The position numbers and the translations under genes were made by a program. Positions 1 to 64,000 of a DNA stretch of 64,000 nt are shown here, one piece after another. The stretch covers positions 682,001 through 746,000 of the forward strand of contig NZ_VRSV01000002.1 in the NCBI RefSeq assembly GCF_008017415.1, written 5' to 3'. The notes under the pieces were generated by a model that was not told where the DNA came from, ran no database searches, and saw only the letters and a list, made by a program, of their open reading frames with translations. This DNA comes from Microbacterium hatanonis (lineage in GTDB: Bacteria; Actinomycetota; Actinomycetes; Actinomycetales; Microbacteriaceae). Each line of letters starts with the position of its first letter. Within the stretch, counting starts at the first letter, position 1.

Positions 1-225
1 CCCCGCGATCGGGGTGGTGACGGCGGCGGCGAGCAGCGTCGAGGTGACGACCCAGGCGGTGTCGTCGCGCGAGGCGTTCAGCAGTTCGGGCAGCTGCGTC
101 TGGATCGGCACGACCAGCGTGAACATGAACGACGAGCAGAGTCCGGCGACGGCCAGGACGGCGATCACGGCCCACTGCGGCGAGCTTCGCGTCAATCGCT
201 TCCGTGCGTTCTCGTCTCGGCCCAC
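1..225 (-). CDS. MFS transporter, N-terminal part (cut by window edge)
   Basis: Only the first 75 codons are present; the gene runs off the left edge. After a short basic N-terminus (ENARKRLTR) comes a hydrophobic helix (AVIAVLAVAGLCSSFMFTL), then VPIQTQLPELL, then DTAWVVTSTLLAAAVTTPIAG, the start of helix 2. Helix 1 followed by a VPIQ..LP loop and a TAWV..TLLA helix is typical of the DHA2/EmrB-QacA drug-efflux branch of the major facilitator superfamily, but the substrate cannot be told from this fragment. The GTG start at 225 was chosen because TAACCT lies 7 bases upstream, fitting a leaderless transcript, and because it keeps the basic N-terminus. Confidence 0.8.
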   Translation of the reverse strand, partial: MGRDENARKRLTRSSPQWAVIAVLAVAGLCSSFMFTLVVPIQTQLPELLNASRDDTAWVVTSTLLAAAVTTPIAG

Positions 226-232
226 TGACCCC

Positions 233-238
233 AGGTTA
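233..238 (-). promoter_or_regulatory. -10 element, leaderless MFS gene
   Basis: TAACCT on the minus strand, then 7 bases, then the GTG start at 225. The spacing places the transcription start at or next to the start codon, so the mRNA probably has no leader. Confidence 0.5.
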
Positions 239-289
239 GCCGCGCGGCGGCGGGGCAGGGGTCGCCGCCGGCGATGAGAAACTGGGCGC

Positions 290-985
290 ATGCCCGATCC
301 GGCCGGTCTCGACATCCGCGCTCTCGACTCCGTCGACGGGGTGCACGCCGCATCCCGCCTCTTCGACGAGGTGTGGACGGGCGAGCGCTCGACGATGCCG
401 GCGAACATCCTGCGCGCGCTCGAGCACGTCGGAAACTACGTCGTCGGGGTCTTCGATGGCGAGCGGATGCTGGCCGCATCGGCCGCGTTCTTCGGCCCTC
501 CCGCCGAGCGCACGCTGCACTCCCACATCACCGGAGTCCTGCCGTCGGCGCAGGGGCGCGGGATCGGCCGCGCGGTGAAGCAGCACCAGCGCGCCTGGGC
601 GCGCGAGCGCGGGGTGGAGCGGATCACGTGGACCTTCGACCCGCTCATCGCCCGCAACGCGCACTTCAACCTCAGCGTCCTCGGCGCAGACGTCGCCGAG
701 TACCTCGTCGACCAGTACGGGCCGATGGACGACGACGTGAACCGCGGCGATGCGTCCGACCGCATCCTCGTGTCGTGGGCGGTCGCTCCGGCGGAGGCTC
801 CGGCGACGGAGGTCGTCGAGGCGGTCGCGATCCCGCGCGACATCGAGACGCTCCGCCGGGCAACGCCTGCGGATGCTGCGCGGTGGCGCGCCGGCGTCCG
901 CGAGCGCTTCCTCGCGCTGACCGCCGAGGGACTCCGCGTCAGCGGGTTCGACCCCGCGCGGGGCTACCTCTTCGCGCGGCGCTGA
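290..985 (+). CDS. GNAT-family acetyltransferase (COG3375-like)
   Basis: A 231-residue protein with the GNAT acetyl-CoA binding motif A, QGRGIGRAVK, at about residues 88-97. It is preceded by the beta-4 strand (HSHITGVLP) and followed by WTFDPLIARNAHFN, a phrase characteristic of the larger predicted acetyltransferases of COG3375. The acceptor substrate is unknown. Single gene: the MFS gene on its left is divergent and the small gene on its right is convergent. ATG 290 sits 6 bases after GAAACT, a weak leaderless-type -10. An inverted repeat just after the stop probably ends transcription. Confidence 0.85.
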   Translation: MPDPAGLDIRALDSVDGVHAASRLFDEVWTGERSTMPANILRALEHVGNYVVGVFDGERMLAASAAFFGPPAERTLHSHITGVLPSAQGRGIGRAVKQHQRAWARERGVERITWTFDPLIARNAHFNLSVLGADVAEYLVDQYGPMDDDVNRGDASDRILVSWAVAPAEAPATEVVEAVAIPRDIETLRRATPADAARWRAGVRERFLALTAEGLRVSGFDPARGYLFARR

Positions 986-1016
986 GCGCGCCGCATCCGT
1001 CGTCGACACACCGGAA

Positions 1017-1055
1017 TCGGCCGAGGCGCCCCGCCAGGCGGAGCGTCTCGGCCGA
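1017..1055. terminator. hairpin between convergent genes
   Basis: Arms TCGGCCGAGGCGC (1017-1029) and GCGTCTCGGCCGA (1043-1055) pair at 12 of 13 positions with a 13-base loop. The hairpin lies between the GNAT gene and the convergent small gene, so it likely serves as a bidirectional terminator. No T-tract is present, which is usual at this GC content. Confidence 0.6.
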
Positions 1056-1072
1056 TGCGCGTGTATCGAGCG

Positions 1073-1276
1073 CTATTCGCCGTCGGCCTCGGGGGTGCCG
1101 GGGCCGGGGCGCACCGCCGCGTCGTCGCGCACGTCGATCCGCTTCACGCCGTCGTGCTCGGTGACGTCGATGCGGGGCGCCGCGTCGGCCTCGGTCGATT
1201 CGGGGGCGCTGGTGAGCTGGTCGTGGCGCTTCTCGGCGTCGCTCATTCCGTCGTCCGTCGGTTCCGTGTCGGTCAT
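1073..1276 (-). CDS. small acidic hypothetical protein
   Basis: Encodes 67 residues rich in Asp, Glu, Thr and Ala, with no hydrophobic segment or Cys. It contains the near-duplicate phrases PRIDVTEHDGVKRIDVRDD. ATG 1276 begins 10 bases after the stop of the SDR gene (1287) on the same strand, so the two are probably co-transcribed. I do not recognise a family. It looks soluble and largely disordered, and may be a small helper or stress protein; no function is assigned. Confidence 0.6.
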   Translation of the reverse strand: MTDTEPTDDGMSDAEKRHDQLTSAPESTEADAAPRIDVTEHDGVKRIDVRDDAAVRPGPGTPEADGE

Positions 1277-1286
1277 GGTGTTCCGC

Positions 1287-2096
1287 TTACTTCCCGGCGT
1301 CGCGCCAGGCGTCGCTCTCGAGGTGGGATCCCGCCTGCGGGCCCATCTGCAGCATCCCGCCGTCGACGACCCAGCTCGCCCCCGAGACGTACGCGGCCGC
1401 GGGCGAGGCCAGGAACGCCACGACCGCGGCGATCTCGTCGGGCGTGCCGGGGCGTCCGAGCGGGATGCCGCCGCGGTGCGTCGACTCCGCGTCGGAGGCG
1501 TCCATGTCGTTGATCGGTGTGGCGATCTCGCCCGGCGCCACCGAGTTGGCGGTGATGCCGTAGCGCCCGAGCTCGAGCGCCATGGTCTTGATGAGTCCGC
1601 CGAGGCCGTGCTTGGCGGCGACGTAGGCGCCACTGCCGACGCGCGGCTGGTGCTCGTGCACGCTCGATATGGCGATGAGGCGCCCACCACGACCCGCGGC
1701 GACCATGCGGCGGGCGGCGACCTGCAGGCCGATGAACGCGCCGTCGAGGTTGAGGGCGATGTCCTGGCGCCAGGCGTCGAGATCCATGTCGAGGAAGGGT
1801 CCGCCCGAGCCGCCGCCGGCGTTGTTGACGAAGACGTCGACCCCGCCGAGCTCGTCGGCGAGACCGTCGATCACGCGCCCGGCCGCGTCGAAGTCGGTGG
1901 CGTCGAACCGCGCGACCACAGCGCGTCCTCCGCGGGCGCGCACCTCGTCGGCGGTGCCCTGTGCGCCCTCCTCGTCGGAGTGCCACGTGATGCCCACGTC
2001 GAGTCCGGCCTCGGCGAGGGCGACGGCGGTGGCGGCCCCGATGCCGGAGTCCGAGGCGGTGACGATCGCGTGGCGGGGGGAGAAGTCGGTAGCCAT
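1287..2096 (-). CDS. SDR-family NAD(P)-dependent oxidoreductase (glucose 1-dehydrogenase-like)
   Basis: A classical short-chain dehydrogenase of 269 residues, the usual family length. It shows the cofactor loop TASDSGIGAA near the N-terminus (the first Gly of TGxxxGxG is replaced), the NNAGG motif, a catalytic Ser in ISSVHEHQ, and the YVAAK catalytic Tyr/Lys pair. The C-terminal SPAAAYVSGASWVVDGGM is the standard SDR ending and resembles glucose-1-dehydrogenase-type enzymes. The substrate is not determinable. The ATG at 2096 lies 6 bases after TAGCCT, so the transcript is probably leaderless. A 67-residue acidic gene follows closely. Confidence 0.9.
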   Translation of the reverse strand: MATDFSPRHAIVTASDSGIGAATAVALAEAGLDVGITWHSDEEGAQGTADEVRARGGRAVVARFDATDFDAAGRVIDGLADELGGVDVFVNNAGGGSGGPFLDMDLDAWRQDIALNLDGAFIGLQVAARRMVAAGRGGRLIAISSVHEHQPRVGSGAYVAAKHGLGGLIKTMALELGRYGITANSVAPGEIATPINDMDASDAESTHRGGIPLGRPGTPDEIAAVVAFLASPAAAYVSGASWVVDGGMLQMGPQAGSHLESDAWRDAGK

Positions 2097-2102
2097 GTCA
2101 CG

Positions 2103-2108
2103 AGGCTA
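2103..2108 (-). promoter_or_regulatory. -10 element, leaderless SDR gene
   Basis: TAGCCT on the minus strand, 6 bases upstream of the ATG at 2096; no Shine-Dalgarno sequence intervenes. Confidence 0.55.
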
Positions 2109-2230
2109 AGCCGCGACCCGCGCGCCGGTCCGGGCCTTGCCAGTCCGGGGCCGGGTCACTACCGTGCCGTCGGCGTCATTCCCAGCATCCGTTAACCCTC
2201 CGATAGCCCAGAAGATGCCACGCTCGTCTC

Positions 2231-2446
2231 ATGTCGACCTCCGATGCCTTCCTGCCCGTCCAGGGTGAAGAAACTCTCCGCGATGATGCGCCCCTCGAGC
2301 GGGAGGACGACGATGTCGAAGACGAGAGCGAACCCGACGTGCTGACCGGTGAGCCGTCGGCGGATGCTGCGGACGAGCCGCCCGTCTCGGAGCGCACGGT
2401 CTTCCGCACGCCGACCGGCGAGAGCGCCGACCCGGCGAACGACTGA
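2231..2446 (+). CDS. small acidic hypothetical protein
   Basis: A 71-residue open frame starting MSTSDAFLPVQ, very rich in Glu, Asp and Pro, with no hydrophobic segment. Codon third positions are GC-rich, as in neighbouring genes. It lies alone between the divergent SDR gene and menC, 66 bases before menC. No family is recognised. It resembles the short, intrinsically disordered acidic proteins common in Microbacteriaceae. That it is a real gene rests on codon use and on the lack of a competing frame. Confidence 0.5.
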   Translation: MSTSDAFLPVQGEETLRDDAPLEREDDDVEDESEPDVLTGEPSADAADEPPVSERTVFRTPTGESADPAND

Positions 2447-2500
2447 CGCCGCCGCCTCGGCGACGCCGCCGGCCGGAGCGGTTGCCCAGGCTGCCGCCGC

Positions 2501-2506
2501 TACCCT
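2501..2506 (+). promoter_or_regulatory. -10 element, leaderless menC
   Basis: TACCCT followed by 6 bases and the menC ATG at 2513, the leaderless arrangement seen at many genes here. Confidence 0.55.
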
Positions 2507-2512
2507 GAACGC

Positions 2513-3646
2513 ATGTCTCTCGCGCGTTCCACGGCCCCGGTGCGCCTGTCCGCGGTCGAGCTGCGCGTGCTGCACCTGCCGCTCGTCTCGCCGTTCACCA
2601 CGTCGTTCGGCACGGAGGACGTACGCGAGGTCATCGTCGTGCGTGCGCTCACTGACGGCGGCGACGGCTGGGGCGAGGTCGTCACCCAGCACGCGCCCCT
2701 CTACTCGAGCGAGTACACCCACGGCGCGTGGGACGTGCTGCGCCGCTGGTTGATCCCCGCGCTCCTCGAGCGCCCCGCGGTCTCGGCCGAGGAGGTCGCG
2801 GTCGTGCTGTCGCCCTTCGTCGGCCACCGGATGGCGAAGGCGGGCCTGGAGACGGCCGTGCTCGACGCGGCGCTCCGGGCGGAGGGGCGTTCGTTCGCCG
2901 CTCATCTCGGCGCCGTGCGCGATCGCGTGCCGTCGGGGGTCTCGGTCGGGATCCAGCGCGACCCGGCCGCGCTCGTCGACGCGGTCGGCGGCTACCTCGA
3001 CGAGGGCTACGCGCGGATCAAGATCAAGATCAAACCGGGCCGCGACGTCGGCGACACCGCGGCCGTGCGCGACGCCTTCGGGACGATCCCGCTGCAGGTC
3101 GACGCCAACTCGGCCTACACGCTCGCCGACGCGGAGCTGCTCGCCGATCTCGACCGCTTCGATCTCCTCCTCATCGAGCAGCCCCTGCAGGAGGACGACC
3201 TCGTCGACCACGCGACCCTCGCCCGCCGCCTTCGCACGCCGGTCTGCCTCGACGAGTCGATCGTGTCGGCGAAGGCCGCGGCCGACGCGATCGCGCTGCG
3301 CGCCGCATCCGTCGTCAACATCAAGGCCGGTCGCGTCGGGGGCTATCTCGAGGCCGTCGCCATCCACGACCTCTGCCGGGCGGCAGGGCTCCCGGTGTGG
3401 TGCGGCGGCATGCTCGAGACGGGCATCGGGCGGGCCGCGAACGCGGCGCTCGCCGCCCTGCCCGGCTTCACTCTCCCCGGCGATGTCTCGGCCTCGTCGC
3501 GGTTCTACGCGCGCGACATCGTCACCGAGCCGATCGCGCTCAAAGACGGCCACGTGCGGGTTCCCACAGGCCCGGGCCTCGGCATCGAGATCGACCACGA
3601 GGCGCTGGAGCAGTTCACGGTGCAGCGGGAGACGATCGCCCGGTGA
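2513..3646 (+). CDS. menC: o-succinylbenzoate synthase
   Basis: A 377-residue enolase-superfamily enzyme expected to dehydrate SHCHC to o-succinylbenzoate in menaquinone synthesis. The catalytic residues are visible: a KIKIK strand for the KxK base, metal ligands in VDANSAY, LIEQPL and CLDES, and the second Lys in NIKAGRVGG. The C-terminal WCGGMLETGIGRAANAALAALPGF is typical of MenC type 2 (with N-acylamino acid racemases). No other men gene is in the window. The start is ATG 2513, 6 bases behind TACCCT. The stop overlaps the GTG of the next gene, so the two are translationally coupled. Confidence 0.9.
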   Translation: MSLARSTAPVRLSAVELRVLHLPLVSPFTTSFGTEDVREVIVVRALTDGGDGWGEVVTQHAPLYSSEYTHGAWDVLRRWLIPALLERPAVSAEEVAVVLSPFVGHRMAKAGLETAVLDAALRAEGRSFAAHLGAVRDRVPSGVSVGIQRDPAALVDAVGGYLDEGYARIKIKIKPGRDVGDTAAVRDAFGTIPLQVDANSAYTLADAELLADLDRFDLLLIEQPLQEDDLVDHATLARRLRTPVCLDESIVSAKAAADAIALRAASVVNIKAGRVGGYLEAVAIHDLCRAAGLPVWCGGMLETGIGRAANAALAALPGFTLPGDVSASSRFYARDIVTEPIALKDGHVRVPTGPGLGIEIDHEALEQFTVQRETIAR

Positions 3647-4542
3647 GACGACGGACCGCCCGGCAGCGCGGCGCTGCCCTCCTCGCGGGAGCCCTCGCGC
3701 TGCTGGCGCTCGCGGGCTGCGCCGAAGCCCCGCACCCTTCGCCGTCGGCGACGGCGCTGCCGAACGGCATCACCGCCGCGGTCGTGCAGCTGCGCGGAGA
3801 CGTCGCGGCACGCCAGGCCGAGGTGCAGATCCACAACGGCGCCGACGACACCCTGATCATCGGCAAGGTCGAGCTCGAGGACGACCGGCTCGACGGCCTC
3901 GCCGAGCGGGTCGTCGCCGGCGAGACCGATATCGCCCCCGGACGCACCGTCAACGTCCGCGTGCAGCTGCCTCCGGTGAACTGCGACGCGGCCGACGAGG
4001 GCACGACGATGCTCGAGGTGAAGTTCGCCCTGGGCGCCGCCGACTCCATCGCGCGCATGCCGGTGACCGACACCCTCGGGTTCCTCTCCGACCTCCACCG
4101 CCGCGAGTGCCTCGCCGACGCGCTCGCCGAGGTGGCCGACGTGACGCTCACGGGGTTCACCCCGGCCGACGCCGGTCAGCTCGGCGCTCTCCAGGTGGCG
4201 GTCGCGCCCACCGGCACGGGCACGGCCGAGCTCGTCGCGGTGCACCCGACGCCGCTGCTCATGTACGGCATCGAGGGTGCCGCCGCGAACCACCCGATCG
4301 ACCTCGCCGTCGAGCCGGGCTCCGCCGCGACCGTGCTGCAGATCCCGCTGGCGCCGCAGCGCTGCGATCCGCACGTCGTGCAGGAGGACAAGCGCGGCAC
4401 CGTCTTCACGTTCGACGTCGTCGTCGACGGGGTGGAGGGGCGGGCCGACATCGCGGCCGACCCCGACCTGAAGGCCGAGCTGCTGACCTGGGTCGCCGAC
4501 TGGTGCGATTTCGATGCCCAGGGCACCGACATCCCCGGCTGA
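3643..4542 (+). CDS. putative lipoprotein, unknown function
   Basis: A 299-residue secreted lipoprotein: basic N-terminus (RRRTARQRG), a hydrophobic stretch, and the lipobox LALAGC with the predicted lipidated Cys at about residue 26. The mature part starts with a Ser/Pro-rich linker, then beta-rich sequence with three or four further Cys that could form disulfides. No enzymatic motif is seen. The GTG start overlaps the menC stop (GTGA), so it is made with MenC, but I see no reason to place it in menaquinone synthesis. Function unknown; possibly an Ig-like or binding domain on the outer face of the membrane. Confidence 0.8.
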   Translation: MRRRTARQRGAALLAGALALLALAGCAEAPHPSPSATALPNGITAAVVQLRGDVAARQAEVQIHNGADDTLIIGKVELEDDRLDGLAERVVAGETDIAPGRTVNVRVQLPPVNCDAADEGTTMLEVKFALGAADSIARMPVTDTLGFLSDLHRRECLADALAEVADVTLTGFTPADAGQLGALQVAVAPTGTGTAELVAVHPTPLLMYGIEGAAANHPIDLAVEPGSAATVLQIPLAPQRCDPHVVQEDKRGTVFTFDVVVDGVEGRADIAADPDLKAELLTWVADWCDFDAQGTDIPG

Positions 4543-4562
4543 GCGCGATCCCGCCCCGGAAC

Positions 4563-4568
4563 TAAGAT
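4563..4568 (+). promoter_or_regulatory. -10 element upstream of glyS
   Basis: TAAGAT about 60 bases before the glyS start. Unlike most genes here, this predicts a leader of roughly 50 bases. I see no T-box or attenuator in it. Confidence 0.45.
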
Positions 4569-4627
4569 GGGGGAAGCGGCCACTCGGCTGCTGAACCCCC
4601 GCGTCGCATTCGACCCCTGGAGCCACC

Positions 4628-6013
4628 GTGGCCGAACAGTCCCGCCTTGATAAGGTCATCGCCCTCGCCCGCCACCGCGGGTTCGTCTTCCAGGCGGGCG
4701 AGATCTACGGCGGTTCGCGCTCGGCGTGGGACTACGGTCCGCTCGGCACCGAGCTCAAGGAGAACATCCGCCGCCAGTGGTGGCAGACGTTCGTGCGCGG
4801 GCGCGGCGACATGGTGGGTCTGGACTCGTCGATCATCCTGCCCAAGCGCGTGTGGGAGGCGTCGGGTCACGTCGCGACCTTCACCGACCCGCTCGTGGAG
4901 TGCCTGCACTGCCACAAGCGCTTCCGCGCCGACACGCTCATCGAGGACTTCGAGGCGCGCAAGGGCCGTGCCGCCGAGAACGGCCTGCTCGACGTGCCGT
5001 GCCCGAACTGCGGCACGAAGGGGCAGTACACCGAGCCGCGCTCCTTCTCGGGCCTGGTGAAGACCTACCTCGGCGTCGTCGATGACGAGAGCGGCCTGTT
5101 CTACCTGCGTCCCGAGACCGCCCAGGGCATCTTCGTCAACTTCTCGAACGTGCTCACCGCGTCGCGCAAGAAGCCGCCGTTCGGCATCGGCCAGGTCGGC
5201 AAGGCGTTCCGCAACGAGATCACGCCCGGCAACTTCATCTTCCGCACCCGCGAGTTCGAGCAGATGGAGATCGAGTACTTCACCGCTCCCGACGAGGCGC
5301 AGGAATGGTTCGACCACTGGGTCGAGGCCTGCTGGAACTGGTTCATCGACCTCGGCGTCGACGCCGACAACATGCGCCGCTTCGACGTCCCCGAAGACGA
5401 CCGCGCGCACTACTCGGCCGGAACCATCGACGTCGAGTACCGCTTCGGCTTCCCGGGCAAGGAGTGGGGCGAGCTCATGGGCGTCGCCAACCGCACCGAC
5501 TACGACCTCACGAGCCACTCCGAAGCATCCGGTGCCAAGCTCACCTTCTTCGACCAGACGAGCGGAACCACGTACACCCCGTACGTGATCGAGCCCTCGT
5601 TCGGACTCACCCGCGCGATGATGGCCTTCCTCGTCGACGCCTATCGCGAGGAAGAGGTGCCGAACGCCAAGGGCGGCACCGACACCCGCACGGTGCTCAA
5701 GCTCGACCCGCGCCTCGCGCCGGTCAAGGTCGGTGTGCTGCCGCTGTCGCGCAACGAACGTCTGTCGCCGCTGGCCCGCGAGGTCGCCGACGATCTGCGC
5801 TCGGAGTGGAACGTCGACTTCGACGACGCCGGCGCGATCGGGCGTCGTTACCGCCGTCAGGACGAGATCGGCACCCCGTTCTGCGTCACGATCGACTTCG
5901 ACTCGCTCGACGACCGCGCGGTCACGGTGCGCGATCGCGACACCATGTCGCAGGAGCGCGTGCCGCTCGACGCGCTGCACGGCTACCTCGCCGAGCGCCT
6001 TCGCGGCGCGTAA
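4628..6013 (+). CDS. glyS: glycyl-tRNA synthetase (single-chain, alpha2 type)
   Basis: A class II aminoacyl-tRNA synthetase of 461 residues, the usual length for the homodimeric GlyRS of Actinobacteria. It charges tRNA-Gly in the cytoplasm. Visible signatures are the N-terminal [11 protein letters not shown]...WDYGPLG, a zinc ribbon pair (CLHCHKRF and CPNCGTKG), motif 2 ([21 protein letters not shown]), motif 3 ([14 protein letters not shown]), and a C-terminal anticodon-binding domain starting near KVGVLPL. The GTG start is supported by the conserved N-terminal [13 protein letters not shown]. The gene appears monocistronic, with its own promoter and a palindromic element after it. Confidence 0.97.
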
Positions 6014-6035
6014 GCGCCTGCCGCGCCGGTTCCGA

Positions 6036-6104
6036 GCGTAGGAGATGCCCTCGGCGCAGGCCGATCCGGCGCGGATCGTCCTACGCCGGCTCCTTCTCCT
6101 ACGC
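6036..6104. repeat. family B palindromic element, copy 1
   Basis: Outer arms GCGTAGGAGA (6036) and TCTCCTACGC (ending 6104) enclose inner arms of the type CGATCC...GGATCG. It lies between convergent glyS and the HhH-GPD gene, whose TAG stop is the TAG of the element's own arm. A second copy is at 55667-55731. It may be a bidirectional terminator and/or a mobile REP-like element. Confidence 0.65.
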
Positions 6105-6674
6105 CGACTTCTCCTTCGCGGCGGCCTTCATGGCGCGCTTGTGCTCACGCACCTTCGTGAGCGAGTCGGGGCTGGTGATGTCGGCGACGGAGCGGAACGA
6201 CCCCTCCTCGCCGTAGGGGGCGGATGCTTCGCGCCATCCCTCGCCCGTGAAACCTCGCTGCTTGCCGAGTAGCGCGAGGAAGATCTTCGCCTTCTGCTCG
6301 CCGAAGCCCGGGAGGGACTTCAGCCGCTTCAGCACCTCGGCGCCGGTCGGCTCGCCCCGGGTCCAGATCGCCGCGGCGTCGCCGCCCCAGTGCTCCTCCA
6401 CGGCGGCCGACAGCGCCTGCACGCGACCCGCCATCGACCCGGGGTAGCGGTGCACCGCCGGTGGCGTCTTGAAGGCCTCGGCGAAGGCGTCGGCGTCGTA
6501 GTGCGCCAGAGTCGCCGGGTCGAGCGATCCGATGCGCTCGCGCACCTTCAGCGGCCCCGCGAACGCGGTCTCCATCGCGACCTGCTGGTCGAGCAGCATC
6601 CCGATCAGCAGCGCCAGCGGATCGTTCGAGAGCAGGTCGTCGGCGTCGGGGTCGTCGGTGATGTGCAGGCTCAT
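6099..6674 (-). CDS. HhH-GPD-type base-excision DNA repair protein
   Basis: A 191-residue protein of the small HhH-GPD family (DNA glycosylase fold without an iron-sulfur cluster). A helix-hairpin-helix is visible as LKRLKSLPGFGEQKAKIFLALL at about residues 115-136, with LPGFG as the hairpin; the N-terminal MLLDQQVAMETAFAGP is typical of the family. It is expected to act on damaged bases in DNA; the substrate is unknown. The basic C-terminal end carries KVREHKRAMKAAAKEK. The ATG at 6674 follows CACACT by 6 bases. The stop codon lies inside a family B repeat. Confidence 0.85.
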   Translation of the reverse strand: MSLHITDDPDADDLLSNDPLALLIGMLLDQQVAMETAFAGPLKVRERIGSLDPATLAHYDADAFAEAFKTPPAVHRYPGSMAGRVQALSAAVEEHWGGDAAAIWTRGEPTGAEVLKRLKSLPGFGEQKAKIFLALLGKQRGFTGEGWREASAPYGEEGSFRSVADITSPDSLTKVREHKRAMKAAAKEKSA

Positions 6675-6712
6675 CCCCCCAGTGTGCCGCAGGGCCCCCG
6701 GCGGTGCCCGTC

Positions 6713-6777
6713 AGACTTCACCCGGGGCACGAGACTGCAGGCGTCGCACGCAGTCTCGTGCCCGGGATGACGTCTCG
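6713..6777. repeat. family A palindromic element, copy 1
   Basis: Long imperfect palindrome: outer arms AGACTTCA / TGACGTCT and an inner stem GGCACGAGACTGC / GCAGTCTCGTGCC with a loop containing CGTCGCAC. It lies between the 3' end of the MerR gene and the start of the HhH-GPD gene. Other copies are at 10366, 15295 and 46632. Confidence 0.75.
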
Positions 6778-6792
6778 CCGGGTGCCGGGGGC

Positions 6793-7668
6793 TCAGGTCG
6801 TGAGGGGAGCGTCGAGTTCCAGGGCAAGCTCCATGCTCCGTACAAGTGCGGGGGAGAACTCGTAGGGCATCATCCGGACGGTCTCGGCAAGGCTCGTCGA
6901 CCGGCATGCCGGTGCAGTCGCGGTCCCGTCCTCGGCGGGAGCGGGGTGAGACTCGGCCCCCTCGTCGAACAGGGCGCGTTCGGCCTGCGCCAGGCCGGAG
7001 CTCTCGATGACCGCGTGGAGAGCGGCCTCGAAAGCGCGTCGCTGGGCCGCCACCTCCGCCACGCGGGGGTCGTCGACGGCAACCGTGTCGTCGAGTGACT
7101 GTTCGGCGGCGTCGACCCGGTCTGCATGTTCGCGCAGATCGGGGTGCGTGGCGAGAGCAATGAACCGCGACGCCTGCACGGCCGCGCCGAGCGCGCCGAA
7201 GATCCGCTCGGTCACGAGCAGGGTGTCGAGGTCGTTCTGCCGCAGGGTTCCGTCGGGCAGGTCTGCGAGGCGGTCGCTCACGACGTCGGAGAGCAGGCCC
7301 AACCTGCTGCCCTGAGCCCGCATGCGCTGCACCGTGGCGCGCTGCTGTTCGAGTTCGGCCTGTCGGGCGACGAGGGCCCGCTCGAGGAAGTTCAGGATTC
7401 CGGCGACATCGCTATCGCCGTCGGAGGTGTCGTCCGCGAACGCGTCGCGGATGTCGTCGAGGGCGATGCCGGCGTCGGCCATCCGGCGGATCCACAGCAG
7501 CTGGATCATCTCCTCGTAGCCGTAGCGGCGGCGGTCGTCGCTGCCCCGCTCGGGCTCGGGGAGCAGGCCAATCTGGTGGTAGTGACGGATCGCCCGCGGC
7601 GTGGTGCCGACGAAGGCGGCGGCGCCGCCGATCGTGACCTGACGCGGCGGAATGAAGGATGAGAACAT
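6793..7668 (-). CDS. MerR-family transcriptional regulator
   Basis: A 291-residue regulator. Residues about 10-75 form the MerR winged helix-turn-helix: VTIGGAAAFVGTTPRAIRHYHQIGLLPEP followed by RRRYGYEEMIQLLWIRRMADAGIALDDI. A coiled-coil segment follows (ERALVARQAELEQQRATVQRMRAQ), then a roughly 170-residue effector domain I do not recognise. The ATG at 7668 was chosen because the conserved HTH begins about 10 residues later; a longer frame exists upstream but is unsupported. The gene lies downstream of, and in the same direction as, the carboxylesterase, which it may control together with itself. Confidence 0.88.
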   Translation of the reverse strand: MFSSFIPPRQVTIGGAAAFVGTTPRAIRHYHQIGLLPEPERGSDDRRRYGYEEMIQLLWIRRMADAGIALDDIRDAFADDTSDGDSDVAGILNFLERALVARQAELEQQRATVQRMRAQGSRLGLLSDVVSDRLADLPDGTLRQNDLDTLLVTERIFGALGAAVQASRFIALATHPDLREHADRVDAAEQSLDDTVAVDDPRVAEVAAQRRAFEAALHAVIESSGLAQAERALFDEGAESHPAPAEDGTATAPACRSTSLAETVRMMPYEFSPALVRSMELALELDAPLTT

Positions 7669-7704
7669 GGGGCGGGCCTTCCTGGGTGGGCGCAATACTG
7701 TCAC

Positions 7705-7732
7705 TGCACCACATGACGTCGCGGCAGGTGCA
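7705..7732. promoter_or_regulatory. possible MerR operator
   Basis: TGCACC (7705-7710) and GGTGCA (7727-7732) form an inverted repeat with a 16-base spacer containing TGACGTC, about 40 bases before the MerR start. MerR proteins commonly bind such dyads inside their own promoter. This is based on position and symmetry only. Confidence 0.35.
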
Positions 7733-7826
7733 AGTCCGGTGCGGGGCGGAGGAGGTGACCGGGATGCCGCGGCGGGCGCCGGTCGACGTGAGAGACCGAA
7801 GCGCGCGATGAGCAGGATCGCAGCCG

Positions 7827-9626
<1,800 letters not shown>

Positions 9627-9632
9627 GCCGAC

Positions 9633-9673
9633 CTTTCAATACGTTTCGTATTCAATACAAAACGTACTGAAAG
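9633..9673. promoter_or_regulatory. 41-bp palindromic operator, TetR/esterase
   Basis: Two 20-base half-sites (9633-9652 and 9654-9673) flank a central C. The right half matches the reverse complement of the left at 18 of 20 positions, with CTTTCA(A/G)TACGTTT(C/T)GTATT as the half-site consensus. The site begins 6 bases upstream of the esterase start and ends 25 bases before the TAGGCT of the TetR gene. It is strikingly AT-rich for this genome. It is most simply the binding site of the adjacent TetR protein. Confidence 0.75.
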
Positions 9674-9698
9674 ACGGTCGATCGTGCAATGCGGCGCG

Positions 9699-9704
9699 TA
9701 GGCT
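9699..9704 (+). promoter_or_regulatory. -10 element, leaderless TetR gene
   Basis: TAGGCT followed by 6 bases and the GTG start at 9711. Confidence 0.5.
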
Positions 9705-9710
9705 GACGGG

Positions 9711-10346
9711 GTGAACGAAGGCGAGCCGACCTCGGTGCGGCGTCGGAGCGAGACCCGCCGGCGTCTTCTCGCGGCCGCTGCTGCCTTGTTCGAGAGCACG
9801 GGCACGATAAGCCAGCGCGTCGAAGACATCTGCGGGCGGGCCGGCTTCACCCGCGGGGCGTTCTACTCGAACTTCACCGGTGTCGACCAGCTCTACCTCG
9901 CCCTGCACGAGGAGCAGGCGGCGAGGGTGTGGGAGCGCCTCCGGCACGCGCTCGACGCGCAGTTGGCGGAGGAGAGCCGGGCCGACACCCTCGAGGATGC
10001 CGTGGGCTTCCTTCTCGACTCGCTGCCGGACAGCCGCGAGTGGTTCTCGTTGAGGTCAGTGCTGCTGGCGCGAGCTGCAGCAGACCCCGCGTTCGCCGCG
10101 AGGATGACGCTCGACGACGGTCACGTCGGACGCGAGCTCGGCGACCGCTTCGTCGCCCTCGCTGCCGTTCATCATCGGGTCCCGGTTGTCGCCGCCGCGG
10201 TCCTGGCCAAGGCCGTCGTCGCGGCCCACGTCGGAGCCGTGAGTCAGTCGCCGGTCGACGTCAGCGGTGCGCTCACGCAGAGACTCACCGTCGCGGCGGT
10301 GATCCGGGGGCTCACCGTCGAGGCCGCCGCCCCCACTCGCACGTAA
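9711..10346 (+). CDS. TetR/AcrR-family regulator
   Basis: A 211-residue one-component regulator. The N-terminal HTH reads RRRLLAAAAALFESTG, then QRVEDICGRAGFTRGAFYSNFTGVDQLY, a canonical TetR DNA-binding domain. The rest is an all-helical ligand-binding domain with no recognised ligand signature. It is divergent from the carboxylesterase, and the 41-bp palindrome between them is a strong candidate operator, so I infer repression of both genes, relieved by a substrate of the esterase or a related compound. The GTG start fits the TAGGCT spacing. Confidence 0.88.
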   Translation: MNEGEPTSVRRRSETRRRLLAAAAALFESTGTISQRVEDICGRAGFTRGAFYSNFTGVDQLYLALHEEQAARVWERLRHALDAQLAEESRADTLEDAVGFLLDSLPDSREWFSLRSVLLARAAADPAFAARMTLDDGHVGRELGDRFVALAAVHHRVPVVAAAVLAKAVVAAHVGAVSQSPVDVSGALTQRLTVAAVIRGLTVEAAAPTRT

Positions 10347-10365
10347 GGCCGCAGCCCCCAGGACC

Positions 10366-10434
10366 GCGAGACTTCACCGGGGGCACGAGACTGCACGCGT
10401 CGCACGCAGTCTCGTGCCCGGGATGACGTCTCGC
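10366..10434. repeat. family A palindromic element, copy 2
   Basis: Outer arms GCGAGACTTCA / TGACGTCTCGC, inner stem GGCACGAGACTGC / GCAGTCTCGTGCC. Nearly identical to the copy at 6713, here in the 214-base gap between the TetR gene and the ABC exporter. The remaining part of this gap (10435-10560) shows only a GC-rich stretch and the promoter region of the ABC genes. Confidence 0.75.
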
Positions 10435-10560
10435 CGACACGCACGCGCGCGCCCCCGTCCGCCGCTGACAGCGCGGTGACAGCGGCGGTGAGACGGCGAC
10501 GGCGCCGTGACAGCGCCCCCGGCGCACTCTGGTGTCAGCCCACAGAAAGGCAGATAACCC

Positions 10561-11573
<1,013 letters not shown>

Positions 11574-11577
<4 letters not shown>

Positions 11578-12395
11578 GCACCATGACCGCATCCCTGACC
11601 CCGGTCGCCGAGCGCGACCTCCGCAACCACGCGGGTGTCGCGCAGACCGTGCGGAACACGCTGACGATGGCCTGGCGAGGACTGCTCAAGATCCGTCGGA
11701 CCCCTGAGCAGCTCATCGACGTGACGGTGCAGCCGATCCTGTTCACGCTGATGTTCACATACATCTTCGGCGGCGCCATCGCCGGAGACGTGCAGAGCTA
11801 CCTGCCGATCATCATCCCCGGCATCCTCGTGCAGACGGTCATCACCACGTCGGTCGTCACGGGTGTGCAGTTGCGCGAGGACATGGACAAGGGGGTGTTC
11901 GACAGGTTCAGATCGCTGCCGATCGCCCGCATCGCGCCGCTGTCGGGAGCCCTCCTCGCCGACACCGTCCGCTACGCGATCGCGACCACGCTCACCTTCA
12001 CGATGGGGTTCATCATGGGCTTCCGTCCGGCCGGCGGCATCGGTGCGGTGGTCGCCGCGGGCGTCCTGGTCGTGGTCTGCTCGTGGGCGGTCAGCTGGAT
12101 CTTCGCCTTCTTCGGGGTGGTCGCGCGCACCGCCTCGAGCGTGCAGGGGGTGTCGCTGGTGATCCTGTTCCCGCTGACCTTCCTCTCCAACGCCTTCGTG
12201 CCCGCCGACACGATGCCCGGGTGGCTGCAGTGGTTCGTCGACATCAACCCCGTCTCGCACCTCGTCACGGCGGTGCGCGAACTCGTCAACAACGGCACGG
12301 TCGGCTCCGACGTCGTGATCACGCTGATCGGCGCGGCCGTGATCGTCGCGGTGTTCGCGCCGCTGACCGTGCGCACCTATATGCGCAAGGCCTAG
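11574..12395 (+). CDS. DrrB-type ABC-2 permease
   Basis: A 273-residue membrane subunit. After a cytoplasmic N-terminal helix (VRNTLTMAWRGLLKIRRTPEQLIDVTVQP), typical of DrrB/NodJ proteins, come six predicted membrane segments (examples: LFTLMFTYIFGGAIAG, IIIPGILVQTVITTSVVTG, AIATTLTFTMGFIMG, VVSLVILFPLTFLSNAFVP-like). The conserved FLSNAFVP..MP.WLQWF phrase is present. Translationally coupled to the ATPase. Its TAG stop overlaps the convergent stop of the AfsR-like regulator by four bases, so there is no room for a terminator between them. Confidence 0.9.
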
Positions 12396-15256
12396 CCGGC
12401 GCCCTCGTCGAGCAGGGCGGCGAGCACGGCGAATTCGGCCGCGGCGTCGGGGACTGGTTCCTCCGGCGCCGCGGTCATCCGTGCGACCAGGCGTGTGCGG
12501 AACGGGTCGTGCTCGTCCGGGCTCCCGCGCAGCACCGTGGCGGTCGCGAGCGCCCGGCGGGCCGCCGCATCCTGACCCGTCTCGACCAACCAGCCGGCCA
12601 ACGACAGCGCGACGTCGGCCATGATGGGCTGGTCGCCGCTGCGGATCGCGACGGGCACGGCGTCGCGCAGTGCCGCACGCGCCTCATCGGTGCGGTGCAG
12701 CAGTGTGAGAGCCTGCGCGCGCTTCGATCCCCACCACGCGGTCAGTTGCGAGGGGAATCCCGCCGGAAGGCCCCGGTCGAGCACGGCGAGCTCCCGCAGG
12801 GCCGCCTCGGCGTCGCCCGCCGCGATCTCGACGAGCGCCCGGCTCATCCGCACCTGTACCAGGGCGCGCTCCGAGCCGTCCTGCCGGGCGAACTCGTCGA
12901 GCTCATCGACCCGCGACCGGGCGTCGTCGACGCGCCCCAGGCGCACGAGCAGCCCGACGGTCTGCGAACGCTGCTGCACCGCGTCGCTGGCGGAGGTCAG
13001 GCCCGAGAAGACGTCGGTCGACCGATCGGCGATCTCGAGCGCCTCCTCGAGGCGCCCCTCCAGCATGAGCCACTCCGACCGCAGCTGCCCGGCGAACGCG
13101 ATGCCCCACGGGTCGCCGATCTCGCGGAATATGCCGAGAGCCAGCGTGCTCTGCTCGCCGAGCGTCTCGACGTCGCCGGAGTTCGCCGCGGCTCCCGCGC
13201 CGAGGACGCCGAGGAACGCCCGCGTCCACAGCGGGAGGCCGTCGGTCGGTTCTGCGGCGAACGTGACTCCGTGAGACCAGCTCAGGTCGCGGCCGAGGTT
13301 GGCCATCGCGTCGGCGATGCCGCGGAGAAGAGCGGGGAGCGCGGCGGCGATCTCGGACGGATGCTGCGCCGCGGCCGCGGCGATCTCGGCCGCTCGTTCG
13401 GCGAAGCGCGGCACTCCATCACGCCCGCCCGTGGTCGGTGTGAGCACGGCGCTGTCCATCACGAGGGAGAACGCGTCGGCAAGCAGTGCGATCCCTGCCA
13501 CGACGACCTCGGGTTCGGAGTCGAGGGCCTCGTCGGTCGCGGCGAAGACCGTGGCGTTCCCGGCCAGCTCGTGGGTGCGCTCGCGCAGGATCCACGGCCA
13601 GAGCATCGCCCGCACGAGGCGGACTCCCGTCCGGCGCCTCGAGGTCTCCGCGGCGAAGCGCAGCGCGCTCGAGAGGTTCTCCTCGTTGGCGTCGAACCAC
13701 GCGAGGCCGGCTCGCACCTCCGGGCCGCGGAGCGTCGCGTCGCGCAGGGCGGCCAGCTCGGCCATCGCCTCTGCCTGCGACGCGCGGAACCCGTCGTCGC
13801 GGCCTTCGGCACGGAGCCGGTCGAGACCGTACTCGCGCACCGTCTCGAGCATCCGGAAGCGTCCGTGCCGTCGGCTCAGGAGAGATCGGTCCACCAGCTC
13901 GTCGAAGGCCGACGCGGGAAGGTCGAAGTGCGCGCCGATCGTCGCCGCATCCGTCGCCGCGATGCCGTCGGGGAAGACGGCGGCTGCGAGGAGCGCCGTG
14001 CGTTCAGCGGGCGTCAGCGTGTCCCAACTCCAGTCGATGAGCGCCCGGAGCGTCTGATGCCGGGGCGCCGTCGCGCGAGGACCCGTCGCGAGCAGGTCGA
14101 ACCGGTCGTCGAGACCCGCCGCGATCTCGGTCAGCGACAGGGTGCGGGTCTTCGCCGCCGCCAGCTCCACCGCCAACGGCAGCCCGTCGAGGCGACGGAC
14201 GATCCCCTCGACCGTGGCCGCATCGGAGGGGTTGGGAACGGCTCCGGAAGCCGCGCGCACCCGGAGGCCGAACAACTCGACCGCGTCGGAGAGGGGGAGC
14301 GGCCCGAGGTCGACGAACGCCTCGCCCGGCACGCCCAGGGGCTCGCGGCTGGTGGCGAGCACGCGCGATCCGGGCAGGGTCTGCAGCACGTCGACGGCGA
14401 CGTCGGCCGCCTCGCGGGAGACGTGCTCGCAGTTGTCGAGCACGATCAGGGCGCGGCGCCCGGTGAGCGCCTCGACGACCCGGTCGCGCACGCCGATGGG
14501 CGCATTCGTCGCATCGGGCAGGCGCACGCTGCGCCCCACCGCGCCGGCGAGCGCGCCCCACACGTCGCCGGCGGCGACGGGGGCGAGCTCGACGATGATC
14601 GCGCCGGCCTGGAGGCGGGCCGTCTCGAAGGCGAGCGTGGTCTTCCCCGCTCCGCCGGGGCCGACGACCGTGACGAGCCGCTCGGAGGCCAGCTGCTCCT
14701 CGATGAGGGCGAGCTCGGACTCCCGCCCCACCAGGCTCGTGATGGCCGCCGGCACGGTGTTCGCGCGCGGGCCGTCGGCCGCCACGGTTCGGGCTCCGGC
14801 CAGCCGCTCGGCGTGGGCCCGGTCTTCCAGCAGGTCGCGCACGAGCCAGTCGAAGCCGTCGCCGGGGGTCCACGGGTCCCCGCTCCACAGCGACAGCGCC
14901 TCGCGCGCGAGCGAGAAGGCCTCGCGCGGATCGACGGCGGCCCGGGCGCGAGCCACCAGATCGGCGAAGCGCGTGAGGTCGACGTCGTCGCGCGAGAAGG
15001 CGAGACGGTAGCCGCCCGGTGCGGCGATCAGGGCGTCGGGCGGCAGCACGCGACGCAGGCGGGAGGCCAGCGAGTGCAGCGAAGCACGGGGGTCGGACGG
15101 GGGTTCCTGGCCCCAGATGTCCTCCGTCAGGGCGCGATAGCCCACGGTCGTCGCGGTGTCGACGGCGAGGCGCAGAAGCAGCGCCTGCTGCCCGCGACCG
15201 GTCACGACCGCCGATCCGTCCTCCGCGGCGAGCCCCCCGAAGAACCGCAGCTTCAC
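12392..15256 (-). CDS. AfsR/SARP-like regulator with NB-ARC-type ATPase domain
   Basis: A 954-residue multidomain regulator. Residues about 1-90 form an OmpR-type winged helix (MKLRFFGGL, RALTEDIWGQ, SLHSLASRLRRVL), followed by a shortened bacterial activation domain (about 90-150), then an ATPase of the STAND/NB-ARC class with Walker A VGPGGAGKTT (about 198-207), Walker B LIVLDN (about 270-275) and GSRVLATSREPLGVPGE. The rest is helical, TPR-like repeat sequence. Related Streptomyces proteins activate secondary-metabolism genes; here the target is unknown, but the convergent DrrAB exporter is a plausible one. The GTG start is 6 bases after TAGGGT. Confidence 0.88.
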   Translation of the reverse strand: MKLRFFGGLAAEDGSAVVTGRGQQALLLRLAVDTATTVGYRALTEDIWGQEPPSDPRASLHSLASRLRRVLPPDALIAAPGGYRLAFSRDDVDLTRFADLVARARAAVDPREAFSLAREALSLWSGDPWTPGDGFDWLVRDLLEDRAHAERLAGARTVAADGPRANTVPAAITSLVGRESELALIEEQLASERLVTVVGPGGAGKTTLAFETARLQAGAIIVELAPVAAGDVWGALAGAVGRSVRLPDATNAPIGVRDRVVEALTGRRALIVLDNCEHVSREAADVAVDVLQTLPGSRVLATSREPLGVPGEAFVDLGPLPLSDAVELFGLRVRAASGAVPNPSDAATVEGIVRRLDGLPLAVELAAAKTRTLSLTEIAAGLDDRFDLLATGPRATAPRHQTLRALIDWSWDTLTPAERTALLAAAVFPDGIAATDAATIGAHFDLPASAFDELVDRSLLSRRHGRFRMLETVREYGLDRLRAEGRDDGFRASQAEAMAELAALRDATLRGPEVRAGLAWFDANEENLSSALRFAAETSRRRTGVRLVRAMLWPWILRERTHELAGNATVFAATDEALDSEPEVVVAGIALLADAFSLVMDSAVLTPTTGGRDGVPRFAERAAEIAAAAAQHPSEIAAALPALLRGIADAMANLGRDLSWSHGVTFAAEPTDGLPLWTRAFLGVLGAGAAANSGDVETLGEQSTLALGIFREIGDPWGIAFAGQLRSEWLMLEGRLEEALEIADRSTDVFSGLTSASDAVQQRSQTVGLLVRLGRVDDARSRVDELDEFARQDGSERALVQVRMSRALVEIAAGDAEAALRELAVLDRGLPAGFPSQLTAWWGSKRAQALTLLHRTDEARAALRDAVPVAIRSGDQPIMADVALSLAGWLVETGQDAAARRALATATVLRGSPDEHDPFRTRLVARMTAAPEEPVPDAAAEFAVLAALLDEGAG

Positions 15257-15262
15257 GCTCTC

Positions 15263-15268
15263 ACCCTA
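15263..15268 (-). promoter_or_regulatory. -10 element, leaderless AfsR-like gene
   Basis: TAGGGT on the minus strand, 6 bases before the GTG at 15256. Confidence 0.55.
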
Positions 15269-15294
15269 GGCCCGCCGCGCGTGGTGCCGAGATG

Positions 15295-15363
15295 GCGAGA
15301 CTTCATCCCGCGCACGAGACTTCACGCGTCGCACGCAGTTTCGCGCCTGGGATGAAGTCTCGC
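15295..15363. repeat. family A palindromic element, copy 3
   Basis: Outer arms GCGAGACTTCATCCC / GGGATGAAGTCTCGC form a perfect 15-base stem; the inner arms are more degenerate than in copies 1 and 2, but the loop CGTCGCACGCAG is shared. It lies between the 3' end of hemA and the promoter of the AfsR-like gene. Confidence 0.75.
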
Positions 15364-15425
15364 GGTCCCGGGCGGGCGGCCCCGGGCGGCTGGCCACGGT
15401 CGGGCGGGCGGCCGGGCGGGGCGCG

Positions 15426-16763
15426 TCAGGCGACGCCGGGCTCGGCGTCGGCGACGGTCGCCTCGGGCTCGGCGACCTCCAGGCCGTAGAGCGTCGAGAG
15501 GGCCGTGATGTAGTCGTCGGTGCGTCCGTCCTCGGCGAGCTGGTGCGCACGCGAGGTGGGGGTGTGCAGCAGCACGCCGACGAGGTGGCGGAGGGCCTGC
15601 TCGGTGCGGCCGTCGTCGTCGCCACGGGCGCGGGCACGGGAGATCTCCGACTCCATGAGCCCGAAGATGTGCGTGCGCAGGGCGACGACGGCCGGCGTGA
15701 TGCTCTTGCGCTCGCCGACGGTCGCGAACCGGCGGGCGGCGTCGCGTACGACCTGTCGCGCGGCATCCGTCGCCTGCAGCTCGTCGAGCGGGGCGTGGAT
15801 GCGGATCGTCTCCAGGTCGAGCAGATCGACGCCGCTCACGCCGGCGACGTCGGGGTCGACGTTGCGCGGCAGGCCCAGGTCGATGACGAGGCGCCGGTCG
15901 GGGGTCGCGATGGGGCAGGCGGATGCTGCGGGCTGACCCTCGATCGCGGTGTCGTACGCGCCGCGGCCGGCGGCGAACGTGGCGGCGCTGAGCACGTGGT
16001 GCTCGGCGCTCGTGCACGTGATGATGAGGTCGGCGTGGGTGACGGCCGAGGGGAAGCGCTCGGGGGCGACCGCGCGGATGCCGTGCTTCGCGGCGAACGG
16101 GGTCGCGCGGCCCGAGGGGGAGTGCACCGAGATGTCTTCGGCGCCGTGGTCGCGCAGGGCCGCGAGTGTGACCGCCGCGTAGGAGCCCGTGCCGATCAGC
16201 AGCACCCGCAGCTTCGACCAGTCGGCGATGCGGCTGTCGGCCAGGTCGAGCGCGAGGCGCACGAGCGAGCGGCCGGCGCGGCCGATGGCGGTGGCGTTCT
16301 TCACCCCGCGCTGGGCTTCGGACGCCCTCTGGAACAGCCGCTCGAGCTCGGCGGAGGTCGTGCCGAGGCGGCGCGACTCGGTGAGCGCACGACGCACCTG
16401 GCCGGCGATCTCGCCCTCGCCGACGACGACCGACTCGAGGCCCGACGCGACGGCGAACAGGTGCTCGGCGACCTCGTCGCCGCCCATCAGACGGTACGAG
16501 CCGTCGAGCTCGGAAGCGGGCACACCGGTGGCTGCCTCGATGGCCGAGAGCGTGGCCTCGAGTCCGACGGCACCCGATGCGGTCAGCGGCTCGTCCATGT
16601 CGACGTACGCCTCGAAGCGGTTGCAGGTGGCCACGACCACCGCTCCCTGCACGCATTCCGCGTGCGCCGCGATCAGCGGGGCGACGGGCGTGGAGGGGAC
16701 GCTGAGGCGCTCGAGGAGATCGAAGGACGCGGTCTTGTGACTCGCGCTGACGCACAGCAGCAC
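15426..16763 (-). CDS. hemA: glutamyl-tRNA reductase
   Basis: First committed enzyme of C5-pathway tetrapyrrole synthesis: reduces Glu-tRNA(Glu) to glutamate-1-semialdehyde with NADPH. About 445 residues. The N-terminal [20 protein letters not shown] is the family start, ATCNRFEAY holds the catalytic Cys, [16 protein letters not shown] and [17 protein letters not shown] are diagnostic, and [13 protein letters not shown] is the NADPH Rossmann loop. The start is uncertain: GTG 16763 lies 7 bases after TAGAAT and best fits the family N-terminus; GTG 16769 and ATG 16781 are alternatives. Divergent from hemE; its product feeds HemL at the far end of the cluster. Confidence 0.95.
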
Positions 16764-16770
16764 GTCCACG

Positions 16771-16776
16771 ATTCTA
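16771..16776 (-). promoter_or_regulatory. -10 element of hemA
   Basis: TAGAAT on the minus strand. With the usual 6-7 base spacing, transcription would start at the GTG at 16763, which argues for that start over the ATG at 16781 that lies upstream of the element. Confidence 0.5.
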
Positions 16777-16873
16777 CCCATCGCGTCGGCGAGGGCGGCG
16801 GCGAGCGCCGAGGTGTCTCGACGACGAGAGATCCACGGGCGACCGTGGACGGTCGGCGCCCAGGCGCCGGTGG

Positions 16874-16879
16874 GAGAAT
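16874..16879 (+). promoter_or_regulatory. possible -10 element of hemE
   Basis: GAGAAT, 7 bases before the hemE ATG at 16887. Weaker than most; its distance to the ATG is the main support. Confidence 0.4.
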
Positions 16880-16886
16880 GGCTGCC

Positions 16887-17921
16887 ATGGCAACACCTGA
16901 CGCACCCCTGTTGCGCGCGCTGCGCGGCGACCGTCCCGACCGGCCGCCGGTGTGGTTCATGCGGCAGGCGGGGCGCTCGCTCCCCGAGTATCGCGAGCTG
17001 CGGGTGGGAACGCGGATGCTGGACGCTTGCCTCACCCCGGATCTGGCTGCGGAGATCACGCTGCAGCCCGTGCGCCGGCACGACGTCGACGCCGGCATCT
17101 TCTTCAGCGATATCGTCGTGCCGCTTCGCCTGGCCGGGATCGCCGTCGAGATCGAACCCGGGCGCGGGCCGGTGTTCGCCGACCCGGTGCGCTCGGCCGA
17201 CGACGTCGCGCGCATCACCGCCATCGATCCCGCCGAGGTCGCAGCGGCGGCCGAACCGGTGCGCCAGGCCGTCGGCATCGTCACCGCGGAGCTCGGCGAC
17301 AAGCCGCTCATCGGCTTCGCCGGGGCGCCCTTCACTCTCGCGGCCTACCTCGTCGAAGGCGGCCCCTCGAAGGAGCACCTTCGCGCCCGCGGCATGATGC
17401 ACGCCGACCCCGACGCCTGGCACCGGCTCGCCGGGTGGCTCTCGGGCGTCTCGCGCGCGTTCCTCGACGCCCAGATCGACGGCGGCGCCTCGGCGGTGCA
17501 GCTGTTCGACTCGTGGGCGGGCTCGCTGTCGCGCTCCGACTACCTCGAATTCGTCGCGCCCCATTCCGCCGCCGCGCTCGAGGGCATCACGGTGCCGCGC
17601 ATCCACTTCGGCGTGGGAACTGGCGGCATCCTCGACGACATGCGCCTCGGCGGGCTCGCCGATGCCGTCGGCGTCGACTGGCGCACGCCTCTCGACACGG
17701 CCGCCGCCGTGCTCGGACCCGACACCACCGTGCAGGGGAACATCGACCCCGCGCTGCTCGGGGCGCCGTGGCCCGTCCTCGCCGCACACGTCGACGACGT
17801 GATCGCCCGCGGCCGCGCCGCCCGCGCTCACGTGCTGAACCTCGGCCACGGTGTGCCGCCCGATGCCGACCCCGGTGTCCTGACGAGGATCGTCGAGCGC
17901 GCCCACGGGCTCGACTCGTGA
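16887..17921 (+). CDS. hemE: uroporphyrinogen decarboxylase
   Basis: A 344-residue enzyme converting uroporphyrinogen III to coproporphyrinogen III by four decarboxylations. Signatures are [18 protein letters not shown] near the N-terminus, the catalytic-loop region [24 protein letters not shown], and the C-terminal [13 protein letters not shown]. First gene of the rightward heme operon. An in-frame ATG nine bases upstream (16878) is possible, but it would overlap the -10 element. The stop overlaps the GTG of hemG (GTGA), so the two are coupled. Confidence 0.96.
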
Positions 17922-19390
17922 CCGAGCCGCTCGACCGGCTCGCCGCCCACGCGGCCGAGTCGCACGCGGTGGTCGTCGGCGGCGGGATGGCGGGACTCGC
18001 CGCGGCGCTCGAGTTCGCCAAGGTCGGTCTCCGGGTCACCGTGCTCGAGGCGGGTGACCGTCTCGGCGGCGTGCTGCGCTCGGCCGAGGTCGGCGGGTTC
18101 ACCCTCGACGTCGGCGCGGAGAGCTACGCGACCCGGGGCGGCACGGTGCGCGCGCTCGTCGACGAACTCGGCCTCGGCGATGCGGTCACCACCCCGAATC
18201 CGGCGGGCGCGTGGGTCGCCGGGCTCCCCGGCGGACTCGCCGCGCCCCTGCCGCGCGGCGGCGTGCTCGGCATCCCCGCGAACCCCTGGTCGCCCGAGGT
18301 GCGCCGCATCATCGGCCGCCGCGGGGTGTGGCGCGCGTTCGTCGACCGCATCCGCCCTCCGCTGACGATCGGGCACGAGCGGAGCCTGGGCACGCTCGTG
18401 CGATCGCGCATGGGCGAGCGCGTGCTCGATCGGCTCGTGGCGCCGGTCACCGGTGGCGTCTACTCCGCGCGACCCGATGACATCGACGTCGACATCGCGG
18501 CCCCCGGGCTCAACGCCGCCCTCACCCGCACGGGCTCGCTCTCGGGCGCGGTCGCCGACCTCACCGCCGGCCGCACCGCGGCCCCGGGCAGCGCCGTCGA
18601 GGGGATCGTCGGCGGCATGGGGCGCCTCGTCGATGCCCTCGTCTCACGACTGGCCGACCTCGACGTGGAGCTGCGCACCGGCGCCGATGTGGCGGAGCTG
18701 CGCCGCGGCGCCGCCGAGCCCGGAGACGGGGCGGAGGGATGGAGCGTGGTCCTGAGCGACGGAACCGTCCTCGCCGCCGGGGCGGTGCTCGTCGCCCTGC
18801 CCGAGGCGGCGGCGCGACGGGTGCTCGCACCGCACGTTCCCGACCTCGATCCGGAGGCGGGGGAGTCGCCGGTCGTCGAGGTCGTGACCCTCGTCGTCGA
18901 CGCCCCCGACCTCGACCGTCACCCCCGGGGTTCGGGCGTGCTGGTCGTGCCCGGCGCGCGGGCCGCGAAGGCCCTGACGCACTCCACCGCGAAATGGTCG
19001 TGGCTGGCCGAACAGGCCGATCCCGGTGTCCACGTCGTGCGCGTCTCGTTCGGCGCGCAGGGCGAGGAGCCCGCGACGGCGGGTCTGGACGACACGGATG
19101 CGGCGCGCCTGGCCCTGGCGGAAGCATCCGCTCTTCTCGGCGTTCCGCTTCAGCCGGCGCACCTGCGGGCGGCGCGGCGGGAGCGGTACACGCAGTCGCA
19201 GCCGGGCGCCTTCATCGGGCGTGCGGAGCGCACCGGCGAGGCGCGCGACGCGATCCGCGCGGTCGCCGGGATCGGCGCGGCAGGGGCCTGGTTGTCGGGC
19301 ACGGGCCTCGCCCAGGTGGTGCCGGATGCGCAGCACGAGGCCGACCGTCTGCGCAGCGCGCTGCTCTGGAGCGGCGGGACCCCGCTGTAG
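17918..19390 (+). CDS. hemG: coproporphyrinogen III oxidase (HemY/CgoX type)
   Basis: A 490-residue FAD enzyme of the HemY-type oxidase family. The FAD Rossmann motif [16 protein letters not shown] is at about residues 18-33, followed by [14 protein letters not shown]; the C-terminal [20 protein letters not shown] is the second FAD-binding stretch. Because HemQ is encoded in the same cluster, the enzyme most likely oxidises coproporphyrinogen III to coproporphyrin III (coproporphyrin-dependent route, CgoX) rather than acting on protoporphyrinogen. The GTG start overlaps the hemE stop. Confidence 0.93.
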
Positions 19391-19499
19391 TCGCGGAGTG
19401 CCCCGTGCGCCGTGGGATGTCAAGGGTGGATGCCTCTGACGGAATATCTGGCTAGCCTGGGACCAGACAGCAGGCTCCACCGAGCGTGAGGAGGCCCTT

Positions 19500-19904
19500 A
19501 TGAAGGGCAAAGCAGGACTCGTTATCGGCCTCGCGGCCGGATATGTGCTCGGCACGCGTGCCGGGCGCGAGCGTTACGAGCAGATCAAGACCCAGGCGAT
19601 CAAGGTCTGGGAGCTCGAACCCGTCCAGACGCAGGTGACCCGGGTTCAGGCGTTCGGCGCCAGTGCTCTCAAGGCCGTGCCCAGCGCGCTGTGGAAAGGC
19701 GCCAAGAAGGTCACGCATGCGGCGTCCGAGTCGGGCACCGCTCAGGAGCGCGCCCAGCGCGCCGGATCCGCAGCGAAGTCGTCGGCCAAGAAGGTCGCCG
19801 ACGCCGTCGAGGACTCGGTCGACGACGCCAAGAAGGCGGCGCCCGCGAGCTCCACTTCGAGTTCGCGGTCGACGTCGAAGCCCGCCGCATCCTCCGGGAG
19901 CTGA
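19500..19904 (+). CDS. YtxH-like small membrane-associated protein
   Basis: A 134-residue protein starting with a single hydrophobic helix (AGLVIGLAAGYVLGTRAGRERYEQI), the pattern of YtxH-domain proteins, followed by Ala/Lys/Ser-rich helices that look extended or coiled, and a Ser/Thr-rich tail. It is preceded by a good Shine-Dalgarno, GAGGAG, 8 bases before the ATG. It opens a three-gene block of envelope proteins inserted between hemG and hemQ. TAGCCT near 19453 may be its own -10, giving a short leader. Function unknown; YtxH proteins are often stress-related. Confidence 0.75.
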   Translation: MKGKAGLVIGLAAGYVLGTRAGRERYEQIKTQAIKVWELEPVQTQVTRVQAFGASALKAVPSALWKGAKKVTHAASESGTAQERAQRAGSAAKSSAKKVADAVEDSVDDAKKAAPASSTSSSRSTSKPAASSGS

Positions 19905-19905
19905 G

Positions 19906-20316
19906 GTGACCACGCCCCGCGGATTCCGCGATCGCGCGGACGACAGCCTCTTCACCCTCCTCGGCGACATCCCCGAGCTCGTTCGCAACCTCGTCGTCGC
20001 CGAGATCAACGCGGCCAAGGCGTGGCTGTCGAAGACGGCGAAAGACGCCGGTATCGGCGCCGGATGGTTCGTCGGCGCCCTGTTCGTGCTCTTCTGGTCG
20101 CTGCCGGTCTTCTTCGCGTTCGTCATCGCCGGGCTGTCGTCGTGGTGGCCGGTCTGGCTCTCGGCGCTCGTCGTGTTCGGCGGGATGCTGGTCATCGTCG
20201 CCGTCCTGGCGCTGCTCGGCATCCTGCGCTTCCGCAAGCTGAGCAAGCGCACCAACCCCGGCTCGGCCGTGGCCGAAGACATCCGGATCGTCAAGGAGGC
20301 CGGCGATGAGCGTTGA
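19906..20316 (+). CDS. phage-holin-family membrane protein (Holin-X type)
   Basis: A 136-residue protein with the Actino_Holin-X pattern: N-terminal amphipathic segment (LFTLLGDIPELVRNLVVAEINAAKAWLSK), then two strong membrane helices (GWFVGALFVLFWSLPVFFAFVIAGL and WLSALVVFGGMLVIVAVLALLGIL) and a basic cytoplasmic end. Despite the family name, no phage genes are nearby; such chromosomal proteins are common in Actinobacteria and their role is unknown. The GTG start lies one base after the previous stop, and the gene overlaps the next by 11 bases, so the three are clearly one transcription unit. Confidence 0.8.
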   Translation: MTTPRGFRDRADDSLFTLLGDIPELVRNLVVAEINAAKAWLSKTAKDAGIGAGWFVGALFVLFWSLPVFFAFVIAGLSSWWPVWLSALVVFGGMLVIVAVLALLGILRFRKLSKRTNPGSAVAEDIRIVKEAGDER

Positions 20317-20590
20317 TCGTCCCGTTCCCGTTCCCGTACCCCGCACCGGCGTCGCCCTGGGTCTGACCGACCCGGTGGAGAGCGCGCGCGCCGAGCTCAA
20401 AGCGGCCCTCGCCGCGATCGAGATCAAGGCGAACGTGCCGCGCCGGCTCGAGCACGGTGTGACGCGCGTGACGGCCAAGGCACGCGACTTCCGGCGGAAG
20501 AACCCCGCCGGCGCCGCCGCGGCCGTCGTCGGTGTCGCGGTCGCCGTCGGCGGCATCGTCTGGTTCGCGGTCCGCACCTACGCCCGCTGA
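20306..20590 (+). CDS. DUF3618-like small membrane protein
   Basis: A 94-residue protein. The middle segment SARAELKAALAAIEIKANVPRRL with RRKNPAG matches the DUF3618 pattern, in which a helical segment precedes one C-terminal membrane helix (AAAAVVGVAVAVGGIVWFAV). DUF3618 genes usually follow a holin-X gene, as here, so the pair is expected to work together at the membrane. The ATG overlaps the end of the holin-X gene by 11 bases. Confidence 0.75.
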   Translation: MSVDRPVPVPVPRTGVALGLTDPVESARAELKAALAAIEIKANVPRRLEHGVTRVTAKARDFRRKNPAGAAAAVVGVAVAVGGIVWFAVRTYAR

Positions 20591-20706
20591 CGCCGTTCCG
20601 CGAGGAGATGACGGCGCCGGCGCACGATCGGAGACGGTAGCTCGTCGTCGACAGGTTCGCGCCCGAGGCGTTTGGCGCGCTCGGCGCGCAGAGAGAGACT
20701 GGAATC

Positions 20707-21381
20707 ATGCCCGATGACTCCGCAGCATCCGCCTTCACCCTGTGGGCGGTCTTCCGCCGCGACCCCCACAATCCCGTCGGCGAGGCCGACAGCACCGAGC
20801 TGGCCGACATCGTCGCACTGATCGAGCAGGGCGGGGCCGTCACCGTCCGCGGCTTCTACGACGTCAGCGGTCTGCGCGCCGACGCCGACATGATGGTGTG
20901 GCTGCACGGCCCCGACGCCGAGTCGCTGCAGCGGGCGCTGCGTCGACTGCGCCGCACCGAGCTGCTGCGCACCCTGCTGCCGACGTGGAACGCCATGGGC
21001 GTGCACCGCGATGCCGAGTTCAACCGTTCGCACGTGCCCGGTTTCCTCCGGGGCGAGCACGCCCGCGAGTGGCTGTGCCTCTACCCGTTCGTGCGCAGCT
21101 ACGAGTGGTACCTCCTCCCCGAGGAGGAGCGCCGCGCGATGCTCATGGATCACGGACGCAAGGGCGCCGCTTTCACGGGCGTCGTCGCGAACACCGTCGC
21201 CTCCTTCGCGCTCGGCGACTACGAATGGCTGCTCCCCATGGAGGCCGACGAGCTCACCGACCTCGTCGACATGATGCGGGAGCTCCGGTACACCGAAGCA
21301 CGCCGCCACGTACGCGAAGAGGTTCCCTTCTACACCGGCCGCCTGCTCGACCTCGCCGAGATCCCCGAGGTCCTGCAGTGA
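20707..21381 (+). CDS. hemQ: coproheme decarboxylase (chlorite dismutase-like)
   Basis: A 224-residue member of the chlorite-dismutase superfamily that decarboxylates coproheme III to heme b, the last step of the coproporphyrin-dependent pathway. Seen: the central YPFVRSYEWYLLP, whose Tyr near 135 corresponds to the radical Tyr of actinobacterial enzymes, and MLMDHGRKG with His near 149 as proximal heme ligand. The Arg that marks true chlorite dismutases is not evident; the position is in the PMEADELTDLVD context. Presence in the heme cluster makes this assignment firm. A weak -10 (GAGACT) is 6 bases before the ATG. Confidence 0.95.
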   Translation: MPDDSAASAFTLWAVFRRDPHNPVGEADSTELADIVALIEQGGAVTVRGFYDVSGLRADADMMVWLHGPDAESLQRALRRLRRTELLRTLLPTWNAMGVHRDAEFNRSHVPGFLRGEHAREWLCLYPFVRSYEWYLLPEEERRAMLMDHGRKGAAFTGVVANTVASFALGDYEWLLPMEADELTDLVDMMRELRYTEARRHVREEVPFYTGRLLDLAEIPEVLQ

Positions 21382-21391
21382 GCCGGGCGCG

Positions 21392-22390
21392 ATGAGCGCG
21401 CCCCTTCGCCTCGGCACCCGACGCAGCGCTCTGGCACTCGCCCAATCGCAGCAGCTCGCCGACGCGCTGACCCGCACGTCCGGCCGCGAGGTGCTCCTCG
21501 TGCCGATCGTCTCCGAGGGCGACGTCAACCGCGCCTCTCTGTCGCAGCTCGGTGGCCGCGGCGTCTTCGCGAACGGCCTGCGGGAGGCGCTCGCCGCGGG
21601 CGAGTGCGACCTGCTCGTCCACTCGCTCAAAGACCTCCCGACGGCGCAGCCCGACGGCCTCGTGATCGCCGCCACCCCGGCCCGCGAGGACGCCAGGGAC
21701 GTCGTCATCACCCGGGACGGAACACCGCTGTCCGAACTGCCCCAGGGGTCGGTCGTCGGCACCGGGTCACCCCGCCGCATCGCGCAGGTGCTGCGGCGCA
21801 ACCACCGCGTGCAGGTGCGCGATCTGCGCGGCAACGTCGACTCGCGGCTGTCGCGCGTGCGCGACGGCGATCTCGACGCGGTGGTGCTCGCCGCCGCCGG
21901 TCTGTCGAGACTCGGCGGAGACCTGGGCGGACTCGTCGCCGAGCCCCTGGGCCTCGACGAGTGGCCGACCGCGCCGGGACAGGGTTCGCTCGCCGTCGAG
22001 ACGCGGACCGACGCCGCATCCGACCTGCTCGAAGCGCTCGGACGGCTGGACGATCTGCCGACCCGGATCGAGATCACGGCGGAGCGCGCCGTGCTCGCCA
22101 CCCTCGACGCGGGGTGCCACGCACCGGTGGGGGCGCACGCCTCCCTGTCGGACGGCGATCTGCGGATCCGTGCGCTGGTCTACGCCCTCGACGGGGCGCA
22201 CCGCATCGGAATGGACCGAACCGTGCGCCTCGAGCCGGGGTATGCTCGGACAGCAGGCAGCGGCGATGGTGCGATTGCTGCCGATGGTGCGGACCCGATC
22301 GCGCGAGCTGCGCGCACCGGGGAAGATGTCGCACATCGGTTGCTCGAACGTGGGGCGGCCGATCTTGTCCCACGAGAGTCGACCCCATGA
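21392..22390 (+). CDS. hemC: porphobilinogen deaminase (hydroxymethylbilane synthase)
   Basis: A 332-residue enzyme that joins four porphobilinogens into hydroxymethylbilane. It shows the N-terminal RLGTRRSALALAQSQ, the catalytic-Asp region VHSLKDLPT, GTGSPRR, the LRGNVDSRL phosphate/acetate-binding segment, and DAGCHAPVGAHA, whose Cys (about 242) carries the dipyrromethane cofactor. Ten bases separate it from hemQ, and its stop overlaps the hemD start (ATGA), so it sits in the middle of the operon. Confidence 0.97.
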   Translation: MSAPLRLGTRRSALALAQSQQLADALTRTSGREVLLVPIVSEGDVNRASLSQLGGRGVFANGLREALAAGECDLLVHSLKDLPTAQPDGLVIAATPAREDARDVVITRDGTPLSELPQGSVVGTGSPRRIAQVLRRNHRVQVRDLRGNVDSRLSRVRDGDLDAVVLAAAGLSRLGGDLGGLVAEPLGLDEWPTAPGQGSLAVETRTDAASDLLEALGRLDDLPTRIEITAERAVLATLDAGCHAPVGAHASLSDGDLRIRALVYALDGAHRIGMDRTVRLEPGYARTAGSGDGAIAADGADPIARAARTGEDVAHRLLERGAADLVPRESTP

Positions 22391-23193
22391 ATTCCAGCCC
22401 ACGGCACACCCCGACGCCCGACCGGCCCCTGGCCGGCTGGCGCGTCCTCGTGCCGCGGGGCGGCCCCTGGGGTGACGGTGTCGCCGCGACCCTGCGCAAC
22501 CAGGGAGCGACCCCCGTCATCGCGCCGTTGATCAACTTCGCGCCGACGAACGACCAGGCCTCGCTCGAGGCCGCCCTCAGCGATCTCGCCGCGGGGGCGT
22601 TCGACTGGCTCACCGTGACCAGCGCGACGACGGTCGACGTGCTCTACGCCTACCGCGCCGTGCTGCCCGCGTCGACGAAGGTCGCCGCGGTCGGCGAGAC
22701 GACCGCCGCCGCCCTCCAGGCCGCCGGCTATCGGGTCGACCTCGTTCCCGAGCGCGACAACTCCGCCGCGGGCATGGCCGAGCAGATGATCTCCCTCGAG
22801 CCCGACTCCCGCCGGGTGCTGGCGCTGCGCAGCGAGATCGCGAAGCCCGTGCTCACGCGGATGCTAATCGAGGCCGGGCACGACGTGCGCAGCGTCGTGG
22901 CCTACCGCACGGTCGGAGTGCCCGTCACCGACAAGATCGCCCGGGATGTGACCTCCGGCCGCATCAACGCGATCCTCGTGACCAGCGGATCGGTCGCCGA
23001 GCAGGTGCAGGCGCAGTTCCCCCGCATCCCCGACTCCACCGTCATCGCCGCGATCGGCCCGCGCACCGCGAAGGACGCCCGTCGCGCCGGGCTCGCCGTC
23101 GACGTGATCGCCGAGCAGCAGACCGTCGACTCGCTCATCGCCTCGGTCGCGCGCTTCCCCCTCCCGCACTCGGCCGACGAGTTCACGCCGTGA
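22387..23193 (+). CDS. hemD: uroporphyrinogen-III synthase
   Basis: A 268-residue enzyme that closes and inverts ring D of hydroxymethylbilane. HemD sequences are weakly conserved, but the first-domain start [14 protein letters not shown], the [15 protein letters not shown] segment, [13 protein letters not shown] and the [20 protein letters not shown] ending are family hallmarks, and the position between hemC and hemB settles it. It is a stand-alone protein, not fused to a methyltransferase. Start and stop both overlap neighbours by 4 bases. Confidence 0.94.
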
Positions 23194-24173
23194 GCTTCCC
23201 GCAGCACCGTCCGCGGCGGCTGCGGCAGTCGCCCGCCGTCCGCCGTCTCGTGCGCGAGACCCATCTCGCCCCGTCGCAGCTCGTGCTGCCGATGTTCGTG
23301 CGCGAGGGCATCTCCGAGCCGTCGCCCATCTCGTCGATGCCGGGGGTCGTGCAGCACTCGCTCGACTCGCTCCGGCGTGCGGCGGCGGATGCTGCGGACG
23401 CCGGTGTCGGCGGACTCATGCTCTTCGGCGTGCCCGCGGTGCGCGACTCGCGGGGTTCCGGAGCCGACGATCCTCGCGGCATCCTGAACGTCGCGACCGA
23501 GGCGCTCGTCGCCGAGGTAGGCGACGCGCTGGTGGTGCAGACCGATCTCTGCCTCGACGAGTTCACCGATCACGGCCACTGCGGCGTCCTCGACGCGCAG
23601 GGGCGGGTCGACAACGACGCCACCCTCGAGCGGTACGCGTCGATGGCCCTCGCGCAGGCGCGGGCGGGCTCCGCCCTTCTGGGCCTGTCGGGGATGATGG
23701 ACGGCCAGACCGCTCACGTGCGCGCTGCTCTCGACGCCGAGGGCTTCACCGACACGATGATCCTCGCCTACTCGGCGAAGTACGCGGGGGCGTTCTACGG
23801 CCCGTTCCGCGAAGCGGTCGACTCGCAGCTCGTCGGCGATCGCCGCACATACCAGCTCGACCCCGCCAACGGTCGCGAGGGCGTGCGCGAGGCGCTGCTC
23901 GACGCCGAGGAGGGCGCCGACATCGTCATGGTCAAGCCCGCGATGCCCTACCTCGACGTGCTCGCCGAGGTGCGGGCCTCGGTCGACATCCCCGTCTGGG
24001 CCTACCAGGTGTCCGGCGAGTACGCGATGATCGAGGCGGCCGCGGCGCACGGGTGGATCGACCGGCGCCGCGCGATCGAAGAGAGCCTGCTCGGCATCCG
24101 GCGAGCCGGTGCCGACGCGATCCTGACGTACTGGGCCGTCGAAGCCGCCCGCTGGCTGCGCGACACCCCCTGA
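23190..24173 (+). CDS. hemB: delta-aminolevulinic acid dehydratase (porphobilinogen synthase)
   Basis: A 327-residue enzyme condensing two aminolevulinates to porphobilinogen. The two Schiff-base lysines are in [14 protein letters not shown] (about 197) and [11 protein letters not shown] (about 249). The metal site reads [15 protein letters not shown]: the first and third cysteines of the classic zinc triad are present, the middle one is Asp, a common actinobacterial variant. The GTG start overlaps the hemD stop. A 116-base gap follows before hemL. Confidence 0.97.
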
Positions 24174-24289
24174 TCAGCCTCTGCCTGCGTCGCCCGCGCT
24201 CCAGCAACAAGTCAGGCTGAATCGGGATCGGGAGCGGCCCGGGGGCGAGACAACCACCATTCATCCTGAGTTAGGGACGGAACCCGACC

Positions 24290-25630
24290 ATGACCGATCG
24301 CAATGACGAGCTGTTCGACCGCGCGCGCGAGGTGATCCCGGGCGGGGTGAACTCGCCCGTGCGCGCCTACGGGTCGGTCGGCGGCACGCCGCGATTCCTC
24401 GCGTCGGCGCGCGGCGCGACGGTGACGGATGCTGCCGGACGCGAGTTCGTCGACCTCGTGGCCTCCTGGGGGCCGGCCCTCCTCGGACACGCGCACCCCG
24501 AGATCGTGGAGGTCGTGCAGGCGGCGGCCGCCCGCGGCCTCTCGTTCGGCGCGCCGACCGGCGCAGAGGTCGAGCTCGCTTCGCTCATCGCCGAGCGGGT
24601 GGCGGTCGGCGACGCGAAGCCCATCGAGAAGGTGCGGCTCGTCTCGACGGGCACCGAGGCGACGATGACCGCGATCCGTCTCGCGCGCGGCGTCACGGGC
24701 CGCGACCTCCTCATCAAGTTCGCCGGGCACTACCACGGCCACTCCGACGGGCTGCTGGCCGCCGCGGGATCGGGCGTGGCGACGCTCGCCCTGCCCGGAT
24801 CGGCCGGTGTTCCCGCCCCGATCGCCGCGCAGACCCTCGTGCTGCCCTACAACGACCTCGACGCGGTGCGCGAGGCCTTCGCGCTGCACGGCGACCGCAT
24901 CGCCGCCGTGATCGTCGAGGCGGCCGCGGCGAACATGGGCGTCGTCGCGCCGCTTCCCGGCTACAACGCCGCACTCGCCGACATCGCCCACGACAACGGC
25001 GCGCTCCTCATCATCGACGAAGTGCTCACCGGGTTCCGCGTGCACCCCGCGGGGTACTGGGGTCTGCAGGCCGAGGCCGGCGAGGCCTTCACTCCCGACC
25101 TCTTCACGTTCGGGAAGGTCGTCGGGGGAGGGATGCCGCTGGCCGCCCTCGGTGGTCGCGCCGACGTCATGGACGCCCTCGCCCCGCTCGGCCCCGTCTA
25201 CCAGGCGGGCACCCTCTCGGGGAACCCGCTGTCGGTCGCGGCCGGTATCGCCACCCTGCGTCTGGCCACCCCCGAGGTCTACGCCCGGGTCGACGCCGCG
25301 GCGGCCGTCGTCGCCGACGCGCTGTCGTCGGCCCTCACCGCCGAGGGCGTCGTGCACGCCGTGCCGCGCGCGGGCTCGCTGTTCGGGGTCGCGTTCCTCC
25401 CCGACGCGCCCCACGACTACGCCACCGCGCTGACGCAGGACGCCTGGCGCTACCCGCCGTTCTTCCACGCGATGCTCGACGCGGGCGTCTCCCTCCCGCC
25501 GAGCGTCTACGAGGCGTGGTTCCTCACCGCCGCGCACGACGAGGCCGCCCTCGACCGCATCGTGTCGGCGCTCCCGGCCGCGGCCCGCGCCGCAGCGTCC
25601 GCCCTCGACCCCACGCTCCTCGCGCAGTGA
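24290..25630 (+). CDS. hemL: glutamate-1-semialdehyde 2,1-aminomutase
   Basis: A 446-residue PLP enzyme that turns the HemA product into 5-aminolevulinate. The PLP lysine is in [15 protein letters not shown] (about residue 276); [12 protein letters not shown] and GHYHGHSDG are also characteristic. The 116-base gap upstream suggests a separate promoter or a weaker link to the main heme operon; AGGGACGG about 10 bases before the ATG can serve as ribosome binding site. It is followed 13 bases later by cofD, which may be co-transcribed. Confidence 0.97.
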
Positions 25631-25643
25631 GCGCGTTGCGCGC

Positions 25644-26606
25644 ATGACCCGCGTCGTCGTGCTCGCCGGCGGGGTCGGCGGGGCGAAGTTCACGCTCGGC
25701 GTCCGCGAGGCCCTCGCGCGCCGCGGCGCCCCCGAGGCGACGGTCGTCGTCAACACCGGCGACGACCTGTGGCTCTCGGGTGTGCGGCTGCAGCCCGACA
25801 TCGACTCGATCCTCTACGCGCTCGCCGGGGTCAACGACACCCAGCGCGGGTGGGGGCGTCAGGGCGACACCGAGCGCGTCAACGAGGAACTTCAGGCGTG
25901 GGGTGCGGGCTGGCCGTGGTTCACCCTCGGTGACCTCGATCTCGGCACGCACCTCGCCCGCACCGGATGGCTGCGCGACGGAGCGACCCCGACGCAGGTC
26001 GTCGAGCGGCTGTCGGCCCGTTGGCCGCTGGGGGTGCGGATGCTGCCGATGACCGATGCGGAGGTCGACACGCGCGTGCTGCTCGAGGACGGCCGGGACC
26101 TGCACTTCCAGGAGTGGTGGACGCGGTACCGCGCCACCCTCGCGCCGTCCCGCTTCGACAACCCCGGGGTCGCGTCGGCCGTGCCCGCGCCCGGTGTGGC
26201 CGAGGCGATCGCCGCCGCCGACGTGGTGCTGATCGCGCCGTCCAACCCCGTCGTCTCCATCGGTCCGATCCTGCGGGTGCCGGGGGTGCGTGAGGCGCTG
26301 GCCGCAGCATCCGCGCCCGTCGTGGGCGTCTCACCGATCATCGGCGGCAGGGTGGTGCGTGGGATGGCCGACGTCTGCCTCGCCGCGATCGGCGTCGAGA
26401 CCTCGGCCGCCGCCGTCGCGGCGCACTACGGTGCGCGGGCGACGGGCGGCCTGCTCGACGCGTGGCTCGTCGCGACCGAAGACGCCGACGCTGCCGCTGC
26501 GGTCGAGGCGGCAGGCATCCGGCCCGTCGTCTCCCCGCTGTGGATGAGCGACGTCGCGGCATCCGCCGCGATCGTCGCGTCGGCGCTCGAGGCGGCCGGC
26601 GTCTGA
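25644..26606 (+). CDS. cofD: 2-phospho-L-lactate (PEP) transferase of F420 synthesis
   Basis: A 320-residue CofD/FbiA protein that transfers the phospholactyl or phosphoenolpyruvyl group to FO. The N-terminal VVVLAGGVGGAKFTLGV is the family nucleotide loop; NTGDDLWLSGVRLQPDIDSILYALAG, LGDLDLGTHLART and LIAPSNPVVSIGPIL are diagnostic. It starts 13 bases after hemL, so heme and F420 genes are directly joined. The usual partner fbiB (cofE) is not adjacent: the next gene is cofC on the other strand. Confidence 0.95.
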   Translation: MTRVVVLAGGVGGAKFTLGVREALARRGAPEATVVVNTGDDLWLSGVRLQPDIDSILYALAGVNDTQRGWGRQGDTERVNEELQAWGAGWPWFTLGDLDLGTHLARTGWLRDGATPTQVVERLSARWPLGVRMLPMTDAEVDTRVLLEDGRDLHFQEWWTRYRATLAPSRFDNPGVASAVPAPGVAEAIAAADVVLIAPSNPVVSIGPILRVPGVREALAAASAPVVGVSPIIGGRVVRGMADVCLAAIGVETSAAAVAAHYGARATGGLLDAWLVATEDADAAAAVEAAGIRPVVSPLWMSDVAASAAIVASALEAAGV

Positions 26607-26630
26607 TCCGCCCGCGACGTCACGGCTTGC

Positions 26631-26676
26631 GCACGAGCGCACGACCTCTGGCCGACCCCGACCCGTGTGCTCGTGC
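26631..26676. terminator. hairpin between convergent cofD and cofC
   Basis: GCACGAGCGCAC (26631-26642) pairs with GTGTGCTCGTGC (26665-26676) at 11 of 12 positions across a 22-base loop. It lies between two convergent stops; a bidirectional terminator is the likely role. Confidence 0.5.
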
Positions 26677-26703
26677 AGAACCCGTGCGCTCAGTCCACCG
26701 GGG

Positions 26704-27381
26704 CTAGGCCGCAGACGACGCCAGCACCGCGGCGGTGCGCTCGCCCAGACCCAGGGCGGATGCTGCGGCCAGCTGCTCGGCGGTGTCGACGTCGCGACGC
26801 AGGGTCGAGTCGACGGGGACGTCGAGGGGCGTGCAGCCGAGCAGTTTGTGGCGCGAGAAGGAGTCTTCGCCGAAGGCCGAGAGCCAGGTCGCGCCGGCCC
26901 GGGCGGTCACGAGCGTCGAGCCCTCGCCCTCGGCGTCGGCGACGACCCCGCGCTCCACGGCCTCGGCGGCCTCGAGAGCGGTGTCGAGGTCGAACGGACG
27001 CAGCGCCGGAAGGTCGCCGAGCAGGGCCGCGCGCGGGACGTCGGATCCGGCGGCGGCCGCCCCGGTCGCGATCGCGGCGTCGAGTCCGCGGGTGTCGCCC
27101 TCACGGACGACGTCGACCGTCCGCATCCGGCGCACGGCGGCGGCGATGTCGGAGTCCTCGGTCACGACGATCACCCGTTCGACCGCCGTGGCCGCGGCCG
27201 CGGCCGCGATCGTGTCGAGCGCCAGCGCGCGGGCCAGCGCCGCACGGTCGGGCGCGGCATCCGACAACCGCGACTTGCCGACGTCCGACGACTTCACCGG
27301 CACGATGACGACCCACCCGGGGCTTCCGTGTTCGGCCGGCGCGGGCGAGGAGCGCGGCGAGAAGCGGTCAGACAGAGACAT
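26704..27381 (-). CDS. cofC: 2-phospho-L-lactate / PEP guanylyltransferase
   Basis: A CofC/FbiD protein of about 225 residues that activates the phospho-acid with GTP for CofD. After a short Ser/Pro-rich N-terminus, WVVIVPVKSSDVGKSRL is the nucleotide-binding start of the family; VIVVTEDSD, REGDTRGLDAAIATG and AALLGDLPAL (metal-binding Asp) follow in the expected order, with HKLLGC near the end. ATG 27381 lies 7 bases after CAGAAT; a GTG one codon earlier is possible. Convergent with its pathway partner cofD. Confidence 0.92.
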   Translation of the reverse strand: MSLSDRFSPRSSPAPAEHGSPGWVVIVPVKSSDVGKSRLSDAAPDRAALARALALDTIAAAAAATAVERVIVVTEDSDIAAAVRRMRTVDVVREGDTRGLDAAIATGAAAAGSDVPRAALLGDLPALRPFDLDTALEAAEAVERGVVADAEGEGSTLVTARAGATWLSAFGEDSFSRHKLLGCTPLDVPVDSTLRRDVDTAEQLAAASALGLGERTAAVLASSAA

Positions 27382-27436
27382 CACGACAATTCTGCCCGAG
27401 GGCGGGGCGAACGGGGGCGGGCTTGCCGAGGAGGGC

Positions 27437-28456
27437 TCAGTCGGCGAAGCGCGCGCGCAGGCGCGGCAGGATCTCGGCCCCGTACATCCGCAGGAACTCC
27501 GCCTGGTCGTGCCCGGGGTCGTGGAACACGAGGTGGCGGAAGCCCAGCTCGACGTATCGTGCGATCTTCTCGACGTGCTCGTCGGGGTCGGTCGAGACGA
27601 TGAATCGCGATGCCGCGCGCTCCAGCGGCAGCTCGGAGGCGAGCCGCTGCATCTCGAGCGGATCGTGCACGTCGCGCTTCTCCTCGGGGGAGAGCGCGAG
27701 CGGCGCCCAGAAACGGGTCTTCTCCATCGCGGTGTCGTGGTCGGGGTGGTACGAGACCTTGACCTCGATCATCGTGTCGATCGCGTCGGCCTCGCGTCCG
27801 GCCTTCTCCAGCCCCTCGGCGAGAGCGGGCAGCAGCGTGTCGGTGTAGAGCGCCGGGTCCTTCCCGCTCGTGGTGATGTAGCCGTCGGCGATGCGTCCGG
27901 CCAGGCGCGTGGCAGCCGGCCCCGACGCGCCGATGTAGATCGGGACGGTCTGGTCGGCCGGCGGACGGTCGTAGATCGTGGCGTCCTTGACCGAGTAGTA
28001 CTTCCCCTCGTAGGTGACGCGCTCGTCGGCCCAGAGCTTCTCGATGAGGATGATCGCCTCCTTGAGGCGCTGGAACCGCTCGGGCGGCTCGGGCCACTCG
28101 AGACCGAGCGTGACCTCGTTGAGCGCTTCGCCCGTGCCGACTCCGAGGATGATCCGTCCCGGGTACATCACGCCGAGGGTCGCGAAGGCCTGCGCGACGA
28201 CGCCCGGGTGGTAGCGGAACGTCGGGGTGAGCACCGATGTGCCCATCACGATGGTCGAGGTACGGGCTCCGAGAGCTCCGAGCCACGGAAGTGCGGCGGG
28301 GGCGTGGCCCCCCTCGTGCATCCACGGCTGGAGGTGGTCGGAGAGGAAGACGGAGTCGAAGCCCATCTCCTCGGCGAGCACGGCGAACTCGAGCAGCTCG
28401 GACGGACCGAACTGCTCGCTGGACGCCTTGTATCCGAAACGCAACGGGACGGTCAT
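27437..28456 (-). CDS. fgd: F420-dependent glucose-6-phosphate dehydrogenase
   Basis: A 339-residue luciferase-like (LLM) F420 enzyme. It oxidises glucose 6-phosphate and produces F420H2. The similarity to mycobacterial Fgd1 is close: LRFGYKASSEQF, LSDHLQPW, GTSVLTPTFRYHP, LGVGTGEALNEV and ITTSGKD. The catalytic residues by alignment are Glu 14, His 41, Trp 45 and Glu 110 (Glu 13, His 40, Trp 44 and Glu 109 in Fgd1). A good ribosome site (AGGAGA) precedes the ATG. The start overlaps the stop of the upstream monooxygenase by 4 bases, so it is the last gene of the fbiC operon. Confidence 0.93.
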   Translation of the reverse strand: MTVPLRFGYKASSEQFGPSELLEFAVLAEEMGFDSVFLSDHLQPWMHEGGHAPAALPWLGALGARTSTIVMGTSVLTPTFRYHPGVVAQAFATLGVMYPGRIILGVGTGEALNEVTLGLEWPEPPERFQRLKEAIILIEKLWADERVTYEGKYYSVKDATIYDRPPADQTVPIYIGASGPAATRLAGRIADGYITTSGKDPALYTDTLLPALAEGLEKAGREADAIDTMIEVKVSYHPDHDTAMEKTRFWAPLALSPEEKRDVHDPLEMQRLASELPLERAASRFIVSTDPDEHVEKIARYVELGFRHLVFHDPGHDQAEFLRMYGAEILPRLRARFAD

Positions 28457-29946
28457 GTCGTCTCTCCTCTGGTCTGGCCGTGACGCGAGGGCGCGTGCGC
28501 GGGTTCGAACTCGCTTCCGTCCGCGGCGGCGAGCCGCTCGCGGAAAGCCTGCACGGTCCCGGGCCACAACAGCGTGAGCCGCCCCGAACGATCGTCGACG
28601 TACCAGTTGCCGCAGCCACCGGTGAGCCAGGGGGTGGATGCGGCGGCGGTCGCGATCTCGTCGGTGTACGCCGCCTCGGCCTCGGGCCGTGTGCGCAGCA
28701 CGCCGTCGGCGCGACGGTCGCGCTCGACGAGCGCGCGGACGACGTACGCCGCCTGCTCCTCGCTCATCAGCACCGACGAGTTGTGGCCGAGGCTGGCGTT
28801 CGGCCCATTGAGCACGAAGAGATTCGGGAAGCCCGGCACGACCGTCGACGCGAACGACGTCATGCCGCCGGCCCAGTGCTCCGCGAGCGTCGTTCCGCCC
28901 TCGCCGCGCACCAGCTCGGCGTACGGCTGCTGCGAGGCGGCGAATCCGGTGGCGAGCACGATGACGTCGGCCTCGTGCCGCGCACCGCTTCCGGCGACGA
29001 GGGTGGTGCCGTCCACCGATGCGAGGGCGGATGCTTCGAGGGTGACCGCGTCGGAGGCGACCGCCGGGTAGAACTCGTCCGAGAGCAGCACCCGCTTGCA
29101 GCCGAAGGCGTAGTCGGGCGTGAGCGCCTGTCGGAGCGCGGGATCGGCGACCTGACGCGCGAGGTGCGCGAGAGCGACCGCGAGGGCGGCGGCCGAGGCG
29201 GCGGCATCGCCCGAGCGCGAGGCGAAGCGCGCCTCGCCCTCGACGAAGAGCTCGGCGCGCAGCCGCGCGAGCTCGTCGGGATGGCTGGCGAATCGCTGCT
29301 GCTCGTCGGCGCTGTAGTCGCGCCCGCCGCGGGGGACGATCCAGGCGGGAGTGCGCTGGAAGAGCGTGACGTCGGCGGTGCGGGCGAGCTCGGGCACGAG
29401 CTGGACGGCACTCGCGCCGGTGCCGACGACCGCGACCCGCGCGCCCGAGAGCTCCACGGAGTGGTCCCATCGCGCCGAGTGGAAGATCGCGCCGGGGAAC
29501 GACTCGAGCCCCGGGATCGACGGCACGTGGGGTTCGGTCAGGCGCCCGCACGCCAGGACGAGCGACGAGGCCTCGATCGTCTCCCCGCCCGCGTCGATCC
29601 GCCAGAGCGCGGCCGCAGCATCCCACTCCGCTCCCAGCACGGGGGTGCGCAGGCGCAGGCGGTCGCCGAGCTCCTCGTGTTCGGCTACGGCTTCGAGGTA
29701 CGCGTGGATCTCGGGCCCCGGCGCGAAGGTGGCCGACCACGTCGGGTGCGGGTGGGCGGCGAAACCGTAGAGGTGCGACGGCACGTCGCAGGCGACCCCG
29801 GGGTAGGTGTTGTCGCGCCAGGTGCCGCCGACCGTCTCACCGCGCTCGAGCACGACGAAGTCGTCGCGGCCCGCGCGGCGCAGCGCCATCGCCATGCCGA
29901 GGCCGGCGAACCCCGCCCCGACGATCGCGACGTCGACCCGGGTCAC
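28453..29946 (-). CDS. Baeyer-Villiger-type flavin monooxygenase
   Basis: A 497-residue FAD/NADPH monooxygenase. The FAD loop VAIVGAGFAGLGMAMALRRAG is N-terminal, followed by GGTWRDNTYPGVACDVPSHLY; the Baeyer-Villiger fingerprint FxGxxxHxxxW is satisfied by FPGAIFHSARW; the NADPH loop is VAVVGTGASAVQL; the C-terminal FPNLFVLNGPNASLGHNS is also typical. Substrate unknown, probably a ketone. It overlaps the fbiC stop by 4 bases and the fgd start by 4 bases, so it lies inside the F420 operon although its own cofactor should be FAD. Confidence 0.92.
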   Translation of the reverse strand: MTRVDVAIVGAGFAGLGMAMALRRAGRDDFVVLERGETVGGTWRDNTYPGVACDVPSHLYGFAAHPHPTWSATFAPGPEIHAYLEAVAEHEELGDRLRLRTPVLGAEWDAAAALWRIDAGGETIEASSLVLACGRLTEPHVPSIPGLESFPGAIFHSARWDHSVELSGARVAVVGTGASAVQLVPELARTADVTLFQRTPAWIVPRGGRDYSADEQQRFASHPDELARLRAELFVEGEARFASRSGDAAASAAALAVALAHLARQVADPALRQALTPDYAFGCKRVLLSDEFYPAVASDAVTLEASALASVDGTTLVAGSGARHEADVIVLATGFAASQQPYAELVRGEGGTTLAEHWAGGMTSFASTVVPGFPNLFVLNGPNASLGHNSSVLMSEEQAAYVVRALVERDRRADGVLRTRPEAEAAYTDEIATAAASTPWLTGGCGNWYVDDRSGRLTLLWPGTVQAFRERLAAADGSEFEPAHAPSRHGQTRGETT

Positions 29947-32477
29947 GCGACGCCCGGCCCTCTGGTCGGGGTGCCGTAGTCGGTGGTGCGGAGGCGGAAC
30001 GGGCGGAACAGGCGTGCGGCGATGCGGGAGGCGTCGGCGACCGGCAGCTCGAGCCCCTGCTCGACCCCGGCGTCGGGGAGGACGCGTCCGTCGAGGAGCG
30101 CGCCCCCGAGGTCGTCGCCGCCCGATCGCAGCAGCTCGGCCGCAGCATCCGTCCCGACCCGGGTCCACGGGATCTGCACGTGAGGGATGCTGCCGGAGAG
30201 CAGAAGGCGAGAGACCGCCACCATCGCGCGGTGCTCGTCGAGCGCAGCGCGCCCGGCGACGAGGGGGACGCCGCCGCCGCTGGCGAGCGGTGTCGGGGGG
30301 AGAGGGCCGGCGCCGCTGGCGAGCGGTGCCGGGGGGAGAGGGCCGGCGCCGCTGGCGAGCGGTGCCGGGGGGAGAGGAATGGGCACGAACTCGGTGAACC
30401 CGTTCGTCTCGCCCTGGATGCGGCGAAGTTCGCGCAGGTGCGCGACGCGCTCGGCGGCCGTCTCGACGTGGCCGTAGAACAGCACCGATGTCGAGCGGAA
30501 GCCCGCGCGATGGGCCGCGGTGATCGCCTCGATCCAGTGGTCGATCTCGGTGTCGCCGGGGGAGACGAGGGCGCGCACGCGCTCGCTGAGCACCTTCACG
30601 CCGGTGCCGGGGACGGTGTCGACGCCCGCCTCGCGGAGAGCGGCGAGGGCGCCGTCGAGACCGAGCCCGCCGCGGTCGGCGAGGTCCCACACGTCCTGCG
30701 GCCGATAGGCGTGCAGGTGGATGCCGGGGGCTCCGTCCTTCACCGCTCGCGCGATGCCGAGGTAGGCGCGGGGATCTTCCGCCGCATCGAGCCGCCCCTG
30801 CACGCACACCTCGGTGGCACCGAGGTCGGCCGCGTCGGCGGCGATCTGCGCGACGTCGTCGAGGCCGAACGTGCCCGGGCCGCCGCGACCGGCGGCGCGG
30901 AAGCCGGACGACGACAGATTGCGGTTGACGACGAGGCTGACGGTCTCACCGACGGTGTACCGGCGCACGTCGTCGGCGGTGGCCGCGAGGGCGTCGAGGT
31001 CGGGCCCCGTCGCCTCCAGCAGCGTCACCCACTCGGCGTCGTCGAGCGCCAGAGGATCGGCCGCGGCGGCTTCCGCGAGGCGCCGTGCGTCGCTGGTCGG
31101 TCGCCGGTCGGGTGAGGCGTTCCCGGTCGCGCGCGCGCGGCTTCCGCCCGTACCCGGGCTGGATGCCTCGTCGTCGGCGCGCTGCGCCGCGATTGCGGGG
31201 GTGCCCGAAGACGACGGCGCTGATGAGCCTGAGTACGGTTCGCGGGGTGCCGCCGTCACGTCGGCGGCCAACCCCGTCGCGGGATCGGCGAGGGCGGCGA
31301 CGGCGGCGTGGAGGGCCGGGTCGATCCACCGGGCGGCGTCGCGGACGAACGGGGGCTGGGCGGTCAGGCGCTCGCGCAGGGTGAAGCCGAGCTCGGCCGT
31401 CATGCGCGCGAGGTCGTCGAGGTGCGGCCACGGGCGCTCGGGATTGACGTGGTCGGCCGTCAGCGGCGAGATGCCGCCCCAGTCGTCGGCGCCCGCGCGC
31501 ACGAGGAGGGCGAACTCGGCAGCGTCGGAGAGGTTCGGCGGCACCTGGATGCGCATGTGGGGCCCGAAGACGAGTCGGGCCACGGCGACCGCGGCGACGT
31601 ACTCGACAAGGTCGGCGTCGGGGGCGTCCTGCATGGCCGTGCGCGGCTTCGCCCGGAAGTTCTGCACGATGATCTCCTGCACGTGCCCGTGACGCTCGTG
31701 CAGCTCGCGCATCGCGATGAGCGACTCGGCTCGATCGCGGAGGGTCTCGCCGATCCCGACGAGGATGCCCGTGGTGAACGGGATGCCCGCCGCGCCGGCC
31801 TCGTCGATCACCTTGAGCCGCAGGTCGGGGTCTTTGTCGGGCGACCCGAAGTGCACCTGCCCGGGCTCCTCGAAGAGTCGGCGCGAGGTGGTCTCGAGCA
31901 TCATGCCCATCGACGGGGCGGTGGGGCGCAGCATCCGCAATTCTTCGGCGTGCATGACACCCGGGTTCGCATGGGCGAGGAGCCCCGTCTCGGCGGTGAC
32001 CAGTCGCGCGATCGCGGCGACGTAGTCGAGGGTCGATGCATAGCCGTGCTCGTCGAGCCAGGCTCGGGCCTCGGGCCAGCGGTCCTCGGGCCGGTCGCCC
32101 AGCGTGAGCAGCACCTCTTTGCAGCCCATCGCCTGGCCCTGCCGCACGACCGCGAGCACCTGCTCGGGAGACATGAAGGCCGGCTTGCGCTTCTTCAGCA
32201 GCTGCCCCGGGGTGTCGACGAAGACGCAGTAGTGGCAGCGGTCGCGGCAGAGCGTCGTCAACGGCACGAACACCTTGCGCGAGTAGGTGATGACCGAGGG
32301 CTGGCCGGCGGCCGCGAGTCCCTCGTCACGGGTCGTCGTCGCGAGGTCGAGCAGCGCCTCGAGGTCGGCACCGGTCGCCGCGAGCAGCACCTCGGCTGCG
32401 TCGGCGTCGAGAGCCGCGCCCCCGCGGAGTGCGTCGAGCAGGTCGGCGACGGGAGATACGGTGCTGCCGACGCTCAT
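29943..32477 (-). CDS. fbiC: FO synthase (CofG-CofH fusion) with degenerate CofH half
   Basis: An 844-residue protein collinear with FbiC, which makes the F420 precursor FO from a ribityl-uracil and tyrosine. Residues 1-405 are a complete CofG half with the radical-SAM motif CRDRCHYC (Cys 77, 81, 84) and conserved TLGDRPE, PSMGMMLETTSRRLFE, GILVGIGET and VQNFRAKPRTAM. A roughly 70-residue Ser/Ala-rich linker follows. The CofH half (about 470-844) keeps LVVNRN, GATEVCVQG, DTVPGTG, YGHVET, GGFTEFVP and DDLGG. But where CofH has its CxxxCxxC motif the sequence is SSSGFRAAGRGGPG: none of the three Cys remains, and only one Cys (558) exists in the whole half. Residues 701-736 are three copies of a PLPP(A/T)PLASG(A/G)G unit. 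The CofH activity is therefore doubtful. The start is 6 bases after TAGCCT. Confidence 0.93.
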   Translation of the reverse strand: MSVGSTVSPVADLLDALRGGAALDADAAEVLLAATGADLEALLDLATTTRDEGLAAAGQPSVITYSRKVFVPLTTLCRDRCHYCVFVDTPGQLLKKRKPAFMSPEQVLAVVRQGQAMGCKEVLLTLGDRPEDRWPEARAWLDEHGYASTLDYVAAIARLVTAETGLLAHANPGVMHAEELRMLRPTAPSMGMMLETTSRRLFEEPGQVHFGSPDKDPDLRLKVIDEAGAAGIPFTTGILVGIGETLRDRAESLIAMRELHERHGHVQEIIVQNFRAKPRTAMQDAPDADLVEYVAAVAVARLVFGPHMRIQVPPNLSDAAEFALLVRAGADDWGGISPLTADHVNPERPWPHLDDLARMTAELGFTLRERLTAQPPFVRDAARWIDPALHAAVAALADPATGLAADVTAAPREPYSGSSAPSSSGTPAIAAQRADDEASSPGTGGSRARATGNASPDRRPTSDARRLAEAAAADPLALDDAEWVTLLEATGPDLDALAATADDVRRYTVGETVSLVVNRNLSSSGFRAAGRGGPGTFGLDDVAQIAADAADLGATEVCVQGRLDAAEDPRAYLGIARAVKDGAPGIHLHAYRPQDVWDLADRGGLGLDGALAALREAGVDTVPGTGVKVLSERVRALVSPGDTEIDHWIEAITAAHRAGFRSTSVLFYGHVETAAERVAHLRELRRIQGETNGFTEFVPIPLPPAPLASGAGPLPPAPLASGAGPLPPTPLASGGGVPLVAGRAALDEHRAMVAVSRLLLSGSIPHVQIPWTRVGTDAAAELLRSGGDDLGGALLDGRVLPDAGVEQGLELPVADASRIAARLFRPFRLRTTDYGTPTRGPGVA
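30270..30377 (-). repeat. 3 x 36-bp in-frame tandem repeat inside fbiC
   Basis: Three head-to-tail 36-bp units, each centred on CGCTGGCGAGCGGTG (about 30278, 30314 and 30350), almost identical and encoding 12 residues each (PLPPAPLASGAG type). The period keeps the reading frame. It sits where intact CofH proteins have a conserved loop before the (H/N)R.AVH helix. Such near-identity suggests a recent expansion. Confidence 0.85.
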
Positions 32478-32483
32478 GGATTC

Positions 32484-32489
32484 AGGCTA
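32484..32489 (-). promoter_or_regulatory. -10 element, leaderless fbiC
   Basis: TAGCCT on the minus strand, 6 bases before the fbiC ATG at 32477. Confidence 0.55.
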
Positions 32490-32580
32490 TCCCGCCTCCC
32501 GCGCGCCGGGGCCGACGGTCGTGCGGTGGATCGTTGTCGTCCTGTGAGCATCCGGCCCGGAATGAGACGTCGACCGCTGG

Positions 32581-32586
32581 CAGGAT
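32581..32586 (+). promoter_or_regulatory. possible -10 element of the 136-residue gene
   Basis: CAGGAT, 6 bases before ATG 32593. It fits the spacing but lacks the leading T, so it is weaker. The 115-base region 32478-32592 thus holds two divergent promoters. Confidence 0.35.
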
Positions 32587-32592
32587 GGAGAC

Positions 32593-33003
32593 ATGGTCTC
32601 CCTCCTGCTCGATTCGACACAGCTCGAGGTCGTGCTGTCGCCGACCGAGAAGGCCATGTCGTTCCGGCGCGGCAACCTGAGGGTGCCGCGGGAGACGATC
32701 GTGCGCGCCCAGCTCACCGACGACGCCTGGACGTGGCTGCGCGGCGTTCCGAACCCGGGCATCTACCTGCCCGTCGCGGTTGCGATGGGCACGTGGAAGT
32801 CCGCCGGAGGCAACGATCTGGTGCTCATCCGTCGGCGCCGGTCGAGCGTGGTCATCGACCTCGAGGGCCACGACGAGTTCGAACGGCTGATCCTCACGAC
32901 GCAGCACGGCGCCTCGCTGCTCCAAGCTCTGCGCCTGGAGGTCGACGGCGAACCCGAGGACGTCGCCGCGATCGCGAAGAAGAAGCCCCGCCGACGGGGC
33001 TGA
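32593..33003 (+). CDS. hypothetical protein
   Basis: A 136-residue soluble protein, beta-rich in its first 115 residues (SLLLDSTQLEVVLSPTEKAMSFRRGNLRVPRETI...) and ending in a basic tail (KKKPRRRG). The pattern resembles small bacterial PH-like proteins, but I cannot assign a family. It is divergent from fbiC and convergent with the ABC permease at 33010, leaving only 6 bases between the stops. Codon use is like the neighbours, so it is a genuine gene. Confidence 0.7.
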   Translation: MVSLLLDSTQLEVVLSPTEKAMSFRRGNLRVPRETIVRAQLTDDAWTWLRGVPNPGIYLPVAVAMGTWKSAGGNDLVLIRRRRSSVVIDLEGHDEFERLILTTQHGASLLQALRLEVDGEPEDVAAIAKKKPRRRG

Positions 33004-33009
33004 CCCGAG

Positions 33010-33828
33010 TCAGTCGACGTCGCGACGCCAGGTCGTGAACTGTCCGATGACGAGGAACACGACCGCGTAGCCGAGCAGCACGAGTCCGCCGACCCACCAT
33101 TCGAGCGGTTCGGTGGCGCTGGCCGCCGCGACCGACAGGGCGCTGCTGCCGACGAGCGCGTCGCCGGCGGCACCGGGGAGCAGGCGGGCGATCGGCTCGA
33201 TGCCCTCGACGAACGCGCCCGCGACACGCGCGATCGGTTCGATGAACTGGGTGAACGCCAGCACGAGCACGATGGCCACGACCTGGTTGCGCACGATCGT
33301 TCCGACGCCGAGGCCCACGAGAGCCCAGAGCGCGAACGACAGCACCATGCGGGCGAGCATGGCCCAGGTGTCGCTCTCGCCGAGCAGGGTCGGAACATCG
33401 GATGCGGCGAGCACGAGCGCACCCGGACCCACGGCGGCGATCGTTCCGATCACGCCGTAGAGGGCGCCGATCGCGAGCGCGACCACGACCTTGCCGGCGA
33501 GCACCGTGCCGCGGCGCGGGGTGGCGAGGAACGAGGGGGTGAGCGTCTTGTGCCGGAACTCCGACGTGACCATCAGCGTGCCGATGAGCAGCGGGAAGAC
33601 GTAGCCGAAGGAGGTGGCGACGCTGTAGATCACCGGCGGGAGGGTGTCGACCGGGAGGGCGGGGCCGGTGCTCCCGGGCAGGGATCCGGTGGCGACGGCG
33701 GCGAGGGCCCAGCCGAAACCGGCCGCCACGAAGGCGACGTAGACGGCGAGCACCAGGGCGAGGATCCACCAGATCGAGGTGGTGAACTGCTTGGTCAGCT
33801 CGGAGCGGGTGGCGGTTGCGAGACTCAT
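33010..33828 (-). CDS. ABC-2-type transporter permease
   Basis: A 272-residue membrane protein with about six hydrophobic segments (for example WWILALVLAVYVAFVAAGFGWAL, VATSFGYVFPLLIGTLMVTSE, VVVALAIGALYGVIGTIAAVG, LVLSFALWALVGLGVGTIV, VVAIVLVLAFTQFI, LVLLGYAVVFLVIGQF). The phrase TSEFRHKTLTPSFLATPRR is typical of ABC-2 subunits paired with CcmA-like ATPases. The start codon overlaps the ATPase stop (ATGA), and the ribosome site GGAGGAGC lies within the ATPase tail, so the two are coupled. Cargo unknown. Confidence 0.88.
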   Translation of the reverse strand: MSLATATRSELTKQFTTSIWWILALVLAVYVAFVAAGFGWALAAVATGSLPGSTGPALPVDTLPPVIYSVATSFGYVFPLLIGTLMVTSEFRHKTLTPSFLATPRRGTVLAGKVVVALAIGALYGVIGTIAAVGPGALVLAASDVPTLLGESDTWAMLARMVLSFALWALVGLGVGTIVRNQVVAIVLVLAFTQFIEPIARVAGAFVEGIEPIARLLPGAAGDALVGSSALSVAAASATEPLEWWVGGLVLLGYAVVFLVIGQFTTWRRDVD

Positions 33829-35054
33829 CGCTGCTCCTCCTCGGCGGGGTCGCTCTCGGCGGGCGGCACCACGTCGATCACGCCGGTGGCGGCGACGGCG
33901 AAGGCCGCGGTCGACGGCGCCGGCTCGGGCTCGGGGGAGTCGGTCGCTGAGCTCGTCGAAGCGTCGGACGGCGTGGCCCCTTCGGCAGGCGCAGGGGCCT
34001 GCGGGGGCTCAGGGGCCGACTCGGGCTGGGCCTCGGGGGCCTGTTCGGGCTGGGGCTCGAGAGCCGGCTCGGGCTCAGGGGTCGGCTCAGGCGAAGGAAC
34101 CGGCTCGGACTCGACCGCGGGAAGCGGAGGGCTCGGCGCAGCATCCGCCGGGGGCGCGACGACCACGCCGTTGACGAGGTCGAGGAAGATCTCCTCGAGC
34201 CCGGCCCCGCGGCGTTGCAGGCTCGACAGCACGACGCCTGCCGCGCCGGCGATCGCGCCCACCTCCGCCGGTTCGACCCGGTGAACGGTCAGGCCGTTGC
34301 GCAGCACCGCGTACTCGAGTCCGGCGGCCTCGATCGCGGCGATGAGGGCCGCGCGGTCGGGGGCGTCGACGATCGTCGCGTGTTCGCTGCGTTCGGCGAG
34401 GTCTTCGATACCGCCCTGGAAGACGAGCTTGCCCGAGGCGATGATGAGCAGGGCGTCGACGGTCTGCTGCACTTCGGCCAGCAGGTGAGACGAGATGAGC
34501 ACGGTGCGGCCTTCGCCGGCGAGGGTGCGCAGCAGGCCCCGCATCCAGCGGATCCCCTCGGGGTCAAGGCCGTTCGTGGGCTCGTCCAGCACGAGCACGC
34601 CGGGGTCGCCGAGCAGCGCCGAGGCGAGACCGAGCCGCTGACGCATGCCGAGCGAGTAGCCGCCGACCTTGCGCCCGCCGACGTCGGAGAGCCCGACGAG
34701 CCCGAGCACCTCGTCGACGCGGGCGCGGGGGACGCCCCCCGCATCGGCGTAGACCTTGAGGTGGTTCGCGGCGGTGCGCCCGGGATGGAAGCTCGATGCT
34801 TCGAGCGCGGCGCCCACGCTCTGCAGGGGTCGGTCGAGCTTGTCGTAGGTGCGCCCGCCGATCGTGGCGGTGCCCTCCGTCGGGCGGACGAGTCCGAGCA
34901 GCATCCGCAGCGACGTCGTCTTCCCGGCGCCGTTCGGCCCCAGGAAGCCGGTCACCAGGCCCGGCTCGACGCGAGCCGTGAGGCCGTCGACCGCGGTCAC
35001 CGGGCCGAAGCGCTTGACGAGCCCGGAGAATTCCAGCACCTGTCCGTCTGGCAT
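33825..35054 (-). CDS. ABC transporter ATPase with long Pro/Glu-rich tail
   Basis: A 409-residue ATPase of the CcmA type. Walker A is GPNGAGKTT, the signature is YSLGMRQRLGLA, Walker B is VLVLDEPTNGLD, and the H-loop is ISSHLLAEV. The usual protein ends near residue 296 (LEEIFLDLVNG). Here about 113 more residues follow, made of Pro-Glu-Ala-Ser repeats (EPTPEPEPALEPQPEQAPE type), then a mildly hydrophobic patch and an acidic end. I see no domain in the tail; it is probably disordered. Start supported by GGGAGG before the ATG. It pairs with the permease at 33010. Confidence 0.9.
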   Translation of the reverse strand: MPDGQVLEFSGLVKRFGPVTAVDGLTARVEPGLVTGFLGPNGAGKTTSLRMLLGLVRPTEGTATIGGRTYDKLDRPLQSVGAALEASSFHPGRTAANHLKVYADAGGVPRARVDEVLGLVGLSDVGGRKVGGYSLGMRQRLGLASALLGDPGVLVLDEPTNGLDPEGIRWMRGLLRTLAGEGRTVLISSHLLAEVQQTVDALLIIASGKLVFQGGIEDLAERSEHATIVDAPDRAALIAAIEAAGLEYAVLRNGLTVHRVEPAEVGAIAGAAGVVLSSLQRRGAGLEEIFLDLVNGVVVAPPADAAPSPPLPAVESEPVPSPEPTPEPEPALEPQPEQAPEAQPESAPEPPQAPAPAEGATPSDASTSSATDSPEPEPAPSTAAFAVAATGVIDVVPPAESDPAEEEQR

Positions 35055-35155
35055 GCCGAAACCTCCCGTTCATGCGTGCGTTCCTTCCATCTTGGCGGAA
35101 ACACCCCCCGATCCCGCATTTCCTTCCGTCTCTGACCGTGCCGCGCCCGGCGCGC

Positions 35156-35161
35156 TACCGT
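35156..35161 (+). promoter_or_regulatory. -10 element, leaderless hydrolase gene
   Basis: TACCGT, 6 bases before the GTG at 35168. Confidence 0.5.
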
Positions 35162-35167
35162 GACGGA

Positions 35168-36229
35168 GTGGATGCTGCGACCGAACCCCGTGTGATCGCC
35201 CGAGCCGCGAGCGGGCTCGGACGCCTCACGCTGGATCGCCCGAAAGCCCTGAACGCGCTCGACCTCGGCATGGTGAGGAGTCTCCGCACGGCGCTCGACG
35301 AATGGGAGCACGAGCCCGACGTCGGGATCGTGCTGCTCGACGGAGCCGGTGACCGCGGGTTCTGCGCCGGCGGTGACGTGCGCGGGCTCGCCGACCAGAT
35401 CCGTTCCGGCGACCCGGACGCGGCGGGTGTCTTCTTTCGCGACGAGTACGCCCTGAACGCCCGCATCGCCGAGTACCCGACGCCGATCGTCGTCTTCGCC
35501 GACGGCATCACGATGGGCGGGGGCATCGGCCTGGCCGGGCACGCGACCGTACGCGTCGTCACCGAGCGGTCGATGCTCGCGATGCCCGAGACCCGAATCG
35601 GCTTCACGCCCGACGTCGGCGGCAGCTGGCTGCTCGGCCGGGCGCCCGGCCGTCTCGGCGAGTACCTCGCTCTGACGGGCGCGTCGATGAACGGCGCGGA
35701 CGCCGTCTACGCCGGCTTCGCCGACCACGTCGTCCCGAGTGAGAACCTCGACGCGCTGCGCGACGCCCTCGAGACGCGGGCCGATCCGTCCACGCCGGCC
35801 GAGATGGTGCTGCTCTTCGACGAGACCCCGCCGCCGTCCCCGCTCGAGGCGGCCCGGGTATGGATCGACGACGCGTTCGCCGCCGAGACCGTGGGCGAGA
35901 TCGTCGAACGTCTGCGCGCACGGCCGGAGCCCGAAGCCGCCGCCACCGCCGACACGCTCGGCGAGCTCTCGCCCACGGCGCTGGTCGTGACGCTCGAGGC
36001 CGTCCGCCGCGCCCGCTCGCTGCCGCACCTCCGTGCGGCGCTCGAGCAGGAGTACGGGCTCGTGCTGTGGTTCGCCGCGACCCAGCCCGACCTGCTCGAG
36101 GGCATCCGCGCGCAGCTCGTCGACAAGGACCGCTCGCCCCGGTGGGCTCCGGCGTCGCTCGACGAGATCGCCCCCGCCACGCTCGCCGAGGCGTTCGCCC
36201 ATCGACCCGCCACCCCGCTCTGGAGTTGA
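35168..36229 (+). CDS. 3-hydroxyisobutyryl-CoA hydrolase-like enoyl-CoA hydratase family protein
   Basis: A 353-residue crotonase-fold protein. The length, GDRGFCAGGDVRGLADQIRSGDP, YPTPIVVFADGITMGGGIGLAGHATVRVVTERSMLAMPE and IGFTPDVGGSW match 3-hydroxyisobutyryl-CoA hydrolases of valine breakdown; the C-terminal extension (about 250-353) is the feature that separates them from plain enoyl-CoA hydratases. Expected to act on short branched acyl-CoAs in the cytoplasm. The GTG start is fixed by the leaderless -10 spacing. The next gene starts one base after its stop. Confidence 0.85.
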   Translation: MDAATEPRVIARAASGLGRLTLDRPKALNALDLGMVRSLRTALDEWEHEPDVGIVLLDGAGDRGFCAGGDVRGLADQIRSGDPDAAGVFFRDEYALNARIAEYPTPIVVFADGITMGGGIGLAGHATVRVVTERSMLAMPETRIGFTPDVGGSWLLGRAPGRLGEYLALTGASMNGADAVYAGFADHVVPSENLDALRDALETRADPSTPAEMVLLFDETPPPSPLEAARVWIDDAFAAETVGEIVERLRARPEPEAAATADTLGELSPTALVVTLEAVRRARSLPHLRAALEQEYGLVLWFAATQPDLLEGIRAQLVDKDRSPRWAPASLDEIAPATLAEAFAHRPATPLWS

Positions 36230-36230
36230 G

Positions 36231-37061
36231 ATGGCCACGACGAAGAAGCGACGCCCGCGCACCTTCTCTGCCGCGCTCGACTGGTTCTTCTTCGTCTTCG
36301 CGGGTCTCGCGTCGGTCTGGCTCGCGTACCTGGGCTTCACCGAGACCTTCGCCGTCGGCTGGTGGGGCATCCCCATGGCGATCGCGTTCTGGGTGCTGCT
36401 GGCCTACCTCGTGCTGCCGCGCCTGCACCGCATCCTCACGGCCGTCTACGTGCCCGACTACTTCATCGGGCGCGCCCGCACGAGCGACGGCCTGCTCGGC
36501 GACCCGGTGAACCTCGCGTTCATGGGAACGCGCGAGCAGATCGAGGCGGCCCTCGTGGCGGCGTCGTGGCGGCCGGCCGATCCGGTGACCCTGCGGTCGT
36601 CGTGGCGCATCATCACGTCCACCGTGACGCGCCGCAGCTACGACGAGGCGCCGGTGAGTCCGCTCTTCCTGTTCGGTCGGCAGCAGGACTTCGCCTACCA
36701 GCAGGAGTTCGCCGGCAATCCCTCTCAGCGTCATCACGTGCGCTTCTGGCGATGCCCCGACGGGTGGCTCCTGCCGGGCGGCTATCGCGTCGAATGGGTC
36801 GCGGCGGGCACGTTCGACACGGCGGTGGGCCTGTCGCTGTTCACGCTCCAGGTCACCCACCGCATCGACGCCGACACCGACATCGAACGCGACCACATCG
36901 TCGGTTCCCTCACGGCGGCCGAACCGCGCGTGAAGGTCGACGTCATCCGCGACTTCTCCACCGGGTACCACTCGCGCAACGGCGGGGGCGACAGCATCCG
37001 CACCGACGGCGACCTGCCCATCCTCGATGTGAGCGCGATCGAGACGGGGGTGGCCGTATGA
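36231..37061 (+). CDS. LssY-C-domain membrane protein
   Basis: A 276-residue protein with two N-terminal membrane helices (ALDWFFFVFAGLASVWLAYLGF and IPMAIAFWVLLAYLVLPRL), followed by a soluble domain whose phrases DPVNLAFMGTREQIEAAL, WRIITSTVTRRSYDEAPVSPLFLFGRQQDFAYQ and RHHVRFWRC fit the LssY C-terminal domain. The family is associated with membrane or secretion functions but its biochemistry is unknown. It begins one base after the hydrolase stop and overlaps the next gene by ATGA, giving a three-gene unit. Confidence 0.7.
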   Translation: MATTKKRRPRTFSAALDWFFFVFAGLASVWLAYLGFTETFAVGWWGIPMAIAFWVLLAYLVLPRLHRILTAVYVPDYFIGRARTSDGLLGDPVNLAFMGTREQIEAALVAASWRPADPVTLRSSWRIITSTVTRRSYDEAPVSPLFLFGRQQDFAYQQEFAGNPSQRHHVRFWRCPDGWLLPGGYRVEWVAAGTFDTAVGLSLFTLQVTHRIDADTDIERDHIVGSLTAAEPRVKVDVIRDFSTGYHSRNGGGDSIRTDGDLPILDVSAIETGVAV

Positions 37062-37576
37062 GCCGTCGCGAAGAGCGCCCTCCCGAGAAGCGGGCGGCGT
37101 TCGAACTGCCCGCAGCCCTCGAGAGGCCGCGCGCCGACCCGTCGATGAAACGGCCGATCTCGACGACATCGGGAGCCGCGCTCGTGCTCCTGCGCGTCGC
37201 CGCGGGCCTCTACTGGCTCGTCACCGTCGCGCTGGACTGGTCGTCGTGGGTGAGCGTCTACGACGACGACCCGGCCGACCTCACCCCCGAGCTCCTGGGC
37301 GTGACGCTCGTGGTCTTCCTCGTCGTCGTCGGCGGGTTCCTGCTCGGCGAGGCCGTCTTCGGGCTGCTGATCCTGCGCGGACGCAACTTCCCGCGCGTGG
37401 TCGTGATGGTCTTCGCGGTGCTGTCGATCTCGACGGCGTTCACCGGGTGGTGGGCGCAGGGGCAGGACATCCGGGTGGGCACCACGCTGGTGACGCTGGC
37501 GCTCGACATCCTCATCCTGCTGGCGCTGTCCAGCCGCAGCGCCGCCGCGTACGCCCACCGCCGTCGGCGCGACTGA
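37058..37576 (+). CDS. membrane protein, unknown
   Basis: A 172-residue protein with a charged N-terminus of about 40 residues and four predicted membrane helices (GAALVLLRVAAGLYWLVTVAL, LLGVTLVVFLVVVGGFLLGEAVFGLLIL, VVVMVFAVLSISTAFTG, LVTLALDILILLALS), ending with a basic tail. No family recognised. It is translationally coupled to the LssY-like gene, so the two may form a membrane complex. Confidence 0.75.
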   Translation: MSRREERPPEKRAAFELPAALERPRADPSMKRPISTTSGAALVLLRVAAGLYWLVTVALDWSSWVSVYDDDPADLTPELLGVTLVVFLVVVGGFLLGEAVFGLLILRGRNFPRVVVMVFAVLSISTAFTGWWAQGQDIRVGTTLVTLALDILILLALSSRSAAAYAHRRRRD

Positions 37577-37601
37577 CAGCCCTCGCACACCCGCGTCGGG
37601 T

Positions 37602-37607
37602 TAGCCT
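37602..37607 (+). promoter_or_regulatory. -10 element, J-domain gene
   Basis: TAGCCT, 5 bases before ATG 37613; slightly closer than the usual 6-7 bases, so a short-leader start at a later codon remains possible. Confidence 0.4.
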
Positions 37608-37612
37608 GTCGG

Positions 37613-38560
37613 ATGCTGCGTGTGCGCGCGGCAGGGGAGGGTGAGGTGTTCGACAGCCCGGTGTCCGCGTCGGCCTACGAGGTGCTCGGCGTGACCGCCG
37701 ACGTCGACGACGAGGAACTTCGTCGCGCGTACCGTCTGCGACTGCGGCAGACCCACCCCGACACCGGTGGCGATGCCGCGGTCTTCGTCCAGGTGCAGCG
37801 CGCGTGGGAGCTCATCGGAACCCCCGACGCGCGCGCGTCGTACGACCGCGGTCGCGGCGCGCAGGCCCCGGAGTGGTCGGCGCCGCGGGCGAGCGCTCCC
37901 CGCGCCGACACGCGGCCGCGCGCCCGGACGCACGGCCAGCCCGGCGGGTGGCGGCGCGAGCGCTATCTGACGCTCGTGCGCGAGTGGGTCGGGCGCGGGG
38001 TCGATCTGCCCGATCCCTACGATCCCCAGCTCGTCCGCTCGGCGCCCCACGAACTGCGCCGCATGCTCGCCGACGCGCTCGCCGAGGAGGCGACCGCCCG
38101 CATCGTCGCCGACCTCGGCATGGGGTACACGGTGTGGCACGACGTCGACGCCTCGCGCGACGGAGACCCCGAAGACAAGCTCGACCACATCGTGCTCGGC
38201 CCGAGCGGACTCTATGCGGTGCTCTCGGAGGACTTCGGCGGTCCGATCGGTTTCCGCCGCGGCGAGATCGTCGGCGCCCACGTCGCCGGGGCTCCCGTGA
38301 CCGAGCTCGTCTCACGACAGCGTGTGATCGCCCGCGCCGCCGGGGTGCGCTTCAGCGGCGCGATCGTGGTGCTGCCCGACGGCGACGTGCTCGGCGCGGT
38401 CACCGACCTCGGCAAGGTGCGGGGCGTGCCCGTCGCCGTGGTGTCGCAATCGGGCCTGTCGACCCTGCTGCGGCAGGGCGTCACCGGCGCCCGCGACATC
38501 GGCGGCACCGAGCTGTTCGACATCCGCACCCGACTGCAGCAGCGCGTCCGGCACGTCTGA
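37613..38560 (+). CDS. J-domain protein with NERD-like C-terminal domain
   Basis: A 315-residue protein. Residues about 20-82 form a J domain (ASAYEVLGVTADVDDEELRRAYRLRLR, then QTHPDTGG with the HPD triad at about 48-50, then VQRAWELIGTPDARASYDRG). A basic, Pro/Ala-rich linker follows. Residues about 150-315 resemble a NERD-type nuclease-related domain: EDKLDHIVLGPSGLYAVLSED matches the D-H-(L/I)-V-x-G-x-x-G core. J domains recruit DnaK; why one is joined to this domain is unknown. No Cys-rich zinc region is present, so it is not DnaJ itself. Stand-alone gene, convergent with the carboxypeptidase. Confidence 0.75.
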   Translation: MLRVRAAGEGEVFDSPVSASAYEVLGVTADVDDEELRRAYRLRLRQTHPDTGGDAAVFVQVQRAWELIGTPDARASYDRGRGAQAPEWSAPRASAPRADTRPRARTHGQPGGWRRERYLTLVREWVGRGVDLPDPYDPQLVRSAPHELRRMLADALAEEATARIVADLGMGYTVWHDVDASRDGDPEDKLDHIVLGPSGLYAVLSEDFGGPIGFRRGEIVGAHVAGAPVTELVSRQRVIARAAGVRFSGAIVVLPDGDVLGAVTDLGKVRGVPVAVVSQSGLSTLLRQGVTGARDIGGTELFDIRTRLQQRVRHV

Positions 38561-38583
38561 GCCGCGGCGGGCGTCACCCGGCG

Positions 38584-40104
38584 TCAGCCGGTGAGGCCCA
38601 GCAGTTCGAGCGGGTGGGTGAGGCGCCACCAGGCCGTCGGAGGTTCGATGTCTCCGGAGAGGCGCACCTCGACGGAGTCCGCGTCGAGCGGGCCGGTCAC
38701 GACGAGCGTGCCCACGGCGGCGCCCTCGTCGACCGCGTCGCCCAGCGAGAAGTCGGCGGCCGGGGTGGCCGCGCCGCCGTTCCAGAGCACGACGACGGCG
38801 TCGTCGGCGGTCACGACGTCGACCGACTCGCCCCACGCCGTCTCGATCTTGCCGACGCGGGTGCCCGCGGGCACCGAGGGCTCGGGCTGCAGCTCGGTCT
38901 CGATCTGCGCGAAGAGGCTGCGCATCGCCGCATCCCGCGTCGCGCGGTCGGGCTGACCGAGCACCGAGCCGAAGACGCGCACGGTGGTGTCGCCGACCGT
39001 GATGTCCTTCGCGGCGAGCAGGTTGTACGCGTCGAGGGTGCCGGTCTTGAGACCGACCACTCCCGGGTCGTTCAGCAGGTCGTTCGTGTTGCCGACACGG
39101 CCGGCGCCGGGCAGGTCGACCTCGGGTTTGGCGACGATCTCGGCGATGACGGGGTTCTCGAGGGCTTTCATCGCGAGAGGGATGAGCGCCTCGGGGGTGG
39201 CGGCGTTGCCTGCGACGATGCCCGAGGGGTCTTCGATCGTGATGCCCGAGATGCCGTGGGCCGTGAGCCAGGATCGCGCCGCGCTCGCGAAGACCGCATC
39301 GGAGGGGTACAGGTTGCCCGCGAGGCGGTCGGCGTAGTTGTTCGCCGAACCCACCAGCAGCCCCTCGAGCATCTGGTACTCGCTGAGCGTTCCGCCCACC
39401 GGCACGTCGAGCGCCGATTCGCCGGCGGCGCGGTCGGCCCAGTACTGCCGGCGGTCGGCTGCGGTGAAGGCGAAATCAGGACCGGCCTCGCCGGCGGCGA
39501 GCGGCATCGCGTCGAGAACGACGAGCGCGGTGACGACCTTGGTGATGCTCGCGATCGACTCGGCCTCCGACGATGACGAGAGGATCCCCCCGGCTCCCGC
39601 GACGGTGAGGGCGGCGCCGCCGTCGGCCGGCCACGCGGGTGTCGCGGCGGCCGCGGCGACCGGCTGTACGGCGACCGCCTCGATCTGCGGCGCGACCGCG
39701 TAGAGAGGCCAGAGCAGGGTCGTCGCGACGTAGGCGCCGGTCACGGCGAGGATCACGAAGACGGGCGCGAGAACCCCGGGTCGGAAGATCGAGCGACGGG
39801 GCGCACCGGCGAGCAGGTCGGTGCCCGTCGCCACGGGGGCCGCGTCGACGGCGAGAGAAGCCGGGGCGGCGGTGGACGAGACCCGGTTCTCGTCGACCCA
39901 GGTCAGCGCGGGGAAGCCGGAGGACTGCGCCGCGACGACTTCGGCGGGCGCATCATCGAGGACGGGCCCGGAGGGCTCGGCCTGCGGGGCGTCGCCCGCA
40001 GCCTCGGCGGGCGTCGGGGTGGCATCGTCGACGATCGGATGCGGCGCGGTCGCACTCTCGCGCAACGCACGCCGCGACGGCGGCGCGGTGGCGTCGGGTC
40101 CCAT
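38584..40104 (-). CDS. D-alanyl-D-alanine carboxypeptidase (PBP, S11 family)
   Basis: A 506-residue penicillin-binding protein that trims the D-Ala of peptidoglycan stems. The SxxK motif is SITK (Ser about 186, Lys about 189), SxN is SANNYAD, and KTG is in VGLKTGTLDAYN. The C-terminal domain (about 395-506) is the beta-sheet region of DacA-type proteins. Unusually, about 105 residues of Ala/Pro/Glu-rich sequence precede a single membrane helix (about 110-133), so a long disordered segment should lie in the cytoplasm with the enzyme outside. The start is 6 bases after TACGTT. Confidence 0.9.
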   Translation of the reverse strand: MGPDATAPPSRRALRESATAPHPIVDDATPTPAEAAGDAPQAEPSGPVLDDAPAEVVAAQSSGFPALTWVDENRVSSTAAPASLAVDAAPVATGTDLLAGAPRRSIFRPGVLAPVFVILAVTGAYVATTLLWPLYAVAPQIEAVAVQPVAAAAATPAWPADGGAALTVAGAGGILSSSSEAESIASITKVVTALVVLDAMPLAAGEAGPDFAFTAADRRQYWADRAAGESALDVPVGGTLSEYQMLEGLLVGSANNYADRLAGNLYPSDAVFASAARSWLTAHGISGITIEDPSGIVAGNAATPEALIPLAMKALENPVIAEIVAKPEVDLPGAGRVGNTNDLLNDPGVVGLKTGTLDAYNLLAAKDITVGDTTVRVFGSVLGQPDRATRDAAMRSLFAQIETELQPEPSVPAGTRVGKIETAWGESVDVVTADDAVVVLWNGGAATPAADFSLGDAVDEGAAVGTLVVTGPLDADSVEVRLSGDIEPPTAWWRLTHPLELLGLTG

Positions 40105-40110
40105 GCGCCT

Positions 40111-40116
40111 AACGTA
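40111..40116 (-). promoter_or_regulatory. -10 element, leaderless carboxypeptidase gene
   Basis: TACGTT on the minus strand, 6 bases before the ATG at 40104. Confidence 0.45.
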
Positions 40117-40131
40117 CCTCGCGGGCGGGTC

Positions 40132-40137
40132 TATACT
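40132..40137 (+). promoter_or_regulatory. -10 element of the ykoEDC operon
   Basis: TATACT, close to the ideal -10, immediately ahead of the riboswitch; transcription should begin near 40144, giving a roughly 100-base leader that contains the aptamer. Confidence 0.6.
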
Positions 40138-40147
40138 CGCCTGGAAC

Positions 40148-40232
40148 CACGGGAGTCCGGTGAGCCGGGCTGAGAGGAAGCGATCCACGCTTCGACCGTC
40201 GAACCTGATCTGGGTCATGCCAGCGCAGGGAG
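40148..40232 (+). promoter_or_regulatory. TPP riboswitch (THI element)
   Basis: The leader of the ECF transporter operon contains the two conserved THI-box halves: CGGGAGTCC...GGGCTGAGAGG on the 5' side and CGAACCTGATCTGGGTCATGCC...GCGCAGGGA on the 3' side, separated by a variable hairpin (AAGCG...CGCTT). The ribosome site GGGAGGAGAG follows the last conserved bases at once, 4 bases before the ATG, so thiamine pyrophosphate binding probably blocks translation. No long terminator stem is seen, which argues against transcriptional control. Confidence 0.93.
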
Positions 40233-40240
40233 GAGAGAAA

Positions 40241-40876
40241 ATGCACACTTCCGCGTCCCCGTCCACCGGGACTCACCGCTATTCGTGGCGCGTCGTCGAC
40301 ATCGTCGTGGCCAGCGTCATCGGTGTCGCCGCCGGGCTGGTCTTCTGGCTGTGGGGCCAGGCCTGGCCGGTCCTCGACACCGCGCTGGCGTTCACCCCGG
40401 GCCTGTCGGGCCTCCTCGCCGGAGGCTGGCTCTTCGCCGGCGTGCTCGGCGGTCTGATCATCCGCAAGCCGGGTGCCGCGCTCTACACCGAGATCGTGGC
40501 CGCGGTCGTCTCCATGGCGATCGGCACCCAGTGGGGCTTCACGACCCTGATCTGGGGCGTGGTCCAGGGCCTCGGCGCCGAGCTCGCCTTCGCGATGTTC
40601 GCCTACGCCAACTGGCGCCTCGGCGTCGCTCTGCTCTCGGGCGCCCTCGCCGGTCTCGCTGTCGCACTGCTCGACACGACCTTCTCCTCGGTCGCCGCGC
40701 TCGCCTTCGAGGCACGGGCGGTCTACTTCGTCTCGGCGGTCGTCTCCGGCGTCGTGATCGCCGGTCTCGTCTCGTGGGTGCTCGCCCGAGCGCTCGCTGC
40801 CACCGGCGCGCTCGACCGCTTCGCCTCGGGTCGTGCGTACCGCTCCCGGGAGACCACCGCAGCCGACGCCGCGTGA
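40241..40876 (+). CDS. ykoE: ECF transporter substrate-binding subunit, YkoE (thiamine precursor)
   Basis: A 211-residue integral membrane S component with about six hydrophobic helices (VVDIVVASVIGVAAGLVFWLWG, LLAGGWLFAGVLGGLIIRKPG, TEIVAAVVSMAIG, WGVVQGLGAELAFAMFAY and others). The GLSGLLAGGWLFAGVLGGLI...RKPGAALYTE and QGLGAELAF phrases are typical of YkoE, which binds hydroxymethylpyrimidine or thiamine. Regulation by the TPP riboswitch upstream confirms the link to thiamine. The stop overlaps the GTG of ykoD. Confidence 0.92.
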   Translation: MHTSASPSTGTHRYSWRVVDIVVASVIGVAAGLVFWLWGQAWPVLDTALAFTPGLSGLLAGGWLFAGVLGGLIIRKPGAALYTEIVAAVVSMAIGTQWGFTTLIWGVVQGLGAELAFAMFAYANWRLGVALLSGALAGLAVALLDTTFSSVAALAFEARAVYFVSAVVSGVVIAGLVSWVLARALAATGALDRFASGRAYRSRETTAADAA

Positions 40877-42342
40877 GGTCGGCGCCTGCCGCCGTCCGCG
40901 CCCGCTCCTGGGGGTGGCGCCACGCCGGCCGTCGACGCTGGGCCGTGCGCGAACTCGATCTCGACATCGCCCCGGGGGAGCGGGTGCTGCTCCTCGGGGC
41001 GAGCGGCTCGGGCAAGAGCACGCTGCTGCGGGGCCTCGCCGGGGTGCTCGGCGACCTCGACGACGGGGAGAGCGTCGGCGAACTGACGCTCGACGGTGCT
41101 GCTCCCTCCGCCGCCCGCGGACGCGCGGGGCTGGTGCTCCAAGACCCCGACGCTCAGGTTGTGCTCGCCCGGGCGGGCGACGACGTCGCCTTCGCGTGCG
41201 AGAACCTCGGCGTTGCGCGCGAGGAGATCTGGTCGAGAGTGGATGCTGCGCTCGAGGCGGTCGGTCTCGGGATCGGCCGCGACCACCCGACGTCCCGGCT
41301 GTCCGGCGGGCAGAAGCAGCGCCTCGCGGTGGCGGGCATCCTCGCGATGCGACCCGGTCTCATGCTCTTCGACGAGCCGACGGCGAACATCGACCCCGAA
41401 GGTGCCGAGCTCGTGCGCGACGCCGTCATCGCGGCGGCACGGGTGACCGGTGCGACCCTCATCGTGGTCGAGCACCGGGTGGCGCTCTGGGCCGACGCGG
41501 TCGACCGGGTGATCGTGCTCGACGGCGGCGACGGCGGCGGGGTGGTCGCAGACGGGTCGCCCGGTGCCGTCTTCGCCGCGCACGGCCGATCGCTCACCGA
41601 GGCGGGCGTGTGGGTACCGGGCATCCCGGTCGAGATCGATCGCCGGCCGAGGTCCGCCGCATCCGAGACCCTGTTGAGCGGGTCGCACCTGGCGGTGGGC
41701 CGTCGGGCGTTCGCCGCGCGTTCGGCGACGGTCGTCGCATCCGGGATCTCGGTCGACCTCGCCGCCGGTCGTGCGCTCGCCGTCACCGGCCCCAACGGAG
41801 CGGGCAAGTCCACCCTGGCGCTGACCGTCGCGGGTCTTCTCGCGCCGGCAGCCGGCGACCTGACCGCGACGGCGTCCCTCGCCGGCGGGCGGGGCGCGAC
41901 CCCTTCCCGCTGGCGGTCGAGCGAGCTGCTCACACGGATCGGCATGGTGTTCCAGGAGCCCGAACATCAGCTGCTCGCCACCCGGGTGCGCGACGAGCTC
42001 GCCGTCGGCCTCCGCGCGCTCCGCCGCGACCCCGACGAGATCGCGCGCACGGTCGACGAGCTTCTGGAGCGGCTGCGGCTGACCCGGCTCGCCGACGTCA
42101 ACCCGTTCACGCTCTCCGGCGGTGAGAAGCGGCGCCTCACGGTGGCGGCGGCGATCGCCACCGCCCCGCGGGTGCTCGTGCTCGACGAGCCCACGTTCGG
42201 GCAGGACGCCCGCACCTGGCGCGAGATCGCGGGCCTGCTCGACGGGCTCCGTGCAGACGGGACCGCCGTGGCCTTCGTCACTCACGATCGTGAGCTCGTC
42301 GCGGCCCTCGCCGACGCCGAGCTCGAGGTGGGGCGCTCATGA
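40873..42342 (+). CDS. ykoD: ECF transporter double ATPase, YkoD
   Basis: A 489-residue protein made of two fused ABC ATPase domains, the EcfA/EcfA' arrangement of YkoD. Domain 1 has Walker A GASGSGKST, Q-loop VLQDPDAQVVLA, signature LSGGQKQRLAVAG and Walker B LMLFDEPTANID. Domain 2 has GPNGAGKST, MVFQEPEHQLLATRV, LSGGEKRRLTVAA and VLVLDEPTFGQD. Both contain a usable catalytic Glu and switch His (VEHRV; VTHDRE). It energises import through YkoE and YkoC. Overlaps both neighbours by 4 bases. Confidence 0.93.
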   Translation: MRSAPAAVRARSWGWRHAGRRRWAVRELDLDIAPGERVLLLGASGSGKSTLLRGLAGVLGDLDDGESVGELTLDGAAPSAARGRAGLVLQDPDAQVVLARAGDDVAFACENLGVAREEIWSRVDAALEAVGLGIGRDHPTSRLSGGQKQRLAVAGILAMRPGLMLFDEPTANIDPEGAELVRDAVIAAARVTGATLIVVEHRVALWADAVDRVIVLDGGDGGGVVADGSPGAVFAAHGRSLTEAGVWVPGIPVEIDRRPRSAASETLLSGSHLAVGRRAFAARSATVVASGISVDLAAGRALAVTGPNGAGKSTLALTVAGLLAPAAGDLTATASLAGGRGATPSRWRSSELLTRIGMVFQEPEHQLLATRVRDELAVGLRALRRDPDEIARTVDELLERLRLTRLADVNPFTLSGGEKRRLTVAAAIATAPRVLVLDEPTFGQDARTWREIAGLLDGLRADGTAVAFVTHDRELVAALADAELEVGRS

Positions 42343-43124
42343 GCCTCACCACGCTGGGCCCTGCCGACGGACCGCTCGCCCGCCTCAATCCCGTGGCCAA
42401 GCTCGCCGCGACACTCGTGCTGACCGGTGCGCTGCTCGCCTCGATCGACCCCGTCTCGGCGGGTGTCACACTCGTCGCGACCCTGCTGCTCCTGCCTTTC
42501 GCGCGCCTCCCGATCCGCGACCTGTGGCTGCGGCTCTGGCCGATCGCAGCGGGCGCCGTCGTCGCCTCGACCGCCACGGTGCTCTACGGCAGGCCCGCCG
42601 GCGACGTGTACGTCGAGTGGGGTGTGCTGCGCGTGAGCGACGGCTCGATCGCGCTGGCGCTCGCGATCCTGCTGCGCGTCCTCGCCATCGCCGTTCCCAG
42701 CGTCGTGCTGTTCGCGACGACCGACCCGACCGATCTCGCCGACGGCCTCGGCCAGATCCTGCGCCTGCCGGCGCGGTTCGTGCTCGGCGGGCTCGCGGGC
42801 CTGCGTCTCGTGGGGCTGCTGATCGAGGACTGGCGCGAGCTCGCGCTGGCCCGCCGCGCGCGGGGGGTCGCCGACGCCGGCCGCGTGCGCCGGTTCCTCG
42901 GGCAGACCTTCGCTCTCCTGGTGCTCGCGATCCGGCGCGGGTCGAAGCTCGCGACCGCGATGGAGTCTCGCGGCTTCGGCGCCCCCGGGCCCCGCACCTG
43001 GGCGCGCCCGTCGCGGCTGAGGGGGAGCGACGCCGCGCTCCTGGCGATCGCGGTCGTCATCGCCGCAGCATCCGTCGTCATCTCGGTGGGTTCCGGGGCC
43101 TGGCGCCCCATCTTCGGCCTCTGA
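42339..43124 (+). CDS. ykoC: ECF transporter T component, YkoC
   Basis: A 261-residue transmembrane coupling subunit (EcfT family) with N-terminal hydrophobic helices and the conserved cytoplasmic coupling motifs: ELALARRARGVADAG and KLATAMESRGFGAPGPRTW, each with the Ala-Arg-Gly type core that contacts the ATPases. ARLNPVAKLAATLVL at the N-terminus is also typical. Third gene of the riboswitch-controlled operon, which probably ends at the palindromic element just downstream. Confidence 0.92.
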   Translation: MSLTTLGPADGPLARLNPVAKLAATLVLTGALLASIDPVSAGVTLVATLLLLPFARLPIRDLWLRLWPIAAGAVVASTATVLYGRPAGDVYVEWGVLRVSDGSIALALAILLRVLAIAVPSVVLFATTDPTDLADGLGQILRLPARFVLGGLAGLRLVGLLIEDWRELALARRARGVADAGRVRRFLGQTFALLVLAIRRGSKLATAMESRGFGAPGPRTWARPSRLRGSDAALLAIAVVIAAASVVISVGSGAWRPIFGL

Positions 43125-43139
43125 CGCGCGGGGTGCCGT

Positions 43140-43204
43140 GACGTGCCGCGATCCGGGGCCTCCGGCTACCGGGTGACCCCCGATCGCGGCACCTCACCGG
43201 GTCA
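43140..43204. repeat. family C palindromic element, copy 1
   Basis: Arms ACGTGCCGCGATCCGGGG (about 43141) and CCCCGATCGCGGCACCTC (about 43177-43194) pair with few mismatches around a loop containing TCCGGCTACCGGGTGA. Lies between convergent ykoC and the APH-like gene and probably terminates both. A second copy in the same orientation is at 43996-44051. Confidence 0.7.
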
Positions 43205-43969
43205 GGTCGCGTTCCAGAGGTCGCGGTAGTAGTCGAGGCGGGCGCGATCGGGCTCGACGCCGTAGGCGGCGATGAGTGCGTCGGACCAGCCGGGGCCGTA
43301 GTTCCACTCCGTGCTCATGGCCGCCACCGCGATGTCGGCCCACCGGTCGGCGACGCCGAGCGCGCCGAGGTCCACGTGCCCCGACCATGAGCCGTCGTCG
43401 CCGACGAGGGTGTTGGGGGCGCACGCGTCGCCGTGGCAGACCACGAGGCGGTCGGTCGCCGGCGCGGTCCGCAGAGACGACGGCACCTCGATGCCCCGCG
43501 CCGCGGCGTTCGCGACGCGACCCTCCACTCCCCAGTCGAACGGGCACCCCTCGACGGGCAGGGCGTCGTGCAGCGCCCGAAGGCCCGCCCCGATCGACCG
43601 GACGGCGTCGCCCGGTCTCTCGACCCAGCGCGGATCGACCGCCGACCGCCCCGGCAGGGCCGCCGTCACGAGCCACTCGTACTCGTCATCGAAGCCGTGG
43701 GTGAGCACCCGGGGCACCGGTGTGAACAGGGCGGCCCACCGCATCCGTTCCGCCTCGGCCTCCATCGACGACTCGAGGGTGCGTGGTGCGTACTTGATGT
43801 AGCGGATGCTGCCCGCCTCCGTCGCGCGGAACGTCAGCCCGCCGATGCCGTTGCGCCACACCGGCTCGAGCGCGGCTCCGCCCGCGAGGCGGGCGACGCG
43901 CTCGGGCACGGCGGTCTCGGGGCCGGGCGTGAACGTCTGCACCCACGCCGCGTACTCCTCGTCGACCAT
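43202..43969 (-). CDS. aminoglycoside phosphotransferase (APH)-family kinase
   Basis: A 255-residue small-molecule kinase of the APH fold. The catalytic loop VVCHGDACAPNTLV (HGDxxxxN) and the metal-binding VDLGALGVADRWADIA (the DxD/G motif) are clear; the N-lobe reads SIRYIKYAPRT, with the Lys likely contacting ATP. It resembles the APH(3') group. The true substrate is unknown; many such genes in soil Actinobacteria are not resistance genes. It stands alone between two family C palindromes. Start ATG 43969 is 6 bases after CAGGAT. Confidence 0.85.
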   Translation of the reverse strand: MVDEEYAAWVQTFTPGPETAVPERVARLAGGAALEPVWRNGIGGLTFRATEAGSIRYIKYAPRTLESSMEAEAERMRWAALFTPVPRVLTHGFDDEYEWLVTAALPGRSAVDPRWVERPGDAVRSIGAGLRALHDALPVEGCPFDWGVEGRVANAAARGIEVPSSLRTAPATDRLVVCHGDACAPNTLVGDDGSWSGHVDLGALGVADRWADIAVAAMSTEWNYGPGWSDALIAAYGVEPDRARLDYYRDLWNAT

Positions 43970-43995
43970 TCCCCCATCCTGCCTCCGGGCCCGTC

Positions 43996-44051
43996 GAGGT
44001 GCCGCCATTCGGGGTTTCCGGCCGCGGGTGAGCCCCGATTGCGGCACCTCA
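43996..44051. repeat. family C palindromic element, copy 2
   Basis: Arms GAGGTGCCGCCATTCGGGG and CCCCGATTGCGGCACCTC with a loop TTTCCGGCCGCGGGTGAG. It shares arms and loop with copy 1, which lies on the other side of the APH-like gene, in the same orientation. Confidence 0.7.
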
Positions 44052-44060
44052 CGCCGTGGC

Positions 44061-44066
44061 TAGGGT
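44061..44066 (+). promoter_or_regulatory. -10 element, leaderless SDR gene
   Basis: TAGGGT, 6 bases before ATG 44073. Confidence 0.55.
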
Positions 44067-44072
44067 GGGCGC

Positions 44073-44834
44073 ATGAACATCGACGGTTCGGCCGCCCTCG
44101 TCACGGGCGGCGCCAGCGGGCTCGGACTCGCCACCGCGCGCAGGCTCGCCGCATCCGGAGCCCGCGTCACCCTCGTCGACCTGCCGGCCTCGCCCGGCGC
44201 CTCGGTCGCCGCCGAGTTCGGCGCGCAATTCGTGCCGGCCGACGTCACCGACCCCGAGCAGATCGGGGCGGCCGTCGCCCGCGCCACCGAGGCGGGGCCG
44301 CTCCGGGTGGTCGTCAACTGCGCGGGCATCGCGCCGCCGGCGAAGGTGCTCGACCGCGACGGTGCACCGACACCGCTCGATCTCTTCGAGCGCGTGCTGC
44401 GGGTGAACCTCGTCGGCACGTACAACGTCATCGCCCAGGCGTCGGCCGTGATGAGCCGGAACGACCCGGATGCTGCGGGCGACCGGGGCGTCATCGTCAA
44501 CACGGCGAGCGTCGCCGCCTTCGACGGCCAGATCGGCCAGCCCGCGTATTCGGCGAGCAAGGGCGGTGTCGCGGCGATGACGCTGCCGATCGCGCGTGAG
44601 CTCGCCCGCCACGCGATCCGCGTGGTCACGATCGCCCCCGGCATCATGGAGACGCCGATGCTGAAGGGGCTGCCGCAGGCGGCGCAGGACTCGCTCGGCG
44701 AGCAGGTGCCCTACCCCGCCCGGCTCGGCGCGCCCGACGAGTACGCCCGCCTCGTGCTGGCGATCGTCGACAACGGCTACCTCAACGGCGAGACGATCCG
44801 CCTCGACGGCGCGATCCGGATGGCGCCGAAGTAG
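44073..44834 (+). CDS. SDR, 3-hydroxyacyl-CoA dehydrogenase type 2-like
   Basis: A 253-residue classical SDR. TGGASGLGLATARRLAASG is the NAD loop; NCAGIAPP, a Ser in VNTASVAAFDGQIGQPAYSASKGG, and the YSASK catalytic pair are present. The inserted AKVLDRDGAPTPLDLFERVLRVNLVGTYNVIAQA and APGIMETPMLKGLPQAAQDSL are characteristic of the HSD10 / type 2 3-hydroxyacyl-CoA dehydrogenase group. It probably oxidises 3-hydroxyacyl-CoA with NAD in beta-oxidation, in keeping with the enoyl-CoA hydratase downstream. Confidence 0.88.
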   Translation: MNIDGSAALVTGGASGLGLATARRLAASGARVTLVDLPASPGASVAAEFGAQFVPADVTDPEQIGAAVARATEAGPLRVVVNCAGIAPPAKVLDRDGAPTPLDLFERVLRVNLVGTYNVIAQASAVMSRNDPDAAGDRGVIVNTASVAAFDGQIGQPAYSASKGGVAAMTLPIARELARHAIRVVTIAPGIMETPMLKGLPQAAQDSLGEQVPYPARLGAPDEYARLVLAIVDNGYLNGETIRLDGAIRMAPK

Positions 44835-44872
44835 GCCGGCGGCCGGCCGCGGGAGGACGCGGCACGCCCCGT

Positions 44873-44878
44873 TAGGCT
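44873..44878 (+). promoter_or_regulatory. -10 element upstream of enoyl-CoA hydratase gene
   Basis: TAGGCT about 90 bases before the GTG at 44967. Unlike most genes here, this one would have a real leader and a Shine-Dalgarno (AAAGGAG). Nothing else is seen in the 132-base gap. Confidence 0.4.
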
Positions 44879-44966
44879 GGTGCCGAACTCCGCAGCGCCG
44901 CGAGCCCACACGGTTCGGCGACGCGGTGGGGATCTGCCCCGCGCGTACCCCGACAAAGGAGCGACC

Positions 44967-45743
44967 GTGTCCGACAGCATCCTCTTCTCCGTCGATGCGG
45001 GTCTCGCCCGCGTCACCTTCAACCGGCCCGCGTCGCTCAACGCGATGGACTTCGAGATGGGCGAGCGCTGGCGTGACATCGCTCGTGCCGTCGCGGTCGA
45101 CCCCGGTATCGGGGCGGTGATCCTGGATGCTGCGGGGCCGGCCTTCTGCGCCGGAGGAGACGTCGTCGCGATGTCGACCTCGGGTGCCGACGGCGCCGCA
45201 GTGACCGAGGCCGCCGGTGTGATCCACGAGGGCATCCGCATCTTCTCGGAGATCCCGGTGCCGATCGTCGCCGCCGTTCAGGGGGCGGTCGCCGGTGGCG
45301 GACTGGGACTCATGCTGGCGGCCGACTACATCGTCGCGGCCGACGGCGCGAAGTTCGTCAGCAAGTACGCCAACATCGGCCTCACCCCCGATCTCGGGGT
45401 CTCGACACTCCTGCCCGCCGCGATCGGTCAGCGCCGCGCCCTCCAGCTGCTGCTGCAGGACCGCACGCTCGACGCGCATGAGGCCCAGGCATGGGGTCTC
45501 GTGGCGGAGGTCGTCCCCGCCGCCGACCTCGCCGCCCGGGCCGAGGCGGTCGCGCGGTCCTGGCTCGGCGGTGCCACGGCGGCGTTCGGCCAGGCCAAGC
45601 GTCTCGTCCGCACCGGCGCCGGTCGCTCGTTCCCCGAGAACCTCGACGACGAGGCGGCCACGATCGGTGCCGCCTTCGACACCCCCGACGCGCGCGCCCG
45701 CGTCGGCGCGTTCGCCGCAGCATCCGCCAAGACCCAGCGCTGA
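44967..45743 (+). CDS. enoyl-CoA hydratase/isomerase family protein
   Basis: A 258-residue crotonase-fold enzyme. The first oxyanion-hole segment is PAFCAGGDVVAM, the second is VAGGGLGLMLAADYIVAADGAKF, followed by YANIGLTPDLGVSTLLPAAIG. At the usual catalytic Glu positions the sequence is closer to isomerases (Asp in TPDLG) than to a classic hydratase, so a delta3-delta2-enoyl-CoA isomerase or PaaG-like role is equally likely. GTG start with AAAGGAG ahead. Followed 14 bases later by an SDR gene. Confidence 0.88.
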   Translation: MSDSILFSVDAGLARVTFNRPASLNAMDFEMGERWRDIARAVAVDPGIGAVILDAAGPAFCAGGDVVAMSTSGADGAAVTEAAGVIHEGIRIFSEIPVPIVAAVQGAVAGGGLGLMLAADYIVAADGAKFVSKYANIGLTPDLGVSTLLPAAIGQRRALQLLLQDRTLDAHEAQAWGLVAEVVPAADLAARAEAVARSWLGGATAAFGQAKRLVRTGAGRSFPENLDDEAATIGAAFDTPDARARVGAFAAASAKTQR

Positions 45744-45757
45744 CCCCGGAGAGACCC

Positions 45758-46591
45758 ATGACATCCCTCGCAGGAAAGACCATTCTCATGTCGGGCGGGA
45801 GCCGTGGCATCGGACTCGCCATCGCACTGCGCGCCGCTCGCGACGGCGCGAACATCGCGATGCTCGCGAAGACCGACACCCCCCACCCGAAGCTCGAGGG
45901 CACGGTGCACACCGCCGCCGCGGCGATCCGCGAGGCCGGCGGCCAGGCGCTGCCGATCGTCGGCGACGTGCGCAACGACGACGACGTCACCGAGGCGGTG
46001 CTGAAGACCCAGGGCGAGTTCGGCGGCATCGACATCGTCGTCAACAACGCGAGCGTCATCGACCTGTCGGGGTCGCTCGACCTGGCGACGAAGAAGTACG
46101 ACCTCATGCAGGGGGTCAACGTGCGCGGCACGTTCCTGCTGTCGCGGTCAGCGATCCCGGTGCTGAGGGATGCCGAGAACCCGCACATCCTGTCACTGTC
46201 GCCGCCGCTGAACGTCACGGCGAAGTGGCTCGGCGCGCACACCGGCTACAGCATGGCGAAGTTCGGCATGACGATGGCCACCCTCGGGATCGCGGCGGAG
46301 TTCGCCGACGACGGGATCGCCGCGAACACCCTCTGGCCGCGCACGACGATCGCGACCGCCGCGGTGCAGAACATCCTCGGCGGCGATCGGATCATGGCCG
46401 CCAGCCGCACGCCCGAGATCTACGCCGACGCCGCGTACGAGGTGCTGACGACCCCGTCGCGCGAGCGCACCGGGCAGACGCTCATCGTCGAGGATGTGCT
46501 CGAAGCCGCCGGCGTCTCCGACTTCGCCCGGTACGCGGCGGTGCCGGGAACGCCCGACTCGGCGCTGTTCCCCGACATCTTCCTCGACTGA
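45758..46591 (+). CDS. HSDL2-like short-chain dehydrogenase
   Basis: A 277-residue SDR. TILMSGGSRGIGLAIALRAARDGANIAMLAKT is the NADP loop; NNASVIDLSGSLDLATKKYDLMQGVNVRG and HILSLSPPLN are marks of the hydroxysteroid-dehydrogenase-like 2 (HSDL2) group, as is GYSMAKFGM with the catalytic Tyr and Lys. The SCP2 domain of eukaryotic HSDL2 is absent. The substrate is probably an acyl or fatty-alcohol derivative; it is co-directional with the acyl-CoA genes before it. A GGAGAG ribosome site precedes the ATG. Confidence 0.87.
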   Translation: MTSLAGKTILMSGGSRGIGLAIALRAARDGANIAMLAKTDTPHPKLEGTVHTAAAAIREAGGQALPIVGDVRNDDDVTEAVLKTQGEFGGIDIVVNNASVIDLSGSLDLATKKYDLMQGVNVRGTFLLSRSAIPVLRDAENPHILSLSPPLNVTAKWLGAHTGYSMAKFGMTMATLGIAAEFADDGIAANTLWPRTTIATAAVQNILGGDRIMAASRTPEIYADAAYEVLTTPSRERTGQTLIVEDVLEAAGVSDFARYAAVPGTPDSALFPDIFLD

Positions 46592-46631
46592 CGCTGCACA
46601 GCCCCGACGCCGCCGGCGCCCCGCTGCCACC

Positions 46632-46700
46632 GCGAGACGTCAACCGGGCTGCGAGACTTCCGCCGAGCGGAGCAGTCTCGTCGCCGGGATGACGTCTCGC
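46632..46700. repeat. family A palindromic element, copy 4
   Basis: Outer arms GCGAGACGTCA / TGACGTCTCGC are a perfect 11-base match; the inner stem is GCGAGACT / AGTCTCGT-like with CCGAGCGG in the loop. It lies in the 160-base gap between the SDR gene and the DUF4407 gene. It shares its outer arms exactly with the other family A copies but has diverged inside. Confidence 0.65.
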
Positions 46701-46739
46701 GTTCTCTCGGCGCCGATCTGACGTTCAGGATCAAGCTCC

Positions 46740-46745
46740 TACTCT
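46740..46745 (+). promoter_or_regulatory. -10 element, leaderless DUF4407 gene
   Basis: TACTCT, 6 bases before ATG 46752. Confidence 0.55.
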
Positions 46746-46751
46746 GTACGG

Positions 46752-48200
46752 ATGTCTTTCTCCGCCCATCGACCGGGCAGCTACGGCTCCGACGGTCGAA
46801 TCGAGTTCGCCGCGCACGACGACAGCGAGCCGCAGTATCTCGGTGATGTGCGCGAGACCCCCGGGCGCTACGACGAGCAGACCGGTCGATCCGAGCCGGT
46901 CGCCGACGGCGAGGAGCCGGAACCCGAGGCGCTCCCGGTCGAGGGTCAGCCCGCCCCCCAAGCGCGTCGCCGCTTGACGCTTCGACGGCGGCGTATGCCG
47001 TGGGGCCGTCGGCTGGCGGTGCTCGGCGGTGCCGACGGTGCGGTGCTCGACGACGTGCCGGAGGAGACGCCGCGATTCGTGCAGATGTTCTTCGTGCTGG
47101 CCGGCACCGCTCTGGTGTCGGCGCTGTCGATGCTGTTCGCGCTCATCACCGGGGTGCGCATCTCGGTGTGGCTTGCCGCGCCGCTCGCCATCGTCTGGGC
47201 GCTGATCATCTTCAATCTCGACCGGTTCCTCACCTCGAGCATGCGCTCGACCCGCAATTTCTGGCGGTTGCTGGCGATTGCCGTGCCGCGCGTGGTGATG
47301 GCCGCTCTCATCGGGATCGTCGTCGCCGAGCCGCTCGTGCTGCAGGTGTTCCAGAACGACATCGCGCGGGAGGTCACCTCGACCAACGTCTCGCAGGCGC
47401 TGTCGGACCAGGATGCCGTGGCCGGCGGTCCCGAGAAGCAGGCGCTCGACGCGGCGTCCGCGCGCGTGAGCGCGTTGGAGGACCAGGCTGCCACGGGCAT
47501 CGTCGCCGGAACCTCGTCTACTTCGGCCGAAGCGGCCGCCGCCCAGCAGAGCGTCGACCAGCTGAATGCCCAGCTCGCCGCGCAGCAGGCCGTCATCGAC
47601 CAGGCCCGGGCTCTGTACCAGTGCGAGTTGACCGGCGTGGGTGCAGGCACCGTCCCCGGGTGCACCGGTGTGAGCGGAGACGGCGCGAGCTCCGCCGCTG
47701 CTGAGGCGCAGCTGGCGGGCGCGCAGGCGTCGTACGACGGTCTCGCCGCCGAACTGCAGCAGGCCACTGCCACCCTGAGCGCGGCGAACGCGGCCGGGAC
47801 GAGCGCCGCGGCCGAATCGGCCGAGACGAACAAGCAGCGGGCCCGAGACGAATTGACCTCCGCGCGAACGCAATACGAGGCCGCTCTGGCCGCCTACGAC
47901 GAGCGCGCGGCGGCCGTGGCGGGAGGCAATGCCCAGGCGCAGGGGATCCTCAGCCAGATCGGGGCGCTCGAGCGACTCTCGCAGCGCGAGCCGGTGCTGG
48001 CCTGGGCTCACTGGCTGATCGCCGGGCTGTTCTTCATGATCGAACTGCTGCCCGTGCTCGTGAAGGTGCTCACCAGCTTCGGCGATCCGTCGGTGTACGA
48101 GAAGGCCGACGCATTGCGGCGGCAGGTCGCGCTGGACCGCGTGACCGCCCGCACCTGGCGGGCTCGTGCGGCGATCGCCACCGCGCGCGACGCGCCCTGA
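46752..48200 (+). CDS. DUF4407 membrane protein
   Basis: A 482-residue protein matching the DUF4407 layout: a cytoplasmic N-terminus (about 110 residues), three close membrane helices (FVQMFFVLAGTALVSALSMLFALI, VWLAAPLAIVWALIIFNLDRFL, VPRVVMAALIGIVVAEPLVLQVF), a long extracytoplasmic helical domain with an isolated Cys pair about 15 residues apart (YQCEL and PGCTG, about 298 and 313), and a last helix (WLIAGLFFMIELLPVLVKVL). The NLDRFLTSS and FFMIELLPVLVK phrases are characteristic. Function unknown. Stand-alone gene. Confidence 0.85.
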   Translation: MSFSAHRPGSYGSDGRIEFAAHDDSEPQYLGDVRETPGRYDEQTGRSEPVADGEEPEPEALPVEGQPAPQARRRLTLRRRRMPWGRRLAVLGGADGAVLDDVPEETPRFVQMFFVLAGTALVSALSMLFALITGVRISVWLAAPLAIVWALIIFNLDRFLTSSMRSTRNFWRLLAIAVPRVVMAALIGIVVAEPLVLQVFQNDIAREVTSTNVSQALSDQDAVAGGPEKQALDAASARVSALEDQAATGIVAGTSSTSAEAAAAQQSVDQLNAQLAAQQAVIDQARALYQCELTGVGAGTVPGCTGVSGDGASSAAAEAQLAGAQASYDGLAAELQQATATLSAANAAGTSAAAESAETNKQRARDELTSARTQYEAALAAYDERAAAVAGGNAQAQGILSQIGALERLSQREPVLAWAHWLIAGLFFMIELLPVLVKVLTSFGDPSVYEKADALRRQVALDRVTARTWRARAAIATARDAP

Positions 48201-48229
48201 GCGCATCCGACCGGGTACGAGCCCGCTCA

Positions 48230-48258
48230 CCGACCTCGTCGAAATGCCCCGAGGTCGG
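48230..48258. terminator. hairpin between DUF4407 gene and HAD gene
   Basis: CCGACCTCG (48230-48238) and CGAGGTCGG (48250-48258) form a perfect 9-base stem with an 11-base loop, placed between two convergent stops; probably a bidirectional terminator. Confidence 0.6.
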
Positions 48259-48259
48259 G

Positions 48260-49099
48260 TCAGATCAGGCCGTGGCGCGCGAAGGCGGTGTGCACGCCGT
48301 CGTCGTGGACGCTCGTGGTCACCTCGTCGGCATAGCTCTTGACGGTGTCGTCGGCGTTGCCCATCGCGATTCCGACGCCGCACACCTGCAGCATCTCGAG
48401 GTCGTTGTAGCTGTCGCCGATGCCGATGGCGTCGTCGAGGGTCATGCCGAGCTGCGCGACGAGCTCGGCGATGGCCGCGCCCTTGTTGACGCCGTGCAGG
48501 CTGACCTCGCCGCCGGACCCTCCGAGGTAGGGGATCGTGCCGGTGATCACGTGGAAGCGGTCTCCGAGTCCGTCGCGCACGACGGTGAAGGTGTCGGGGT
48601 GCGAGCCCGCGAAGGTCGCCTTCGCGATCGCGCCGGCGGGAGCGGGGCCCCGGTACGCCATGCGCGTCTCGACCCGGGCGAGAGCGGCGGCCGCGGCCGG
48701 ATCGTCGGCGCCGGCCTCTGCGCCGTCGAAGATCGGGCGCACGCGGGCGAGGATGCCCGGACTCGGGTAGATGTCGTCGTAGGCCTGCAGGATGTACTCG
48801 ACGTCGTGGGCCTCGAAGAACGAGATGAGCTGCTCCTGGTCGGCCGGGGGCATCAGGTGCTGCGCGACGTGATCGTCCCCGCGGTCGGTGAAGCCGCCGC
48901 CGGCAGAGATCACGCCGTCGAAGCCGATCGCGGTCACGTGATCGGGGATCTCGGCCCGGGCGCGGCCGGTGCACAGGTACACGAGGTGGCCGCGGGCGCG
49001 GGCGCCGCGCACCGCCTCGATCGCCGAGGGGGCGAGGCGCTGCTGGTGGTCGATGAGGGTTCCGTCCACGTCGAGGAACGCGATGCGGCGAGACGTCAT
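48260..49099 (-). CDS. HAD-family phosphatase (Cof type)
   Basis: A 279-residue Cof-subfamily hydrolase. Motif I is FLDVDGTLID (nucleophile Asp about 10), motif II STGR-like in LCTGRARAEI, motif III Lys in GVNKGAAIAEL, and motif IV IGIGDSYNDLEML. The C2B cap lies between motifs II and III. Such enzymes dephosphorylate sugar phosphates, phosphorylated cofactors or nucleotides; being on the same strand after the beta-glucoside operon, it may act on a sugar phosphate. The ATG at 49099 places motif I at the usual distance; an upstream extension is not supported. Confidence 0.87.
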   Translation of the reverse strand: MTSRRIAFLDVDGTLIDHQQRLAPSAIEAVRGARARGHLVYLCTGRARAEIPDHVTAIGFDGVISAGGGFTDRGDDHVAQHLMPPADQEQLISFFEAHDVEYILQAYDDIYPSPGILARVRPIFDGAEAGADDPAAAAALARVETRMAYRGPAPAGAIAKATFAGSHPDTFTVVRDGLGDRFHVITGTIPYLGGSGGEVSLHGVNKGAAIAELVAQLGMTLDDAIGIGDSYNDLEMLQVCGVGIAMGNADDTVKSYADEVTTSVHDDGVHTAFARHGLI

Positions 49100-49126
49100 G
49101 GTGTGGTGCTTTCCGGAAGGGGCGCC

Positions 49127-49156
49127 GTCGGGGGGATGCTGCAGCATCCCCCCGAC
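49127..49156. terminator. perfect 30-bp palindrome after bglA
   Basis: GTCGGGGGGATGCTG followed directly by its exact complement CAGCATCCCCCCGAC; as RNA it would fold with a minimal loop. It lies between bglA and the downstream HAD gene and likely ends the beta-glucoside operon. It contains both orientations of the over-represented GGATGCTGC 9-mer. Confidence 0.65.
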
Positions 49157-49181
49157 GATCGTCGGCACGGGTCTGGCGAGG

Positions 49182-52645
<3,464 letters not shown>

Positions 52646-52651
<6 letters not shown>

Positions 52652-52675
52652 TGCCCGCTGACGCGGTAACAATCC
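52646..52675 (-). promoter_or_regulatory. RAT site (ribonucleic antiterminator) for LicT
   Basis: Minus-strand sequence GGATTGTTACCGC...GCGGGCAAAACC closely matches the RAT consensus of the BglG/LicT family (GGATTGTTACTG...GCAGGCAAAACC). It overlaps the left arm of the terminator. When LicT binds, the terminator cannot form and bglF is transcribed. Confidence 0.92.
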
Positions 52676-52682
52676 TTTGCTT

Positions 52683-52706
52683 CCGCGAGGCACCTACGCC
52701 TCGCGG
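52683..52706 (-). terminator. hairpin after licT
   Basis: CCGCGAGGC (52683-52691) and GCCTCGCGG (52698-52706) form a perfect 9-base stem with a 6-base loop, just after the licT stop and before the RAT. No T-tract follows. It may separate licT from the bgl leader or punctuate a joint transcript. Confidence 0.5.
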
Positions 52707-52709
52707 AGA

Positions 52710-53609
52710 TCACGGTACCACAGCCTCCGGCCCGTCGTCGCCCGACAATTGGGTGGCCAGACGCTCGACGTGGACGATGAGGTACAGCAGTTCCTCGTCG
52801 GTCAGTTCGGACTCCGTCGCGGCCAGGACATAGCCCTTCACGCCCACCGCGATCGCGTAGGAGCGGGGGTAGCGCTGCTTGGCGAACTCGAAGAACGAGG
52901 TGTCGCTGCCGCGGAGCATCGAGCGCGAGACGAGCCGCTGCAGGAGGAACTGCACGTGCAGCACGAAGCGGGCGTAGTCGGGGCTCTCGACGTCGAGTTC
53001 GACCCCGAGACCGCTCTCGACCGTGGCGACGACGTGCTGCACGCGGCGGAAGAGCAGCGCCGCCGTGCCGTTGGGCTCGTCTCGCGTGGCGTTGAGCAGG
53101 TGCATCGTGAGGAACACCGATTCCTCGGCGGGCAGCTCACGCTCGAGCGAGGCGCTGATGGCGACCGCCATCCGCTCGGCCGCGGCGAACTCCTGGGGGT
53201 GGAGCACCCGCAGTTCCGGCATCGAGGTGGTGGGGATGCGGATGCCCTGATCGAGCCGCTCGATCACGTACTGGATGTGATCGATCACGGCCAGCGGCAG
53301 GCGTCGGCCGAGGTCTCGTTGCAGCATCCGCTCCGCCTCGTCGACCGCGGACGTGACGGCTTCGACGATCGCATAGGGGACGTCGGTGAGCAGTCGTCGC
53401 GCGCGATCGCCGTCGGCGCCGTCGTCGAGCACGAAGGTCTTCTCGACCTTCGCCGGGTCGACGGTGTCGGTGGGCTTCAGCTGGAAGCCGAGACCCCGGC
53501 CCATGAGGATGCGCTCGCGGCCCGACTCGTCGATCGAGACGACCACGTTGTTGTTGAGCACTTTGTGCACAACCGTCCCCGCACGCGATGCGCCGCGCTC
53601 CGCCGCCAT
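52710..53609 (-). CDS. licT: BglG/LicT-family transcription antiterminator
   Basis: A 299-residue antiterminator. The RNA-binding CAT domain is N-terminal ([32 protein letters not shown]), followed by two PTS regulation domains with the phosphorylatable histidines in [38 protein letters not shown] and [12 protein letters not shown]. Without substrate, BglF phosphorylates PRD1 and keeps it inactive; with substrate it dimerises and binds the RAT site downstream. The ATG at 53609 lies 7 bases after TAGACT; about 14 residues precede the usual CAT start. Confidence 0.93.
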
Positions 53610-53616
53610 GGGGGGA

Positions 53617-53622
53617 AGTCTA
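53617..53622 (-). promoter_or_regulatory. -10 element, leaderless licT
   Basis: TAGACT on the minus strand, 7 bases before the ATG at 53609. A leaderless licT would have no RAT of its own, unlike E. coli bglG. Confidence 0.5.
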
Positions 53623-53658
53623 GGGCTCCGCTCTCGCCGTTCCCTCAGAGCGGTCCCG

Positions 53659-53664
53659 TACCCT
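53659..53664 (+). promoter_or_regulatory. -10 element, leaderless rlmN
   Basis: TACCCT, 6 bases before ATG 53671. Confidence 0.55.
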
Positions 53665-53670
53665 GGGACG

Positions 53671-54912
53671 ATGACCACTCAGCCTCCCGTGCGCACCACG
53701 AAACCCCGCCAGGTGCGCCCGGCGACGGAGGGCTGGTCGCAGAAGAAGGACGAGACCGGTCGTCCGCTCCTGCAGTTCGCGAGCCCGAAGCGCGGCAAAC
53801 CCCCCGTGCACCTCGCCGACCTGACCGCCGACGAGCGCGTCGCGAAGGTGAAGGAGCTCGGCATGCCCGGGTTCCGTGCGAAGCAGCTCGAGAAGCACTA
53901 CTTCCAGCACTACACGAGCGATCCCGCGCTCATGACCGACCTGCCCGCAGCCGGTCGCGATGAGCTCGTCGCCGGCATGCTGCCGCCGTTGCTGACCGAG
54001 GTGAAGCGCCTCGAGACCGACCGCGGGGACACGATCAAGTTCCTGTGGAAGCTGCACGACGGCGCTCTCGTCGAGTCGGTGCTCATGCGCTACCCGGGCC
54101 GCATCACGCTCTGCGTCTCGTCGCAGGCCGGGTGCGGCATGAACTGCCCGTTCTGCGCGACCGGTCAGGCCGGTCTCACCCGCAACATGTCGGCGGCCGA
54201 GATCGTCGAGCAGATCGTGCGCGCCAACCGGCTCATCGCCGATGGCGGCCTCGGCGGCAAGAAGAAGGACGACCATTCCGCCGATCGGGTGTCGAACATC
54301 GTCTTCATGGGTATGGGCGAGCCGCTCGCCAACTACGCACGGGTCATGCAGGCCGTACGCGTCATGGTCGACAAGGATCACGGCCTCGGCATGAGCGCCC
54401 GTGGCATCACGGTGTCGACCGTCGGCCTGGTGCCCGCGATCACGAAGCTCTCGAACGAAGACATCCCCGTCACGTTCGCGCTCTCGCTGCACGCGCCCGA
54501 CGACGTGCTGCGCGACGAGCTCATCCCGGTGAATTCGCGCTGGAAGGTCGACGAGGCGCTCGACGCGGCGCGCGACTACTTCGACAAGACCGGCCGGCGC
54601 GTCTCCATCGAGTACGCGCTCATCAAGGACATGAACGACCACGCCTGGCGTGCCGACCTCCTCGCTGAGAAGCTCAACGCCCGCGGTCGCGGCTGGGTGC
54701 ACGTGAACCCGATTCCGTTGAACCCCACGCCCGGTTCGATCTGGACGGCGTCGGAGGTGCCCGTGCAGAACGAGTTCGTGCGCCGCCTCAACGACGCCGG
54801 CATCCCGACGACACTCCGCGACACCCGTGGCAAGGAGATCGACGGCGCCTGCGGGCAGCTCGTCGCCACCGAAGACGACCAGGTCGCCGCCGACGCGACT
54901 CCCGTCGCCTGA
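53671..54912 (+). CDS. rlmN: 23S rRNA / tRNA (adenine-C2) methyltransferase
   Basis: A 413-residue radical-SAM methyltransferase that makes m2A2503 in 23S rRNA and m2A37 in some tRNAs. The cluster motif is [15 protein letters not shown]; the second methylatable Cys is in EIDGACGQL near the C-terminus; [24 protein letters not shown] and [20 protein letters not shown] are characteristic. An unusual insertion, [18 protein letters not shown], follows the [12 protein letters not shown] helix, as in other Actinobacteria. Start fixed by the TACCCT spacing and by the residues before [11 protein letters not shown]. Confidence 0.95.
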
Positions 54913-54923
54913 CCTCTTCCCCG

Positions 54924-55670
54924 ATGCGCACCGCGGGGGTCGACCTCGCCGCCGAGAGCACCAGGACGGCGCTGGCGGTCGTGGAATGGGGCGGGACGGA
55001 TGCGGCACTGACGCAGCTGTCGGTCGGTGTCTCCGACGACGCCGTCGTCGACGCATCCGCCGGCGTCGACAAGATCGGGATCGACTGCGCATTCGGGTGG
55101 CCCGACGACTTCGTGGCATTCCTCGTCGCGCACTCCGTCCCGGCCACGGCTCCGGCCGTCGACGGGGGCATGGACTGGCGGCGCACGCTCGCGTACCGCG
55201 AGACCGACCGCGTCGCGCGGCGGGTCACGGGGCGGTGGCCGTTGAGCGTGTCCACCGACCGGCTCGGGCTCACCGCGATGCGGTGCGCGGGGCTGCTCGG
55301 ACGGCTGCGCGACGCCGGGCGCGATGTCGACCGGTCGGGCGGCGGAGACGTCGCCGAGGTCTACCCCGGGGCGAGTCTGCGGCTCTGGGGGTTCGACACG
55401 ACGGGGTATCGCACCGATCCCGACGTGCGGGAGCGGCTTCTCGCGCGGGTGGTCGAGACGGCCCCGTGGCTCGACCTCCGAGGCCACGCCGACGCCCTCG
55501 TGCGCTCGGGCGACGCGTTCGATGCCGTCGTCGCGGCGCTCGCCGCGCGGGGCGCCGCCCTCGGCCGGTACGCGCCTCCCGAACCCGCGCAGCTCGAGCG
55601 CGCTCGGCGCGAGGGGTGGATCGCGCTGCCGACCGGCGCGCTCGCCGACCTCGTGGCGTCGCGGGGGTAG
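54924..55670 (+). CDS. DUF429 protein (predicted nuclease)
   Basis: A 248-residue DUF429 protein with an RNase H-like fold. The first strand is TAGVDLAAESTRTALAVVEW, with the acidic residue expected at a catalytic site; KIGIDCAFGWP is the second acidic strand, and DVAEVYPGASLRLWG and SGDAFDAVVAALAARG follow in the family order. A nuclease role is predicted from fold only. It starts 11 bases after rlmN and is probably co-transcribed with it. Its TAG stop is part of a family B repeat. Confidence 0.82.
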   Translation: MRTAGVDLAAESTRTALAVVEWGGTDAALTQLSVGVSDDAVVDASAGVDKIGIDCAFGWPDDFVAFLVAHSVPATAPAVDGGMDWRRTLAYRETDRVARRVTGRWPLSVSTDRLGLTAMRCAGLLGRLRDAGRDVDRSGGGDVAEVYPGASLRLWGFDTTGYRTDPDVRERLLARVVETAPWLDLRGHADALVRSGDAFDAVVAALAARGAALGRYAPPEPAQLERARREGWIALPTGALADLVASRG

Positions 55671-55731
55671 GAGATGGTGCGAGGGGAGGCCGATCGGCGG
55701 CGGATCGGCCTACGCCGACGCCTTCTCCTAC
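55667..55731. repeat. family B palindromic element, copy 2
   Basis: Outer arms GTAGGAGA / TCTCCTAC, inner arms GGCCGATC / GATCGGCC. It matches the copy at 6036-6104 in arms, length and loop (both carry CCTACGCCG...CTTCTCCTACG). As there, the stop codon of the adjacent gene is the TAG in the element's arm. The rest of the 159-base gap before the ABC genes holds an inverted pair of GGATGCTGC / GCAGCATCC at 55768 and about 55801. Confidence 0.7.
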
Positions 55732-55829
55732 GTGGGACGCACGCCGGCGACGGCTCGGCAGGGCAACGGATGCTGCGGACCTGCCCGTGAGAGTGGTGCG
55801 CAGCATCCGTTCACGGCATCCTCGAAGAC

Positions 55830-56702
55830 ATGACCGAATCCGTCGTCGAGGTGTCCGACCTCACCAAGACCTATCGCGGGGGATTCGAGGCGCTCAAGGG
55901 CATCAGCTTCGAGATCCATCGCGGTGAGACCTTCGCGCTGCTCGGCCCGAACGGGGCGGGCAAGAGCACCGCGATCGAGATCCTCGAGGGCTACCGCAAC
56001 CGCAGCGGCGGAACGGTGTCGGTGCTCGGCGTCGACCCCCACCACGCCACGCTGGAGTGGAAGTCGCGCCTGGGGATCGTGCTGCAGAACACCGGCGAGG
56101 CCCCGACCGCCTCGGTGAAGGAGCTGCTCACGCACTTCGCGGGCTTCTATCCGCGTGCCCGTCGTGTCGACGAGGTGATCGCCGCGGTCGGTCTGACCGA
56201 GAAGGCCAAGACGCCCGTCCGCAAGCTCTCGGGCGGCCAACGTCGACGCGTCGATGTCGCGCTCGGCATCATCGGGCAGCCCGACCTGCTGTTCCTCGAC
56301 GAGCCCACGACCGGGTTCGACCCCGAGGCGCGGCGGCAGTTCTGGGATCTCATCCGGGGGCTGCAGGGGGAGGGCACCACGATCCTGCTCACCACGCACT
56401 ACCTCGACGAGGCGGCCGAGCTGTCGCAGCGCGCGGCCATCCTCGTCGGTGGCGAACTCGCCTCGATCGGGCCGATCGACGAGCTCGGCGGGCCCGCGTC
56501 GCGTGTGCCGGTGGTGCGCTGGCGCCAGGACGGCGTCGCCCATCAGGAACGGACGTCGAGCCCCGGGGAGTACGTCGCGCGTCTCGTGGCAGAGTCCGGC
56601 CGCGAACCCGAGGGTCTCGAGGTGGTGCGTCCGAGCCTGGAGGACATCTACCTCTCGTTCGTCGATCCGGCGGCCGCATCGACCGAGGAGGTCCCGGCGT
56701 GA
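55830..56702 (+). CDS. ABC-2-type exporter ATPase
   Basis: A 290-residue ATPase. Walker A is GPNGAGKST, the Q-loop LGIVLQNTGEAP, the signature LSGGQRRRVDVA, Walker B LLFLDEPTTGFD, and the switch His LTTHYLDEAAEL. The Phe in place of Leu in TTGFD and the short C-terminal domain (about 220-290) suggest a CcmA/NatA-like exporter rather than DrrA. CATCCT 7 bases before the ATG is a weak -10. Coupled to the following permease by a GTGA overlap. Cargo unknown. Confidence 0.9.
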   Translation: MTESVVEVSDLTKTYRGGFEALKGISFEIHRGETFALLGPNGAGKSTAIEILEGYRNRSGGTVSVLGVDPHHATLEWKSRLGIVLQNTGEAPTASVKELLTHFAGFYPRARRVDEVIAAVGLTEKAKTPVRKLSGGQRRRVDVALGIIGQPDLLFLDEPTTGFDPEARRQFWDLIRGLQGEGTTILLTTHYLDEAAELSQRAAILVGGELASIGPIDELGGPASRVPVVRWRQDGVAHQERTSSPGEYVARLVAESGREPEGLEVVRPSLEDIYLSFVDPAAASTEEVPA

Positions 56703-57553
56703 GCGCCTCGCTGTCGACGCCGAACCGCACCGGCGTGGGGTCGTTCGGGATCGGGCGCACGCTGCGCCTCGGCCTCTCGCGCGTCGCCTACGAGGTGAGG
56801 TCGTATTTCCGGCAGGGCGACTCGGTCTTCTTCACGTTCCTGTTCCCGGTGCTGTTCCTGCTCATCTTCGCGGTGGCCTTCAGCTCCGCGACGTTCGGGC
56901 CGCCCGGCGGCGAGATCTCGTCGGCCGCCTACTACCTGCCGGGCATGCTCGCCGCGGGACTGCTGCTCTCGGGCCTGCAGAACCTCGCGATCGACATCGC
57001 GATGGAGCGCAGCGACGGATCGCTCAAGCGCCTGGGCGGAACGCCGCTGTCGCCGGTGTCGTACTTCATGGGCAAGCTCGGTCAGGTGCTGGTCACGGGG
57101 TTCCTGCAGGCCGCCCTCCTCATCGCGATCGCCGGGATCTTCTTCGGCGTGGCGCTGCCGACCGACCCGCAGCGGTGGCTGACCTTCGCGTGGGTGTTCC
57201 TGCTCGGCGTCACCACGTGCGCGATCCTCGGCATCGGCCTCAGCGCCCTCCCGCGCACCGGGCGCAGCGCCTCGGCGGTGGTCATCCCGATCGTGCTGGT
57301 GCTGCAGTTCATCTCGGGCATCTTCATCCAGTTCTCGGTGCTGCCCGAGTGGCTGCAGAACGTGGCCAGCATCTTCCCGTTGAAGTGGCTGGCGCAGGGC
57401 ATGCGTTCGGTCTTCCTGCCCGAGGCGTTCGCCGCCGATGAGCCGGGCGGCACCTGGCAGCACGGACTCACCCTGGGGGTGACGCTCATCTGGCTCGTCG
57501 TGGGCCTGATCCTCGTGCGCGTCACCTTCCGCTGGATCCGCAAGGACAGCTGA
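56699..57553 (+). CDS. ABC-2-type exporter permease
   Basis: A 284-residue membrane subunit with about six hydrophobic helices (for example SVFFTFLFPVLFLLIFAVAFS, YYLPGMLAAGLLLSGLQNLAI, LVTGFLQAALLIAIAGIFFG, LTFAWVFLLGVTTCAILGIGLSAL, AVVIPIVLVLQFISGIFIQF, LTLGVTLIWLVVGLILV). The phrases ERSDGSLKRLGGTPLSP and FPLKWLAQGMRSVFLPE are typical of ABC2_membrane proteins. GTG start overlapping the ATPase stop. Confidence 0.88.
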   Translation: MSASLSTPNRTGVGSFGIGRTLRLGLSRVAYEVRSYFRQGDSVFFTFLFPVLFLLIFAVAFSSATFGPPGGEISSAAYYLPGMLAAGLLLSGLQNLAIDIAMERSDGSLKRLGGTPLSPVSYFMGKLGQVLVTGFLQAALLIAIAGIFFGVALPTDPQRWLTFAWVFLLGVTTCAILGIGLSALPRTGRSASAVVIPIVLVLQFISGIFIQFSVLPEWLQNVASIFPLKWLAQGMRSVFLPEAFAADEPGGTWQHGLTLGVTLIWLVVGLILVRVTFRWIRKDS

Positions 57554-57587
57554 GGAGCGCCCCGGCACGGGTATCCGCGCGCGGCGG

Positions 57588-58673
57588 TCAGGCGAACGGG
57601 CGGCAGGCGTCGATCATGCGGCGGAGACTGACCCCCGCGGTCACGGTCTCCGCCAGCTCGGCGATGCCGGTGTCGACGGGCTCCAGCGACGCGAGGTAGC
57701 CCTCGACCGCCGCGCCGGCGGTCTCGATGAGCGCCGTGGTGTCGCGGTCGCCCGGTGCGGTGGCGACGACGTCGCGGCACGCGCGCACCGCCTCGGCCAG
57801 GAGCGTGCGCGCCTCACCGCGAAGCGGAGCCCCCGTCGGTGGGATGCGGCCGAGGATATCGGCGAGATCGCGCGCGAAGAACGTGACGTGCTCGAGGGCC
57901 CGCAAGCGACGCGCATTCTCCTCCTGGGCGGCCGCCTGCCGGCGGCCCCTCGGGTTGCCGCGGAGGCTGCGGTCGGCCTCGCGCACCTCGTCGGCGACCG
58001 TCAGGAGCATCGTCGACAGTTCGCTCATCGACGCGGCCAGTGCGTCGTGGTCGACGCCTCCCGCACCGACGGCGTCGGCCATCTCGTCGAGGCGGGCGGC
58101 GACGGTGTCGCGGAGTTCGCTGAGCCGCCGGGAGGCGTAGGGCAGGAACACCGGGGGTGCGATGAGGACGTTCACCGCGACGCCGACCACGATGCCGAAC
58201 GCCATCGTGACGAGGTATGACACCGAGAACTGGTCGGGATCGCCCCTCCCCCCGATCAGCAGCACGAACAGCGCGGCCATGACGATCCACTCGCGCCCGG
58301 GGCCGAGCACGCGCGCACCCCCCAGCAGCACCCCGATCGCCACGATGGCGGCGAGGGCGACCGCAGCCGGCACCCCCGCGGCATCGAGCCCGACCGCGAC
58401 GAGTCCGAAACCGATGCCGATCGCCAGGCCCAGCACCGTCTGCACGCTCGAGCGCGCCGAATCGGCCAGCGTCGGGTACATGCTCACCACGACCCCCAGC
58501 GGTGCGTAGTACGAGTACTCGTCGGCGGCGAAGGGGATGAGCGGCGCGAGGTACCAGGCGAGCACGGCGGCACCCGCGGTCTTCGTCGCCAGCAGCACGC
58601 GCGACGGCGCGACGAGGGTGCGCGCGGCGCGCATCGACCCGGTCATCCGGGCGCGCGTGGGAGAGGTGCTCAC
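57588..58673 (-). CDS. FUSC-family membrane protein (aromatic acid exporter-like)
   Basis: A 361-residue protein. The first about 165 residues carry pairs of membrane helices (TAGAAVLAWYLAPLIPF, TVLGLAIGIGFGLVAVGLDAAGVPAAVALAAIVAIGVLLGG, WIVMAALFVLLIGG, LVTMAFGIVVGVAVNVLIAPPVF) and the YAPLGVVVSMYPTLADSARSSVQTVLG phrase typical of FUSC/ArAE transporters; the rest is a helical cytoplasmic domain. A half-size family member that would need to dimerise. Substrate unknown. GTG start 6 bases after TAGCGT. Convergent with the ABC genes and divergent from the aldo/keto reductase. Confidence 0.85.
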   Translation of the reverse strand: MSTSPTRARMTGSMRAARTLVAPSRVLLATKTAGAAVLAWYLAPLIPFAADEYSYYAPLGVVVSMYPTLADSARSSVQTVLGLAIGIGFGLVAVGLDAAGVPAAVALAAIVAIGVLLGGARVLGPGREWIVMAALFVLLIGGRGDPDQFSVSYLVTMAFGIVVGVAVNVLIAPPVFLPYASRRLSELRDTVAARLDEMADAVGAGGVDHDALAASMSELSTMLLTVADEVREADRSLRGNPRGRRQAAAQEENARRLRALEHVTFFARDLADILGRIPPTGAPLRGEARTLLAEAVRACRDVVATAPGDRDTTALIETAGAAVEGYLASLEPVDTGIAELAETVTAGVSLRRMIDACRPFA

Positions 58674-58679
58674 CAGGGA

Positions 58680-58685
58680 ACGCTA
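58680..58685 (-). promoter_or_regulatory. -10 element, leaderless FUSC gene
   Basis: TAGCGT on the minus strand, 6 bases before the GTG at 58673. Confidence 0.5.
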
Positions 58686-58770
58686 CCGGCGTGCGCCCTT
58701 CGGCCAGGGGTGGTTGACGCATCCTCGATCCTCGTCGGCGCAACCCGGAGCCGAGGTCGGCGCGCGCCAG

Positions 58771-58776
58771 TAGCGT
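58771..58776 (+). promoter_or_regulatory. -10 element, leaderless aldo/keto reductase gene
   Basis: TAGCGT, 6 bases before ATG 58783. The same hexamer serves the divergent FUSC gene. Confidence 0.55.
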
Positions 58777-58782
58777 GGACGC

Positions 58783-59796
<1,014 letters not shown>

Positions 59797-59805
59797 GGTC
59801 CGACC

Positions 59806-60285
59806 ATGGTGGTGATGAGCGCCGGCATCCTGCTGTACCGTCTCGACGGCGGCGGGGTGCAGGTGCTCATCGCCCACATGGGAGGCCCGTACTGGGCCTC
59901 GAAAGACGCCGCCGCCTGGTCGATCCCGAAGGGCGAGTTCGATCCCGACCACGAGTCCGCTCTGGATGCTGCGCACCGCGAGTTCCGCGAGGAGCTCGGC
60001 GTCGATGCGCCGGCGGGCGACTACGCCGAGCTGGGCACCTTCGCGTACTCGTCGGGCAAGCGCGTCGTGGTGTTCGTCGCGGACGGCGCAGGTTTCGACG
60101 CATCCGGATTCTCGTTCGGCGAGTTCGAGATGGAGTGGCCGCCGCGGTCGGGCGAGACCGCGCGATTCCCCGAGGTCGACCGCGCCGAGTGGACAGCGAT
60201 CGACGACGCGCGCGAACGCCTCGTGAAGGGCCAGCGCCCCGCTCTCGAGGCGCTCGGGAAGATGATCGAGCTCGCCGCGGGGTAG
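59806..60285 (+). CDS. NUDIX hydrolase
   Basis: A 159-residue NUDIX protein. The Nudix box is GEFDPDHESALDAAHREFREELG, which fits the consensus but, by my count, has one extra residue between the Gly and the first Glu. SAGILLYRLDGGGVQVLIAHMGGPYW and WSIPKGE are typical of the small diadenosine-polyphosphate/MutT-like members in Actinobacteria. It should hydrolyse a nucleoside diphosphate-linked substrate. The start may be ATG 59806 or the in-frame ATG 59815, which immediately precedes the SAGILLYR strand. Confidence 0.9.
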   Translation: MVVMSAGILLYRLDGGGVQVLIAHMGGPYWASKDAAAWSIPKGEFDPDHESALDAAHREFREELGVDAPAGDYAELGTFAYSSGKRVVVFVADGAGFDASGFSFGEFEMEWPPRSGETARFPEVDRAEWTAIDDARERLVKGQRPALEALGKMIELAAG

Positions 60286-60318
60286 GCCGACCGCCGCGAG
60301 GAGACGAGGCGATCGGCC
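60285..60318. terminator. hairpin between convergent NUDIX and oxidoreductase genes
   Basis: GGCCGACCGC (60285-60294) pairs with GCGATCGGCC (60309-60318) at 9 of 10 positions. It starts inside the NUDIX stop codon region and lies between convergent genes. The GGCCGA/TCGGCC arms resemble the inner arms of family B, but the outer arms are missing. Confidence 0.5.
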
Positions 60319-60327
60319 CGCGACCGG

Positions 60328-61305
60328 TCAGGGACGCAGGAGCACCTTGCCGACGCGGCCCGCTTCGCCCGAGGCGGTCACGGCCGCGGCGACATCGTCG
60401 AACCCGTGGATCGATGCGACCGGCAGCGTGAGCACTCCCGACGAGAGGTGGCGCGCGAGCTCGCCGAACAGCTCGGTGCGGGTCGCCGCATCCATGCTCC
60501 CCGCGACCTTGCTGCCCCAGAATCCCTTCACCGTGGCCTGCCTGAAGATGACATCGCCCGAGGCGAGCTCCATCGTCGGGCTGTCCATCGCGCCGAAGGC
60601 GACGAGGGTTCCGTTCTCGGCGAGGAGCGACAGCACATCACCGCTCGACCGGCCGCCGACGGAGTCGACGCCCGCGACGATGTCGGCGCCTCCGGTGAGC
60701 TCGGCCACGCGACCTTGCCAGCCCTCGGTGTCGACCGCGACGATGCGCGAGATGCCCTGGTCCTCGAGCTCGCGCACGCCCGACGCGCGGCGGACGAGGC
60801 CCACCACATTGATGCCGCGCGCAGCGCCGATCTGGGCGACCATGCGACCGACCGCGCCGTTCGCGGCGTTCTGCACGATCCAGTCGCCGGTCTTCAGGTC
60901 GAGGAACTCCAGCAGGCTGATCGCACTGAACGGCATCGACACGAGCTGGGCGGCCGCTTCGTCGGGGAGGCCTTCGGAGACGGGGACGAGCCCTGCCGCG
61001 CGCGCGATGAACTGTTCGGCCCAGACCCCGAACGTGCCGCCCGTCGCGACGCGCTGGCCCACCCGCAGCGAATCGACTCCGGCGCCCACCTCTTCCACGA
61101 CACCGACGGCCTCGGTTCCGGCGCGAGCGGGAAGAGCGGGCTTGTAGCCGTAGGTGCCGCGGATCGTCCAGAGATCGTGGTTGTGGATGGGGGAGAGAAG
61201 GGTGCGGATGCGCACCTCTCCCTCGCCGGGCGTGGGGGTCTCGGCGTCTTCGACGGTGAGCACTGCTGCCGGGTCGCCGAACTCGTGGTGGGTGATCGCG
61301 CGCAT
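60328..61305 (-). CDS. zinc-independent alcohol dehydrogenase / quinone oxidoreductase (MDR)
   Basis: A 325-residue medium-chain reductase. The N-terminal MRAITHHEFGDPAAVLTVEDAETPTPGEGEVRIRT and GTEAVGVVEEVGAGVDSLRVGQRVA are the GroES-like domain; the NADPH loop is VQNAANGAVGRMVAQIGAARG. The Cys/His zinc ligands of alcohol dehydrogenases are absent, which is usual for quinone oxidoreductases. Substrate unknown. A TetR gene is divergent across a 63-base spacer carrying a short palindrome, so it is probably controlled by that regulator. Start supported by GGAAGGA upstream. Confidence 0.9.
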   Translation of the reverse strand: MRAITHHEFGDPAAVLTVEDAETPTPGEGEVRIRTLLSPIHNHDLWTIRGTYGYKPALPARAGTEAVGVVEEVGAGVDSLRVGQRVATGGTFGVWAEQFIARAAGLVPVSEGLPDEAAAQLVSMPFSAISLLEFLDLKTGDWIVQNAANGAVGRMVAQIGAARGINVVGLVRRASGVRELEDQGISRIVAVDTEGWQGRVAELTGGADIVAGVDSVGGRSSGDVLSLLAENGTLVAFGAMDSPTMELASGDVIFRQATVKGFWGSKVAGSMDAATRTELFGELARHLSSGVLTLPVASIHGFDDVAAAVTASGEAGRVGKVLLRP

Positions 61306-61336
61306 GGGGGCGTCCTTCCGAAATTTTGTAACGATT

Positions 61337-61351
61337 GGTCTAATATAGACC
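61337..61351. promoter_or_regulatory. palindromic operator, TetR/oxidoreductase
   Basis: GGTCTA-ATA-TAGACC is a perfect 6+6 inverted repeat with a 3-base centre, in the AT-rich spacer between the divergent TetR and oxidoreductase genes, 18 bases before the TetR ATG. It is the likely binding site of this TetR protein. Confidence 0.65.
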
Positions 61352-61368
61352 CCGACGGAGGGAATCCG

Positions 61369-61989
61369 ATGGGACGACTGCGAACGTTCGACCACGACGA
61401 GGTGGTGCGCTCGGCGCGCGACCTGTTCTGGTCGCGGGGCTACGCCGAAGCGGGCATCGGAGAGCTGGAAGAGGCGACCTCTCTGAAGCGGTCGAGCCTC
61501 TACCACGCGTTCGGGAGCAAACGGGGGCTGTTCGAAGCGGTCGTCGTCGACTACCTCGCTCACGTCGCCCGCCCTCGCCTCGCGGGGCTGCGGGAGAGCA
61601 ACCCCGCCCCCGAGGCGCTCGAGCGCTACCTCGCGGCCCTGCGCGCTGAGGTCCTCTCGCCGGCGTCAGCGTCGAGATCGGGCTGTCTCCTTCTGAACGC
61701 GGCGTGCACCCCGCTGGCGAGCGACGACGACGGCGTCCGGGCGATCATCGCCGACTACACCGAAGAGATCCGTGTCGCCGTCCGCGCGGGCGTCGCCGCG
61801 GGTCGACCCGACCTCGACGCCGCATCGCAACGCACGCTGGCGGTCACCTGCTCGTCGCTCGTGCTGGCCGCTCTGGCTCAGGCGCGCACCGACGAGGCGG
61901 GCGCGGCGGAGAGCCTGGATGCTGCCACGTCCGTTCTCGCGACCTGGCAGCCGCGGGCCGCTCAGGCCAGCGTGACCGCCGTGCCGTAG
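61369..61989 (+). CDS. TetR/AcrR-family regulator
   Basis: A 206-residue regulator. The HTH reads DEVVRSARDLFWSRGYAEAGIGELEEATSLKRSSLYHAFGSKRGLFEAVV. The C-terminal part contains SGCLLLNAACTPLASDDDGVRAII, resembling the TetR_C domains of quinone- or aldehyde-responsive repressors (with a conserved Cys in GCLL). That, plus the divergent quinone oxidoreductase, suggests sensing of an electrophile. ATG start with GGAGGG 9 bases ahead; unlike most genes here, it has a leader. Confidence 0.9.
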   Translation: MGRLRTFDHDEVVRSARDLFWSRGYAEAGIGELEEATSLKRSSLYHAFGSKRGLFEAVVVDYLAHVARPRLAGLRESNPAPEALERYLAALRAEVLSPASASRSGCLLLNAACTPLASDDDGVRAIIADYTEEIRVAVRAGVAAGRPDLDAASQRTLAVTCSSLVLAALAQARTDEAGAAESLDAATSVLATWQPRAAQASVTAVP

Positions 61990-62141
61990 GCGACGACCTC
62001 CTCAACGCGCGCGCGATCCGCCGCCCGGAACGACTCGCCGCCGGCGATCCCCCCTCGCGCAAGCGCCTCGACGGAACGCGAACGGCGACGTACCGTGCTC
62101 GAACCGCGACGACGCGCGCCGCGGCAGGCAAGGAGCAACCC

Positions 62142-62603
62142 ATGATCGATTCCTCCCGCGGATTCACTCTCGAGCGACTGCTCGACGCGACCCCCGAACA
62201 GATCTGGAACGCATGGACGGATGCCGACGACGCCGCGCAGTGGTGGCATCCGAACGGCATGACCACGCCGCGCGAAACGGTGACCATCGACGCGAAGGAG
62301 GGCGGACGCTACGCCTACACGATGGTCGATGACGCGTCGGGCGAGACGCACCCGACAGGCGGGCTCTACCGAGAGGTGGTGCCGCAGCGGCGACTCGTCT
62401 TCACCTGGGGCGAGCCCGACGCCGATCCCGACGAGACCCCGGTGGTGACGGTCGAGATCGCACCGGCCGGAGATCTGACGCGGCTGACCTTCGACCTGCG
62501 CGGCGTCGACGGCATGGCCGGTGATGACAGCTTCTACGACGGATGGGCGAGTGCGCTCGACGAGCTCGTCACGCACCTCGGCCAGTCGGCCGTCCACGGC
62601 TGA
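62142..62603 (+). CDS. SRPBCC (AHSA1-like) protein
   Basis: A 153-residue helix-grip protein. FTLERLLDATPEQIWNAWTDADDAAQWWHPNGM is the classic AHSA1/SRPBCC beginning, followed by YREVVPQRRLVFTWGEPDADPDE and a final helix FYDGWASALDELVTHLG. These proteins bind hydrophobic ligands or help partner proteins; the exact role is unknown. AAGGAG lies 7 bases before the ATG. The 152-base gap upstream shows no further feature beyond the end of the TetR gene. Confidence 0.87.
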   Translation: MIDSSRGFTLERLLDATPEQIWNAWTDADDAAQWWHPNGMTTPRETVTIDAKEGGRYAYTMVDDASGETHPTGGLYREVVPQRRLVFTWGEPDADPDETPVVTVEIAPAGDLTRLTFDLRGVDGMAGDDSFYDGWASALDELVTHLGQSAVHG

Positions 62604-62620
62604 CCCGTCGCGTCGTCGGG

Positions 62621-64000
62621 TCAGCCCGCCGAGGCCAGCTCGCGGCGACGCATGAGGACGGCGGATGCCGCGACCGAGGCGACGATCGCGATCGTCAGCC
62701 AGATGAGACCGCGCTGGTCGACGCCGGCGTCCGTGGGCACCGGCGTGACGGAGAACGGGGCCAGGTCCACCGCCCAGTCGGGGAGGCCCAGCACCGGTCC
62801 GAACAGCCCGAGGACGGCGGCGAGGAGGACGAGCGTCCACCCGACGGCGATCGTGGCGCGCGGGAGCACCGTGAACACCAGCGCGGTCAGTCCGACGAAG
62901 ACCCCCGCGGCCACAGCCTGACCGGCTCCCACCACGACGGCGTCGACGATGAGGGCGCCGTCCCCACCCTGCATCCCTACGCCGACCGTCGCGCCGACCA
63001 CCGCCGCGAACACGGTCAGCACGATGGCCGCGAACCCCACGACGACGAAGTCGGCCAGCCATCGCACGCGGCCGGTGGGGAGCGCCCTCACCAGCTCCGC
63101 CGTGCCGTGGGACTCCTCCTGCCGGGCGCGGGCGACGGTCTGCACACCGGCGCACGCGGCGAGGATGCCGATCATCGTGAAGAAGACGACGACCAGGCCG
63201 CGCGCGAGATCCTCCCCGCCGGCGGAGATCTGCGCGAGCACCTGGGCGATGGCAGGGTTCTGCGCGGTGATCGAACTCACCGCCGGGGCGAGTGCCGTCG
63301 CCAGAGCGCCGCTGGCGAATCCGCCGATCATCCACGCCACGGTCGCCGGCCACGACAACCGCGCGACGAGAGCGGTCGTCGATGCGAGGGCGGCTCGCGC
63401 CGCGGGGCGTCCGGGGCGCTCCGCGACGAGGCTCGAGCCCGTGTCGCGCTGGGCGAGGAGGGCGAACGAGACGGCGATCAGTACGGCGGCGAGGAGCATG
63501 CACCACAGCAGCGGAAGCGCCAGGTTCTCATCGAACGCCCGGGTGTTCTCGGCCCAGCCGAACGGCGAGAACCACGTCAGCGGCGAGCTCTGCATCCGCT
63601 GCAGATCGTCGCTCGGGGTGCCGAGCGCATTGCCGAGGCCCGCGGCGAAGAACGTCACCAGCAGCGCGGTCACCGAGACGGAGTTGGCCGCGCGCGAGGT
63701 GCGCAGGAACTGGGCGGCGGCGAGCCCCACCCCGAGGAAGACGAGGGCGATCGACGCGCACGATGCCCCGACCAGCAGCGAGCCGCCCGGTTCCAGACCG
63801 CATCCGACGAGGGCGAGCGTCGTTGCGGCGCCCAGGAGCAGGCTCGCGATCACGCCGTGAACGACCGTCGCGACCGTCGGCAGCACCCGGCCGGCGGGCG
63901 TCGCCTCGGTGAGCTCGGCGAGCCCCGACTCCTCGGCGGCGCGAGTGTGCCTCACCGCGAGGAAGCTCGTCGTGAACGCCGACAGCATCGCGAGGAACGG
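62621..64000 (-). CDS. ABC exporter permease, polyketide-antibiotic exporter type (cut by window edge)
   Basis: At least 460 residues, with the N-terminus beyond the right edge (PFLAM continues upstream of the first ATG at 63988). Twelve or more hydrophobic helices are expected in the whole protein. The repeated halves with AEESGLAELTEATPAGR and ARARQEESHGTAELVRALPTGRVRW match the large double-size ABC-2 permeases (COG3559, predicted exporters of polyketide antibiotics). Its ATPase is presumably encoded next to it, beyond the window. Basic C-terminal end MRRRELASAG. Confidence 0.88.
   Translation of the reverse strand, partial: PFLAMLSAFTTSFLAVRHTRAAEESGLAELTEATPAGRVLPTVATVVHGVIASLLLGAATTLALVGCGLEPGGSLLVGASCASIALVFLGVGLAAAQFLRTSRAANSVSVTALLVTFFAAGLGNALGTPSDDLQRMQSSPLTWFSPFGWAENTRAFDENLALPLLWCMLLAAVLIAVSFALLAQRDTGSSLVAERPGRPAARAALASTTALVARLSWPATVAWMIGGFASGALATALAPAVSSITAQNPAIAQVLAQISAGGEDLARGLVVVFFTMIGILAACAGVQTVARARQEESHGTAELVRALPTGRVRWLADFVVVGFAAIVLTVFAAVVGATVGVGMQGGDGALIVDAVVVGAGQAVAAGVFVGLTALVFTVLPRATIAVGWTLVLLAAVLGLFGPVLGLPDWAVDLAPFSVTPVPTDAGVDQRGLIWLTIAIVASVAASAVLMRRRELASAG

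Follow-up and report, generated by a model that had tools for sequence, protein, structure and literature searches.

A dispersed 69-bp palindrome family of Microbacterium hatanonis and its association with a single-locus gene for an AbiEi-like protein with a putative PD-(D/E)XK-like domain

We analyzed a 64,000-nucleotide stretch of Microbacterium hatanonis DNA (contig NZ_VRSV01000002.1, positions 682,001 to 746,000; hereafter, the window) in which an initial annotation had placed four repeats at 6713, 10366, 15295 and 46632. These repeats were real, and the exact unit was an ungapped palindrome of 69 bp in all four (family A; Table 1). Each arm contained two boxes 19 bp apart, CGAGAC at 2-7 and 21-26 and the inverted GTCTCG at 44-49 and 63-68, and the four boxes were common to all copies. 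In most family A copies of the genome, the palindrome reached approximately 75-77 bp as ACC[69]GGT. Copies 1 and 2 were near-identical. Copy 4 had been described as keeping only the outer arms, which was wrong: both inner boxes, TGCGAGACTTC and GCAGTCTCGT, were present at the standard positions. The inner loop CGTCGCACGCAG was shared by copies 1-3 as described, but it was a local feature, and the four boxes were the family-wide one.

Table 1. Positions of the palindromes, genes and segment described in the text (window coordinates unless a contig, C1 or C2, is given)
Feature	Position	Strand	Remarks
Family C palindrome	1003-1069		CGGCCGAGRC..CGCCAGGCG..GYGTCTCGGCCG
Family B palindrome	6036-6104		69 bp; box CGTAGG/GGAGGA, spacing 18; same class as family A
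Family A copy 1	6710-6778		69 bp; mutated left outer box (GTCAGAC)
Segment between copies 1 and 2	6779-10365		~3.6 kb; missing at the site in both relatives
MerR-like gene	6793-7830	-	inside the copy 1/copy 2 segment
Carboxylesterase gene	7827-9626	-	inside the copy 1/copy 2 segment
TetR-like gene	9711-10346	+	inside the copy 1/copy 2 segment
Family A copy 2	10366-10434		69 bp; four perfect boxes
Family A copy 3	15295-15363		69 bp; two relatives hold subtype CGAGACCG... at the orthologous site
Family A copy 4	46632-46700		69 bp; four perfect boxes; orthologous in both close relatives
Second family B palindrome	55665-55733
Partner gene, paired with family A	C1 1768377-1769396		340 aa; single locus, between family A copies at C1 1768184/1769339
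DUF559 gene, paired with family B	C2 133673-134488		scores Pfam DUF559
Second AbiEi/PD-(D/E)XK-like gene (putative), paired with family C	C2 1127703
Gene paired with the ACTTCGG family	C1 398178

At the site of the segment between copies 1 and 2, one close relative (G050) carried one element exactly at the junction. The other (G140) carried a decayed element there, and similar esterase/TetR DNA (83%) was present elsewhere with no element. Copy 3 adjoined a gene for a large NB-ARC/AAA and TPR protein (STAND-like; 12392-15256, minus strand). The window also contained two more long palindromes of another repeat family at 43136-43200 and 43981-44070 (GAGGTGCCGC..GCGGCACCTC), 850 bp apart, and a 36-nt repeat in three tandem copies within a gene (30270-30377). 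An Rfam scan of the window gave a TPP riboswitch (40139-40248) as its sole match and none to family A.

Searched as an exact pattern, the outer arms occurred at 11 sites of the genome (3.545 Mb in two contigs, C1 and C2), against 0 for the reversed control. A covariance model detected 27 sites at E<1e-7 and a few weak ones; all 27 were 69 nt long (one aligned as 70 on one strand). Family A matches, nearly always of exactly 69 nt, were found in 84 of 149 Microbacterium species; 15 of 297 genomes from the order's other families also had them, a patchy distribution, and there was no match in plasmid, phage and viral collections. The four copies noticed initially are thus part of a family that has homologues in other species and varies between them.

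Family A is one member of a class of palindromes with differing boxes. When 840 kb of contig C2 was scanned for four-box palindromes irrespective of sequence, 31 intergenic loci were detected at spacing 19 and five at spacing 18, against 0-3 at any of the remaining spacings between 8 and 33. Three loci at spacing 19 fell in coding DNA, of which there was seven times as much. The 19-bp loci comprised approximately eight or more distinct boxes, with a total length particular to each family. Palindromes of the GTCGGAG family (L073 10068; C2 370835) had the centre TTTCACGTGAAA, which resembles a parS core. Tandem repeats containing GACGGTC occupied an apparently intergenic stretch at C2 118258-119000. 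In G432, a genome of another family, longer arrays with three to four boxes per arm at 19 bp were present (L152; L164 8390-8500 and 11190-11330); their 19-bp units (GCCGAGACCGnAC+6) converged on a central hairpin directly after stop codons.

One gene framed by family A copies, hereafter the partner gene, was used to search 149 Microbacterium species for homologs. Among the best 30 homolog loci, a family A element was present on both sides in 24 and on at least one side in 27; the flanks of close homologs are not independent observations, because all lie at one syntenic locus (594 of 630 pairs). Strict 19-bp palindromes were then counted at 70 homologous loci, where they lay on both sides in 31, on one side in 19 and nowhere nearby in 20. 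The corresponding counts at 499 control genes were 0 on both sides and 49 on one side, and the difference in both-side framing (31/70 vs 0/499) had a Fisher p of 5e-32, kinship of the species being ignored. The association of gene and palindrome is strong. Left and right boxes matched at 9.8/12 around the same gene and at 6.6/12 between different genes.

Species with the closest homologs carried elements more often (34/37 vs 50/112, p 2e-7) and more often had at least 10 matches (26/37 vs 15/112, p 2e-10; Spearman 0.64), kinship being ignored in these comparisons. There were counter-cases such as G032, G064 and G095, which had many elements and only a distant homolog. The M. hatanonis genome held at least four protein-palindrome pairs with different boxes (Table 1). 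No cognate gene was found for the box families GTCGGAG, GTGCCCG, CGCACGG and TCGGGGC. DUF222 (13E12/HNH) proteins were rejected as partners, since a palindrome of family B or C lay directly upstream of only two of the eight paralogs (L180-L187). A search for solitary half-elements as ends of larger transposons yielded only the framed DUF559 gene.

Profile searches indicated that the N-terminus of the partner protein is of the AbiEi type: Pfam AbiEi_4 matched at 5e-5, just below the cut-off, and PADLOC AbiEi profiles went down to 2e-11 in its homologs. Pfam AbiEi_4 matched only two genes. Across 59 homologs, E195, Q213, D227, E238 and D240 were invariant and K244 near-invariant (E..Q..D..E.D..K), which suggests a PD-(D/E)XK-like active-site pattern. 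An AlphaFold2 model had a pLDDT of 91 (89 for the C-terminal domain), and its top Foldseek match was 1zel, the AbiEi-type Rv2827c (prob 1.00, E 7e-3, TM 0.37). The fold search with the C-terminal domain returned Vsr, the R2 endonuclease domain, BsoBI and XisH, none at E<0.001; the TM score to Vsr (1vsr) was 0.43. A PDB sequence search with profiles of the partner protein gave no match, and direct profile comparison with two DUF559 proteins was weak (E 1.6e-4 and 0.007). Profiles and model together suggest that the partner protein joins an AbiEi-like winged helix to a PD-(D/E)XK-like (Vsr/DUF559-like) domain at its C-terminus. Nuclease activity is likely, judging from the motif together with fold matches that were not significant.

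Insertion sites were compared with those of relatives, as the initial annotation had proposed, and variation was found. Most family A sites of the genome were common to close relatives. At C1 580273, 758269 and 1948062, C2 957635 and window position 15295, the subtype had been swapped in place, with the KTCATCC subtype in one lineage and a CGAGACC subtype in another. These swaps exchanged the whole interior, while conservation of the flanks reached as far as the outer boxes and the length was unchanged. At C2 576815 the element was absent in both relatives, and at C2 619267 G140 carried a CGGAGG-type palindrome instead of family A. No excision or insertion event was observed. Non-box identity among the copies of the genome was at most 0.81 except for the copy 1/copy 2 pair; because no other two copies were close, there was no recent burst of copying.

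We propose a two-part system in which family A forms the non-coding, dispersed half and the framed, single-locus, vertically inherited AbiEi/PD-(D/E)XK-like gene the other half, the protein binding and cutting the element and thereby allowing its conversion in place. We give this reading a probability of about 0.68. The framing suggests a so far unrecognised counterpart of the REP/RAYT partnership that uses an unrelated protein. We infer the following course of binding, cutting and copying. The winged helix of the partner would read the boxes, two per arm and 19 bp apart, and the C-terminal domain would nick or cut the element, either as a duplex or as an extruded hairpin. With a further copy as template, repair or copying would then overwrite elements in place, and the same route might rarely seed an element at a new site. 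Copies would last at places where they do no harm or are of use, a short way past stop codons and in the gaps of convergent gene pairs, and the 33-bp hairpin of the element may double as a bidirectional terminator or insulator, a possible benefit to the host. A broader formulation is more tentative, and we consider it possible but doubtful: that this is a repeat system unrelated to transposases, in which the palindromes of a nuclease-fold protein, read through the two boxes at 19-bp distance in either arm, multiply and replace each other through homing-like cut-and-repair instead of transposition, have diversified into many box specificities across Actinobacteria and have settled as transcription boundaries at 3' ends.

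The main rival is a regulator or insulator protein that does not cut. Here the partner would be a DNA-binding regulator or nucleoid protein and nothing would be mobile; the flanking palindromes would be autoregulatory operators, and the dispersed copies would insulate convergent units. AbiEi-type proteins, including the top fold match Rv2827c, bind inverted repeats adjoining their own gene, in its promoter (PMC7319586). The boxes are also under purifying selection in situ, a point in favour of the two-part reading as well: when the source genome was compared with its two close relatives (92-95% identical around the sites), divergence at orthologous sites was 2.2% in boxes, 12% in flanks, 15% in the rest of the stem and 21% in the loop. 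The absence of recent copies and the strong 3'-end placing of the elements agree with such a protein as well. However, palindromes stand on both sides of the gene, beyond the promoter alone, and whole interiors are swapped in place. Pairing of the non-box arm is kept by paired changes, which duplex binding would not need: both sides had changed in 24 of 33 pairs, with 172 cells against 60 +- 7 in shuffles (32 sequences), in a sample of one sequence per species that was chosen by the structure model and so leans towards pairing. The conserved E..D..E.D..K residues, in turn, suggest catalysis. We consider the regulator unlikely.

The elements had also been suggested to be recruited as terminators, and their position agrees with this. 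The median distance of copies downstream of a stop codon was 25 nt. With gene calls from a simple codon-usage script rather than a standard gene finder, 78 copies comprised 39 between convergent, 34 between co-oriented and 5 between divergent genes, and the convergent share (39/78) compares with approximately 15% of gene pairs genome-wide. The RNA-level signature was not there: on the transcribed strand, G.U pairs numbered 42 and A.C pairs 53, with no excess of G.U. Because G.U is not commoner than A.C, pairing is kept at the DNA level or by palindrome correction, and not for RNA. That family A consists of nothing but bidirectional intrinsic terminators whose likeness is incidental is quite improbable, even with such strong hairpins and with an ordinary hairpin in G093 near the site corresponding to copy 1, since termination predicts neither the fixed 69-bp length, nor four identical boxes at 19-bp spacing, nor the association with a single gene. 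As a side effect of the element, termination is plausible, but it does not explain the conserved boxes.

The partner gene might instead have hitch-hiked, being contained by chance in an old palindrome-rich locus, as the shared location of the closest homologs would allow. This is very improbable. Distant homologs were framed by other boxes, identical on both sides (TAAACGC, CTAGCG, TCCGCAAG, GAAACCA and others), and the more similar the proteins, the more similar the boxes tended to be (r 0.42, p 0.0005 in a Mantel test that ignored kinship). At the syntenic partner locus, the flanking palindromes differed between species, yet dispersed copies resembled those beside their own species' gene (0.62 vs 0.45, p 2e-4, kinship ignored). 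The four pairs within one genome also argue against chance containment.

REP elements are palindromes scattered over intergenic DNA close to the 3' ends of genes, and several gene-repeat pairs may occur per genome (PMC3116915, PMC8049555, PMC3733652). The RAYT gene is single-copy, vertically inherited and flanked by its own repeat, and genomes with the gene are richer in repeats (PMC8049555, PMC3116915). The first description of family A as REP/MITE-type held in part, for the intergenic copies near 3' ends, the species-specific types, the partner gene and one empty site; its RAYT and MITE forms were not supported. The RAYT profile PF01797 (Y1/RAYT) had no match in the genome and matched in five control genomes. 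A MITE form found no support: no target duplication was seen by eye outside ACC..GGT in the 27 own-genome copies, and there were no recent near-identical dispersed copies such as a burst would leave. No unpaired GTAG or CGTC tag, as carried by REP classes (PMC3733652), was evident; family A ends were paired as ACC-GCGAGAC / GTCTCGC-GGT. It is thus scarcely credible that these are classical REP/REPIN elements moved by a RAYT or that they are MITEs belonging to a DDE insertion sequence, although the palindromes are intergenic and dispersed and frame one gene, because the framed genes examined encoded neither Y1 nor DDE transposases and none was a DDE transposase with family A ends.

The proposed pairing resembles REP/REPIN-RAYT in its dispersed 3'-end palindromes, its single-copy framed gene, its several pairs per genome and the greater number of repeats where the gene is present. 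It differs in having no Y1/HUH protein: the partner is predicted to combine an AbiEi winged helix with a PD-(D/E)XK-like domain, and the element has two boxes per arm at 19 bp and a fixed 69 bp. To our knowledge, RAYTs are the one dedicated partner type of REP/REPIN elements. The pairing would be a system of a new kind that operates in the manner of REPIN/RAYT; if the kind is defined by logic instead of components, it could also count as a variant. No prior description of the pairing was found in the open-access literature that was searched, paywalled work being outside the scope. The same genomic logic, in which a domesticated lone gene is framed by the palindrome whose dozens of copies it presumably maintains, would operate with a protein and a DNA architecture that are both unrelated, and with many specificities inside a single genus. 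It would account for many strong intergenic palindromes of Microbacterium, and the long retention of such pairs by bacteria would become testable in a second, independent system. It also offers orphan genes of the AbiEi/DUF559 type a function that can be put to the test; we know of no biochemical function of the DUF559-type framed genes.

Other known systems share single features with the pair. AbiEi antitoxins (AbiEi, M. tuberculosis Rv2827c) are similar in the N-terminal domain by profile and fold, whereas the partner has the C-terminal PD-(D/E)XK-like domain and its repeats are dispersed genome-wide. Compared with AbiE toxin-antitoxin loci, the partner gene was directly flanked by palindromes, and no toxin-like neighbour was noticed in an unsystematic look. 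DUF559, MTES_1575-type and Vsr-like proteins share the C-terminal D..(E)xDGxxK/H pattern, and the gene framed by family B scores as DUF559; unlike for Vsr, no mismatch-repair context was seen at the framed genes. MITEs are also short non-coding inverted repeats in many copies, but the interiors of family A vary between copies while the exact length is kept. Tn402/Tn5053 ends carry arrayed 19-bp TniA repeats and are similar in this respect, but the framed gene is not TniA/DDE.

Two further arrangements were observed around partner homologs. In G113, three near-identical tandem elements approximately 133 bp apart flanked the partner gene on one side, and a single element stood on the opposite side (L158 10640, 10773, 10905, 12110). 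Distant homologs with 32-34% identity (L235, at C1 1924000-1929200, L265 and L266) had inverted GGAATGTGGCGCATTCC-like sequences on both sides in place of four-box palindromes.

Follow-up and report, generated by a model that had tools for sequence, protein, structure and literature searches.

Two related hairpins beside a kinase gene

A single APH-like kinase gene in this Microbacterium genome lies between two related hairpins of equal orientation. A gene framed by direct copies of a small repeat may be a mobile cassette, both hairpins may simply be terminators, or the hairpins may belong to a dispersed repeat family with members that happen to lie on either side of the gene. The window, meaning the whole 64,000 nt stretch of DNA that was analyzed, corresponds to positions 682001–746000 of contig C2 in a genome of 3.5 Mb (labeled G000). 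The features at the locus are as follows.

42339–43124, + strand: CbiQ-type permease gene, convergent with the kinase across the left palindrome
43138–43197, + strand: family C palindrome, left copy (79 bits with covariance model R1)
43202–43957, − strand: APH-family (PF01636) kinase gene (Pfam APH match 6.8e-20)
43994–44052, + strand: family C palindrome, right copy (68.8 bits with covariance model R1)
44073–44834, + strand: SDR-family dehydrogenase gene, a frequent neighbor of the kinase in the genus

Both hairpins are about 60 bp long, related in sequence and equal in orientation. The left palindrome occupies a convergent gap, 13 bases 3' of the permease gene and 4 bases from the kinase stop, while the right palindrome is found in the divergent gap between the kinase (− strand) and the SDR gene (+ strand). 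The original prediction described two related hairpins in one orientation around a single kinase gene, and this description held, with coordinates right to within a few bases: the best local alignment of the two copies reaches 36.5, whereas 2000 mononucleotide shuffles gave at most 16.5, and their 28 right-hand bases match at 93%. The consensus offered for the family, called C, was roughly correct as well; a fuller half-motif, GTGAGGTGCCGCGATTCGGGG, was read off the genome search with the left copy. Compared with dinucleotide shuffles, the folding z values are −3.2 (+ strand) and −6.1 (− strand) for the left palindrome, and −3.0 and −2.7 for the right. The kinase matches 15 NCBIfam models, mostly APH(3'), every one of them under its own cut-off.

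The similarity between the two flanks of the kinase (38.0) ranks second among 215 genes of 500–1200 bp within 380 kb of this genome, where the 99th percentile is 31, and the bracketing is therefore not a matter of chance similarity. The top-ranking gene (C2:847860-848879, score 100) may represent a tandem duplication, because an adjoining block overlaps in the comparison with the relative G230. A known RNA element at the hairpins was considered and rejected, as Rfam at gathering scores gave no match there. The sole Rfam match in the window is a TPP riboswitch (RF00059, 58 bits) at 40139-40248, upstream of the transporter genes whose 3' end is at the left palindrome.

The kinase locus in related genomes

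In G230 and G225, both close relatives, each palindrome is found where it lies in G000. These two genomes carry a 6.25-kb operon inserted between the kinase start and the right palindrome (L228 4001-10250 in G230), the contents of which, judged by eye from reading frames, are a thiamine-diphosphate-type enzyme, ABC transporter parts and a LysR regulator. The stop codon of the LysR-like gene lies at the first bases of the right palindrome. The kinase itself is degraded in place in G225, and the kinase and the SDR gene are contiguous in G199, which is more distant, and in about ten further relatives.

A survey of kinase loci (113 entered and 111 passed, some genomes being present twice) found the SDR gene divergent from the kinase and within 1 kb of it at 68 of 111 loci, elsewhere in the compared stretch at 19 and absent from the compared stretch at 24. 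Similar repeats on both sides of the kinase (score of at least 30) were obtained at only four of the 111. Two of these, L027 and L148, are one locus, L150 comes from a second genome, and L043 is without a matching hairpin pair. The repeats at L027 and L150 belong to a different family, P, and not to family C; such independent bracketing by different families is expected if palindromes settle in intergenic gaps.

The suggestion that the kinase is a mobile cassette is thus unsupported: the repeats are same-site in G230 and G225, the SDR neighbor recurs and two-sided repeats are rare. Across relatives it is the inserted operon that varies and not the kinase segment, which comes near to the situation, with gene and repeats fixed at one site, that the original prediction had itself set against a cassette. 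For the sampled relatives the cassette was rejected, given same-site palindromes and a kept kinase–SDR adjacency, and the kinase is a stable neighbor gene outside the repeat system. In one genome, G013, the match to the kinase falls into two segments that lie 17 kb apart (C1:3097388 and 3114918, residues 189-251 and 15-184), which looks as if a large insert had entered the gene.

Family C is dispersed through the genome

Searching the genome with the left copy returned about a dozen clear places, and a covariance model was then built from 12 copies. Its 36 matches are both strands of 18 family C places in this genome, which means that 16 more places exist besides the kinase pair. The close relatives G230 and G225 contain 21 and 15 places, respectively. 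For 16 of the 18 places, G230 has a family C copy at the orthologous site; such occupancy was not shown for the remaining two, C1:995,956 and C1:761,895. When the copy at L319 in G000 is compared with L240 in G230, about 50 bases of the G230 palindrome are missing in G000, and L319 retains one arm-like end rather than a clean empty site.

At the orthologous G230 site the left palindrome bears a double change, G-C to T-A, by which the pairing of the stem is preserved. Double changes that keep pairing occur at 7 of 17 pairs among the 12 copies, and the covariation energy term of these copies is slightly unfavorable (+0.35). With respect to gene context, 14 copies were classed as 8 convergent, 4 tandem and 2 divergent, after which L261 (tandem) and L260 (divergent) were added, so that the 16 classifiable copies of the 18 places comprise 8 convergent, 5 tandem and 3 divergent ones; L259, with a called gene on one side only, and L262 are outside this set. 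Family C copies are less one-sided in their placement than the intergenic hairpins of the genome overall.

Placement of hairpins and the terminator question

Within 380 kb of this genome 64 intergenic hairpins were identified (gapless stem score of at least 11, with genes called by a simple codon-usage finder). Their distribution over convergent, tandem and divergent gaps is 28, 32 and 4, against 37, 116 and 57 among the 210 gaps of at least 30 bases in the same sequence. Because of this difference, hairpins of this kind can be said to sit behind genes.

The original prediction had offered as its alternative that both hairpins are terminators. For the left copy, in a convergent gap, this is plausible, as it is for the hairpins of this genome taken as a whole; the right copy lies in a divergent gap, and none of the 12 family C copies has a T-run on either strand, counted as at least 4 T within the 8 bases that follow the stem. 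A terminator scan of positions 42900-44300 gave no terminator-like site. Intrinsic terminators resemble these palindromes in being GC-rich hairpins at the 3' ends of genes, yet the palindromes differ from them in lacking the T-run, in forming shared sequence families and in having one copy in a divergent gap. The right arm of the right palindrome contains TTGCGG (44039), and TAGGGT is present at 44061, just upstream of the SDR start, which suggests that the right palindrome may overlap a putative promoter of the SDR gene. A scan with the standard promoter consensus found no promoter at the right palindrome.

Other palindrome families

De novo clustering of the hairpins in the 380 kb yielded seven families of at least two members (sizes 8, 4, 3, 2, 2, 2 and 2) in addition to singletons. 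Four of these seven multi-copy families, which were found without prior knowledge, match repeats that flank nuclease genes in the units described below. Family A and two other multi-copy families had no DUF559 partner among the matches found. Besides the kinase pair, the following palindromes of other types were located in the window, none with an assigned strand.

6036–6104: solo palindrome of the type that flanks the DUF559 genes L350 (this genome) and L344 (G225) on both sides
6713–6775: family A palindrome
10366–10434: family A palindrome
46631–46701: family A palindrome

Family A, with these three copies in the window, occupies 16 places in the genome and is about as frequent as family C. 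The copies at 6713-6775 and 10366-10434 are nearly identical, and the 3.6 kb between them is absent from G230, where apparently one shortened palindrome is left at the site. By eye, this segment encodes a MerR-type regulator, a carboxylesterase-like gene and a TetR-type regulator. This pair matches the picture of a cassette better than the kinase does.

Family P is abundant in the genome G006, where it forms close clusters. Three-copy clusters with copies about 75–90 bp apart, which are BIME-like, are found there at C12:47205-47416, C13:371728-371949 and C13:378055-378279. A long palindrome in a convergent gap at 1003-1069 of the window (TCGACACACCGGAATCGG...) has matches in the flanks of three G230 genes. 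The stretches examined contain solo copies of types C, P, E, T and window-6036, and none were found there for the L320/L321, L345 and L322 types. When the 64 hairpins were compared with gene flanks, 13 matched nuclease flanks and 36 matched flanks of 213 control genes; this comparison is unusable as statistics because most of the matched controls lie in the G230 stretch orthologous to the hairpins, and it served only to tell which families match nuclease units.

Nuclease genes lie between two copies of one palindrome

In G230 (L230 1600-2487, − strand) and in G225, two family C palindromes enclose a gene of about 295 codons. The genome under study contains only a deleted remnant of it (C1:1,781,960-1,782,359), again between two family C copies and consisting of two pieces, one covering residues 248-295 at 94% and the other a 96-bp piece at 95%. 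The family C nuclease has been lost here. The same kind of gene lies between two family T palindromes at C1:397.5 kb of G000, a site where a single palindrome, of family C, stands in G230 and G225. One flank of a T-type unit in G199 matches this site at 86%, which suggests loss of the unit from G230 and G225 and not its gain by G000.

Both the family C gene and the T-unit gene match DUF559 (PF04480), and both also match MTES_1575 (PF18741), the T-unit gene weakly. The N-terminal part of the family C nuclease matches AbiEi models (PADLOC, best 4e-12). Among 12 aligned nucleases, which are 20-95% identical to the first of the alignment, PF04480 is matched by 11 and PF18741 by 9 (E of at most 0.01), and AbiEi_4 by 2. 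Nine residues are invariant in the alignment (R45, H112, L166, E198, L205, D231, H248, D257 and G268), with the acidic and His residues E198, D231, H248 and D257 among them, a pattern consistent with an intact PD-(D/E)XK-type site. No convincing solved relative was found by sequence, the best E value being 0.21. Judged by domain and residues, the enclosed genes are predicted Vsr-like nucleases of the PD-(D/E)XK type. A DUF559 protein of Caulobacter is described as Vsr-like and PD-(D/E)XK in one report (PMC12907096).

Overall, at least five palindrome types (C, P, E, T and window-6036) have a cognate nuclease gene between two copies, forming a unit of about 1.1 kb. The cognate proteins are, as predicted from their domains, stand-alone and Vsr-like (DUF559/MTES_1575), some with an AbiEi-like N-terminus.

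Enclosure of nuclease genes compared with controls

An enclosure score was computed by comparing a 200-base stretch spanning and following the stop codon of a gene with the stretch 450-1500 bases upstream of the stop, with a threshold of at least 30. This score measures the likeness of repeats and not palindromy. In an earlier flank comparison, built on predicted starts, a score of at least 30 was reached by 12 of the 40 DUF559 genes that had been called, by 11 of 51 loci lacking a gene call and by 2 of 337 controls; this comparison was replaced by stop-codon anchoring because the starts of nuclease genes are often miscalled.

Two samples were scored. The first comprises 51 of the 53 DUF559 matches in eight Microbacterium genomes, two weak G018 matches having been left out, and the second 20 short-frame MTES_1575 genes of the order, hand-picked among the matches listed, of which 19 come from other genera and one (L413) from Microbacterium. 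The same repeat was found on both sides of 31 of the 51 DUF559 genes and 10 of the 20 picked genes. Of the controls, 3 of 215 from this genome were enclosed, the kinase being one, as were 5 of 295 from G230 and G006. Against the combined 8/510 controls, Fisher tests give 4e-30 for the DUF559 sample and 2e-11 for the MTES_1575 sample. When the 3' flank of one locus was compared with the upstream stretch of another, 12 of 1500 comparisons passed, orthologues included. The remaining 20 DUF559 genes and 10 picked genes are below the threshold.

The median span of a unit is 1081 bp, and in enclosed genes the matched stretch behind the gene begins −20 to +84 from the stop codon. In 27 of the 41 enclosed genes (22/31 and 5/10), the self-complementarity of both copies lies above the 99th percentile of shuffles. 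The other 14 pairs failed this strict palindrome test, which is harsh on matches that extend past the palindrome, on at least one side; L417, L411 and L322 are among the pairs that are non-palindromic on either side by it. At L365, L408, L416 and L417, all four of which belong to the 14 failing pairs, the match is long or tandem-like, and without these four loci the counts at a score of at least 30 become 30/51 and 7/20.

Repeat type and nuclease lineage

The repeat types are spread over several genomes. Family P repeats enclose nucleases in G000, G230, G225, G199, G018, G006 and G009, T-type units are found in G000, G006 and G199, and GGAGGAG-type units in G000, G225, G230, G006 and G008. A palindrome core score of at least 16 was reached by 32 of 70 pairs of units with nucleases 55-70% identical, versus 1 of 584 pairs below 35% identity. 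In Mantel tests of trimmed cores, a correlation as high was obtained in none of 1999 permutations for pairs below 70% identity and in 8 of 1999 for pairs below 60%. With untrimmed repeats the signal is weak (79/999 for pairs below 60% identity). The trimmed-core test used 40 of the 71 units, namely the 44 with a score of at least 28 minus L365, L408, L416 and L417, which were dropped for their long or tandem-like match. Repeat type thus tracks nuclease lineage.

Where loci are comparable, nuclease units are mostly found at fixed orthologous sites. For a few units, one flank still matches in species that are 80-84% identical there. No clean case of palindrome insertion with a target-site duplication was found, and no movement was seen.

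Proposed origin of the hairpins

We consider it probable that the two kinase hairpins are solo members of the dispersed, REP-like family C, located in gaps beside a kinase that is stably kept, and that palindromes of this kind form units with nucleases from which they would have spread. This reading draws together the observed families, their preference for 3' ends, the enclosure of nuclease genes, the match between lineage and repeat type, and the loss of the family C nuclease from this genome. The arrangement that the original prediction had in view, with one palindrome in two copies around a gene, does exist for another gene, that of the Vsr-like nuclease.

Under the mechanism that we propose, the nuclease would spread the palindromes. 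It would recognize its own palindrome in duplex, cruciform or single-strand hairpin form, and cut at or near it. Copying during repair would then carry solo palindromes into new gaps, where insertions may be tolerated mainly behind stop codons. A hairpin behind a gene may also help to end or protect transcripts. Decay of the nuclease, as in this genome, would leave the palindromes to persist as orphans. We see about an even chance that the wider form of the proposal is correct, in which these would be self-spreading palindromes of actinomycetes, an independent counterpart of REP/RAYT, with each stand-alone Vsr-like nuclease seeding solo copies of its own palindrome behind genes over the whole chromosome, many lineages having a palindrome "dialect" of their own, and the kinase hairpins being orphans of a pair whose nuclease decayed.

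Alternative explanations

The strongest of the alternatives, although still an unlikely one, is that the palindromes are transcription terminators only, acting in both directions without a T-run, made alike by gene conversion or duplication, and that nuclease genes are merely insulated on both sides. The bias toward 3' ends fits this explanation (28 of 64 hairpins in convergent gaps, which are 37 of 210 gaps, and 4 hairpins in the 57 divergent gaps), as do the convergent position of the left copy and the place of the right copy in G230 directly behind the LysR-like gene. The double change that keeps the stem of the left copy and the double changes at 7 of 17 pairs also point this way, the energy term being +0.35. 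However, none of the 12 copies has a T-run, the scan of the region gave no terminator-like site, the right copy lies in a divergent gap, and terminators give no account of why the same repeat stands on both sides of DUF559 genes or why its type follows nuclease lineage. Gene conversion among terminators could yield part of the pattern without mobility. Shared terminators kept alike in this way may account for the solo copies, and leave the link with the nuclease unexplained.

Less probable is that the palindromes are operators for the AbiEi-like N-terminus of the nuclease, in a self-regulation resembling toxin-antitoxin systems, with solo copies being chance or regulatory satellites. The AbiEi matches of the family C nuclease and of 2 of the 12 aligned nucleases are in its favor, but enclosed genes also have a copy directly behind the stop codon and solo copies are mostly at the 3' ends of unrelated genes. 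Slightly further down we would place the possibility that palindromes are hot spots of gene-content change, by recombination or breakage at cruciforms. Indels do end at palindromes at the kinase locus, at the family A pair of the window and at the L008 and L011 copies. Intergenic breakpoints within 10 bp of a hairpin were nevertheless only 4 of 27 in G000 and 6 of 30 in G230, against 12% and 10% of intergenic positions, and breakpoint hot spots were rejected since no clear excess at hairpins was evident in 16 indels between G000 and G230. These indels were listed by hand, leaving out the duplication near 847.8 kb and small gaps, and the hairpin scan used here misses imperfect hairpins, including the right family C copy.

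The least probable is that the kinase and its two palindromes are a mobile cassette moved by recombination between direct repeats. Such a cassette would account for direct copies flanking the kinase with the second-best flank similarity of 215 genes, for the repeats of another palindrome family around the kinase in two other genomes (L027, the same locus as L148, and L150), and for synteny with G230 stopping exactly at the right palindrome. That break, however, reflects the insertion of the 6.25-kb operon and not loss of the kinase. G230 carries the kinase with both copies at the corresponding position, the kinase and SDR gene remain contiguous in G199 and about ten other relatives, and the SDR gene adjoins 68 of 111 kinases.

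Comparison with known repeat systems

Reports on REP/RAYT systems describe a gene flanked by two cognate palindromes, co-divergence of the two and several families per genome (PMC2817692, PMC3733652, PMC8266576). Set beside these systems, with their REPtrons and BIMEs, the palindromes described here are alike in forming several extragenic families per genome, mostly behind genes, in having a gene between two cognate palindromes that co-diverges with them, here with a different protein, and in forming copy clusters, such as the three copies about 75 bp apart at C12:47205-47416 of G006. They differ in that the enclosed gene encodes a predicted Vsr-like PD-(D/E)XK-type nuclease and not an HUH tyrosine transposase, in that palindrome cores are mostly 55-90 bp rather than 20-40, and in that the families counted here occupy 16-18 places rather than hundreds.

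PF01797 (Y1/RAYT) was matched in none of 23 Microbacterium genomes, this one included, and in 1 of 38 genomes overall, that one from another family; REPs driven by a RAYT were therefore rejected. A GTAG tag is present in none of the 12 family C copies, and CGTC occurs in an end window of 4 of the 12. With the Y1 domain and the GTAG tag missing and the palindromes longer, the system may be said to work like REP/RAYT without being a member of it.

Integron attC cassettes share with these loci a palindromic site behind the gene. Here core motifs at both ends are lacking (0 of 12 family C copies) and the kinase is stable and not exchanged, and an integron cassette was rejected on these grounds. 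Elements of the IS200/IS605 type carry a gene between subterminal hairpins. The arrangement of a gene between hairpins is alike, yet the PF01797 transposase is missing here and the enclosed gene is unrelated. Vsr/DUF559 endonucleases share the PF04480 and PF18741 domain matches with the nucleases described here, the difference being that these genes are enclosed by palindromes and tied to scattered repeats. No link of DUF559 or Vsr-like proteins with palindromic repeats was found in the open-licence PMC literature.

Significance

At the locus itself, the comparison illustrates that direct copies of a hairpin around a gene need not mean a cassette. DUF559, a widespread domain, still carries the name of unknown function in Pfam, and MTES_1575 is matched in at least 146 of 149 genomes of the order, the top matches listed being mostly in frames of at least 1000 codons. 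For stand-alone DUF559 proteins, a palindrome that tracks the lineage of the nuclease offers a testable substrate. The many palindrome–nuclease pairs hint at a kind of self-spreading repeat that has not been described. If the proposal is true, REP-like repeats would be tied to a second, unrelated enzyme fold, and it would explain many of the species-specific intergenic hairpins of high-GC bacteria, which are easily mistaken for plain terminators.
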